A stretch of 64,000 nt of DNA from Caenorhabditis elegans (taxonomy: Eukaryota; Nematoda; Chromadorea; Rhabditida; Rhabditidae): NCBI RefSeq assembly GCF_000002985.6, contig NC_003284.9:3162001-3226000 (forward strand). The letters are read 5' to 3'. Within the stretch, counting starts at the first letter, position 1. Each line of letters opens with the position of its first letter. Position numbers and translations under genes: made by a program. Under the pieces are notes generated by a model. The model had not been told where the DNA came from, made no database searches, and worked only from the letters and a program-made list of their open reading frames with translations. This document shows, piece by piece, positions 1 through 64,000 of the stretch.

Positions 1-28
1 GTTCTCAATTATCCTTACTGTTTTACAG

Positions 29-2157
29 AAAAATGCTGGTCACATTGCGACACGAGAAGATGGAACGATCACAAAACCCAAGAAAAATCTCGAGGCACAA
101 TCGATCATCAGCACACGACGAGGAGTCTGCTCGTAGGAGGAGTAGAACATTTTCACAAGATGACACTGCAGTGCCAAATGATCCGGATTCTAAAAATGTT
201 TATTATGAGAATCAGCTGTCGAAGAAGGATTATGATATTCAAGAGCTTAGGTTTGTGATTTATTTGACGATAATAAAAAAAAACTTAGCTTGCAAGATTA
301 TTTCCACTCGAAAAACAAAATGCAAAAAAATATTTGCCATAATTTTGATAATGCCCTTAGTAGTTTGGATACTCCAAATTGTAGTATCGCCAATGTGGAA
401 CTTGCTGACATAGTGTTAAAATGTCCAAACATCATGATGAAAATTTCCAGAAAATTTCAAAAAGTAGTGAGAGCTCAGTTTTCTCATACGCATAATAATG
501 TTGAAAGTCGACCAAAAAAATAATTTCTACAAACTTTAAAGTTTTGTTTGCTTTTTAATCATTTGTATTTGAAAATCATAAATCTTATAAGATGCAATGC
601 TCAAAAACACTCAAACGTCGACATTTTGAAAAAAGCTAGAATTTCTACCGGACGATGGCTCGGATTCTCAATCCACCAAGGATAAGATTTTTCTCGATAA
701 ATTAACTGCCGCTAATCTCTCCCTTCCTGTTCATATTCAAACTTTCCGCGTCAAAACTCGCAAGCCAGTCCTATCCCGCCCAACCAAAATTCGTTTCTCT
801 TCAGAAGCCGACCGCAATTCGTTAATTTTCTCTCTCCAAATCTCTCCGTTCGTTGCCTGATCGCCCCACCAACCTTCCAAGACCCATCCGCTGCAGACGC
901 GATATGACCAACGATGAGTTATCTATCCTAAGAGAGTTGAGAGCTGACGCTTATAACAGAAATACCCAAGCTGGCGAGATTCGTTATTATTTGCGTGACC
1001 TTAAGATTGTGACTCTCTCGTCACCGCGTCCACTTCCTACCTCTGTTGATTCTGCTGCTCCCGTTGCAAACGCATAGGTAAACGGCCACCGGGCATTATT
1101 ATCGTCTTGTCCGTCCATTGCTGCTTCATGTCCGATACAATCTTCTCAAAATATATTCAATGTTACGTCTAATTCTCGTCTTTGCCCATTGGTGGCTGTG
1201 TCTCCTTCTATGTCCTATTCCGTCTCCCAGCAGTCCGTTTCTGCTGCTCATAACACTCGAAATCAGACCTTCCCCCCCCGACCTGCCAAAAAAATGCCCT
1301 CTTTCTGAATTGTGACAGAGGGCCTCCTCATCCAAAATCTGGAGGTGGTGGTGTAGCTGTTTTCTATTTCAAAATTTCGCCTGAAAAGTGGGTAGAATTT
1401 GAACATTTTAGCGTTTTTTGAATGATATTCGGGCATCTTTTTCAACTTTAAACATTTTTTTCCTGCAAACCCAAGTTTAAATTCAAGGGTACTTTAAGGT
1501 AAGTGCATATTTGTATAGATCACCTGCCCCAACAGTGTTAACCTTTTTGAAAACTTTGAGTGGCCACTTTTGTCTACATACGGCTTAGGATCTTTGTTTT
1601 TCTGTTCCTAAAAATGCAAATCTACTTCACTTTTTCTATCAAATTGTCTTTTTTTTTAATAAATGGAAAATCTTATTGGAAAATATTTTTAGGGAAAGCA
1701 TACTTCACCAAGTTAAGTGACTAGCCCCCAAATTAAAAAAAAAACTCTTATTCCACAGTTGTTAACCCCATTTGAAACATCTGAAACTTTGCATTTATTA
1801 ATCTGATTTCAGACGGCAACTTATGGATGTTGAGATACGTCTCCGAGAAAACGAGTCTGTATCAATGTCCCGCCAACTTGAATCAGTTGCTCACAATGAA
1901 GAAATGACGGAGAAGGTTCGAGTGTTAGAAGGTACGACTTTGAGATTTTATTATATCATAATCATACCTCCTGTTTTTTTTCAGGAAAACTTCAAATGTT
2001 ATCGTCGACAAGCGAAATCGACTACCTCCGCAATATTTTCACCCAATTCCTGCATTCGATGGGATCGCCGAATGCCGCCAGCAAGGCCATCTTGAAAGCA
2101 ATGGGCAGCGTGCTTAAAGTTCCCATGGCCGAGATGAAAATTATTGATAAAAAATAG
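29..2157 (+). CDS. GRIP-domain golgin, 3' end (gene starts before the window)
   Basis: Last three exons, joined in phase: 29-250, 1813-1931 and 1985-2157 (stop TAG). The first is charged and serine/arginine-rich. The second is coiled-coil-like, with residues such as RLRENESVSMSRQLESVAHN. The third encodes a C-terminal GRIP domain beginning EIDYLRNIFTQFL and ending in VPMAEMKIIDKK, with the conserved aromatic residue of the Y-L-[RK]-N motif. GRIP domains bind Arl1-GTP and place golgins on the trans-Golgi network, where they tether vesicles; that is family knowledge. The domain sits at the extreme C terminus, as is usual. The 1.56-kb intron between the first two exons is unusually long for this neighbourhood and contains a retroelement remnant. 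I cannot tell which golgin (golgin-97, golgin-245, GCC88 or GCC185 type) from the C terminus alone. The syntaxin-6 gene follows 380 bases downstream on the same strand. Confidence 0.85.
631..1316 (+). mobile_element. Degraded non-LTR retrotransposon ORF1-like fragment
   Basis: Inside the long golgin intron lies a stretch richer in C and G than its surroundings that translates, with one frameshift near 835, into a coherent protein. It reads RPTKIRFSSEADRNSL, then LRSLPDRPTNLP, then RRDMTNDELSILRELRADAY, then YYLRDLKIVTL, up to a stop at 1077. The arrangement (R-x-F-x-S, then R-R-D-x-T-x-x-E, then a YxxRDxxIV end) resembles the RNA-binding C-terminal part of LINE ORF1-type proteins. A second open stretch in another frame runs from about 1106 to 1311. 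The frameshift and stops show it is dead. The element family cannot be named without a repeat search. Confidence 0.55.
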
Positions 2158-2536
2158 GGAGCGATGCTTATCACGAAATTGAGAAAGACGAAACTTTTTT
2201 TTTTCCTCGTTTTTTTTTGTTCGCCTATTGTGTGTAGATATACCATTCGTTATCAAGAAAAGAAACTGTATAGCTCGCGGGTTAAATTTCTGTCTTCTTG
2301 GTGTATTCATTTTCTGGTTCATATCACATTTTCCTCTACTGTGACTATAATTTTTTGTACCATTTTTTCCATTGTCGCTTCGTTATTGGAATTGTAATTT
2401 GTCTAATCAGAAACGTTTTTTTTCAAATATTTTCTTTCGTTTGACGTTAGAGGTTTCACACCTCTCAATATACTTTTTTTCTACCAGAAGCTGATTTTCT
2501 AAGTAAAAGGATTAATTTCTTCAGTTAATAGTGAAA
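2158..2536. other. Intergenic: golgin 3' UTR and syx-6 leader
   Basis: T-rich 379-base spacer. No canonical AATAAA is visible for the golgin transcript. A splice-acceptor-like sequence (ATTTCTTCAG) ends at 2523, 13 bases before the syx-6 ATG, which is the usual geometry of a nematode trans-splice site. No other feature is seen. Confidence 0.5.
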
Positions 2537-3370
2537 ATGAGCAACTACCGATACTCAAAACTCAACGAAGAAGAGATCTCATTGGAGGATATGCCATCCT
2601 CGGCTAACCAAATTCTGACTCGGCAAGAAGTAAGTTTTAGTACTAAAATTCAATGAAGAAATGATGTGATAATGAAGAAATGATTTCAGCAAATAATTCA
2701 AGAACAAGACGATGAACTGGAGCTCGTCGGAAATTCGGTGCGAACGTTGAGAGGAATGAGTTCGATGATAGGCGACGAATTGGATCAGCAATCTACGTAA
2801 GTTGACCAGCTTATTTCAACTTAGAAATATTAAAATTTTGCGATTTCAGAATGCTAGACGATTTAGGACAAGAAATGGAGTACTCGGAAACTCGACTGGA
2901 CACTGCTATGAAGAAAATGGCAAAGCTGACGCACCTGGAGGATGGTATGTTGCTGGCCCGTAGAATGTAAACGATTTTGTTTATGTTAGCACCGGAAGCT
3001 AGGAAGCAAAGTGTATCATCGAACACATAGCGCCTCCTCGTTTTCAATCAGAAAACATCCAATACTTTCACAAGATGCAGCGTTTCCAGCAGGAAGCTAC
3101 TTTGAAACTTTCACCAACTTCTTTCTATTCTATTGAAAATGAGCATAATGAGTTATTCAATGCATGCAGTCCTCACACGTTGCGCACGGCACCGTTAGCC
3201 TGCATTTTGAAGCAGTGCTCACGAGACCCAGGTTCCATAGTCACCGGAAACATTCCCCCCGTCACTTTCTTCTATTCAACAACCTATTCATTGCAGAGTC
3301 CAGTCAATGCAAAATGATCATGGTGCTCTCAGCTCTCCTGTTTTTCCTCGTCTTTGTCCTTCTGGTCTGA
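2537..3370 (+). CDS. syx-6: Syntaxin-6 type Qc-SNARE, short form
   Basis: Four exons joined in phase: 2537-2629, 2690-2796, 2850-2944 and 3297-3370, giving 122 residues. Residues about 25-95 are a Qc SNARE motif close to human STX6/STX10: QIIQEQDDELELV, then the glutamine-containing layer in DELDQQSTMLDDLGQEMEY, then RLDTAMKKMAKLTHL. A C-terminal membrane anchor (MIMVLSALLFFLVFVLLV) ends the protein. Syntaxin 6 works in endosome-to-trans-Golgi fusion. The protein is about half the length of vertebrate STX6: only about 25 residues precede the SNARE motif, so the N-terminal three-helix regulatory domain is missing. The ATG is supported by the acceptor ending at 2523. The third intron (352 bases) is long and unusually rich in C and G at its 3' end. 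The symbol is from recognition of the family and locus. Confidence 0.88.
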
Positions 3371-3852
3371 CGACGTACGTGCCATATATAGTTGACTTCT
3401 CTTCTCTCACATTTCATATTTTTATTATTATCATTATTATTATTATCGATTTTTGCTCCCAGTCTCAATCCAAAGGTACATAGTACATTCCTTCCCCACT
3501 GTTAGACAAATGACAAGTCTGTAGATCAGAACTACTTCTGGGCTTTTTTTTCTCTTTTTTCTCTTTTTTTAAAGTCTTTTTTCCCATGTTCGTATCCGTA
3601 TCGGGTGTGAAAACTAATATTTTATATTTTTATATAAATGAATATTTTCAACATTATTTTAAATTACATTGTGTCTTGTTGTGCCAAAAAAAGTGCCTCG
3701 CCTTGTCAAACTATCTTGGAAAGTAATGTCATTATCGATTAAAGGCACGGCTGTGCAAATACATTGAACACGTTTACAATATTTCTTATCTTTCTTTCTG
3801 ACTTTCCAAATAAAATTATACTTTTAGATGGTTGTGCCAAATTTATAATACA
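3371..3852. promoter_or_regulatory. syx-6 3' region and pofut-1 trans-splice junction
   Basis: T-rich spacer downstream of syx-6. AATAAA lies at 3809-3814. A splice acceptor (ATACTTTTAG) ends at 3827, 25 bases before the next ATG. The poly(A) signal is therefore only 13 bases upstream of the acceptor, about where cleavage of the upstream RNA would fall. That is the geometry of an SL1-type operon junction, in which the poly(A) site of one gene and the trans-splice site of the next coincide. This is inference from spacing only. Confidence 0.4.
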
Positions 3853-5492
3853 ATGAGAGTGTCAAAAGTATTAACGTTGGCTAGTTTCATATCAGTCTGC
3901 TCGTATTCAGAAGCAAAATCCAACGAAACTGATCCGAATGGATATATTGTGTTTTGTCCGTGCATGGGTGAGTGTTTGCATGCATTTTTGTGGTTAAAAG
4001 TAGAATTGAAAAATATATGAAAACTCCTCGAGAAAAAGAAAAAAGTACATTTTTGGAATATTCGGTAATTTGCCAAAGTATTTAAAAAAAAAAGCTAAAC
4101 TCTTTAGGATAGTATTGTGATATTTGGTTATATACTAAATCCCCACTGATGATACTCCTGTAAATCTACAGAATTATTTCAGGTAGATTTGGCAACCAAG
4201 TTGACCAATTTCTCGGTGTTCTTGCATTTGCAAAAGCTCTCGATAGAACACTAGTACTACCCAATTTCATCGAATTCAAGCATCCTGAAACGGTGAGCAA
4301 AAAATAACTTTGTTATAATTTTGTGATAATAGTTTTTCAAAAAATTCAGAAGATGATTCCGTTTGAATTCTTGTTTCAAGTGGGCACAGTCGCAAAGTAC
4401 ACCCGAGTAGTCACCATGCAAGAATTCACAAAAAAGATCATGCCAACAGTGTGGCCCCCAGAAAAGCGGAAAGGTACAGTTTCTGTTTTGCCATCATTCA
4501 ACAATGTTTTTCTAGCATTTTGTTGGACTCCGCGTCAAGCGATCTACGATAAATCTGCAGAACCAGGATGCCATTCGAAAGAGGGTAACCCCTTTGGACC
4601 TTATTGGGATCAAATTGATGTTTCATTTGTTGGCGATGAGTATTTCGGAGATATTCCTGGAGGATTCGATTTGAATCAAATGGGAAGCAGAAAGAAATGG
4701 CTAGAAAAGTTTCCGTCGGAAGAGTACCCCGTTTTGGCATTTTCCAGTGCTCCAGCTCCATTTCCTTCCAAAGGAAAAGTCTGGTCTATTCAGAAATATT
4801 TAAGATGGTCCTCACGAATTACCGAACAAGCCAAGAAATTCATTTCGGCCAACTTGGCAAAACCTTTTGTCGCTGTTCATTTAAGGAATGACGCTGATTG
4901 GGTAAGATTTTGCGATGTACATCTAATTTGTTCACATCTACATTTAGGTACGAGTTTGTGAGCACATTGATACAACTACGAATCGGCCATTGTTTGCCTC
5001 GGAACAGTGTCTTGGCGAGGGGCATCATCTGGGCACACTTACCAAAGAAATATGCTCACCGAGCAAACAACAAATTTTAGAGCAGGTTTGCTAATACAAA
5101 ATATGTAGTTTCATGTTTTCTCATATCAGATCGTTGAAAAAGTGGGATCAATTGGAGCAAAGTCGGTGTTCGTAGCAAGCGACAAAGATCATATGATAGA
5201 TGAAATAAACGAGGCTTTGAAGCCATATGAGGTAATTTTTTTAAAACTGTTTTATTTACTTTTTATTAAGTCGTAGTGCAATTTGAGTTCATTATAGATC
5301 GAAGCTCATCGTCAAGAACCTGATGACATGTACACATCACTTGCCATCATGGGAAGGGCTGACTTGTTTGTTGGAAATTGCGTCTCCACATTTTCACATA
5401 TTGTAAAACGAGAACGAGATCATGCTGGACAATCTCCAAGACCTTCTGCATTTTTTGGAATCCGGGCGGTCAAAAGACATATCGATTTGTGA
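3853..5492 (+). CDS. pofut-1: GDP-fucose protein O-fucosyltransferase 1 (GT65)
   Basis: Seven exons in phase: 3853-3967, 4183-4292, 4350-4473, 4516-4901, 4948-5085, 5130-5231 and 5298-5492, giving 389 residues (human POFUT1 388). The enzyme adds O-fucose to Ser/Thr of EGF repeats, including those of Notch receptors, in the ER lumen. Visible hallmarks are an N-terminal signal peptide ([16 protein letters not shown]), the GDP-fucose site start [56 protein letters not shown], the HLRNDADW motif with the catalytic-region arginine, and [23 protein letters not shown] near the end. The protein ends in HIDL where human POFUT1 has RDEF, so an ER-retention role is possible but not canonical. A poly(A) signal AATAAA is at about 5561. 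C. elegans also has a separate POFUT2; the GRFGNQ and HLR motifs here fit POFUT1. Confidence 0.93.
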
Positions 5493-5615
5493 TCTAATAT
5501 TTTCTACTTAGATCTCCAAAAGTTTGTGATACACTAACAATTGTAACTTTATTATTACTTAATAAAACAACTAGTCATGTAAGTTAACAACGATAAAAAC
5601 ATAATTAAAATATAA
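5493..5615. terminator. Overlapping 3' ends of two convergent genes
   Basis: The + strand AATAAA at about 5561 (pofut-1) and a minus-strand AATAAA at about 5547-5552 (membrane-protein gene, stop at 5616-5618) lie within 20 bases of each other. The two 3' UTRs must overlap or abut. Only 123 bases separate the two stop codons. Confidence 0.55.
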
Positions 5616-8476
5616 TTATTGAATAATAGTGACCTTATTGTTAGAATACAGAACCACTGGGAGTGATTGGAAATTCTTTTTGCGCAATGTAATGCTGACT
5701 CCAGCAATGGTCACAGTAACAAGAAAAACAATAGTAAGAAGGATGATTATTAACATCAAGTTTCTGTCGAGGAACTGTGAGAACTCTGATTTGAGAAGTG
5801 CACGATGCCTGAGGACCTCTTCAGTGTTTCCATAATTGGCTTCCAGTTTATCGAGATCTTCATGGCTCACTGGGAGGTGGTCCTAAATAAACATGTTTTG
5901 TTGTTAATTTTAATAAGAATTTCAACTCACCGCCTCTGTGTTAACTGCAAAATGATCGAACGCATTAAGTGATTTTCCAAAAACTTTGACGTTATTGAAT
6001 TTTGCATACGAACCAATTGGGAGCAATAAAGAAACGTGCTGCGAGATGCCCATTTGATGAGTTGAATAATGTCCATGAATCATTGTTTGATAAGCCTGAG
6101 ACGATTTTTTTTTTGAATTCCAATATTTTTAAAGCCAGTCACATACTTCTGCGACTGCTGCGACAACACTATAATCACCAACATATTCTCTAACAAAAAC
6201 TTTAGTAGGAGCCATCACAACCTCGACCGGACAATTTTCGGGGCTGGTAACCGTGCAAGTAGTATTCCGAGATATTTGGCATTCGTAGTAATTTTTCTGA
6301 AACTTTGAATGACTACAGTTTGATGTTTTATCACAAACCAGAAAACGACAGGAATCCATTGAAAATAATTTGCCATCGTACAACACCGCGTGTGTAGAAA
6401 TGTTTCGATATTTGAACACCGTCCCGAGTGATGAGAAATGACCAATTGAGGCGACCTTTAATATATTGATTGTCAGGGATTCCACTTGCAAGAAAATGTG
6501 ACACTTGATACCCACAGATGTCTTATATTTCCTCAATCAGTCTTGCACCCGACTACCCATCTTGACAGCTCATATCTCAGTTAGCTTTTCAGATACCAAT
6601 AAAACAAATACAATCAATATATTAAATAATTGTTAAAAATGGAGTAGCGGCAATGGGAAAATATTAAAACCGCTCCTATGGTTCCAAAGTGGCCATTTGA
6701 CACAGTAAAGCCTTTCAATTAATTTTTGAAAAATTCTATTGACAGCCAAAAAGTGGTCATAACTCATTTTTAACTCAGTTTTTGCCACTTTTTTCTTCAA
6801 CCAAAAATATTCCTTCGAATTTTGGGGTCTACTTAAGTTTCATATCCACATTTACAAAAAACTGTAGAGATTCGAACATGCGACAGTGCTCCTGAAAAAG
6901 TGGCAAAAACTCAGGAATTGCCAATTTTTGACTTTCAATAAAAAAGAATTCCAAAATTTTTTGAAAAAGTTTTACAACGATATTTGGCTATTTTTTCACC
7001 GGTTGTTAACAGTTTCCCCGCTGTGTCTGCTTTATCTTTAATATAAACTTTTAAAATTGAGAAACAAGATACTAAAAGAGGATAAACGATATGTTAATTC
7101 TAAACACCAAACGATTCTTCAATTTCAAAATTCAAAACATTCTCTTACTATTTTGTGCAACCCCATTCTTCTCGTTGGATTGAAATTTCCACAAACTATC
7201 ATTTCAAGTCGATTTGCTTTGTCACATTGCAGAGTTCTTTTTGCCAATGCCGCCCACGCGTCCTCAATTTTTCCCAACGGATAATTGAAATAGCGAATAA
7301 TTTCCTATAAACATTATATTTCTCAAAACAGTAATAACCAATTCTTACAGTTCCATTCCAGTTGATAAGATTTGCGATGTCGTCAAACGGCAGATTGATA
7401 CTTGGCATTTCTAGAACTTCTTCGAGGTATAGCATCTTGTCTGAAAATTCCAACATATCGATATATTTTTGATCTTCTTTTTCCATGTTGCGGCTATTGT
7501 GCTGTTTCAGAAGCCAACTCAAAACTGGAAAGTATTCCGTGAACCTCTTTTGGCGCATGTCTGGAAAACAACAATTCAAAGATTCTGAGAACATTGTATG
7601 GCTATCACTTTGCTTCCTGCAAGTCATTTCAATCATATAGGTAATGTTGAAGTTGGGATCTGATCCTGGGATGATATCAATGCTGGTACACGATCTTTTG
7701 ATGTTTTCGGTGAATTCCATTCTGCAGAATATGTGAGTTACAAATTGTTTCATGAGTTTAGAATTAGGATGCTTGGCCGCAACGTTACTATTTTTTTGTA
7801 GAAAAAACAGGCAAACTTGGATTTTTAATGCAGCGCCAGTAGGAAAATTAATTAAAATCATTTCTATGTTGCCAAAATGACCCCATGTCTGAGTTGAAAC
7901 TTTCAAAAAACCTTTATAAATTTTTTATGATGTTCAAAAGTATAAATTACTACTCGGCAAAATCCCGCAACTTTTACGCCAACTTGAGCAATTTTAGCAA
8001 TGACAATTGCAAAAGTTGCTAGAGTTGGGTAAAGTAGGTTAAAATTGTGGATGGTCACAAACATTTTTACTTCCTAACATTGGCTAAACTAAAAAAGTTG
8101 CTAAAGTTAAGTGTGATTTTGTTAAAGATGGTTTTAAAAAAAGTTGCGAGACACTAAAGTTGGTTCATAAATTGCTCAAGTTGGGTAATAAGATGCGGCA
8201 AACTGCCAAATAATTTTTTTAATTAAAGATTTACAAAAAGTGCCAAAAACTGAGTAACTACCAATTTTTGAAACAATTTTTTAAAATTTTTGTAAAAATT
8301 TTCAAAAAATGTATAAAAGTTCTACTATGATACTTGGGATCCTAGTACAAACTTCAATGAAAGTTCTTTTAAAAAACTCACGTTGCCGGTGTCAGACGAT
8401 CTCGAAGAATAAGTAAGTCAGCAACGACTAATGATGCCAAAAAAGCCAGAAAAACAACAAGCTTCATCTTTGCCAT
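5616..8476 (-). CDS. Secreted/type I membrane protein of unknown family
   Basis: Six exons, read on the minus strand and joined in phase: 8476-8382, 7721-7349, 7304-7149, 6455-6147, 6095-5931 and 5882-5616, giving 454 residues. The N terminus is a clear signal peptide (MKLVVFLAFLASLVVA). A cysteine-containing luminal region of about 380 residues follows (for example MIEMTCRKQSD, SLNCCFPDM, DSCRFLVCDKTSNC). Near the C terminus is one membrane span (LMLIIILLTIVFLVTVTIAG) with a tail of about 25 residues. A trans-splice-type acceptor (GCTTTACAG) lies 10 bases before the ATG, which fixes the start. The acceptor chosen for exon 4 (ATATATTAAAG at 6456) is weak; an alternative frame across 6310-6500 is open but does not join the later exons. 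I do not recognise the family. Two introns are filled with repeats. Confidence 0.75.
6640..7010. repeat. Dispersed interspersed repeat in an intron
   Basis: Intronic block with characteristic phrases: CTGTAGAGATTCGAACATGC followed by GACAGTGCT, and AAAGTGGCAAAAACTCAG. Related phrases recur at about 8230-8290, 40120-40250 and 54580-54720, so this is a dispersed family rather than gene sequence. Confidence 0.6.
7960..8300. repeat. Imperfect short tandem/dispersed repeats in intron 1
   Basis: Recurring AAAGTTGCTAAAGTTGGGTAA-like units occupy about 7990-8200. They are followed by a piece of the GTGCCAAAAACTGAGTAA repeat related to the 6640-7010 block. Nothing coding is seen. Confidence 0.5.
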
Positions 8477-9701
8477 CGGCTTGTTCCTGTAAAGCAAATG
8501 CAAAATGCGATTGTATTTTTGTAACAGTTGATGCACTCTAAATATATTTTTGTGTGGTCAAAAACGTATTGTGTAAAAAATTGATGCGAATGTTCTCAAA
8601 CAGTGCTCCTTTGCTAAATGCCAACGGTTGGGGGCACGAAAGAAATGAAATTTGTTTACTGGAAATGTTATGTTTCTAAAGGTCATTTGGGCTGCGGTAG
8701 TTGATTTTTGAAAGGAAAATTTTTTAGAATAAAGAATAGAAAACAAATGGTTTTGAGATATGAAAAGGGTAAAGTTAAATCTAAAAATCGGCAGATAAAG
8801 AAAAAATCCGAAAATACGTGCTGCCTTGATTCCAAGTAACGGCCTTCAATATTTGAATATCCAAAAGTTGTTATAAAAAGATTGCTGATAAAGATAACAA
8901 TAGCGCTCCAACGAAAACCCCGCGCGAAAATTTGAAACTGATTACCTCCTGATATTTGAATGGGCCCCTGCTCTCTCCTTCCATTTATCTGTTTACTTTC
9001 CCTCCTTTTCACCTTTTTTGTCACTTTCTCAAAAACACAGTGTTTTCGAAAATTGTTAAAACTTGTGTACTGTAGATCAGTAGAAATTGATGGGATGCAC
9101 GAAAAATATTTGGAAACGAATTGATTAAAACGTAATAATTTTTTTCCATCCTCTGTAGTTGCTCTATACATGACGTTGTGCCGAATTTTTTTTTCAGCAC
9201 AACGCCGTTTGCCAAACCTAGCAATAGTGTTCAGTTCACTCGACCTTGTAAAAAAGTCAATTTACGTGTTGTTCAAAATTTTCCAAATCACAAAAGACTG
9301 AAACGTAGAAGCTTAAAAAATTTCCCAGCATTACTTTCTGTTCTTCAATGTGTCTACTTTCAAAAATATGGGTTTATATCTATTAGGATGTAATTTGAAT
9401 CTCAATTTGAAAATCAACAAAAGTATGAAAATTTCATTTATTCATTGTAGAACAAATTACAAAGTAGGATTGCGGTCTAACACCTGCAGTGAAGAAAAAA
9501 CAAAGCACAAATGAGTAAAAACCACTGGAATGAAAAAGCAAAGAAAAAGTCACAGCCGGTAAAGCAGTTATACAATAATATTAAGAATATCTTGACTTCA
9601 TTGCAGTCAAATGAATCGTGTTTATCATGTTGGTTTAGTCAGTTTCTTGTCCCGATTTTAAAGCAAAATATAAGTTGACATGTACTATTGAGGCATCGTA
9701 T
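8477..9701. other. Promoter of the membrane-protein gene and klp-4 3' UTR
   Basis: The left part (8477 to about 9430) is upstream of the minus-strand membrane gene. It contains a 162-codon minus-strand open frame (8683-9171) with no exon-like borders, which I treat as chance. The right part is the klp-4 3' UTR, about 240-260 bases long, with a minus-strand poly(A) signal (TTTATT on +) at about 9437-9442. Confidence 0.5.
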
Positions 9702-12700
9702 TTAGTTGATTTTGAGATCCACCAGGTCTCCTGAAATGGAATTATGTGTTTAGGACAAGTATCTAATGTAATATGTAATATGTCTTATATGTTACAGTAT
9801 TAAAATAACCTTACCATTTTGCATTTTTTTTGACGCAAATTGGTTGTTGTTATCTAGTGGAAGGCAGAGGTTAACTCCCATGGACGTGCCATTTGTTGCA
9901 GTACGGGTAGGGCTGCTATTCTCATTTCCGTTTTTTACATCTTCCGTTGGTGACTGAAATTTCAAAAATACTACTGGCTAGAACACTATAATATTATCTC
10001 TATACCAATTTCTTAGCCGCTGAGAAGCACATTGTTTCTGGTACTGTGGAAGAACGGGTTGGGACAGTCTGCAACATTGGATGTTAATAGAATTTGTACA
10101 TTTTGAAATGAATTACCTCAATTCTCAGAGAGTTAGACTCTTCCATAATCCCTGTCAGTTTATCGTTGTACGGGCTTATGATGCTCGTCACTGAAAATAA
10201 GATACCGTTTCACTATAAGTTGATTTCTTTGACACTACTGTAACACATATTAAATTAAACTTTTCCTAAAGCTTTGGAACATTCTCTCACGCAGACAAGG
10301 TTGAGACAAAGTTGACTCTAACAAGAATTGGACAATTGTTTCAAAAATTTGAATTTCAAGTATGTATGAAGACGGAACCTGGCAATATTTTTACTCCATG
10401 TTTTTAAAAATCTTACCATGCTGAAACATTCGAAAAAACGGAAAATAGGTTGCAATAACTGAACGTGCAAAAACATGCAAAAGGAAAGAACTAAAATAAA
10501 ACAGCAGCTTATCTCTTGGGCACGGTACAAACAAAACCTACACTTTCCAATGCAAAGAGGTTTCAGATTAAGAGATGTAGGTCGCGCTGAAAAGTATGTT
10601 AGTGGTTGAAATGGAGGGGGAAGTGAAGTGAGAACAAGAAGCGGAGAGAATTGTGTGATTAGTTCTTAAATGATTGCGGAATAGTTTTTGGAATAATGCT
10701 TAGTTTCACATTTTCTCACTCTAGAAAGCAAGTTGTTGAAAAGAAACAGAATTTCGAGAAGCTCTGCATGCTTTTTAAAAACAATCCGCAGTGCAGAAAG
10801 TGCATTTTTCATCGAGATCGTTTGATTCCCAACTGCAATCAAAGGTGCAATTCATATCACTTTTTGGGGATAGATAGCGAAGAAAAATTAGAAGTGAGAA
10901 GCATTAGTTGTATGTATTTTTTTTCATGAAAACACATTTCTGGGTTAAATGATCTGTAAAGGTGAGTAGAAAGAACCAAGTTGAAGCGACGCGTTTCCGG
11001 GCGATTCAAAAACCAGCGGCGAGTCAATAATTCAAAAAAAAAAAGAAATCAATAAAAAAAAGAACATACCCATTGAATTGGAGGAGGATATACTCATTGG
11101 CGTGTCGGATCGTTTTTCTACTCCATTAATCTGAAAAAAAAAATGAAATTTTTTCAAGATGCTCTTAAATCAACTATAGCAATATTTAAAACTTCCAACT
11201 TACCTGTCCAGCATTAGAAATTGCATTTGGCAAACTGACTGCTCTGTTCATCCTCAAAGAATGCATTGGTAGTCCGAAATTTTGAATACGTTGCAGCCTT
11301 TCCTTCTTAGTAAGCATATTGGTAATAGCTACTTCTTGGCGAAGTCTATCCAGTTTCAACATTGACTCGACCTGAAATATTATATTTTTCGAAGAACCGT
11401 TGACTGGACATACCGCCTGAATACTTTTTGTGTAGGCTTCAATGTAATTAAGGGTCTGCTGCTGGTGTTGTGATTCCGTGGATGAAGTGGAGCTTCGAGA
11501 TGAGCCACCGCCCTGCTCGTCGTGAGATGTATCCTTCGCAGCCATCATTGCCAGTGAAGACCGGTCTTCCATATCTTGCGAAGACTGGAAAAATATGTTT
11601 CAGAAAATTGTTTGGTTACATTTTTTACCTTCGGAATATGAGCAACTACATCATAGTATAAAGAAGTTCTATGAATAGTCTCGGTGCCCAGCATCTTCTT
11701 GAAAAACTTTTCTGTTAGGCTTGGTTTTTTGTAAATTTGTAAGCATATTCTCTTTCTCAGCACAATGTGCATTGGACATGGGTGTGATAGTCTCACCATA
11801 ATCTGAAAATATTTTATTTTATTTTTGAATATTATTTTAGGTACTAATACCTTGACAATTGCGTACACACGATCATTGCTGTTAGTAGGAACATTGAGTG
11901 CCGGACAATCATGAACTGATGAATCCCAGGAACATGTTGCCACATGATCTTTGTCATCATACTTCTGAATTGGAACCATCAGCAAGTTGCCCTCTGGCTC
12001 AAGTGGAAGCATGGAGTGTAAGCCAGCAACACGCGGCACATTCTCATCACTTGTCATTTCACCGGTCATATCGTCGGAGTTTAAGTCTAAGAATAATACT
12101 GGGATATGTCGTTCCACTCCTTCAGGGGCAATCCTGCAAATTATCAAGATATATTCAGTTTAAGCTCAATCGCGTCACATACCAATCACATGGTGCTCCT
12201 GGTATACACGAATTTGGTGTTGGACATTCGACGGCTGTTCTTTCCTCAGTCAATGCTACCCATTGTCCCATTAGAGAATGCTCACGGTCCAGCTCAGCCT
12301 CGGATTTTCCTGATTTGGCAGAAAGAGAGTCAAGTTGATGTTGAAGATAATACTGTCGTGACTTTAATGCATGTGACCATTGTTTTCTAATCTTATCCAA
12401 GTCTTCTTCCTGGTAGCTGTCGATCGATTTCAAGTTGTTCGTTGATTTTACAGCCATAATCGCCCCAATGCTAACAGAAGTAATACAATCAATGCTGATA
12501 GGCAACCCATCAGGCGCAGCAACATTCACACCCACAACCAATCTTCTCTGCTGACCTTGCTTTAATTGGTATATACCGCCAGTCGATACGTCATCTGCAT
12601 GTCGGACTTCCACACTCGTCCAATCTCCATTATCATTCAATTCTCGCACCTCTGACCACGTTTCTAAACGCCTGGTAACTTCCATCCATCGGTTTTGCAA

Positions 12701-15700
12701 AGACTTGGATTTTTCATCAGTGTCCAAAATTCGCTCTTCAGGATGTCCGCATATTCTGTGTCCCCATACTTCAATAGACAACGCATCATCTCTAACATAC
12801 TCCATAAATTCTTCCGTGACCATCACATTGAAATCCTGCAATTTGCTTTAATGATCAATGGTTATTAGGTTATGCAAACTCACTCTTTGATGTTCGAAAA
12901 TCACAGTAGTTGGACAAGATGAATGATTAGCAGCTTCGTTTGCTGGGGCAACCACAAGTAGTTCAGAAATGTTGAAAAATGAATATTGACAAAACACAAA
13001 GTTTGATAGTTTTTCCGGAAGACCAGATGCGCGCTTGATTCGTACCCGACAAGTGATCGTTTTGCCAAGAAGTGTCTCTGGTCCATTATTGGAAGTTTCA
13101 TCCATCTCTTCCTGAGTTACCACGCGAAAAATTTGCACATGAAGACGCCCAGCAACTTCCCCTTGCTGCGAAATAATTGGGACCTGAAATAGAGAACATT
13201 AAAAAATCAACATCTTCCCGCGATTTGATTTACTTGATAATCGAGACGGAGATCATGGAACAACACTTCTAAAAACACATTTGCAACACCAACTAAATTA
13301 TGGTGCTCTTGGCTTTCGAAGAATGGGTCAATGACTAGAGATGAGCACTCATTCATTGGAATTCCGGCTATCTTCATTGGTGATGCATGAGGTGTGCCGT
13401 TCAAAGACTCGCTGGTTCTTGAAAAAATGTAAATTGAATTCGTAACGATCAATGAATAAACTCGAACCTTGTGAATCCATTTAGCATATCATTATAAGTA
13501 TCTCTCATGTCAACAAGACGGCTCTCAAGCTGAGAAACAGTCCAGAATTGACTTCCACTCATTCCTTCTCTACGAACGACTATCACTGGCTCACAAACAA
13601 ATTGCCCAGCTTTGATTTTAATCGGTCTCAAGTTTGAAGCTGGAATTTGCAGTGTCACATCATATGTGGTTTGACGCTTTGGTTTTTTATTGAGCTCCTT
13701 GGAAATCATATTTGCTTCCCGTACAAGAGCATTTGCATGAATAACATCTGCTTTCAGCCTTTTCAATGACTCCGCGAACATTTCTTCTCTGGAATTATTC
13801 ATATTTTTGAAAATTCAAAATTTTGACATTTATTTAAAAACTCACTTTCTCTGTGCCCAATAGAAGAATTTGCTTTTCACAGATTGTTTTGGGTTTGCTG
13901 GGAAAGGGAATGGGGGTAGTCCGGTAGGTGTAGTGATTGGAGTAGGCAGACAAAAACCAGGAGTCATTGGCGTAGATGGGGTAAACCCGCCGGCAGTCAA
14001 TGACTGAATGTATTTCTCAAATGCTTCGTATTGTTGCTCAAGAGCTGCCTTTTTGTCTTCCTGAAAAAAAACCGATAAAAATTTAATTACGTAGGAATTA
14101 GATTTTTGCAACGAAAAAAGAAATCTCGCAAACCTGGTGCTTGAGTGTAACACTCTCCATGTATTGGTCAACGGCGGAACTGATGGGGTTCGCATCGTTA
14201 ACCTCATGCCAAGCGTCATTGTAGTCGAACATGGTGCTGTCCTCCATAATGGATTGTTCCATGTCCATCACTTTCGGGCAGTTAACTTTGAAGAAGTGAT
14301 TCATGCCCACAAGCAGCCGATTCCCATTTCTAAGAAGCGTCCTTTCAGTTATCTGCTTTCCATTAACACAGATTCTGCATTCCGAAGACATTGGGGCTAC
14401 AAACAGGCGTAGACGCCCGCCATACTCTTCAACAGTCATTTTTGCGTGCCGTCTCATGATTCCTAGACCTCGGAGGACAATACTAGTTCGTTCTGAAAAG
14501 AGAAAAAAAATGGTAGATCAAAAAATTTGAAAAAAAATACAATACCTTTGTCATCATCTCTTCTCGAAGAATCACTGCATGTCATTGATAGTCCAGAGTC
14601 TCTACTTGTCTCTAGCTCCTCCGAGTTTCCAATAATTGCTGATCCCTAGAAAATATAATTTTATTGAAACAAAAAACGCAATGTTCAACTCACATTAATA
14701 TAATAGACTAGCAACTCATTCAATGATGGATCGGCATTCATATTCACCAGATAAAACCTATCCTTCTCAACTTTAATTCCACTGGACTCTATAGAAATTC
14801 CGATTTCCGTCAGATCCTTCTGTCGTTCTTTATTCAACGTGTCAGTTTCTTTAAGACGTTCCTCCCAAGACTTGTTCATTTGAGCTACAAGACGTTCACT
14901 CTCTGCAAGCCTTTCACGAAGCTCTTCAGTTTCAGCGTGCTCTTTTTTAGTTTGTGTAATCTGCATTCGTAAAGTCTCCACTTCTTCGCGAAGTTCCCGA
15001 ATAACTCTTGCATTCGGATCCTCGTTGATAATTGCGTGGTTGACAATCTTCTTCGCACGATCTGCATATCTCAGTGTGGAGAGGGTTTCTTCATAGTTAT
15101 CGGCAGCTGGAGAAAGGGTCGCAATCATAACTGTCCTTGAATTTCCTCCAAGTGAGTCCTTGAGCAGCCAGGTTAAAACAGAGTCTCGATATGGGATGAA
15201 CTTGTCTTTTTTGGAATTTCTTTCCGCTAAAGCAGAAATTACCATACCAAGTGTAGTTAGTGATCTGAAATCAAGCTTTTGATTAATAAATACATATACC
15301 TGTTAAATGTTAAGTTGAAAGTTGGTAGTGACTTCAAGTTTTTTCTTCAATTTGAAAAATCAATATGAAATTGAGATTATCAATAACATACTTTTTAACA
15401 AAAAACATCAGCTGAAAATTTAAAATCGATTTTTTTTTCAAGATCATTTCGGAGAAAAATAGAAACTAAATTCCTCCAATTTTTTACTTATTTTTTAAGC
15501 CACTTCGCAAGAAAATGTATATAAAATTCCATAGTTTCACCTACTTGTTAATGTTTCCACCTTCCTCGAGCCGTTTTCCAACTGCTCCCGTTTTCCCAGC
15601 TCTCTCACTTCCAGCCAAGTCAACCAACGAAATTTTGGCAACTTTCTCGCCACTAAACCCATTTTCCAAATCATGCAAAGTTTGTGTTACAATCAAACTA

Positions 15701-16662
15701 AAAACTGCATGTGATCTTGAGCTTTCGGCATTCATGTTAGTTGCAGCGACAGTTCTTGACTTGTTTCCCTCTTCTAGCAGGTTTGAAATTTGCTGGAAAA
15801 AATAAACAAGTGGATGAAAAAAAACTCTTTCAAGCATCGGCAAACCTCAAAAGAGTTGACTGCAAGAATCGACAATCCATCAACCATGGGTCCAAGTATT
15901 TTATGCTCACGCACTTTCAATGCTTTGCTTGATCTTCAAAGACGTTTGTTTTATGTTTTTGCTTTTGAGAGAAACGAATGGCTTACTTTTTTGGGTCAAG
16001 CAAGTCTCGAACTCTTTCGTTGTAAATTTCCATGTAAGACACCTCAACTTTGAACGACAGGGAAGAATTGCTAGTTTCTTGAATTCTCGTGAATATCTGA
16101 AAAAAAAACAGGTATGCTTTCAATTTCACTAGGAGTGCATTTTTGGAAAAAAAAACGAACAAAAAAACTCACATCATTACAAACACGAGGAATGATTCCC
16201 GGCTGATCAGGGGTTCCCATCATTGTGTAAGACTTTCCGGATCCAGTCTGTCCATAAGCGAAAATGCATGCATTGTACCCCGAAAATGCGTTCTCCACTA
16301 CACCGGATCCAAGGTGATAGGACACTGTTTCTTGACTTGCGAAGTCATAACTATGCGGGTCAGTGGAGCAAAATGAGTGATCGAATGTGAAGGTTTTCGA
16401 GTTTTTCCTACAATAAAATAGATATCAGGTAATTTTTCTTTGCTTTCTCATTAATCTACTTACTCTTCAATTGGATGATGAAGCACACATTGTTCCTTTT
16501 GAATTCGAACCACAGACTTTGTTTTCAAGTCGAGTTCTGAAATATTTTGAAATTTTGATATCACAATGACCATTTTTAATAATAAATTATATTACCTCTT
16601 TTGTTAAACGGGCGTACACGAATAGCAACTTTGACAGCGCTTTCTTCATCTGGAGCTGTCAT
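9702..16662 (-). CDS. klp-4: Kinesin-3 motor, KIF13 type
   Basis: Twenty-three coding exons join in phase on the minus strand (first 16662-16596, last 9730-9702), giving 1,559 residues. Order of domains: N-terminal motor with [12 protein letters not shown]-loop [15 protein letters not shown], switch [14 protein letters not shown], switch [15 protein letters not shown] and neck-side [14 protein letters not shown]; a coiled coil; an FHA domain (about residues 510-600; [24 protein letters not shown]); the KIF1B-type region ([19 protein letters not shown]); and a long conserved central segment ending in [21 protein letters not shown] and [15 protein letters not shown], which is diagnostic of KIF13A/B. 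The tail is low-complexity and ends in DLVDLKIN, with no CAP-Gly domain (present in KIF13B) and no PH domain (present in UNC-104). Kinesin-3 motors carry vesicles toward microtubule plus ends in neurons. An acceptor (AAATCTTCAG) 13 bases before the ATG supports the start. The 879-base intron before exon 20 is the longest. Confidence 0.95.
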
Positions 16663-16675
16663 TTTCCAACCAAGT

Positions 16676-16677
16676 CT
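16676..16677 (-). promoter_or_regulatory. Probable trans-splice acceptor of klp-4
   Basis: On the minus strand the sequence AAATCTTCAG ends here, 13 bases before the klp-4 ATG. A short leader after a strong acceptor with no upstream exon is typical of spliced-leader addition in nematodes. An unseen upstream 5' UTR exon would look the same. Confidence 0.45.
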
Positions 16678-17520
16678 GAAGATTTCTTAGAACATCTGAA
16701 AAACACGCTCAATTGATAAAAAGCAGGTAATCGATAAAGTTATTGTCAATAACGAAGACGGAGTGAGGGAGAATAATCAAAAAATTTATGAGGCAATCAG
16801 TTTTGGAAAACTTTTCACTCGCAATGATACAAGGAAAGGTGAAAGGCGAACATAATCGGATGGGTAGGTAAACGAAAAGTAAACGAAAAACGTCAGTGAA
16901 TTGAGAAAGTACTGGAAGCGGAGATTTTAATTGGAAGTTTCTCAAATTTTATAAACTTAAAAAAACCGAATTTAAGTAAGAAATCAAACTTGATTTTCAA
17001 AAGTTATTTTTTTCCCTGCTGGCAAAGTGAGACAGAGTGCAATTTCATTGGGTGCTTTGCTTTTGTGTGGTGTGAGAGCACATCAATGCCAAAAGAGCTT
17101 CTGTTGGAAAGGGATTAGTAGTTTCTGGGGGCCCCCAAAAACGGGGGGCACGAGGCGAATCTCTTGTACATGACATATGTATGTAGCGGACACTTTTCAA
17201 AAGACACTTTGTTCCCAACTATCTAATTCTTGTACAATAAACAAAAACGGGAAGTGAGAGGGGGAAAAAGTAGAAAGACGAAACTGAGAGTGAAGCTTAG
17301 AAGTTTGGCTCTTCACGTCAGTTTCAGGAGATGAGGTAACCGATGGATTTTCCTAATAAAACCATGAGATACATCTCGCGCAGCAGCCGAAAAATTGGAA
17401 ATTTACAACCCAAATTGGATAGGTGACCTTGCGCAAACACTGATCAAAAACTTTTTATGAGTCCCAAAAGCTTGTTGGAATTGCAGGAACATGACGTAAT
17501 GGACAATGAGCCGGTGAAAA

Positions 17521-17757
17521 ATGATATTCGGAACGTGCTCCATCTGTCTGACTCTAACCTTTGTCGTCCTGGTGGTAGCCGTCTATCTCTGGCGCCGTTC
17601 TCTATCCCCATATCCTTCTCCCCCACACATTCCTAGTCAAAAAAGGGCACGATACGAAACCATTCAGAATGATACATTGGCGTGTGCACCCCGCGCCAGT
17701 GAACCCGGCCGAGCATTAACATTCTCATTTGCAATTGATGAACATCTACTATGCTGA
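17521..17757 (+). other. Candidate small open frame with a membrane segment
   Basis: A 78-codon + strand frame starts ATG ATT TTC and has a strong hydrophobic segment (ICLTLTFVVLVVAVYLW) followed by a basic, proline-rich tail. An overlapping frame starting at an ATG at about 17495 is also open for 45 codons. There is no homology I recognise and no splice or poly(A) signal that fixes it. It sits about 0.9 kb upstream of klp-4 on the opposite strand. It may be chance. Confidence 0.15.
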
Positions 17758-18507
17758 TGCGCGCGTCTCCCGTTTTTCCGCGCTTCTTTCTGAACTCGGC
17801 TCAACTCATTCCACCATAAAAAGAAACGAAAGAACAAGAGCAAAAGATGAGCTGGAACCGGAAGCTGCAATGTGAACCCTTCGTTTTTTTTTGGCTGTAA
17901 AAAATTCGTTTTATTTCGTCATCAAAATCTAGATGCTTGATTTTTAAACTTCACTCACTAAAAAATTTCAAAAATTGCTCAGCCGGAGAATGGGAAGCAA
18001 CACTTGAGAAAACGGGAAAACAATCCTATCAAAAAAGTGCACTACTTAAACAAATTGAGCTGATCTTTTTTGAGCTCGGGTTTTGAGGACAAACGATTTG
18101 ACAGCTCAAAAAAATTGACGCAAAAGAAAAAGAGCGAGAGAGAGGTATCTAGATTCGGAAATCCTTTAATCAACACGATGTGCGTTTTTGTTAATCAAGA
18201 ATTTTGTAGCCGTGCGTCATCTTATTGGAATTCGCGAGATGTCACAAATCATCTGATCCACAAAGAGAAGGATCCCTTGGTAAATAGACGTGTGAAAGAA
18301 CTGCCAAATCGGGATGTATAATGTTTACACGATTGTGTTTATTAGAAAAGTAATTCTTTGAAACATGCAATAAGAAATGTTAATCTAAACGTTCCAAAAA
18401 TAGCTACCGGGTTTCATTAAAACTTTAATATTAATTAAAAACAGTGTAGGGAAAATGGGGATTTTGTCAAAATCTATTCAACATTTTGAAATGGTAAAAA
18501 GTCTAAA

Positions 18508-18891
18508 TACAGAATTGCCATATTTCCTCTATTAGTCTTGCAAAACTAATTTTCAATTGGTTCGTAGGAGTGCAAGTCTAAAAAAAGCAGCAAGACTATT
18601 TTTTGAATGCTATTTTTTAAATTTTAGACTTTGAACTTTGGGCCAAACATTTTTTATAGAAATCATAGCTGGATATTGTTTAAACAATGAAAATACACAC
18701 TTTTACACTTTTTCATAAATTGTTTGAACGCTATGAAGTATAATTTACTCTAAAAATGACAACTTTGCTAAAGTTACCGCAAAGTGTTGCTGTTAGTGCA
18801 AGACTATTAGAAGTTGGAAGACTAATTTTCGATTAGCTTGTAGGGGTGTAAGATTAGTAAAGGTTGCTAAACTAATGAAGGAAATACTGTA
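18508..18891. mobile_element. MITE-like element with imperfect terminal inverted repeats
   Basis: The left end reads TACAG...ATTTCCTCTATTAGTCTTGCAA and the right end, in reverse complement, TACAGTATTTCCTTCATTAG...TTTAGCAA. A second inverted pair lies just inside (AAGACTAATTTTCGATTAG and its counterpart near 18540). About 384 bp with no coding capacity. Outer TA bases fit a Tc/mariner-derived element. Confidence 0.6.
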
Positions 18892-21594
18892 AAGTTTAAA
18901 GATTTTCCAAATGTTCAGTTCAACACAAATTTAGATTTTTCAAAAAATATCAGCTTAAGTTTTGGTAAATTACTAAGTTTTCCAAAACAAGTAAACTTTT
19001 TGACTAATTTCGGGCACTGCTGCAAGTTTGAACCCTTATAACCTTTATATACAAGCAATGAAAAGCCGTCAGTTGACGTATAAAAAATATCGTCAAATTC
19101 CAAAATATGAGGCGAAAATAGAAATTTATATCTTTTTGACTTTAAGTTTCACTGGGATATTTGGTCATTTTAGTTTTCTGAAATAATTCAAATATTTTAT
19201 TTATTGGAGCTTAAATTGAAACGGTATTCTTTGTCTAAAATAAATAATATTTAACACAAGTAGGAAACATTTTAAAACATATGCATTTCCCGAAATAATT
19301 AGCATAGTGGGACGAAACAGAACGCCGTATGGCCAGATGATGTCACATTAAGGAGCAAAAAGGGAGCGCCGTCAGCTGGATAGGACATTGTTAGATGCGA
19401 ATCATCCTATCGGTACTTTTACGTCTTATTCAAAAGTATTCAAAGGGACTAGACATATACACGACACACACACACGCAAAAAAAGCGCCGCCTTTTCTGC
19501 TCACCAAATGAAATAAAGAAGAGAAAGAGGAAAGAAGAAAAAGGAAGAAGAGAGGCTCCCTTCAGCTCGGGTCCCTCTTTGGCTGGATCATTGCCTACGG
19601 ATATGTTTCAATAGTGGATTAGCGGGGCGGCATGGTCCGCGGATGCTCTACGAACCCAAATGTGTTGTAGACTTGGGTGGGGGGCCACCAAGTGTGGAAA
19701 AAGATGAAAGAAGAAGGAGAAGAGGACGATAACAATTAGCTGGTATGCCGCTGTTTGTGCATTTTTTTTTCTGTCATTCCTTTTTTCTTAAGGTTTGCTC
19801 GCCAATTCTGGAAGAATACCAGCTGATACTGGCTCGAGAGAAAAAAAACGAAAAAAAGAAAGAAAAGAAGAAAGAAAAAACATGATTGGAATATGAAAAA
19901 ATCCTTTTTTCAATTTGCATTTATTACATGGGGCCGTCTGAAAGAAGATTTACTGGTTTTTGAAGGGTCGCCCTTTTTCAACATCACTCTTTGCAAGAAA
20001 AAATGAAAAAGGCAACAAGGTGTAGAACAAAGAAAACACAACTGATAATGTACGTATTACTGGCCAAAAATCTAATCAAAAAATTTATCGATAAGAGAAC
20101 GGGGGTGGGAGCAAAGGTAAACTTTTGAGTCGGAGCATTATATAGAGAAACAGAAAAACGTTGATTTTTGAATTTATTGGCTAGGAATAATTTATAGGAA
20201 ATTTATAATTTATGAGAATCAAAGTATCTTGCCTTGTCTAGGATTACTATTTTTACTCGTTATATGTTTTATTCTTAGTGGAAAAAAAGGTTAAAATAAC
20301 TGTTTAAAAAATATATAATTTTTGTATTTACTTAGAAAAACTGAGTACACACTCAAAAACAAAAATTTATTTGATGCATGATTTTAGACATTAAAATATT
20401 TAAAAACTGATAAATTAGATATACATACCTCTAAAAATTAAGTTAAATTAACTAAATACATTTTTTTAACAATAGGGGCAATTTTCCATCGAAAAATAAA
20501 TTAACTACCCTGTAAAACAATTGGTCGAAAAAAAAAGTTTACTCTGAATTTATAATCGTTATGTTTGATAGTAGTAATGCGGGCCGCGAAAAATGAACAA
20601 AAGTTGTTGAGGAAAACACCTCGGTTTTTGTGTAATAAACTTTTCAATGAAGAAATAACCAATATCAAGGGAAAAAAGATATTAATCTGTAACGTTTGCG
20701 TGACGTATTGCGATTGGAATCTATTTAGTTTTTAGTTGAAATAAAGTGACTTGGACTGATGGCAATTTTTTTGAATGTGAATTATTGTACTAATATAGCC
20801 CAAAACCCATGTAAAACAATAAAATATTATGACCTATAAAACAATTTAATTCGAGTGAAGTGGTTTAACATCAAACTTAATTGGAAAGCATTCAAACTTT
20901 GCGGCAGGAACCCTCCTCACCTCGCCGCGCTATCACGATAATTATCTTGATGAATTGGAAACAAGTGATTTTACACTGAAGCTTTCGAGCTCAAAACAAA
21001 AGAGCTCGCCGGATGAACCAGAAGGCAGAAATACAATTTTTCTAGCCTCTACTGAATCTCAAAATACAAGTGGGGGGAACAGAACAGACAATAGAGCCGA
21101 CTGATAAGAATAGATAAATATTGAGCAAGTAACTGTCAAATAAAGGGGTGAGATAACCAGGAGATGATCAGTGAACAGAAAACAGAAAGCACAGAAAACA
21201 CAGAAAACCACAGGCTACAACGCGTTGATCCGGATTTCATTTTCACACGTATTACATTATATCTTAGTTCATCGTGGAATTTTACGTTAAAAAAGAGAAG
21301 CAAAACAAGTTTTGTTCCAGCTAGCCTCTTCTTTTTTTGGAACTGGCAATCAAATTGTATTCTCGCCACACGAAAACTGGCTAATGGCACCCGTGGGTTG
21401 ATAAAGTGTAAAAGAATGGGGCAGGAAGTGCCCCGCGGAGCATGCCTTTCTCCTCCTCATTCCCCCCTCTCTCCGCTGCTGTTCGGTGGCGAAAAAAGTG
21501 ATCCGCAAACACATATCATAACAAGATATTGAAACCTTTTGCTTCTCGTTTCGTTTAAAGCAAAGACACAAAAAAAAAACGTCGAATGATCGGG

Positions 21595-21622
21595 TTCATA
21601 AGTGCCTTGAGGCACTTATGAA
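21595..21622. repeat. Perfect 13-bp palindrome with 2-base centre
   Basis: TTCATAAGTGCCT, then TG, then AGGCACTTATGAA. The arms are perfectly complementary. It lies in gene-poor DNA about 5 kb upstream of klp-4. Confidence 0.8.
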
Positions 21623-24600
21623 ACTTTTAGTGAGATGGCATATATTCAATATTCCGGTTATACATCATCTTTTCACTTCTTTTATTGACAGATAAGTCAG
21701 GAAAACACGAGAAAAAAGTTTTCTGCAGTTATATAAATGTTCATAAAAAAACGTTTTCAATGTTAGAAAATGTCAAAAAATGTGTATATTCAAAAATTCA
21801 TAAACTTTGGGTACTTACATAATTACATTATTGCTCAATGTTAAAGGTAGAGTCTGGTTAGTTGTAGAATTGTTTAAAATTGCTCCTAATGAGCCGAAAT
21901 GTTTAAAAATTATAGTAAAACTTTCAAACTGAAAATTCTTACCCCACCCATTTCCCACACTCGAGATGAACTCTTACTGGGTTTGTCTCGTTTTATAAAT
22001 TTATTTTCTCATTAAACCTTAAATTGTACTACCTTTTAATGTATTACCTTTTGGCTCTTAATGTTGAACATAAATCAAATCAAATCAAAATGCTTTTTAT
22101 ACAGTCGAAAGGTAGTCATAGTTGTGGAAGTCGGCCAAAATAATTGTTTCACGAGTTCTTCAAATATTTGGTATTTTTCTCTAATGTACCTACCCCAAAA
22201 ATATTTTTCAACAAATTTTTCATTCATTTCTTATAAGATTGATAGTTTAATTAAACCTGAATTTTTTAAAAGCATTCTTGGGCTTAGAAAAACATTAAGC
22301 TTAAGCCTGATATGGACAAAAATGGTTACGTGTAGTTTTCAAAATCGGTAATATTTTTGACGCAGGTATACTACAAAAATTATTACTTTTAAGTTCATAA
22401 GCTGGGAAGACCAACTGAAAATTTGGAAAAATTTCATAAATTTTGAACGAAAATCTACCTTGTAATTCCCAGACTACTTGAAGACATGAAATTCGAACTA
22501 ATAAAAACTAATCAACTTCAACTCTTGGGATTACTTTCAAGATTTTTAATCTGAAATTTGAAATTTGGTAGAGTTTTTGCAAATATGCGAATGTAGCTAG
22601 GTACGAAAAAAAAACTTTAAATAAAAATAAGTACACGCGACGTTTTGTGGAAGTGCAGAAAATTCACAGCCGTATGCTTTAAATGTATTTGGGAATCAAA
22701 AATGCTTACCGGAAATTTCAATTTATTACCTCGGCGGTGATGATTCATGAAAGGAAATAAAATAGGAGCGGAATAGAGCACAAACTTATTTTGTGAAGCG
22801 GTGTTGAAGAAGAGCGCGTCTAGGACAAAGTTGAGATCGGGTAGGAATTTAATTAAAATGCGAGACAGGACCGAATGCTCCACGCTCGACTTGCCAGTTT
22901 AATGGAGTTGCACTTTGACTGTATATTACCGCGAGCTTTTGTTTTTTTTTTTCAGATAACAAAAATAGAGACAAAAAACAGACAGAATCTGAATGAGGAA
23001 GAGTGAGCAGGCACTGGTGACTGTGAGAATGAAAAATAATGAAAACAGACATAGTCTGGAATGGCATTAATTCCATTTTCAGGGAGACTGAATCTTTTGC
23101 CGCGAAAATGAGAGAAAAAGGATAGGATGAAGGGTCTCGTGCTTTCAGAAGAGCTTTTCCGTATCTCGACACAAGAGAGGGCACATACACATACCACTGG
23201 TATCACATTTGATTGCTTTTTCGAGAATCCATCCGCATTTCTTTTCAAAATTGAATTTTTTTTGTTCTCCCACCCTTCTCCCCCTGATTCTCTACCTAAA
23301 TGAGAAAAACCAAAAATCCCAAAACACGAGTCACAGTGTGTACTGTGTATTATGCTCTTTCATCCGGTCTTCAATTAATTCATCATATTTCTAAGTACGA
23401 ACTCGTCTTGGTAAAATAAAACTTGGAAAAAATTGATGAAATAGCAGAATAGCCCCTCCGAGTGCAATTCTCACAAGACCTCTAGATCCAATTGACCTCT
23501 GATAGAACTCTCATCTTCGTCATCTGGAATATCAAATTTCAGCGGTCGTGTTTTTCAGAACTTCTTTCGAAAAAAAGCTACGTAGAGGAATAAAGTTACT
23601 TGGATTGAAATTGGTAAAGGGAAGGGTCAATGTGGTCAATTGAAAAAAGTAAAAAAAATAAAATTTGTATAAGAAATATTGATATAATTGAATAATTACA
23701 GGAAAAAGAAATAAAAATATTAATAGCATAAAAATAGTACAAGATAAAATAAATCATATAATTATGCATCATAATTTTCGATGACCCGAATGTTTAAAGT
23801 TTTTAGTAATTGTTTTCAGATAAATCTCACAAGCTCCAAAAAAAGACAAAAATGAAATCTAATAGTTTTTGATATTGAAAAACAAAAATGAAAATAAATT
23901 TGCTTCTCTAAAAGTTTTCTCAAATTCTCCAACACATTCGTTTTATGTATTCCTGGTAAACAAGCACAAAAAAGGATGAAAATGAGAAATGTCATCTATT
24001 TCGAAGAAAAGTGGAAGGAAGAGATCACAAAACATTGATACACTTTTAGTACATGGAAAGGGCGAGATAAGGCGTGAGAGCTCGACGGCAAAAATGGAAC
24101 AAAGGAGACATTCATAAAGTGGGTACATGACAGCTCCTTTGCAAGGAACACTGGCGTACACCCTCGAATTTTCATTTTCATGTTTGTTTGTTTTTTTTTG
24201 TTTCGTTGCAACAATTTTGGTTTTGGTTTTGGTTTAACATTTTTCAAGTGACTTTACGTGATGTTAACTTTTTTAAATCTAAAAGTTCTACAAGTAATTG
24301 AGCCCAACCAATCTGATTCGATAATTTAAAGTTTTTGAAAATGTCTTCAAATTTAATGATGATTTGTAATCTTGAAAACTAAAGCTTCAGTTAGCTCAAA
24401 TCTGCATATTTGACAGCTCTCGATGCGCCGGAAACTATTTTTTTTATTCAAATATAGTTGGAGGTTTAGTCGAACAATAGTTACTATAGTCCAAAATGCC
24501 TGATATTATAATAAAACAACACTTCAAAAATTTATAGATTTTTAAAAATGTTTGGTCAAAGTTTTGGCAAATTGCCTCATATCATAAAAAAGTGGAATAT

Positions 24601-26816
24601 ACGGAAAGGTTAGAAAAAAAAAGGAAAATTGATATTAACAAATTTTAGATCATGTTTTGTCAGTCAAAAAAATTGTTGTAAAATTAAAAACTCATACTAT
24701 AAATTCGGTCTGTTAGCAGAACTGAAAACTGAAAAGCAAACGGAATTGTGGCGTATTTTAAAAGTAATATATTTGGTAAGTTGGTAGAGGAATATTATAG
24801 AATAGAACAGAAAGCGTGTGAAATGGCAAACAAAAATATTTGTTTTTCGGACCAAAAACTGCATCGCTGTTACATCGTAATTTATTCACTTAAATGTGTT
24901 CTTCCGATAAACGATGAAGCATGTTGTTTGGTTCTTGACTGTCGTCACTTTCAACAATAAATTCTTAGAAACCGATAATGTAACAGAAACCGGAGACTAA
25001 AATGTATTCAAAAGACCATTACAAGAAAGAATCAAGTCATCGAAAGAAGTCATAGAAAATGGCAACAAAATTAATTAGTCTTCCCGAACACAAGCTGACC
25101 TTTGCAGAAAACAAGAAAACGAGCGCTGTTGATTGAAGTACATCCAGTCGGGAGGAAACAGAGGCAGCAAGAAAAAAGCGTGTTAGAGGAGGAAATGAGC
25201 GAATGTCCAAAATGGAAATCAGTGAGCATGTGCCGCGTCCTCTGGAGCCAACTGGCTCGCAATGTTTCGCAAGCATCTTGAAAGTTTTTGTGTTCTTTTC
25301 AACATGAGCTATTTTTCGGAACGATCAAAGAGTTTCCAGCTGCCGGTAGTTTTACAGCAGCATATGGTAGTACTACTTAGTACAAGATTCCATGTTTTTT
25401 CTAGAACAGTTGGTGAAAGAATAGATGACCTCAAACCAAAAAAAAAGACGTCAAAGTCTTCTACTCTTTACATCATGAACAGGCATTAATTAAGGAAGTA
25501 AGTTTAAGATATGAAAAAATTTGCAGTACATGCTTTTGACTAAAGAAAAAAAAATTATTTTTTGAAAACTGGTTATGATTTAAACAAGTAGAACAAAAAG
25601 TCATTTTCAACAAATAATTCCAGCAAAAATTATATAAATTTCTGTTAATAGTGGAATAGCGCCAGTTAAAATATTGTTAAAACAAGATCAAAATGACCCA
25701 AAAAGTAATTTATTTTGATGAAACAAACTGATTATTTTTTCAAATTTTGGAAAGAATCTGGTCAAATAATATATATGGTAAAATACTAAAATTTTATAAA
25801 ATTTAAACCTTTTTAGAAATTTAGAGCATACATAGTTGCGTCATAAATACTCACAGTGTTTAGATTCAAAAAAAAATTAAAATTGAAATTTGTTGAAAAA
25901 AATTTTTTGGCCGACTTCCAAAATGTGGCAAAAAATGAGAAATTGCAACTGGGAGTAAATTTGTTTCAAACATTATTTGAAAATATTTATTATGTATTTT
26001 TAACTATAGAAATAGCCGTTTTAATCTCCCTAAAAAACTTAAATTCGACACATAATTTCAAATTGAAATCCTCAAAAAAGAATTATCCTAATGTGACTTT
26101 TCTACATTTCAAAATCGTGGGATGAACAAAGCACAAGATGACCGACCGAACTATTGCACTTCACATTCATTCAGGTCCTCGAAAAGTCTCAAAAATTATT
26201 TTTAAACATCACTGGAAACACCCTACCGATTTTTACCAGCTCCGAGGTAAGTAAACTCACAAAAGTTCTGCCTATCACTTTTTTTTTTGTGGGAAACAGC
26301 AACAGCAAACAAAAAATCGCAACTTGTACCGTGCAAAAAAAAAAATGAAAAGAACAAAAGGGTATATGAAAGGTAAGAGGCTCACTTAATGAATGGGTCG
26401 ATATCTCTGTATTTGGTGGTTTATTTGATTAGTGGATTACGGACGGCTCTAATTACCCTTTGATCGGGTCGAGACGCACGGGAAATTGCGATTGAAGATG
26501 GTGATAACTAACCCAGACGGGTGGTTTGAATTCTTCCAATTTCCTCCCTGTTCATTGGCTCAATCTGTGAGGTCTTCTCACCAAATTTTTGAATGCTACT
26601 GTAGTTGATTAATGTCTTCGTTTTTGAAGACAAAGAAAAAATAAAAGGAAAGTGAAAAAAAGGATGCAATCAACTAGATGAACGTCAAAAACGTTCATTC
26701 TTCACTTTTTTGTAACGCCTCTAAAAACTCTAAAACTTCACTCAAGCCTTCTCGCAGAAAATAATTAGCGAGTTCGCTTCTCTGAAATGTCTTTTTTTCT
26801 GCTTTTCCGTGTTTTT

Positions 26817-26837
26817 TCTCTCTCTCTCTCTCTCTCT
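26817..26837. repeat. (TC)n microsatellite
   Basis: About ten uninterrupted TC units. It creates the RERERE run in the 158-codon minus-strand open frame at 26695-27171, which I therefore do not call a gene. Confidence 0.9.
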
Positions 26838-28256
26838 GTTGAAGTTTTTTGGTGTGGTAGTACGAAAATTGTTGTGTGGAGAACAAAACTTGGAGAAATG
26901 TAACTGATGATTCAGAAACTGACTCAAGAGCTGAATAGTAAGGGGTTACCGTTTGTGGAAAGAAAGTCAGAAAGTCAAAAAACACAGAAACAAAAGAGCA
27001 GAATAAAATGTTGTGGGCAAAAAAGGGAAGACGAAACACAACAGTTCTCTCAAGACAAAAGACGGGGGAGACACAATTGCCCATAGATGTTTCCGATTTC
27101 TGTTTGCATAAATTGCCAACTGTTTGGACGGTTATTTGAGAACGAAATATTGCGCATTTTATCACTTTCAAGATGACTCAAATCGCAATCTGTAGTGTTT
27201 AAAGTTTCGCAACAAAATATACTGTTGCCTAGATGAGAAAAGTAGTTGGCAAACTTGGCATGAAAATTAACTTTTAAAAATCTGGCATTTTAGGGTGAGA
27301 AATAAAAACTACCTTATTCATCATGACATACGTTTTGTGCTTAAGAATTAAGGAACAAGAGGAATATTGTTTGTAAATGTGTGAAAGGCACCGAGATTCA
27401 AAGATTTGCCATTTCTTTTCAAATCGGAACCAGAGTCACTAATCGCAAAACAGTGTCTGTGTCCCAACAAATTTAAAACATTGGTGGCCATAAGTATTGT
27501 GCAAATTGTGAAATATCTATGCCCACGTAATGAAATCTACAAACACTTCTATTACCAAGAAAACTTTTTCAAAAAAATGCTTTTGTCTACCTAATGAAAC
27601 TGAAAAAAATGGTTCATAATTTCGAAAAAAAAGTTGTATTTATTATTTATTGGAAACTGATACGATGCCATCTGTTTCAACATGTTCCAAACTATTTTTC
27701 CAGTTTTTTCTCGAAATTAATTTTTGATATACTGAAAAGGTAATTTTTTGAAAAAGAGCAATTAGTGTAGTTTTTTTTTGGCAAACTTTAAAAACTTTTA
27801 GAAAACGACGTTTTCTATTATTTTAGGGGTTTTAGGTGATTTTTTTACATTTGTTTTAATAAGTGCCATTTCTCACAGGTTTCGTTGAAAATTCTACAAC
27901 CAGAACTGCAATTAAACTTTTTGGTATTATTTGACTTATTTGACTAAAAAGTTACAATTTTTTTAAAGAAAAATGATTGAAATTTGAACTCCAATGTTGT
28001 GCCAGTATTGGTTTTTTCTTATTTTGCTATATGAAGCAAAAAAACCTTCACAAGTGAAAACGAATCAAAAAGTTGACTCACAGCTATTTACAACTTGAGT
28101 TAGATTGCAAAAAAAAATAAATTGAAGGTTGACCGATGATGTGAAACTCAAGGATGTCTCTTTTTGGCGCATTCAAACAACCTCACAAAAAAAACAGAAG
28201 GTTGTCTAAATTCACTAACGAGACAGAAGAACGATTGGGTGATAGATGAAGAAACA

Positions 28257-28283
28257 GTGGTCGCACCCGCAGCGGGACACCAC
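28257..28283. repeat. GC-rich inverted repeat
   Basis: GTGGT and ACCAC flank an inner CCCG-CAG-CGGG hairpin, inside a GC-richer island (28250-28400) of otherwise AT-rich DNA. Its function is unknown. Confidence 0.45.
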
Positions 28284-28630
28284 CGTGGCGGACGAATGAT
28301 TTAGGTGGTGCACTTAAAGACCCCCAGCAGCAGCCGCCTTTCTAAAGTCCCTGATGCAATTCATCATCTTATTACACTTACTCGGCAGTCATCCAGCATT
28401 TAACCCACTACTACCACTCTCAAATGTTATCCATTATTTTATAATGCTACATTTATCAAGTTGAGCGTTTTACAATCTGTGGGTTAAGTGTGCGGGAAGT
28501 GGGTGCAGCAAGTGGATTAGCAACTGATGTGATTAATTGGTTCAGTGAAAATTCCGAAAACTTTGGAAACTTTTTGTGTTGATTTTTTTTAAATAAAAAA
28601 TACCAAATTTTAGCACACTCAGGCGGCGAA

Positions 28631-28660
28631 TTAGGCTTAGGCCTACCCTAGGTTTAGGCT
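28631..28660. repeat. Short interstitial telomere-like tract (TTAGGC)
   Basis: Two perfect nematode telomere hexamers (TTAGGCTTAGGC) are followed by degenerate units (CTACCCTAGGTTTAGGCT). TTAGGC is the C. elegans telomere repeat. Confidence 0.6.
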
Positions 28661-29543
28661 CAGACCTACGGCCGACCCCTTCAAATACAAGATAACTTTA
28701 AAAGTGGAAAACTGAAAAAATATAGATTAAAAATTTTTCTCGTACATTTCCCAAGTCCCTGAAATTTGCTAAAAGTGGATTTTTTAAAAAATAAATTCAA
28801 AAAAAAAATCTGTCAGATATCCCAAATTAAAGTTGGGTAAACTTAGTAATTTTGCCTATAAATTGTCGGTTTTATTACACGTGCTCTATAAATTTTGCCT
28901 AAAAATGTCGTTTTCCATAAAAATTTTCCAAATCTGGGACATCTGTTGAGGTTTAAAAAAATGTTAGAAAAAACTGAGAAAATGTTGATTGTATGTATAC
29001 AATATCAAACTTAATGTTTTGAAAACCTACAAATTTCACCTAAAAACAATATTTTTCTATATAACCTGGAAACACTGACAAAAAGAACTGCAACTTTGGG
29101 ACTATACTACTGGAAAACATCTGAAAAAAGCTAGGTTTTTGGGTTATAAAACTCAATATAACGATTTAGAACATTACAAATTTAGCCAAAATAAATAATG
29201 AACAAAAAAATCTTGTACATGTTCTTTTGAAAATATAGTTGCGTTTTCAACACAAGAAAGTTTTGTTTATGATTTCTCTATTTTTCTTGAACCACAAATT
29301 AGTTGAAATTTCATATGTGATTACAGGCCTTCTCACTTGTTACAGCTCTGTCAAATGACCGTTGCCACAGACCACACAAAGTTTGTGGAAATCTAATTCC
29401 AGTTAATTTCCAAGACCACTCACCTTCCATGTCAAAAAGCGGGCGATGGGGCCAAAGTGTGTGTAAGGGAAAAACGGAAAAAGAGAAAGAAAAGCAAATC
29501 GTAGTTGTGTTGTTGGTTGTTCAGTTAGGAGATGGTAATCAAA

Positions 29544-29568
29544 TTGACGCGAGAGAGGCTCTCGTCAA
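29544..29568. repeat. Inverted repeat with bulge
   Basis: TTGACGCGAGAG, AGG, CTCTCGTCAA: arms complementary except for a 2-base bulge. It lies at the start of a promoter-like GC-richer island running to about 29900. Confidence 0.5.
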
Positions 29569-29787
29569 CTAAGTGATGTGCTCAGCAGATATACTACGTC
29601 GTCGGACAAGTTGAACATTCTCTACGTCTTCTCTTCACGCGCACCTTCTCATTCCCCGTTTTAGAATCCTTTCGGAAAACTGAAAGCAGTGAGTGTCGGT
29701 GTCTCATGTGGCTCGAGGTGTTGCGCATCAATAATAGATCCTGAGAGCCAAAGAGCCGGACCATATAAAATACGAAAAAAGTGGGAA

Positions 29788-29943
29788 TTAACAGCTCCTC
29801 CTTTCTTCTGTTCTCCGTAACGCCGCCGCTTCAATCTTCCGGAAAAGGTAATTCAATTTCGGTGTACGGCGTGGAAGATCAGGACGCATTACGAATATTT
29901 TGGGAAGGTCCAAAGAGACGACGAAGAAGAAGAAGAGGTACAT
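29788..29943 (-). other. Candidate small secreted-peptide open frame
   Basis: A 51-codon minus-strand frame begins with a signal-peptide-like segment (MYLFFFFVVSLDLPKIFV). It continues with a basic region containing four dibasic pairs: RR before TPKLNYLF, RK before IEAAAL, RR before TEE, then RR before the final SC. That layout is reminiscent of neuropeptide-like precursors, but no amidation glycines or repeated peptide are present, and part of the hydrophobic segment comes from a (TTC) run. It may be chance. No splice or poly(A) evidence was found. Confidence 0.2.
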
Positions 29944-30404
29944 AATGAAATTAGGGGGCGGCTGCGTCAACTTCCATGATTCTTGTGTGGCAGACGTCAT
30001 GAGCAGGAAAGTGAGATGGCAAATTTCGTCGAAAATGAAACATGCTCAAGTTGAAGGCAAAGCGGAAATTAAGAAACTTGAAAAACTACGTGCACTTTAG
30101 GAAATTGGATTGAAGTTTTGACAAAGATTCTAGAAAACAATTTTTTAAATCAATTAAAAATTTGAATTCAGATGTTTTGCAGAAATGAAGAAATGAAAAT
30201 GGGGCTGAAGTTGAAAGTTTAATGTGTTAAAGTTGTTTGTACGGAAGAAATAGTTAGAAAATTTGATAAATAGTGAATTGGGATTTTTAATAAACGAAAA
30301 ATGGAGTATTTCTGTCATTTTTTTTCTAGTTGTTCTTCTTTTTTGTATAACCCAACATTTTTAAAAGTTACTAGTTCAATTAAGATTGAAATTTGTTTTG
30401 TATT

Positions 30405-31140
30405 CTTGAAATTTCGGCAATCGGCAGTTTTTGGCAACTGCCGAAATTGAGCCGAAAATGAAAATTTCTGGCTAACGGAAACTGTCGTAATTGCTTGGCA
30501 ATTTTCATACCTAACTGTATTTCTAACATTACAAAAATTTAACTGTGTGTTTTAGTATCCGATTAGTAGTTTTTTCATTAAAAAAAAGTGAAAACCGTCG
30601 ATTTTGACACGCTCATGAAATAGTTTTTTTTCAACAAAATGCATTTTTACGCGTTTAAATTTTTAGAAATTAGCAGAATTATACTTTCAGAAATTCTGAT
30701 TTCCGGCTATCGGCAATTCCGGCAATTGCCGGATTTCAAAACTTTCTGCAATGCTGATATTGCCGAAAAGTTGATTGCCTAAAAATGTTAGCTGATTCAT
30801 TTCCAAACTGTGGGTTTATATCTTTATCTACCAAATATCTTTTTTGGCATAAGAATGTCGAAGATCCAGATTTAATTATTTCCTATAATTATTTGAAAAC
30901 TGGCATAAATTTCATTAGAAGTAAAAATTTGTCCAAAAAGTGAGTACAAAAAAGTTTTAAAAACATTTTTGAAAGGTATAAATTGAATTCAAGTATTAAA
31001 AACTAAGTCAACTTTGTTAAATTCTAAACCATTTTTGTGGTTTGAAAATTGCAAAAATTTATTTTACAACAATTTCCGAACACTTCATAAAAACCGCCAT
31101 ATTTCGAAATTGCCGATATTATCAATTGCCGGAAATGAAC
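30405..31140. repeat. Cluster of GGCAATTGCC/CGGCAA-type repeats
   Basis: Repeated inverted phrases such as TCGGCAATTCCGGCAATTGCCGG and GGCAACTGCCGAAATT occur around 30405-30490, 30700-30780 and 31095-31135. This type of short palindromic repeat is common in C. elegans non-coding DNA. Confidence 0.6.
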
Positions 31141-33088
31141 ATTTTATTTGGTACCACTTGAGAGTAAGTTTTAGATCATAATGTAAAAGATAACTACTGA
31201 CATTGAGATTTATTCTTGGTAAAGTTCATTCTTTTTTTTTAAGTTTCTAATTCGGACAAACATTTTGACAATTTTTTTTAATTTCAAAAATTGTTTTAGT
31301 TATAGTTTGAGTTACATTCCAGGAAATGTTTGCAGATAAAAATAATATGTTTTGATCAAATTTGAATGCTCTTGTAAATTTTGAGTTCTAACTAAAAACT
31401 TTGTAACTGGTTTTTATTGACAAAAATTTAAAACTCACGGGTTTGAGAATTGACATGGTTTAAATTTTCATATTATGAGAGTAATATCGGATCATTTGGT
31501 AAAATAAACTTTTTTAAATTACTGTCACGATCATTGCAAAGCCGTAAAGTTGGGGCACCGTTTAGAAAGCAGGACGCGTTTTTTGAAGTTTTACTTTTGC
31601 AAGATTAAACAACGATGAAACTGCTAAAAACTGGGGCCCTAGAATTTGCGACATTGCAGTGTTCACAAAAGGATTGTTCAGGCGCCGACAGTACCTCTTT
31701 CAGAAAACAATTTTAATAATATTTTATTAGGTTCGGAAGATACACACAAATGTGAGAGCAATTCGCTTACAATCTTTCCAAAATTATAGAAAACTTCTGG
31801 TACTTGTTAACGCAATGTCTATTACAGCGGTCAGTATGCCTCGCTGTCGTTAATATAGTAGATATTTTCAATGTAATAATACAAAAGTTGAGCAATTGAG
31901 CATGGCGTCAAAAATCAGAAAAAGGAAAAAAATAATGTGAAGGATGTGCAGAGCAGCATCAAAAGAAGCATATGCGATGTGACAAGTGATATGTCTCGGC
32001 AAAATTGCCTCCGAATTATTTTATGGAGATTGCCAGCTTCTAGTGCTCTCCGACGAGAATAAAGTGGCGCGGGAAGGGAGGAGAGAATAGCCGTCGCTTG
32101 ATATGTATTTCCAGAATTTCATGTGACACCAACACACTTTCGATGTGCATCGGACGAGGTGACATGTTTTGCTCAAACTTTGATGGACAACTACACACAA
32201 AACCACTCGTTTTATCATATTCATGTCTATATTTGACATTATACCAGCAAAAAGAAACAGAGAAGGAGGAAGGCACTTCGTCTTTTTTTGAGAAAAGTGT
32301 CCGCCACTAAATAGGGAATTCCAATCAAACTAGTTGACGTTTTGAAACTTGGAGCTCTGTTTCAGGAAAATGCATGAAAATGTGCATTTTCCACACGTTA
32401 TTCACAAAATGCAAAGACCAAAACGCAGGGATTCGTCATGAAAACAGGATTTGACAAAGACTTCTCACGATTCTTGTGTTTTCTCCTTCAGACAAAATGA
32501 CGCTTCAACACTGAGAAAATAAACAGATGATCCATTTTGTATAAAGATAAAACAATGAGAGAAATCTGGCAATAGTTGATAAAATAAACATTCAGTTAAA
32601 AAGAGCCTACGTGGTTGATGTTTTATACATACCGGCACGAGCTGGTACAGTTTCCCACGATTTACATATTGATTTACCATGGTTTATTAGATTTTATGAT
32701 AAAACACATAAACACATTTGCAAGTCAAATTTTTAAACATTATTTTATTAGGGATTCGTATTTACTGTTAGTATTGAAAACCAATTAAAATTTAAAATGT
32801 CCAGTAACATTGAAAAAGCTGCCGAAATTTTCGTTTACCATTTCAAATGCAGATTTTTCCTGAGATCAATTTAGGAAAAACTTCATACCGATTGCAACTT
32901 ATCAAACATAGATAACATATTCTAATTTAAGGTTAAGTAGCACCAGAGCGGGATTTTTCCAAATGAACTTATAATAATCCAAAATAACAAATTATCATGA
33001 TAAAACGCTCCGAGAAAATCATTGTAAATTGCCAATTTTGTTTAACATTAAGAGTAACGTATTTTTTAATACTAGTATGGCCTCTCTC

Positions 33089-33118
33089 TTAGACTTGTTA
33101 GACTTGTTAGACTTGTTA
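33089..33118. repeat. Three-unit 9-bp tandem repeat
   Basis: TTAGACTTG is repeated just over three times. It falls inside an 81-codon + strand open frame (33029-33274), where it encodes repeated LLD. I see no other support for that frame. Confidence 0.8.
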
Positions 33119-34741
33119 GTATCGCACCTTGAACACCCTCCGAAAATTAGTGTTGCATTCCTTAATAGTATTGCAGGCATACTAATAAAAGAAATATGGC
33201 ATATGAAATATCCGGAGTTACTGAAACTTAAAATTCAACAAAAAACGTGCAACAGTTTTACTAGTTTTTTATAGCTATAGGGTCAGATTTAATCTGTTTT
33301 GTACCACTGTTTATACCATTTTCAACAGGTCCATTTTTTATCATTTACAAATTTTTTTATTTATTTAAAAAGCAAGCAAGTGTACTGATACAATAATGCA
33401 TCTAAGCATTTCAAAAAATTTTGTTTCTCACAAAAAAAAAACATATATAAATTAGTTTCAATTCGTCCAGGCTGCTCCAAACGCAAATTTACGCTGAAGG
33501 AAAAATGCTATTTTTGAAAAAATCACATTAATTTAAATTTCAAATTTCAAAAATATTTCCCACTATAATTGGAGAAATGATTTATATTCGTAACTGGATC
33601 ATTTAGTTTTGGACTATAATGGGGTTATTCAAATAATGTAGCAAAATGTATTTAAATACATTTGTGACGTAACCCCATAAAATATGAAATAGGCTAAATA
33701 ATTATTACCCAAAAGTGTATAAACACATTTTATTCTACGCAGGTTTTTCAAAATGTGTACAGTTATATTACTGGAAATGAAACTGCTGAAAATATTGTAA
33801 TTTGCAAAAGTAAGTAGCAAAAAAAATAGATTTTTTGAAGTCGAAAAAATGAAAAGCTTGCGCATTTGGTTGTTTCTGCTATTTTCTCACATATCGAGTG
33901 AAATCTGAGAAACATCAAATCTTCTGGTTTTTGCTTCTAAATTTTGCAACGTCTTGGTGCCCTTCTTTTTTAAAACTATATACGTTTGCTCATCTTTTTT
34001 GTCCTCCTAAAAATGTTTTTTTTTTCTCAAATGCAAAAAGAAAAAATTATTATTGGCAAAAGAAGTTGACAATTGAATTGGAAAAATTGGGAATTGTGAT
34101 GCGAATATGACAAATTTATTGAAAATATATTTTTTTGAGGTTTAAGTATAAATTCTGCCGTTACAGATATGATTTTCGGAAAGTAGTGATCATTTATGTC
34201 AATATGGAGTTCAGATCGATTAGTTCACTATTGGTATTGAGGTGATTACAATTGATTAAAATACATGGGCCAATGTTATGAGATGATCAGACAAGTAAAT
34301 CAATAATTACAAGAAACGGGAGACAAGTTGTGAAATTTTGGTGTCAAGTAGAGATTCGAGATAACTAGTTGGGTAAAATTGAATTTCGGCGAGGAGGAGT
34401 AGCAGTTTTCCAAATCGGGAAGGCGATGAGTCAAGTTTCAGACAGCATTGTTGAAGCAGGCAAATGCATTGGTCTAGTTGCTCTTCAAATTGATATTGAG
34501 AGTCTTCAGTTGCTGGAAATTGGTTTTATTTGCAGATGGTTTTATTTTTTTCACAAGTTCTTCACAAATTGGAATTATAATACAAATGTTGTGAAGCAAC
34601 CCCCAACTAATAGTTTGACTAATCAAATTTAGCAAATTCACCTATTTTACTTGCCAATATTGATACATTTACACTGGTCTAAACCTTTTTGTTTTAACAC
34701 TGTGATAACTTTTTTCTCGTTCACTTTTTTTAGTGCACGGA

Positions 34742-34978
34742 CTAGGGCTTCCATGAGAAGCAGGCGAGGTTTCAAGGCCTGACGCCTGCCTCCAACCCTC
34801 ACCTCAAACCGGTCTTTTGTCTCGTTTCTGCACTATGGCAAAAAATCAATGGCTCGGTATTTACACCACATAGTGCGAAAAGTGGTTTTTTTCGACGCGG
34901 CCGACACTTTTCGGGTTCCGCGCCGCAATATTCAGAAGGCACGAGGTGGACGTTTTGTCGCCTACCTGGAAGCCCTAG
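34742..34978. mobile_element. 237-bp MITE with CTAGGGCTTCCA terminal inverted repeats
   Basis: It begins CTAGGGCTTCCA and ends TGGAAGCCCTAG. The interior is GC-rich and contains ACTTTTCGGGTTCCGCGCCG followed by CAATATTCAGAAGGCACG, a sequence I recognise from a high-copy C. elegans non-autonomous element. It has no coding capacity and lies between fax-1 and the gene-poor interval. Confidence 0.8.
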
Positions 34979-35221
34979 CGAGAAGATGTGAAAATGGTAT
35001 AACTCACTTTTGAAAAAATTATAACTAAAAAGTGTTTTTTTAACTCGATTGCAATAATCTCATATCTTTTGAAATTCCAGTATTTTTAGTGTGAGGAAAC
35101 CAGCTTTATTTAAATAATGTTTGCCCTTTTACGTAAAAACTTGTTTGATTCATTCAAATTCGGAAAAGTCATATCTTTTTTCAATGCTTTATGTAACCGA
35201 TCCCTTTTACATTTGACCCAT

Positions 35222-35259
35222 GGTTTTAGGTTTTAGGTTTTAGGTTTTAAGTTTTAGGA
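35222..35259. repeat. (TTTTAGG)n short tandem repeat
   Basis: About five 7-bp units of GGTTTTA, one varied to AGTTTTA. It lies about 110 bases beyond the fax-1 stop codon, so it falls in or near the fax-1 3' UTR. Confidence 0.8.
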
Positions 35260-35366
35260 TCCGTGCTCCGGTGAGAGTATCAAATTCGGTGGGATACACA
35301 TGTAAACTCGGATCCAAGCAAATAAGCGGTTGGATGGGTCGCCAACTCCTTCTCCCCCCCACCCCC

Positions 35367-37289
35367 CTAAATTACCTTTTCGCGCCGTGAACCCATGGAG
35401 CATCTGAGCACAGGATGCGCAGACGTGCCTCCGGGGACACAGGCGGGTAAAGAGTTAATGGCATGCCGTTGTATCACATATCTGCTTTTGGTAGAAAAGA
35501 CCAGCGCGAGAGGGATAACACAATTGCCGAAACCCATCACGCTGTGCTCTGCCAACAGAAGCGCGGCAGCAACAAGGCGTGCTCCTCTTTCGCCAGCGGG
35601 GTATACGGTAATGATGCTTGCTCTGTTGTCCCATCCCGCTCTCCACAGGCTCAACTCACGTTTCATGAAGATGGTGATCGCTTTCAAGCAATTGAATTCA
35701 GCCGGCGAAACGTCTAAACGTCGGAACTTGAGCATGAGGCTCGTCAGGTGGTCGTCGAAAGAGACATCTTCTGCCTGCTCACAGAGGGATATACACAGGA
35801 GACGCGGCCATTGAGTTAGGATTATTTGTCTCTGAAAACAGTTGGTAAATACATAGTTTGATCAAATCTAGCATACAACATACCTTCTCAGAATTTGTGA
35901 GCACTGTAAAAAGCCGAAACTGTTGAGCCCACTGGAGCACACTTTCGAGTTGGCTCATTGTAGTTTCTTGTAAGCTATCTTTCTGGAATAAGTATATTTG
36001 TTTTAGCGCTGTTACCCTATTTCACCCTCACCTTCTCATCTTCTGTTTTCCCGTCACTAGCACTAGATGGGGAATCTTCCCTTTTCATCATATTAGAATG
36101 TCCCATTATTGCAGACACGGCACCTGCATACTCTCTGAAAAAGTTTTGTGGATCCATGTCAAGGGCGGGTCGGATTGTGGCGGTATTTCTCGGTTGTCTC
36201 TCATTTTGTACTGCTGAAAGTTGGAAATCATTTTTCCATTGTTTCTTCTGAAATTCTTACCATCTTTATTCATTCCCTTGTTAAGGCATTTTTTAAGTCT
36301 ACATGCTTGACATTGATTTCTATGTGCTTTGTCTACAACGCAGTTGCCGGTTCCTGCCTGGCATCTATAAATCAGCCGCCTTCTTACTGATCGCTTGAAG
36401 AAGCCCGAACATCCATTGCATGCCAAGATACCTTTAAGACGAAATAAATATATTTTGATAGGTTTTCTTTCAATATTACCATAGTGCTTCCCACTACTGA
36501 CATCCCCACAAACTGCACAGCATAACGTAGGAGAAGAAGCTGTGGGTGGGCTATCAGTCTTTACGGATCCCATAGATGGGAAGCTGTTCACACTGATAGT
36601 GGTGTGATCCAAGGGAGGGGAAACACTTGCATTCATCCGCTGCTGATTGAAAGACATGGCCAACGCAGCAGCAATATGAGGAGAAATTACACCTTAAAAA
36701 TTTGATACAAAAATATATTTTAAAATTTACATCGAATACTGGTACTCACCCGCATTAAACATTGGAGGAGGAAAGAGCAAAGGTGTATTGAAAATTGATC
36801 GAACTCCAAGAATCCCCTCTTTCGACTCTTCTGAAAATCGTAATAAATGTAATTGGAAAACAGTTTTCCATCTCTATTCTCATTCTCGATCTATTGGCCT
36901 GGTTCAAAAACAAAGACAGAGAGGAAAGATGTCATGTGCATTTGATTCAACGACGCCATAATTTCCTGTCAGAAGCACAATAATAACTATCGTCGGTGGC
37001 GCAATGATGAGAATAGAAATGTCAAATGAGGCAGGAGAAAGCAAGATATCTATAGTATATTAGCTGCTCGACGGGAACTGCGTCAGTTTTTTTTTTCAAA
37101 AAGTGATTTTGAAAACAGATAGAAAGGAAGTAGGTGTAGTTGTGAAATAGAAAAAATATTCGGAAAAAACTCCAAAAAAAATCTATGAGAGCTCGACAAA
37201 CGGAAATTGAACAGGAAGAAGTATGAAATCATGAACATACCTGTAGCTTTTGATGTCGAAAAATTGAGCGGCTCATCCTCATCGCTCAT
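35367..37289 (-). CDS. fax-1: Nuclear receptor, PNR/NR2E3 type
   Basis: Seven exons in phase on the minus strand: 37289-37241, 36830-36750, 36692-36480, 36431-36261, 36213-36032, 35982-35884 and 35831-35367, giving 419 residues, the FAX-1 length I recall. FAX-1 is a DNA-binding transcription factor for neuron identity and axon pathfinding. Residues about 100-180 are a two-zinc-finger DNA-binding domain: [15 protein letters not shown]-box [14 protein letters not shown], then [18 protein letters not shown] and [14 protein letters not shown]. The N-terminal part of the ligand-binding domain is recognisable ([10 protein letters not shown], then [18 protein letters not shown] and [13 protein letters not shown]). 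After that the last 97 or so residues diverge from NR2E3, and no AF-2 helix is visible. The ATG is the first in frame: a stop lies about 120 bases upstream, with no ATG between. An acceptor at 37326-37327 may be its trans-splice site. Confidence 0.95.
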
Positions 37290-39180
37290 TTTCAAAATAT
37301 CAGCCAACGCAGACGCCAGTGTTGACTGTAGAAGTGGTCTTCCTTTTGTCGAAGATCGAATGACTTCTTCTTCCAGTTTTGACTCGTGCCACTTCAAGCT
37401 CCTCCCACCAGACCGAGGTCAGTGAAGCGCTGACCCAGCACTTGGGACAGCCAATCGACGCGTCCCACCAAGACACGCCCACTTGTTTTCAACTTTTGCT
37501 TCTGTGGAGATAGTAGAAAGGGGTCCAGCCTGTGCTTCTTCTTTGTTTGGGTTTGGTGGTGCTCAATCTGATTACTGTTGACTGCAATTGAAAAGCTGAA
37601 AACAAAACGAGGAGCATGTTTTCATGTTTTCATGTTTCCATGAAATGAAACTACAAACACTCAGTTTTTCAAATAGTTGAGTAGCAAACTTCTGACGTTT
37701 AATTTTGCGATATTTGAAATACATAAAAATTAGAAACTTCGCTTGAAAAAAAACATACGTTTCTGAACCAAAAAGTAAAATGAAAAATTATTCGTCTAGA
37801 CTCTATGAACTTTGATGACTGTTATTAGTGCCTCTTGATTCTTGACATTTTGGAAATTGTTCAAAAATACTTTAATTTCGGAGTTGAAAAATGTACTTTG
37901 GAAACGTAGTGAAATCATATTTAGGCGATTGAATTCTTGATCATTTTTTCATTATTTCATTAAATAGACAAGAAAATGATATTGTTGAAGAAATAGAAAA
38001 CGTCTTATTAGTTAGTGCATTTTTCAATTTTCTGAAATGTAGCTCAATTGGACGTGTCGGAAAGTAAAAAGACTTATACCAATTTAAACATTTACCTAGA
38101 CCTATTTTCTTGAATTCAAGCTTAGAAGCAATGTTTTCTGAGTCTAGAAATGTACCTAAACTTCACGTTTCGATAAAACTGTAATTTTAGAGAAAAATGG
38201 AGTGTAAATTTAAAGATGGAGTATTGTGAGTTGGAATTGGATTTAAACACATGAATTACCAAATACCACTCGTTTGAATATCAAATAATTCAAAAAAGTG
38301 TTTTTTTTTCAACTTTTAGTTAAAGTTTTGATAAATTGCCAAATTTTCCAACAATTGCTGTAGATTCAAACCCCTAAATTAATTAAGTAACAAGCAATTA
38401 AAACGCAAGTTAACTACTATCCTCGTTGAAAACCACTTTTTTGGTTGACTTACAAAACGTGTGATACTGTAAATTTTAAAAGTTTCAAAAATGTTTTGAA
38501 AAGCTTCATTAGGATTTTCCAACTGACGATCCTTCATCTTTAAGAACCAGAACAAGTATTGTAAAAAATGAAACAGATGTGAAAATTTCCAAAAAAAAAG
38601 TTGATCACTCGAAAACAATGTGTCAACAGAAAAAAAAGTTGGTCAAGTTTTATTTGTGCTAATGGAAGACATCAGAAAAATTTTCGATGACAAATGGTTT
38701 TCGATGTAACATTTGAGCCATCTTTCCTGCTTCAACTGCTAACACTTATGAAGGTAATCAAGTGGCAACAAGCACCTCAAGAGTATATCACGGAATTAAT
38801 GAGGTGGCAAGCAGCACGCCGCCGACAATCAGAAATTGCCTCGCAAGCCTGCCCCCCTGAGCGTCTGTGTGAGCCCCATATGAGTTTTTAGTGTCAGAAC
38901 AGGCAATAAAAAGAAAAGAAGACACACGCGGTAGATGGAAGAGAAAGAGGAATGACAAACAAGTTGTAAAATGCAAACAAGGATATCATGGAAATAAAAA
39001 GGTGCCGGATGAATTCCAATAGCACTGTAACATCTGTTTCATCCTTTAAAAATCAATAATTTGATATGCAAATCTAGAAACTCAATCTATCACATTATTT
39101 GAAAAATGTAAGTTCATGGAACCTCCGACAAAGTGCATAGATCCTCTGCAACTTCTTGTGTTCTTTTCCAGCTGTAATCA

Positions 39181-39209
39181 TTGGGTGCTGATCGCACGAG
39201 GGCACCCAA
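39181..39209. repeat. GC-rich hairpin A
   Basis: TTGGGTGC, 12 to 13 bases, then GGCACCCAA: arms of 8-9 complementary bases, about 1.9 kb upstream of the fax-1 start. Confidence 0.6.
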
Positions 39210-39336
39210 ATAACAGGCTTTGCACAAATGTTGTGGTGATTTTTGGTGAATCAATTACACCGGATAATGGCTAGTCGAACTTCTTGTTATCCACTTTGTA
39301 TGTTTATTCAAATTGCTGCAGAAAGTAATCTACAGT

Positions 39337-39414
39337 AATAAGGGGGTACGCGATGACCCCTGGGGTCTGCGCGAGCAGGAGGCGAAGAACAAAGGATACC
39401 CCCGTCTCCTTATT
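39337..39414. repeat. 78-base nested hairpin B
   Basis: The outer arms AATAAGG/CCTTATT enclose GGGTA/TACCC, with a second, perfect inner palindrome (GACCCC, T, GGGGTC at 39355-39367) flanked by CGCG on both sides. Its length and foldback resemble a small structured RNA precursor, but the bulges are asymmetric. It lies about 2.1 kb upstream of fax-1. Confidence 0.5.
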
Positions 39415-40624
39415 GGATTATTGAAATGGAGCAGAGATGTGGGTAGACGGAAGATTGTGCCGGGGTTATGATTGCAAATAGGCGCACTCATCTGGTTGGC
39501 TTACCAAAACTCTGGCCAAATCAAGAAGGGGGTATTAATAGAAATTGTGATGAAAAAGCCAAATTTTGTAATTGTAATTTTAATAACCCAAGCGAAATTA
39601 CAAATAACAGCTCACTATAATTTTGAAACACTTTTGTCGTGTTTTACCCAGTAATCTTGTATATACTATACTCTACTTAAACATTCAAAATCTTTTCAGT
39701 CTTATCAGAATTGGTGTAACCTGGGCTACTCACAGAAATAATTGCAACTTACTTACCAGTTGATTTTTTTCTGCTGTTACAGTAGAGTAACTTTGTAAAA
39801 ATGCATTAAAACAATAATAAAAATTATTTCGTTTTGTATCGGACCTCGTAGACTGAAAAGTTGTTAATCGTAATTAAAGATGACCAATTTTTCAATCAAA
39901 AAGAAATTGAACCTGCTTAAAGAAACGGAATGTTTGAAATGTGGTTATCTCCAATCGACTCCCTATAAAACACTTACATTTAAATCCCCATTATAACATC
40001 CGAGTGGAAAAATAATCAAAACTCCGTTCATATGATCCCAAAATGATCAAATGTCACGTTAAAACTTTACAAAAAAATTTTAAAAAATTTTATTTGTTTC
40101 AAAAAAATGTTATTACTCAGCTTTTGTCACGTTTTTAACGTCATCGATCAAAAATTGCGTCGAAATCTACTTATGACGCAAATTTTTATATTCAAAAATT
40201 GAGGTATTGCGACAGTGCTATAGTTTTCTAAAAAATTAGTCAAAACTCAGTATAGCCACTAAATATTTTTCAGATTTTTAAAAACATGTTTTCTATAATA
40301 TTTGGTAATTGTCCAAAGCAGTTCACCTTCAACAAAACCGAATTTTTCCTTAAAATCTGAAGAAAGTTTTCCTGACTTCTTTCTCATCAGATTAGCGACA
40401 GTTTCAAGTGGTTTCAACACAAAATCTCTTTATTTTGGCTAGGTATGATGAGCTATCGCTCTCTTCCAGTGAGCGGGGGCCACATCTGCCCTGTTAGTAG
40501 ATCGAATTATCCGAAGGGTCGGTGTTATTGCCGGCTTCTTCTTTGTGATATGTACACTGGTGTAATCCATTTACGGCAATCGAGAATCCTCTTCTCTCCA
40601 TATATATGTCTTCCGATGAGTGCC

Positions 40625-41577
40625 TCAACTTGTTATTTTTATTTGCAATGTGTCACAGATGTGCGGTAATCTGTTGCGACTAGCAGTCGCTACAGGCTTG
40701 ATGACTCGCTCTTTCAATTTTTCATAACTCGGTTGACACGACATCAAAGGAGACCGACGCGGCTTGTCTTGTAACTTGAACAAACTATTTGAACTTTTTC
40801 TCCGTTTATTTAACAAAGCGGATGTGAAAAAATAGAATGACGATTTGAAGGAAAAATAAAAATTAATTTTATCAAATGGAATGCTGCTTTTGTATGAGTT
40901 TCTCCGCGGGAACATTTCGTCTTGAGGTATCGTTGGTGGGGGTGCAGTTCTAGTTCTCCGTCTGTTCAGAAAACTTGTAGGCCAACACCAACAGTAGAGT
41001 CCCAAGAATACTGAAATGTTATGAACTTTTTGCGATCAGAATTAAACGTTTTTTCAAAAGTATTTCTCAAAAACAAATAAAAAGTTATGTTTTCATTTCT
41101 CTGAATTAAAGCCCCTCGAGAACTGAAAAAAATATAGATGGATAAATGATATTTTATCAAAATGAGGACTCATAATATTACATAGTTGAAGAAAATACTA
41201 AACACAATTATACAGAAAACAAACAGAAAAATTATTTGAACAGGTTCAAAGTTTTTGGATTGCTAGGGAAAAAGGTAAAAATTTTTGTTAGATGACCCAA
41301 AACTTAAAAATTCGTGAATGGAGAAAAACTATTGTTCGATAATCGGCTAGATAAAATTCCAAAAAAAGATAAAGCACTGGTCAAGTGTGGATTTTTCTAG
41401 TCCATACAACAAAAAAAAAACTTACATGTGAATATAATAATACACGACAAACAGCTGATAACGAGAGTTCTATCATGAATGGGGAACATGAAACACGAAG
41501 GTTTGTAGGATCTCATGTACGGAAAAGTGCAGTAGTATTGGTAGTAGGGCGGGTCGCTTGGAAAAAAGTTGGGTAAC
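40625..41577 (-). pseudogene. Decayed partial copy of the cysteine-rich membrane protein gene
   Basis: Two minus-strand exons (41577-41426 and 41010-40625) match exons 2 and 3 of the gene at 45159-47749. Shared phrases are SDPPYYQY, LVISCLSCIIIFTC, GLYCWCWPTS, NRRRTRTAPPPT and DEMFPRRNSYKSSIPFD. Exon 2 is 7 bases shorter than its counterpart (152 against 159), which breaks the phase with the ancestral exon 1, and no exon 1 copy is present. Several extracellular cysteines are lost (CPGPS to FPS, YCC to YYC, SCCMF to SCFMF). The original stop (GAT TAA) has become GAT AAA, adding about 80 codons. Together these point to a partial tandem duplicate that no longer encodes the same protein. A fused new gene with another 5' exon is not excluded. 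Confidence 0.65.
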
Positions 41578-42737
41578 CTGCAAAAAAAAGGCATTTCTTG
41601 TAGTTCGCAAATTCGATTCGAACTTCGTATTTTCAACAGATTTATTCTAAACTGTAAATATATTTTTTGTTGATACCAAATTTGAATAGATTTTAGTTTG
41701 TTGTTAAGATGCGCTGATAAAATGAGACATAAAAAATGCTCAAAGGGCTCATCACAATTCTAAATGTTTCATAAGAATTACACAAGTAAATTATAAAAGT
41801 ATCTTTATAAGGTTTGGTTTTAGTGGTAATATTATAAATTTTTGAAGAATGATTTTTTTCCAATAAATGAATACATTCTCGTGTGTTGAATTTTAACCTT
41901 GCCTCTGAAGTGGTTACAGAAGAAGTGGTACCTGTACGCATTTCGAAAATCAGGATCCTTGACGATTTGTATCCAATCCTCTTGAAAAACTTCCTTTGAA
42001 CCGAGAATCTGTGTGAAAATCGATTTTTCAGATGAAAATTAGCTCTTTTGTCATTTTGACACGCCAAAACCTCTGATTTCCTACTCAACAAGTTTCGCGC
42101 CTTGCGATCTTGTTGACGCACTTTCGGTGCCTTGCGCACTCGGCGACGCGAATCCAAGAATTCTCAGCACTTCTCCCGCAAGATCGGGTGTAAGCCGGTC
42201 GACGCCGTAAGGCTCGCCGTTTTTTCCATTGTTTCTAGGTTACAAAAGGTTTTTATTGTTTTTAGTTAAGGTTTAAGGTTTAGTTGAGGATTATTTCCTT
42301 GTTTTCAGTCTGTGGTCTTGATTATTTCAAGATCTTTTGTCTCTCCTGGTTTAAAAATACTTTTTCTTGCTAATAAATCTCTTAGTAAGATATCAAAGGT
42401 CTTCTGTTACGTTTTCTCAGTTCTCTCGGTTTCAGGTTACAATTGATTAATTAATAAGGTCTTGATTTATCAATTCCTTACTCTTTCCTGTTGGTTCTGT
42501 TTTTCCTCTTCTCCAATCGTTCATTTCCTCTTTTTGTCCTGGGATTTCCAATTAACATTTTCTATGTTTTGGAAATGATCATTCTAACTTTGATGTAAAC
42601 CTTTGTTTAAAACGCTCACCATCACTTTACCCTGTAAACTTGTTCTTCCTTCACCAATATCAGCTGGCTGAGTTCAAAATACTTCAATCTTCCAATCTAA
42701 AATATCAAAACAATAAATAAATTGTTTTAGGTTTAAA
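41578..42737. other. Gap with the duplication edge and a GC-rich island
   Basis: Similarity to the other copy continues to about 41730 (matching about 46800). From 41930 to 42240 is a GC-rich island with a long minus-strand open frame (41693-42157) and a second overlapping frame; it may be a transposon fragment, but I cannot name it. From 42240 to 42730 is T-rich DNA containing an AATAAA (about 42370). It could be an LTR-like piece or simply the promoter of the next gene. Confidence 0.4.
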
Positions 42738-44195
42738 ATGAGCCAACCCTTGGGAGGGGACCCATTCTCCAATGGAGAGTTCAGGAGTTCAGGAGCCCGG
42801 ATCCATTTAGTGATAACAAGTTTATCACGTTTTCCTCTTGCATAATCATCTCTATTATTGGATTCTTTTCTCTTGTCATTGTTTCGAAAGCCGATGAACG
42901 AGCGACGTTGTAAGTGTTGTTTTAGTTCACATTTTACTAAGTCATTAACTTTTACTTCAAAAAACGAACGAGGTTTTTGAAGATTTTAATTTATTTTTTT
43001 GCAAGAAATCGATTTTCCGCTTTTTTTCTCTAATGATATCAAATATATTAAGGATAAAACAGTGTCTCCGCATTTTAATGCGATATGTATGTGAAACTCT
43101 TCATTATATTTGGTTCGTCGCGTTCGTTTGGCTCTATCTGTATGAGGAATGTAAGTAAACAAAACACCTAACAATAAGCAGCTAAAATAAATTTTTACAG
43201 TTGATTGGAAGCAAGAAGAAATTGTAGATTTTCACAAATACGTCGTTTCTCCCTTGTTCCTCGTTACCTTGTTACTGTCTTTTTTGTCACGAGTAAGTTA
43301 TTTTATTTATATTAAAAATTTAATACGTACATTAATTCAAATACTTCTTACAATTTACGGAAAAACTATTTTTAATTTCTCGTTCAAGCATCTTTAACAA
43401 TATAATTATTTTCAGCATTGCCACGTCTGAAATATACTTCTAGTGAACGAATGGTTCGCAAGGCTTACTGGACACTTTTCCTCATCCTTTATTTAATCAT
43501 GTAAACATATTGCCATTTTTTTGCGTTCAACTGGATGCTAAACTGTAACTCACTCTTCTTTCAACGCACCTAATATTTTAATTTCAGTGATTATTAATTT
43601 GACCGGATCTGTCGCATCATCTAGATTGACGTACATCATTTTTAAACCCACAATGAAAGTGGAGTTGTATAGGAAAAGCTTTTAAACCAAACGAATTTTC
43701 TAGAACTTGATATTAATCAGTAAATCACAAATTTATAAAATCATTTAAAACATTCCTGTTTCAGGGGCTTGCAAACGGATAAGTGGATTACGTTATCCTC
43801 GAATGCACGTTTCAATGCACTTATCAGACAAATCAGAGAGGCTCCGTCTGGTGACCATGTCTCATTTTTAAAAGAAGTAAGTTCACTGTTTCCAAATTGC
43901 CGTGTCCAACGACCTGATAATTCAGGATATAATAGAATATTTGGAGAGGAATGTGTCAGTCGGAAACATTTCTTTTGTCTCGTGTGATGGCGGACCACTC
44001 ATCAGAAACGACAACGATCAGCTCACCGACAGACACGGACTCGTTGCCGAAGCCAGGAACGCTGAATGGAACGTCCGGGTTGCGCTGAAATCTGTGAAGA
44101 CCGTCATGAGAGCTGACGGAAATTTGGATGGAGTGGAACTGGTGGCGAAGCTGGATTATGACTTGAAGAAAGTCCTCGACGGACTGAAAAAATAA
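42738..44195 (+). CDS. Multi-pass membrane protein gene with frame-breaking 8-bp duplication in exon 1
   Basis: An acceptor (TTGTTTTAG) ends at 42730, 7 bases before ATG AGC CAA, a typical trans-spliced start. Exon 1 reads MSQPLGGDPFSNGEFRS and then loses frame because AGTTCAGG occurs twice in tandem (42778-42793). The frame after the duplication continues SPDPFSDNKFITFSS into a membrane span (CIIISIIGFFSLVIV) and ends at a perfect donor (42908). Later exons carry further spans (ETLHYIWFVAFVWLYLYEE; YVVSPLFLVTLLLSFL; AYWTLFLILYLI). The last two exons (43765-43876, 43926-44195) join in phase as a soluble tail ending VLDGLKK, then TAA, with AATAAA at 44490. The junction after the third span also needs a non-obvious donor. 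Either this is a young pseudogene, or another start or splice is used. The protein family is not recognised. Confidence 0.5.
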
Positions 44196-45158
44196 GATAA
44201 AACGGCATGATATTCCATTGTTCGTTTAAATAACCACCACTGTCCGTACATGTTTCCCGTCTAAAAATACTCTCTCATCAAGAATTACTAATTTCATCTT
44301 GATTTTCCGAGTCATCAAAATACATCCCGCGTCCAAATTCCATATCATTGTCAAACACAAAAACGTGTCAGATTTTTATAAGTTAAATTATATACAACAC
44401 CCTTATTCCAATTATGTTTGTTGTCAAAATTTTAATCCCGCCCAAAACCAATCAAATTAGATCTCCAATTGTAAAAACTTTAAAGTTAAAATAAAGCCAT
44501 AAAAAACAAAAAAGTGTGTATGTGTTAATTTATTGTATGGTCAGGACAAAAATGTTTGAAAAAGAGAGGAAAAGGTTAAAAAGAGAATAATTTCAGGATC
44601 AGCATCCTGCCTATCCAGCGTAAAATTCAATCAATTTTGGGTTTATAATTTAATTTCAGAGGGGAGCCGCAGCCTATCCCCAAAATAGGCGGCGACTAGG
44701 CCATTTACGGGCCAAACATATCCACACAACCCGGATAACCTGTCTGGGAAAAATCGGTCGAACTAGACCAAAAATAAATCGCCAGTTAATTCGTTTATTT
44801 CGTGCAAACCAGATCTACAGGATCGCGGAATGGGGAGCACAGAGGGCAGACGCTACCCAAACTACAAGTTTAGACGAGGGAATTATAATATCCCAAGCTA
44901 AACGAAAACCATTTTCATTCTCTTGTTGTGCATTTATCAGTTCAAGTTCATTCAAAAAGGTAGCGAACCTTCCAAATTCGGGTCAAAAGAGGCAAAATTC
45001 ACTGAAATGATGCTCGCAAGAGCCAAAAAAATGCCCAAAACTCACGGTTTCACAACTTATAGAGTATTTCATGATAACTGATATTGCCCTAGAATTTGAG
45101 ATGGTTATTTAACAAAGCGGATGTAAAAAATAGACTTGAAAGAAAAATACAAATTAAT
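44196..45158. other. 3' UTR and repeat-like GC-rich block
   Basis: The + strand 3' UTR runs to the AATAAA at 44490-44495. About 44660-44900 is a GC-richer block (GGGGAGCCGCAGCCTATCCC, GGCCATTTACGGGCC) that looks like part of an interspersed element. Bases 45060-45110 repeat the internal sequence of the inverted-repeat element at 45428-46244 (ATTTCATGATAACTGATATTG), so this is a solo fragment. Confidence 0.45.
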
Positions 45159-47749
45159 TTAATCAAATGGAATGCTGCTTTTGTATGAGTTTCTCCGCGG
45201 GAACATTTCGTCTTGAGATATCGTTGGTGGTGGTGCAGTTCTAGTTCTCCGTCTGTTTAGTAAACTTGTAGGCCAACACCAACAGTAGAGTCCCAATAAT
45301 ACTGAAATAGTTTGAACTTTTTATTTAGTATTACTGGTTAGCAAGATCACTTCAACATTCAATCTTTTATCCGGTGATTATCATGACTGGTCTGTTATCA
45401 AATTTTTCGGTTGAATAAATATATATATACAGTCACGGTCATAAAGGTATGGAAAAACAGTTTTTCACTGGATAACTTTCTTCATTTAACTTAGTTTTAT
45501 CTCAAATTCCTAGGGCAATATCAATTATCATGAAATACAGTTATTTCATCAGTGGTTTTCAAAAATTTCAAAAAATAAATTTTTTTTGAAACTTTTTGAA
45601 AATTCGAAGAAATGAAAAAATCCATGAAGTTTGGAAAAAATTACGTATCTGAGCCAAAACGGAAAATTATATGTAGAAATAACATGAAATAGTGGAACAT
45701 GTCTTTGTGTACCAATTTTCAACAATATCAGGTTAATCACGACGTGTTATCTAGAACGGAGGCACCTGGAAAATAGATGTGCTTCATCTAAAAAACGCGT
45801 TGAGTTTGGCGATGCTCTGGCTCACACCTGGTCTCAAAATACTCAAAATTGCATGTTTTAAAATCTCCAGTATTAATTTTTTATTATTCAAGCTAAAATA
45901 CAGATTTATTTCCTCCAGTGCCAAAATCCATGACCGTCGCAGCCAGCATAGTGCATGAGAATAAGTGCCTTTCCGATCTTTGTAAAGCTGGAACTCGACC
46001 AGTGAATTTTTAAAATGATACTCAGATACGTAATTTTTTCCAAACTTCATAGATTTTTTCATTTTTTCGAATTTTCAAAAAGTTTCAAAAAAAATTTATT
46101 TTTTGAAATTTTCAAAAACCACTGATGAAATAACTGTATTTCATGATAATTGATATTGTCCTAGAATTTGAGATAAAACTAAGTTAAATGAAGAAAGTTA
46201 TCCATGAAAAACTGTTTTTCCATACCTTGATGGCCGTGACTGTATATATAGTAACTTTTGTCAAAAGTTAAGTGTGGATTTTTTCTAGGCAACACAATAA
46301 GTGCTGGCCAGTCTAAACATTATCTTAGTGAAAAATTTTTCACCCTTTGAATTAGAACAAAATTCCCTCTGAAATCAATGTTTTTTAATTCAAATTTTTT
46401 TCAAAACCAATTTAAACCCCTTACTCGTACATATTTTGCCAATGAAAACCAAATTATCTTATTGATCGAAGCGCAATTGTTTCAAACACTTACATGTGAA
46501 TATAATAATACACGACAAACAGCTGATAACGAGAACACCATCATGTATGGGGAACATGCAACACGAGGGTTTGTAAAATCCCAAGTACGGAAAAGTGCAG
46601 CAATATTGGTAGTAGGGCGGGTCGCTCGGACCTGGGCAAGATGCAGGGTAACCTGAAAAAAATTGCTTTAGTTGGCAATTTCAATTCGAACTTCCGCTTT
46701 TTCTTCCCACAAGCTTTAATCTAAACTGTAAACATAATTTTTTGTTGATACCAATTTCAAAATTTGTTTAGGTTTGTTATTGCAAAACGCTGGTAAAATG
46801 AGGAAATATATGTATACGACAGATAAAAATATGTGAAAAAGTCAAAACAGTGAATTGATTAATTATTGTGGTAGCATGGACGTTTTTTAAAAGCAATTTC
46901 TCCGCTGGAGCTACTCTTTTTTTAAACCAGTAATAATACTTATTTCTAATTTTGCATGTGGTGTCAGAATGTCCCATTTCGGTTTGATCTCCGAGATTTG
47001 CGGGAATTACGACGCATCAAGACACAGACCTTTCAATTGATTTTGCTTGGTTAAGATTTTGCTGACGCCACATTATTTGGAAAAAAATTCCCGCGTTTTT
47101 TGTAGATCAAACCGTGATAAGACAACCCGCCACCACGTGATTTTGTTTCTAAACTAATATGAGCCGAAAAATCTGCATTGCACAATTTTTAAATAGATCC
47201 AACAAAAATATAATTCCAAAAAATAAAATTGGGAAAACTCCTCCAAAAATAGGACTTTCCATTTAAAATAGAAGACAGTTGATACCTCAATAGGTACATT
47301 CCATGTCAGAGAATGTGCCGAAAAGCGTTCATTCTATTGACACTTTGTTCTTTAGAAATATTTGAAAAGGGTGAGGACATTAGAAACATGACTGGAAAGT
47401 TGATACATTCCCTTCAGGCAGATTTTTTTTTATTTTCAATGTTATGCCGTCAAAAAATTTTTTCACTGTGAATTTACATTTATTGACTCAAAAAAAAAAC
47501 ATTATTTTAATCACAAAAATGAAACTAACCATGTCCTCCTTCACACCAGTTGATATCCCGTTTCTGAAGAACGCGCATGAAATTGGAATCCATATCTTTG
47601 CCTAGGTGAAGAACGCAAAGAATAGATGCTAGGTGTAGCACAATAGGTAACCATGTGGGCAAAAAATTGAGAAGGGAGAGGAAAAGGAAAGGTGCGGTCG
47701 TTGTGCAAACAAGATATGAGGTCGAATGTCTTCGGCGGTAAACACCCAT
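45159..47749 (-). CDS. Small cysteine-rich single-pass membrane protein (Shisa-like layout)
   Basis: Three exons in phase on the minus strand: 47749-47530, 46652-46494 and 45301-45159, giving 173 residues. Exon 1 holds a hydrophobic signal or anchor (TAPFLFLSLLNFLPTWLP, then IVLHLASILCVL). Exon 2 gives a compact cysteine cluster (CPGPSDPPYYQYCCTFPYLG, then YKPSCCMFP) followed by a membrane span (LVISCLSCIIIFTC). Exon 3 gives GLYCWCWPTSLLNRRRTRTAPPPT and a short tail ending SSIPFD. An extracellular YCC...CC cluster, a span and a proline-rich cytoplasmic tail recall Shisa/CYSTM-type proteins, but I cannot assign it firmly. Intron 2 contains an 817-bp inverted-repeat element that the partial copy at 40625-41577 lacks. 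The first ATG of exon 1 is chosen; no strong acceptor decides it. Confidence 0.7.
45428..46244. mobile_element. 817-bp element with about 210-bp terminal inverted repeats
   Basis: The left end begins TACAGTCACGGTCATAAAGG and the right end, in reverse complement, TACAGTCACGGCCATCAAGG. The two arms stay complementary with few mismatches for about 200 bases (ATGGAAAAACAGTTTTTC..., ACTTTCTTCATTTAACTTAG...). Flanking TATATA suggests TA-target insertion, as in Tc/mariner-derived elements. No transposase frame. It sits in intron 2 of the cysteine-rich membrane protein gene. Confidence 0.85.
46970..47125. repeat. Palindromic interspersed repeat
   Basis: The left arm CGGTTTGATCTCCGAGATTTGCGGGAATT and the right arm AAATTCCCGCG...TAGATCAAACCG are inverted copies separated by about 75 bases. 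This AGATCAAACCG/CGGGAATT palindrome is of a kind common in C. elegans non-coding DNA. It is in intron 1 of the cysteine-rich membrane protein gene. Confidence 0.65.
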
Positions 47750-48975
47750 GGACCGAGTGTGGACAGCTCAGCATTCAGGCAAATCTCACTGGGAGATGGC
47801 ACAACAACTTGAAAATTTCCCTTTCAATAAAAAATATTTTCATAGAATGGCATATGGAATTAACACAACACACTCAAACAAAATTATTAAATTGTCTAAT
47901 TGCGTTTAAGATCGCAACAAATTTTATTCAAATTTTACATTTAGAAACCATACTGTGAATATCTTCATTTAAGTTTTCTGGAAGTTTCACTATTGGAGGG
48001 AAGTACTGTTTTTTTTTTGAAAAATTGAAATCAAAAGTTACACCGTTTTTTTTCTTTCCGACTGCTCACCGCAGGAAAAGTATTCAGTCTCCTACCGTAT
48101 CATTAGGCGGGTGTTCTAATAAAGTTCTTCCGTTTTTTCAGTGATTTTTCAAGATTTTCCAATGTGAATAACTCACAAACTAGAGGTTTCTGCAAAAAAA
48201 AAATCACCAGAGAAAATGTTGTGCACATCTTTTTCTAAACTTTTCTGGTAATCTAATTGTACCAACTTCACTCAGAAAAAATTGAAACACCAGGCATTGT
48301 GCGGGTCTACTTTTAGTTACAATAACTTATATACAAAAAAGCAAAAAATAGTATGTTCCCAAAAAAAATATGGAATAAAACAGTGGCGAACACTATTGCA
48401 AAGTTTACTTGTATTAATTTTGCGTTTTTCGAACAATCATTCTAATTATTCCAATCAAACACTGTAAGATTTGAAATACAATAAAATTTATTCACAAGGA
48501 AATAGTTTAAAACATTTTTAAATAACTAATTCGGTATACAACTTGATTCGGGTTAAGTAAATTGACATGACACCACCTGCATTTTCAATTGTAATAATCA
48601 TCAACATGGAGCAATTGGGTTGAACTCAAAAAGAAATAAGGCATATAAAATTTGTAGACTCGGAGCCAGAAAGAGCACATAGAAATCACAGAGAAAAGAA
48701 CACATAATTATGAAAAATGTGCGCATAAAGAAAGCAGAGACATGGCGTCTTAATAGTTTTGTTGTTGCTTGAAACACCCGTAGAAAAGAAAGATAAAAAA
48801 GGGTCAGTCATATTTCTATGCAAACATTTTTTCTTTAAAAAAAACCTGCTTGAATAAAGATATGCTTGGCACTGCAGAAACAAATATAATATGTACTTGT
48901 AGATAGAAAACTTATAAATTCTGTGTGGTTTTTCTAATATAAACAAAAATAACCGGTGTAGAGTATGACTGAGCT
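47750..48975. other. Intergenic: upstream of the membrane gene, rgl-1 3' UTR
   Basis: No supported gene. The rgl-1 3' UTR probably runs from 48975 to about 48480, where a minus-strand AATAAA (TTTATT on +, about 48488) lies. The remainder is promoter-side DNA of the minus-strand gene ending at 47749. Confidence 0.5.
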
Positions 48976-51900
48976 TTACAAGTAGCCACTGCTCCATCGC
49001 AATAGGTTGGTTCGCTTCATGCGATTCAGTTTTTTGGCCGATGGACCCAACTGTGGTGAGGCACCACCTTCAATGGTCCCGTTTCCGTCACGTTTTCTGA
49101 ATTGTTAATTTATATTGATTTATTGATTATGTGACATACCTTAACAATAAGTTTAACATCGGCGACGTCGGGTCCGGAGCCATCGCATAGAATGGGTTGC
49201 AATTATCGGGAAGGACAAATTCACCGCCACGTGGCAAAAGTTGCACGAGCAGATACGTATTTTTATCATCCTCTATCAAATGTTTTTCCAACGCTCGAGC
49301 TACCAACTGCGGCATTCGATCTCCATTTTCTATCTGAACCAAGCAACTCATTTTTTGATCAGAGTAACTCCAAATTTGTCTTACCTTAATGCATTTATAA
49401 TTTGCACCGTCAGTATTCTGAAGATCATCGTCAAGTCCGACTCTTGCTAGATAAAACGAATTTTGTGCTTGCGAATTTCCATTTGCAGAGAGAGAAGATG
49501 AAGATGAGCAACTTGAAGCGTCGCTGCCCTTTTTCTGATGTGAAAACACTTTCGAATCGAATACTTCGGCAAGTCGCGTTCTGATAGGTGTAGCACTCCG
49601 GGACAGCGATTGGGTTCCACTCTGAAAATAACAAAAATTTGAATTACCATGTAACTTGAAGTTCAGCGAGTTTCTCATTAAGTGATCTAGTAGATTTTTT
49701 GATCAGCCAATTCTTTTTTGATAAAAATTTGGTACTTGTGATTTTTAACCCACAAAATTAAATTTTTAAATCAATTTTATAGGCAAAAGCGTGGATGATT
49801 TTTCTATTCTCATGCTTGGGGAATGTCATTTTAAAACCATAAAAAAGGCTATAATGTTTAGTCAAAATTTATAATTCAATGCATTTTTAATTTAATTTTA
49901 ACGTGTGTGGTTTTTAATCGAGAGATCGCGGCAATTGGAAGCTTATTTGGAAATAGGTTTTGTTTAAGTTGACAGATACTGAAAATTGAAAATTGCTTTA
50001 CAACAATTTTGGCCATTTATCAGAAATTTCAACAGCGATTTTCAACTTTATGACAATTTTTGAGCATTTTTCAAAATTTTTCAGCTGAAACGAATACTAT
50101 TTTTTATAGCAAGCATTCAAACAGCATGTTCAAATAAAATTTTGCAGTATCATTTTACTTGAACATGGAAAGTTATAACTTTCAGATTTCAGAAAACTAT
50201 ATTTTTCAAATCAAATTATATTTTAAACTAGGTGGTAACAATTTAAAAAAAGTAGTAACAGGAAAAAATTGCTTGTAACGTCACTTACAGTTCCATCCGC
50301 ACTGGCTCTTGTCGACATTGAAGTCTTCACTTCTTGCAACGACGATTCTCCACTTTTACTCCTACTATGACTGTAGGGAAACAGCGAAGACGGCGTGAAC
50401 TCGCTTCCACCAGTCCACGACGCGTTTGCACTAGATGGCGTATTCGTATTAGATCCACGCGGTAGTGTAGATGTTCCCGAAAGTGGTACAGGCCCCGGCG
50501 GCCCACCATCCAATCGTCCATCTATCCAGTCTTCACATTGCAGGCCACTATCGCGGGAGTGCTGTGGAACTCCTCCGTCGGAAATGTTCAGCGAACTTCC
50601 AGTGTTTATCGATGGAATTTGCGAGTTTGTAGATGAAGAGTAGGAATGCGAATGTTGATGCCACGTGCCGTTACCATTGTGACTTCCGCTATCCTCACTA
50701 GTCCTCGATGAATTGAAGAGCCTTGACAAAGTTGAGCTGAAATGTAGAAACGTTAAAATAAAGTTTAAATCGCTTAAAAATAAAAAATACTCACTTTTTG
50801 ACCGGCGTGCTTTGTGATCCATTACTCAGCATGCTACTATTGATTCTTGATGATGAAAGATCTGGAGTGGAGTGCATTGGAGGCTTCTCAATCTCCAACG
50901 ATCGATTGAAACATTCATTTTCATCTAAGCAGGGCAGAAAGAAGAACCACGCGCAGAACATTCGATCCATCGGGATATTATAAGCACGTGCCGCCGACTG
51001 GAATAGTCGCAACTTGGCAAGAACTTCAAACTCTTTCCTTCGCTTTTCAAAATTTATCAGATTCTCTGGTGTATAATCCGGGGTACTCTCATCAACCATT
51101 GCCAAATCCGTCAAAAAGTTTCCCAAATATGGGACCGTTCCCTGACATTCGGCCAAGTTCACATCACTTTTTGTCCGCCGGCAATTTTGAATAAGTTGTG
51201 GACGTCGAAGTGGGGAGCTTTTCGCGGTACCCTCCTGTTCTAGAATCTTTCTCGCGTTTCCTTGATCTCCATCTTCGTCCGTCTCATAAATCGAAGATAG
51301 CTCTCGAAATTGTGATATGGAACGGCTGGAAAATATTTTCTTTTTTTTTGTTTTGCAAACTTAAAAAAAAGGTTTTAATGAACCTACTTTGGAACTGAGT
51401 TCCAGGCAGATTTCAACCGATGTACAGGCTCAGACTGAAGACTTGACAAAACAGCTTTAAGGGATGAAAAATTCTTGAGAGCTCTCAACTCGCGTGCAAT
51501 GTCGATCCACTTGCTGATTATCTTCGCGCGGTATTCGGGCCGGCAATCCGGTAGAACAATGCTTGTCATCACTCTTTGAGACACTGAGTTGAACTGTTCA
51601 ATCGTAGCTTTCACGGTGTAAACTCGTTCTCCAGCAGTTCTCCGCTTCGACCAAACACATCCCTGGCACTGGTGTATTAATAATTCTTTGAAGAGTGCCT
51701 GAAAAATGTTCTACCTTGATTATAAATCACGTATCAAATAGACTTACCGCATCCCAAAACGTCAGTTGCTCGGCAATTTGCACGCAATTCTCTTTTCCAA
51801 CATCAAACATTTTGACGCGCTCTTTGATATTATTAGGATAGTCGGAAGGGTCAAATCCCATGTCAGCAACGTACTGGCCAAGTGATGGAAGAGCGGCTTG

Positions 51901-54900
51901 CATTCCACCTTCATCATAGATTCGTTTGAACACTTCTCTTTGCTTTCGAGCTTTAGCCCGTAATTCGGTGAGCTTATTGCGACCGCCAAAGTCGAGAAGG
52001 CTGCTGAGCATGGCGAAATCTTTGTCCGAATCATAAAAGTCTTCTGGATATGTTTCGAGCCAGCACATCACAATTTGTCGGATAGAGCTGAAAAGTAAAT
52101 TATTATTATTTTAAGTACAACAATCTTTTGGATCAATTCTCTGTATCTAGATTTTTTCAAAGATGAGATTCGGATCACTGAACAAAATGTTTATGCATTA
52201 TTAAAACCATACATTTTTAAAAATTAATATTTTCATTCATAATTATCAGTCTTGAGTACAAGTTTTTTTACAGTTTCAAAATGTCATTTCTTATATTCAA
52301 ATTTATTTTAAATTTTTCGAAAATATATTTTTTTCACAAAAATGAGGTGAAGTATCCATTTCCAAAGAGACTCTAATTTTTCCTTTTTGTGTGACGTGGC
52401 AGCCGGGATTTTTTTTTCACAACTATCTCCATTTAAAACATTTTTGAATTTTATTGGAATTTTTGTTGAAATGCTTGATCACTTATCGACTGAAATTGCA
52501 GTTCGGAGTATCGCCAGTGGATATATTTTTTTAAACACATGTAGTCTAACAAGACAAAATATTCTTATAACACTGTCCAAAATTTCTAAAGTATTCAAAA
52601 ATTTCGGTCACAGTTTCCAGAAAAGTATAATTTTTGGGAAACTTTGAGCATTGCTGCTGGTTTAAATTTGTAATTATTCGATAGCAAACAATCGAAACAT
52701 TTTCAAATTGCAAAAAGTGTAGAAATAAAATTTTTGGTTGTTTTTCAAAATTACATAAATATGAAAAATTACATTTTTTTTTGTAAAATTTTAGTAGGAT
52801 GAGTGGTTTTTTAAATTTTTTCACTGACAATACCTTTAAATTCACAAAGGACGAAAATGCTTAATGAGTTTTTTAAAAATTATTATCTCGTGTTTCAAAT
52901 TTTGCAATAAACAAGGACAATCAACTCACTTTTGAACCAACAAAGCTGATGTGCTGCCGTTCACTTCATTTTCCAGTGTTTCGTACCTCCGCAACAAACT
53001 GAAAATGGTGGGGGTATTATAACCGATTAATTTATTCTCCAAGACAATTCAACTAACCAGTCCAAGACTATGGCAGAATCGGTGAACGAACGATAAGTTG
53101 CGAAAAAGACATTGAAATGACGCGAATCCATCATGTCATCGCTGCCAACCAGACATTCCTGCAAGAAAAAACAAATTATCGTATTATGTTTTCTCTCATT
53201 CAACTGTAATTACCACAAGCCGTTCGACGGTTCCAGCTTTGATCAATTTTTCTTTTACGGATTCCCATTCCAAATGGTCTGCACCCGACATTTCACTGCT
53301 TTCAGTTTTAGGTCGATCCGGATCGATTGCTCGATACCTCTGTAATAAAGAAAATGAATTGAATGAAAGTGGCGTGCGCACAATAGCTATGTGGTTTATT
53401 AATAACCTTGACAGTTTCTATATTATTTGATTACTAACCGGTAGTCTGGAGAAATTTCTAGTAATTTTGTCAAATGTGAAGTATTGCATGTGATATTGCT
53501 GAAGATGATAAACGTTTCTTTACGTTACGACAAAATGCACATTTCGCAGGAATGAAAAAGAAAGGAACTGATGAGGAATTGATACCGGAATTGGCCAATG
53601 AGACCAACGATCGATACACACACAATTTTGGGTATTTCAATGCAAAAGAAAAGCAAAATGGGTGCGCGAATGCCTCGGAAATATTCGCGCGTCTTCATTT
53701 CCAATAATCCGCTTATTGAAGCAAAAAGTTTCAACTTTTCTAGGCCAAAAGAAGTTTCGGCAACTTGTGTCGGGCCGCGACTAATGGCAATTGACTGGTG
53801 GGTAGTGCAAACAAGATTTCTTGTCCAATAAACTCGAGTCGCTAACGAGAAGAAGAAGGGCAAAAGGGCGAACGAGCAGAAAAAAAAGTGAACATGTGTT
53901 GTGTCCGGATGATGAAAAAAGAACGAGAAGAACTCTGTGGTGTTAAAGAAGAAATTGAGAGGGGCGGTTTGAGTCATCTTGCCGTGTAATAGAGCACACG
54001 CCAAAAGAAAAAAAAACGACAGCGAATAAACATGAGCATTCAGTATATAGAGTACGGGGTGTGTAGATAGTTGAAAAAAGGTCGTGTCTTTTATGTACAA
54101 AAGGTTTTGGCATAATGAATTTTATAGGCGTTTGTTTAATTATGTTCGATAACTGTAACAGCTGTTCCAAATAAATTCCAAGATACGGAAAAAAATTGAA
54201 CTCAATTTTAGACACGTTACAACAGAGTAATTAGCTTTGCACTTTGAGAACTTTGAACGAAAAAAGTCGATCTGAAGCTTTGGAGTACTTTTCTTGTCAA
54301 AATAATTTTTTTTTTTCTAAAAATGTGTTCTTTGGGCAGTTAACCTGTGAGATGAGGCTTTTGGAATAAACCAAAATTATTCAAAAAATAACTGTAGTTT
54401 TATTGATCAAGTTGAGAAAATGCCCATTTATTAAAATGAAACTAAAACCAATTTTGGAACAATTTTTTTAATCTTCAGCTAAAGAGAAAATTCAGTTTCC
54501 CGCTTTTTTCAGAAGTCGTCAATCGCACAAAAAACGTTTCTTCTTTATCAGCCAATAATGTTTGAAGTATTCATAATCCCACACTGTAGAGGTTCAAACA
54601 TGCGTCAGTGCTTTACATTTCTAAAAAAAAAGTGGCGCAAACTCAGTTTTCACCAATTTTAGACTAGAAAATAATAAAAAAAAACTGTCCAAAATTTTTT
54701 AAAGTTATACCATGATATTTTTTCATTTTTTTACCTGGTTTTGATCATTTTCACATTGTTCGTACTCCAAAAATCAAGTTTTAAAACATAAATTTCGTGG
54801 CTCGAAAGTTGAGCGAAAATTTTCAGATCGACTTTTTCTTGCTCAGAGAGCCGGTAAATTTTCTGTAGGGACCTATTCAAAAAGTTCGAAGTTGCTTTTG

Positions 54901-57900
54901 AGATTGCGAAATATCCTCCTGAAGAAACACATGCAAATCCAATAGTGATTCATTTCACTGGAGAATCTTGATTGATGGAACAAATGTTTGCAATATATAT
55001 GCTTTCTGAGAATCTAAATTAGTATTTGATAAATTGATGTCTTCCTAGCCATCTCCATTTTTACTGCCTTCATTTAGTCATTCAGTCAGTCATCATACAA
55101 AACGATTACATACATTTCTGGAAACAGTTATGCATGATGTCTCAAGAACATTATCCGAACGGCTGACAAGATCAGATCATGGAACAGTCTAATGGTGTGT
55201 ATGTATGTGCGTGCAAAGTTTTCAACAAACCTGTCGTCGTCGGAACACCAAATCTCACTGACGCACGAACATTATTTTTTTTTGTGTGTGTCACAAAGAA
55301 ACGTTTCATTGGTTTTGGCGAGGAGACTTTGTGGTGGTGGTGGTAGTAGTAGCGGGAAATACGAAAATGAAAATTAGAATTAGCATTAGCGAGGAGAACT
55401 GCCTCTCTCGTGTAATTTATATCGATAGTGACAGATGATTGAGTTGAACTAAATGACAAGAAGAGAAACGAGGAAGAGGAACAGGACAGATAATGATGAA
55501 AAGTGGAGCAAGAATCAAAACATATACAAAGTGCTCTAGAAATTGTAAAAGCCCACATGATGAATAAAAGCTGTCCAACATATATGGGTGGTTGAAATGG
55601 TAAAAGTGCACCTTTAATCTAGGTCAACAAGCAGTAAAACCAGTAATCCAGCTGTTCATAAACCTCCTTCTGTACAACCGAACGAGTAGAATTGTGAAAA
55701 AGCGTGACAAAATCACCCACCTGGTACGGAATATCTGGCACCAAGAATGAATTCAAAATCACAGATGTGAAACGTAAACAGATGTGTTGATGTGCTTGGT
55801 GAAAAATATTCTAGCTGACGGGAAAAGTAAAGAGATATGCAACGGAAGAAAGCTAATATAAAAAACAATTGAAAAGTAGGAAGAAAAAATGGGAAGAATA
55901 AGAATAAGAAGAAGAATAACGTACTTACCGTCATGATAATATAGAGTTGTTGAATAGATGACGAGCGCATCTTGGCAGACGGTGAATAACCGGCAGATGA
56001 CAAAAAGCGGGCAAAAGTACGTGTCGTCATGGTATTTGTTTGTTACTCTAAGTGTTCGGATAGAAAAGATGGCTTTATGACGGTCGCCCTCGATTCCGAA
56101 GAGGTTATTGTGAGGGAGTGAGGTATGGGGAGTTCTAGATGTCGCTTCGTTTCACTTCGCCTTCTTCTCCGCCAATTCCTTTTCCGAATTGAAACCGATG
56201 AGATTTACTGTTGGCGGCGGCGGCGGCGGCTGCCCGACAGTTGACGGAGGACACGGGGGGCCCAGAATTGGAAATGGAGAGGAAGACCTCGGTTGTGAGT
56301 GGGGGCGAAAATAGTTAGAAGTACGCGTTACCCAGCCACCTTTTTTCCAACGTCTAACATCTGCTACAAACGTTACAATCTCTCGATTTCTTGCCTTCCT
56401 TCGCTCCTTCTTCTGCCTCCTTCTCATTCGATATCAAAATGGCAAATAGAAAGTGATAAGACGGATCGTATTCAAGCGGAAAAGAGAGAGAGACCGACTG
56501 AAATAAGAGCGAAAGAGAGAGAGAAAACGAGGCTTTGCCAAAGCAAAAACAAGACGTAATGAGGATAGACACATTTTTTGGTGTTGGAAGGACAGATAAC
56601 GCGCTCCGGCGGAGTGTATTATCTGATTTAAAAAATGAATTAGGAGAAAGCAACACATATGTTGATAATTTTTTTTTGGAACAATAAGAGCATTGTTTGG
56701 GAAAGGCGCTTTCCGGTGGACACCCAAAAGTTACTGATTGCGCAATGAGTCATATAGTTGGTCGAAAAAAAACCGCGATAAGACCAACTTGCTCTGACAT
56801 CAAGTACTGATAAATAAGATGCTACAATTGAACAAATATCTATATTGTAGGGATATATAATAAGTAAAGTTGATCTTACTGAATTAGTAACTTATTTAGC
56901 AATTAAAAAAAAAAAGCTAAAAAAGCTAACAAATAGTTTTCAATAAACTAGTTGTTATGTAAAATCTGCGCCGTTTTTATTAGGCAAATTTGAAAATTCA
57001 AAAGCATGTATTATTCTACCCTTTATTCAAAATTTTTTTAAAATCCAAAAACTAGTTAATTTGTCCAAGATTAAATGCAAATGCCTTAGTATTTTTTTAA
57101 ATGCAAAACTAAATCAAAATACAATATATTCGTATGACTTAAAATATAAAAATTGGGTATTCCTAGAACTAGGTTAAACTTGAAAAAAAACAATTTTTTT
57201 GCTTTAAACTTACTTGAAAGCTCTATTTCCAGAGTTTTAATATTATCAAAAATCGCAAATTATCACTGGGAACTTTAAACAAATTCAGAAAAACAATTTT
57301 TTCATATCCAATTCCTCGAAAAAATGCTTACCGAGCTAATATAATGAGCAAATTTTGAGCATCTGTCTTCAAAATCAAGACTATAGGAATGAAGCCTAAG
57401 ACTGCTCCAAACGTTCATCCTTTCGTAATTCTAGCAACGAAACTGGAGCTCAGTGGTCGCGTGTCAAATATTCGTCACTATGTTATATGTGGCAAATGTT
57501 TTATTTTCTATGGCCACAGGATTCACAAGCTTTTGCCATGTTTCAAAACTTTTTCTGAGTTTTCATGTGATTTTGAGAATTGTGAATAATACGTAGAATG
57601 TTCCAGAGTTCCAGAAATGTGAGAAGAATTCGCGAAGAACGGAAAAAAATAAGTGGCACTCAGCTTCATCTATAGGAAAAAGGGGAAAAGGAGGATTAAC
57701 AAATTTTGGATCAATGCAAAATCACAGAAAGAAAAGTTTTACCAAATGACCAATTTTGTAATCACCCAATGCATAGCACTTTTGAAAATATTTTAGAAAT
57801 ACCTAAAAAGATTCTAAAAAGTTACCGTAAAAACGCTGGTTTTCCTGAGTCTCATATCTGCGGCAATGTTTAGGTTTGCAAAAACAATATGCGATAAGAC

Positions 57901-58293
57901 AATCTGTGGGGGACAGGAAATAAGGTGATGTGGTCGGAAGACGGAAAAGGTATGAATGGGAAAAAGAACAATTCACCCCCCGTGAAATGGGTCGAGAAAC
58001 TGTATCTTACAACCATCTGGACTACTTCGAAATGCAAGATTGTGATCACAAAGCATATACGTTCTTCCATTCCAATTTCATTTTATTGGGCCAAGCCTAC
58101 TAGCGTCAAGAAAAATGTTTTTTGTGTGTGTGTGTATATATGTATGTAGTATTTTTCTTCCTGAAAAGCAGCAGTGAAATGTACATACCGGAACACCTTC
58201 GTATCCTTGTGGCGGCACATATCGAACCTTACGTAAATATACAGCATATATTGCGTCCGGGTGTTTTTCGTCACCCCAGTAACGCGTAGCCAT
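48976..58293 (-). CDS. rgl-1: RalGDS/RGL-type Ral guanine nucleotide exchange factor
   Basis: Two alternative first exons, 58293-58189 ([20 protein letters not shown]) and 56030-55929 ([16 protein letters not shown]), both end in phase 0 and join exon 2 (53339-53214). Further exons: 53158-53058, 52998-52930, 52087-51748, 51698-51388, 51325-50795, 50736-50289, 49621-49140 and 49096-48976. Length is 877 or 876 residues. Exons 2-5 give the REM domain ([20 protein letters not shown]). The catalytic RasGEF/CDC25 domain follows ([62 protein letters not shown]). Then comes a long serine-rich linker and a C-terminal RA domain ([47 protein letters not shown]). It would activate RAL-1 and bind Ras-GTP through the RA domain. 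Intron 1 (2.6-4.8 kb) is large, as expected with alternative promoters. An acceptor at 58368 lies before the distal ATG. Confidence 0.94.
54580..54740. repeat. Dispersed repeat in rgl-1 intron 1
   Basis: Contains CTGTAGAGGTTCAAACATGC then GTCAGTGCT, followed by GTGGCGCAAACTCAG. It is the same family as the block at 6640-7010. Confidence 0.6.
55331..55352. repeat. (GTG)n(GTA)n trinucleotide tract
   Basis: GTGGTGGTGGTGGTAGTAGTAG in rgl-1 intron 1. A second trinucleotide tract, (GGC)n, is at about 56214-56230, just upstream of the internal first exon. Confidence 0.85.
58122..58135. repeat. (TG)n microsatellite
   Basis: A short TG run directly inside the intron after the distal first exon of rgl-1. 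Confidence 0.85.
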
Positions 58294-61200
58294 TTAAGAT
58301 TGGTCTGAGTTCTTCTGACGATGGTTTCTCTCACTGATCCTGTTGATTCTATTCAACCCGTCATGCCCTGAAAATATAGAAAATGTTGCAATTGAAGGAA
58401 GGTATTGAAAACTCAAAAAGAATTTGCAAAAGTTATAAACAAACTGCAAGTTTTGATAAACACATTCAGGAATCAGAAATTAAGTACTTAAACTGAAATA
58501 GGAAGCTTTTCGAGTTTGAATTAATTAAAAAACAGAAGGAAGGAAACAATAACTATTCAATGTGCAAGAAATTGAGTTAACAAATCTGTAATTATTTTTA
58601 AAAAATTTTCAATAGGAAATGTGAAACCCACAGTCAAAAAAAAATCGCTTGGAGAAATTACCCTATAGGAAAAACGTATTTTTCGTCAGGATGACAATTT
58701 TTGTATTAGAATAACAAAAAATGCGATTTTGGCTGTAAAAGTTGAACAATAAGGGGCAAAATTAATAGAGAAAATTCAGTATTTAAAAAAACGAAACCTT
58801 AAACCAATTTCTAAGACTAAAACAAAGCTAAACTGAACATCGAATGACAAAAGCCTCGTCTATATTCTGCCAAGCGTTTATATCTGACGGCATTATCTGT
58901 GTACACTGTGAATGGATGCGGAAGGAAATCTTCCCTTACAGTGACAAGATTTATTTTGTGAATCAAAACCAAAAGCCACTTTTACAACACATTGCCAATT
59001 TCTGAGACTTTCTTAACTGAGCAAACTATACTTGTATAGGTTTCTGAAATCATATGCTTAAGAAAAAAATTTTCTTTGAAATAAAAAAAATTATGTCACT
59101 GCTTGTGAGCAAAGGAAATAAAAAAATAAATGAAGTCTCTTCACAAAATTCAAGAATTTTCTCAGTTCAAAAGCGTTTATGTCGTTCTCAAAAGTACAGA
59201 TTCTCGAACAGTTTTGGCTTTTCCAAAAGACACAAAAGGGAAACGAAGAAATGATAAATGGAATGTGATGACAAAGGTAAACGAATATGGAAATGAGAGG
59301 TAACGGTGCCGACCAAACGGAAAAAAATGAAACATCATCCGAAATGAGATTGGAAAAGAGATGCGGATTCTGGAACGACACAAAAAAAAACTCGGAAACT
59401 AATACTGCAGAGTTTCACAGAAAACGGAGAAATATTAAGGGTGTGGTAGTTTTTCGGAAAAGAGACTGGAAAACGGGGGCAAAAAAATGGTGACGAAAAG
59501 AATAATGAAGAAAAAAAACGAAAGATACAATAAGAGATGGGAAGAAAAATAACAATACTTCTTTACTTCTTGGAATCTAACAGTTTAATGAAAAGTTTAA
59601 AATTTTTTTAAACAAATCACTACAGTTATTTGATTTGAAAACATATAATCCAGAAAATATAACAAAAATCAACTGAACGTCATTATTTCCCATGGCGTCA
59701 ATTTTCCCACAACGAGGAAAATGAAAGCTGTTTAAAAGTAAAAACAGGTTGAATACATCCCAAAAAGTACCGACGAGACGGCTAGAAAAACCTTTGATTT
59801 TGTTAGACGGTTGGAGAAAACAATATATGTAAAATTAGTTGAAAATGGATAGAGAGAATGTAGTAGCAGAAAAAAAATTGGGAGAAGATTGATTGAAAAA
59901 GGAAAAGACAGTGGAATGAGGTTGATGCAATGTAGGAAATTCATTCGCAAGGTCACCGTCCCGCTAGATACTACTTCGAACACGGCCGTTCGAATTGTGC
60001 CTTCCTGGATTTTGAAAAAAAATTATCTCTTGAAAAGTCGCAATTATTGGAAGATCAAAATTTTATATAAGAAAACGATAATCAAGCTGCTAGCAATGTT
60101 TTTTGGGTCCCGGAAATTAGTCTAGCGACAAGAAACCGAGATTAGCGACAATGATAATGTGAAGGAGTGGTGATAGAGATAATGAGACAGAATGAAACTG
60201 ACAAGGCAACAGAATTAGTGGAAGAAAAAAACAAAGGCAAAGAAGATGGTGTAGAAATTAAAACAAGTTGGTGTCATGCAATTGTACTTATTATTTTTAT
60301 ACTATTCATTATCCGTATTAGTTTTTAGAGGGTCAACAATTATGGAAGTAGTAAATAAAATATTTTAAAAAAATTCAAGACGTATATATTTTTTTGATTG
60401 CAGTTAGAAAAAAGAAATCAAGGAAAAGAAAGAAGAATACAAAACAAAAATAAACAATTGCAACAAGTTTAAATATTTTTCAAAACTTATTTGTCAAAAC
60501 TCGATATAGAAAAATATTTTATTCGTCTGAGAATTGTATTTATTTTAGTTTAAAAATTTGGAAAAAAATGGTCAAAAGTTGGAAATTTCTGAAAAAAGTT
60601 TCGATAATCTGTAAAATAATTTTTTTTTTCAAATTTTTAACTTTCAGACATTTTTAGAGCATTTTTGCAAGTGTTTCAACTAAAATAAAAATTTTTCCAG
60701 CTAAAGTAAATAGTTTTTCATATTTTATCACTAAATTTTGATGAAAAATGTCAGAAAACCTGGTTCAATTTGTAGAATTGGTTGTCGGCAATTCTCGCGC
60801 CAGATTTGAAGTAATGAATTTTTTTACAACAAAATTTTTTTGAAAATTACAGAGCCGAAATGTTCTATACATCTTATGTTCTATACATGCTTTTTAGTTG
60901 AAAATTTCGAGCCATTTTTTTTTGAAACTAATTCAAAAATAATCCAAAAAAAAAGACAGACGGTTAAACCATAGTCTGAAAAATCCAAAATATATGCAAG
61001 TAATTTTTTTTGCATATCGCCAGTCCATCGACAAAAAAAGAAACTAAAGCACGACTATTGAAAAATGAGAGTTTAGAGCAATGCGGAAGCATAATATTTC
61101 TCTCAAAAAAATTTTTGTGTATACGAATCAGAACTCAAAACTAATAAACAAAACAAAAAGTAAGAGGATCCCCCAATTCCAACAAACACACACACATACA

Positions 61201-61385
61201 CAATTATTATACAAATGGAATGTAACACGTCAAAGGCAATCAATAAATCGGTGTTGAGGATGTGCGCGAGAAAAACTGTGTGTATGGGAGTGTGGGGAGG
61301 TATAGAGGAGGAAGGATGTGCGGAGAGGGTAAGGAGACAAAGGTTTAGGTTCGGGATGAGACACTGGACATGGTGGCCCTACTCA

Positions 61386-61397
61386 CCCCCCCCCCCC
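61386..61397. repeat. Poly-C tract (12)
   Basis: An uninterrupted run of 12 C on the + strand (G on the minus strand), of G-quadruplex-forming size when read as G. Confidence 0.95.
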
Positions 61398-63128
61398 ACG
61401 TCTCACAACCAATTGTTTTATTAAGGAGAAGATGTGGTTCGGAATAAAAATGACCTTCGCAAGGAGTCTTTTCTAACTGGTATCCGATTGTCCGTCAGAC
61501 CACCACCCCATCGGGCATTTCTCTCAGCGAGACACTGATCATGATCAGCAGATTTTGGTGTGTTTGTATGAATGTCCTGATAAGGCAGCTCTATTAATGG
61601 ACACCAGGTACCTTGTGTAATAAAACTGGATTGTATTCAGCAGAAAAAAAATTAAAATGGGTTCTAGAATATTCATTTGTTCATTTTTCCATGTACTAAT
61701 CTATGTTTTTTTTTTCTAACAACGGCGATAAAAAACACTCCCTACAATCTTTAAATGTTATTCATGATTCAAAAAATTCACACAAGACACATAACTTCTT
61801 ATTGCCACTCATATTTCAAAAAGTGAGCTGATTTTTTTAACTACGGCTTTAACATTCTTAAAAGAGAAGTACTGACACTTTGACACTGACTGCTTGCATT
61901 TATGCTTTTAGTGCCAAAATGGTATAAAATTATTGAATTCCGTAATGAGACGTTATGAAAATCGCTCGAAGAAAATGCACGGCTGTTCAAAATTTTGAAA
62001 AAAGGCTTATTTTCAGCTAAAATCTCAAATTTTGTCAACTACGAAACTCATTTTTCAAAATTTAATTATCACCCTTTAGCATGCAGTGAAAGTGTGTGTG
62101 AACGAAACAACACGAAATAAATTACAAAAAATTGTATTTGAAAATGATAATCACATAAAAACGAGTTATGTTAATGAGTTCCACGAGTATTGGCTTTGCC
62201 AGGTGGTCCAAAATTTAAATTTTAGCTAAAAAATAGGTATTCTTCTAAAACTTTAAACCACCACAACGTAAAGAAATTTCAGAAAATTTCATTACAAAAT
62301 TCGGTAGTCTCGAACAATTTTAGGTCTAAAAAGACAAATTTTCAGATTTCAATACTTTACATTCGGTATGTTTTAATTATTTGTATTTTAACATCGCTGG
62401 AGTTCAAATATGAAAAATTAGTCTAAAATGTCAAAATCTTTATTGTATGGTAACTTACCAAAACTTTGACTGTAAACTTTCGAAAGTCCTATTTTAAAAA
62501 AACGTTCCCATGGGATATTAGTTTATTTTGAGTATCAAAATTGTCAATTCCACAAGAACTTTTTCAATGTTCAAACGATTACTTTTGAACATTTTGGCAA
62601 AATTCCCACTGAAAGAATACGTGTTAACTATTATTAAAATACATTTCGATAGCTGAATATAGTTTAAAAAATTAAAAGAAAATGGAGAGATTGGATGCCA
62701 CAGTACAACAAAATGAAAACAATTTTGTAAGAAGCACATACATGGTGACATGAAAAAAACTTACATAATTCTATCAAATTATAGTGAGAATTTGATAAAA
62801 ACTGAAAGTTAGTTAAATTTACTGGCGAGGCGAGTGCTAAGTTAAGCGATGGAAATGTTCAAACAAAAAAGTTCAAAAAGTAAATAATAAGTCGGGAGTT
62901 GGAAAGAGATGAGAAGAAAGTTCCAAACAATACGACAAGACCTGAAATAAAAGCAAACAAGGATAATAAGAAAAATTAGGCTGGCGACTACCGCTGCGAG
63001 TGCGGAATGACAGCTTTGATCGGTCAACAATTCCGAAATCTGTCCTCATGTTCCGGCATACAGTAGGCACACGACACCACTATTTTATATTTTGTTATCG
63101 GATAAGAGCAAAAGACTGACTATGCGGT

Positions 63129-63144
63129 GGGGGGGGGGGGGGGG
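63129..63144. repeat. Poly-G tract (16)
   Basis: An uninterrupted run of 16 G preceded by GCGGT. Tracts this long are rare in this genome and are known substrates for deletion when the FANCJ-type helicase DOG-1 is absent. Confidence 0.95.
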
Positions 63145-64000
63145 AGACAAGAAATGTTGAGAGAGAGAGAAAACGAAGTGGTGGAAGGTTTGATCATGCC
63201 CTCAACCCAAAGACACTCATGAATGAAAAAGGTGCGAGAATGGGGAAAATGCGGAGAGAAATGAAAAAGGAGGCAACATTTTCTATAGGGAAATACAAAA
63301 GTTTAATTAAAATTCAAGACCGGCTTTGCATACTATTATTCATATTACTAGTGTTTGATGTGAGAAGTGGAGAGTCGGAAAATTATTATTCGTAACAGTA
63401 TGCGGGTGTTGTCAAGTCACATAGGCTGAAATCTGAAGGGGGTTGTGATTTGTGAAACCACTTGTGAAACCTAAGGATTTGAAATCAAAATATATAAGGT
63501 ACAATTACATTATATCCTTATAAGTATGGAAATCATTACAATTCTGGAGACTTTTGCAACGCAATTCTAATAGGTACAGAGCTGGTGACAACCAATTTTT
63601 TGACTTGGAATAAAAATTTTCCAAATTCTTTAAAAATAGTATTATGAAATAATTTTTCACTTTAGCACTATATAAGTAGTTTTAAATAATTTTCCCACTA
63701 ACCATAGTCGAGTTTTGAAACGCTCAAATTATTGCGATAACTTTTGTAACTAAGTAGTTTGTGCCACACTAATAGAAATTGCAGTAATAATAGACACACC
63801 TAACTAAAATATACGGTAACTAAGTACTTCAATAGCCCTAAAACCAGGCAAATATTTTTCTGCCACAAAAAATTAGAAACTATTGGTAAGTTATCCAGTC
63901 TGAAAATAGAAAAGTTCAGTTACTGTTTGAAAAATAGCAAAGTTTTGTTTTGGACCGAAAATTGTGTCAAATTGGGAAGAGTGCAAGTGGAATAATAGTT

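Follow-up and report, generated by a model that had tools for sequence, protein, structure and literature searches.

An 8-bp tandem duplication and further frame conflicts in a candidate single-copy membrane protein gene of Caenorhabditis elegans

A candidate gene for a multi-pass membrane protein, read from an ATG at position 42738, raises the question of whether its broken frame is due to one very recent lesion, as a preliminary description had proposed, or whether the gene is in more general decay. The locus was analyzed within a window (the whole stretch of DNA under study) of 64,000 nucleotides on C. elegans contig 6 (NC_003284.9, 3,162,001-3,226,000), and positions are given in the coordinates of this window. 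Neighboring open frames were found to carry kinesin, nuclear-receptor zinc-finger, RasGEF and O-fucosyltransferase domains. The corresponding genes are presumably klp-4, fax-1, rgl-1 and pofut-1, where we take fax-1 to be F56E3.4 and rgl-1 to be F28B4.2. The candidate gene lies between fax-1 and rgl-1, on the opposite strand to them. The features at its 5' end are as follows.

42090 to 42487, plus strand: dispersed repeat upstream of the gene, identified by genome searches; its start may precede 42090, where the search began.
42738 to 42909, plus strand: candidate first exon (E1) with the ATG at 42738, a stop in the same frame at 42843 and another frame open to the donor, based on frames, codon use and splice scores.
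42777 to 42795, plus strand: 8-bp tandem duplication, two copies of GAGTTCAG followed by GAG, based on direct reading, pattern match and a tandem count.

The dispersed repeat ends near 42487, about 250 bp ahead of the ATG, and may have displaced promoter sequence. Its first part was found at 27 places in the genome and its second part at 24, its own site included. Two similar sequences flank the gene at 40842-41668 and 45133-46742 (190 nt at 94%, 147 nt at 90% and 46 nt at 76% identity). They appear to be copies of a small minus-strand gene that was duplicated in tandem; two open frames in the 40842-41668 copy had no Pfam match. Inside the second flanking copy, a long inverted repeat at 45422-46250, whose arms (149, 48 and 46 nt) are 94-96% complementary, resembles a palindromic mobile element.

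The duplication itself was confirmed by direct reading and pattern match: the 8-bp unit AGTTCAGG is present in two tandem copies at 42778-42793, which fall within a full overlapping repeat of 19 bp (42777-42795). This repeat pattern occurred at one site in the 64-kb window compared to 0.02 expected by shuffling with up to two mismatches, and the 16-mer of the repeat had one further occurrence in the genome, within unrelated sequence on contig 2. Exact, non-simple tandem duplications of period 8 numbered 12 in the window, and a control of 30 first-order Markov resamples gave a mean of 1.3 (range 0-7). Because 12 such duplications are present, the rarity of the repeat was dropped as evidence, and the 8-bp duplication is an ordinary type of sequence event in this window. 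As a separate observation, exact duplications of this period were about nine-fold more common in the whole window than in the resamples; tandem duplications of other periods were tallied without a control. Inspection by eye revealed no slippery heptamer for programmed -1 frameshifting at the repeat.

The reading frame of E1 was next compared on the two sides of the repeat. From the ATG at 42738, which stands behind a splice-like acceptor (TTGTTTTAG) ending at 42730, the frame runs for 35 codons and stops at a TAA (42843-42845), in agreement with the predicted stop within 40 codons. After the repeat, one frame was clearly the best by codon use (+3.1 compared to -6.8 and -12.8, 38 codons), and this frame is open to the donor, although the exon was found to end at 42909 (GT from 42910) and not at 42908. 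The proposed frame break thus stands in that the ATG frame is broken and a single clear frame follows the repeat, but the preference for the ATG frame ahead of the repeat is slight (+1.9 compared to +0.4 for the downstream frame and -0.9 for the third, 18 codons). The downstream frame is also open across the repeat, back to a stop ending at 42736, and from 42737 it is without an ATG. The two DPFS motifs that had been described are present, one on each side of the repeat, but each lies in a different frame, and they are written in different codons; by rough estimate, the chance of a DPFS on both sides, once per frame, is about one in a thousand. The stretch ahead of the repeat is GC-rich (0.55). 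That the repeat shifts the frame within one exon is the simplest reading of exon 1, on evidence that is thin at the 5' end.

Seven exon-like blocks, E1 to E7, were delimited. Those that follow E1, and the poly(A) signal, are listed here.

43053 to 43150, plus strand: E2, membrane-span exon for which an in-phase join to E1 requires a weak acceptor (ATTAAG), with an internal ATG at 43078, based on frames and splice scores.
43201 to 43292, plus strand: E3, membrane-span exon whose phase fits that of E2 but not that of E4, based on frames, splice scores and a tile control.
43416 to 43500, plus strand: E4, membrane-span exon with an open frame that is in phase with E2 and E6 and out of phase with E3 and E5, based on frames, splice scores and the gene finder.
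43588 to 43666, plus strand: E5, short exon in phase with E6 and out of phase with E4, with a very weak donor (GTATAG), based on frames, splice scores and a tile control.
43765 to 43876, plus strand: E6, in phase with E7, based on frames, splice scores and a protein search.
43926 to 44195, plus strand: E7, last exon of 89 codons and a TAA, based on frames and the gene finder.
44490 to 44495, plus strand: AATAAA poly(A) signal, read from the sequence.

From the part of E1 after the repeat through E7, each block has one best stop-free forward frame. The GC content of the blocks was 0.35-0.55, that of five of the six introns 0.19-0.33 and that of the last intron (49 nt) 0.43. An intact last exon followed by a poly(A) signal had been reported and was found again: E7 is open to its TAA at 44193-44195, with AATAAA at 44490, and E6 and E7 together form 126 intact codons. 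The joins from E2 to E3 and from E6 to E7 are in phase. E3 leaves phase 0 and E4 needs phase 1, and E4 leaves phase 2 and E5 needs phase 1. E1 can be joined to E2 in phase only via an AAG acceptor of low score (0.27), since the other choice, a CAG (-4.61), is out of phase, and E5 is in phase with E6 but through a very weak donor (-3.9). The E4 donor is weak (-0.42), and the coding score of E2 is poor (-0.14 per codon). Because of these further frame conflicts and weak splice sites, the claim that the duplication is the sole and very recent lesion does not follow.

How many defects lie beyond the repeat depends on E3 and E5: there are two more phase conflicts if both are exons and none if both are skipped, since dropping them restores phase (E2-E4-E6-E7). 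Open cassettes like E3 were detected in 4 of 4000 random intron-like sequences, in one of 353 AT-rich tiles of the reversed window and in one of 346 tiles of the window complement. For cassettes like E5, the counts in these three sets were 43, 5 and 3. Since equal cassettes are this rare, E3 and E5 are probably exons or former exons. The intron ahead of E3 is 50 nt long, a length common among the introns of the klp-4 model.

Gene models were generated by a small dynamic programming gene finder, for which the splice and codon tables were entered by hand. The best frameshift-free model started at 43078 and joined E2, E4, E6 and E7, all in phase, with a score of 35.9. With the cost of a frameshift set to 5, the highest score went to E1 with one shift at the repeat followed by E2-E4-E6-E7 (37.0 compared to 35.9). 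At costs of 8 and 12 E1 was dropped from the top model, and in a separate run at a cost of 6 the shifted E1 was joined directly to E6 (36.6). When all seven blocks were required without a frameshift, the score fell from 35.9 to 18.5, on a path that used upstream exons, an acceptor inside the repeat and weak sites; with the same requirement and a cost of 6, the score was 25.3 and shifts were placed in E3, early in E5 and in one upstream stretch. From the ATG at 42738, a frameshift-free path was found via an early donor at 42820 into E4 (33.4). A test of whether another start or splice site restores the frame, as had been proposed, gave several formal open paths, but each omits good exons or uses weak sites. 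For the control gene klp-4, the same finder gave a model of 18 introns that was free of frameshifts at every cost used. The controls rgl-1 and fax-1 showed no frameshift at a cost of 10 and one shift each at a cost of 6, close to the 3' end of the sequence supplied; this control is not like for like, as the candidate gene is also shift-free at a cost of 10, although only by omitting E1, E3 and E5.

The frameshift-free models suggest a gene that works without E3 and E5, starting at the ATG at 43078 or at another start, with E1 as a leader or dead exon and the duplication harmless to the protein. The in-phase model of 35.9 argues for such a gene, as does the path from 42738 through the early donor (33.4). 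We nevertheless consider it unlikely, as the exons that it omits both look like true exons, E3 with its 50-nt intron of common size, and E2, which it retains, scores -0.14 per codon. If E1 is kept instead and the duplication is the one lesion of an otherwise good E1-E2-E4-E6-E7 gene, N2 would carry a broken allele and other isolates a working form. Alleles of this kind, termed 'flatliners', are described for N2 chemoreceptor genes in the excerpted text of PMC2576165, and the corresponding model was on top at the lenient frameshift cost of 5. By contrast, E1 was lost at costs of 8 and 12 and joined straight to E6 at 6, and the weak E2 acceptor must be used and E3 and E5 skipped; we judge this single-lesion allele to be unlikely as well, and slightly more so.

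Two other accounts concern the repeat itself. GAGTTCAG may be a 3' splice site. Its two copies would then act as tandem acceptors, spaced by 8 nt and joined to an exon further upstream, and the 5' part of E1 would be intron. Both TTCAG/G sites score 2.76 compared to 1.7 for the proposed E1 acceptor, the forced models take one or the other of them, and no stop interrupts the downstream frame across the repeat. The stretch ahead of the repeat, however, has the high GC content noted above and starts with an ATG behind a splice-like acceptor, and the upstream exons of the forced models lie within or before the dispersed repeat, which leaves tandem acceptors improbable. A reference error in N2 as the source of the duplication seems more improbable still. 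The available part of PMC2978686 reports 2038 likely errors in an earlier N2 reference, including 14 small indels in annotated pseudogenes, but the error list there is of SNPs and 1-3-bp indels, with larger insertions (5-33 bp) placed in supplementary tables, and is thus not decisive for this site. Tandem copies of 8 bp that match exactly are, moreover, common in the window.

The explanation that we favor, at somewhat under an even chance, is that of a multi-lesion, single-copy C. elegans gene decaying toward loss in the N2 lineage. Its product would be a small protein with several membrane passes and, at the C terminus, a soluble part of about 126 residues. The duplication and the stop are present in the sequence; as a derived mutation, an 8-bp slip duplication in exon 1 would send the ATG frame into the stop after 35 codons. 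The phase conflicts between E3 and E4 and between E4 and E5 are likewise present; if they arose as indels, these two further conflicts on either side of E4 would keep good exons from one joint frame. Any transcript would carry an early stop ahead of the later exon junctions and, from known biology, would probably be removed by nonsense-mediated decay. The outcome would be a loss with several defects rather than one fresh lesion. The possible disabling changes are the E1 repeat, the two phase conflicts and the weak splice sites, and they do not fix the ancestral reading. Points against decay are the intact E6 and E7, the lesion-free model that starts at 43078 without E3 and E5, the frameshift-free path that can be drawn through all seven blocks, the poor coding score of E2, and the weak preference for the ATG frame ahead of the repeat, where the other frame is open too. 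Taken together, the locus resembles a gene in ordinary decay more than one broken by a single very recent event.

Genome searches with two DNA queries (42700-44500) and four protein pieces returned the locus itself as the only credible match; as expected of a unitary pseudogene, there was no other genome copy by these searches, which could miss divergent copies. Weaker matches were judged to be due to chance: on contig 5, a pair at 8.82 and 8.87 Mb free of internal stops (E 0.19; 26% over 61 residues) and one at 0.96 Mb with five stops (E 0.02), and on contig 4, one with three stops at 12.97 Mb (E 0.37). In a Pfam scan of four pieces, none scored above the curated cut-off, with 16.0 bits for 7tm_3 (cut-off 33.5), 11.8 for DUF373 (28.3) and 12.5 for PBP2 (27). 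E6-E7 gave one match in the PDB (E 1.7), and nothing in the 64-kb window matched Rfam. In the literature searched by sequence and clone names, no gene name and no paper on the locus were found.

In the excerpted text of PMC6534338, the strain fax-1(gm27) deletes rgl-1 and eight other genes and is listed among the rgl-1 mutants that can be grown indefinitely. Since the locus lies between fax-1 and rgl-1, both absent in fax-1(gm27), it would also be gone if the deletion is continuous; if so, it would be absent from a viable strain and dispensable for laboratory life. Tolerance of its absence is compatible with a dead gene and a dispensable gene alike. On the right, F28B4.3 is placed just outside the window, at X:3,226,501-3,236,408 including 1 kb on each side, in the part of PMC11075571 that was available, a placement consistent with the window lying on chromosome X.

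What the locus means depends on which account holds. A multi-lesion pseudogene would be one of many, of value mainly for gene annotation; the number of C. elegans pseudogenes is estimated at 1658, a figure quoted in the excerpt of PMC5765348. If wild isolates are intact, N2 would be without a gene unseen by laboratory work, and the locus would provide a date for the loss of a gene. It is unlikely, in our view, that a unitary loss has been caught in progress, in which a membrane protein outside the known families is still functional in some wild C. elegans but broken in the laboratory reference strain N2; if true, the function of such a protein would be invisible to N2-based genetics.

Among known systems, the closest comparison is with the N2 chemoreceptor genes, for which the excerpted text of PMC2576165 provides a yardstick: one defect suggests a strain allele, and several suggest a fixed pseudogene. 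The flatliner alleles described there are single-defect, nonfunctional N2 genes of the chemoreceptor families. The present locus is similar in that the N2 copy of a multi-pass membrane gene has an early frame break, which holds only if the E1 ATG is the true start, and it differs from them in having more than one apparent frame conflict and no Pfam family at cut-off. With what may be several separate defects at one locus, it would be similar to the multi-defect N2 pseudogenes presumed in the same excerpt to be fixed; unlike these, it has no N2 paralogue among the matches found, so that its loss would be unitary and not that of a spare family member. The early stop expected upstream of exon junctions is also similar to that of the expressed C. 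elegans pseudogenes cleared by nonsense-mediated decay, in the portion of PMC5765348 available; those cases are expressed, whereas the present one is known from its sequence.
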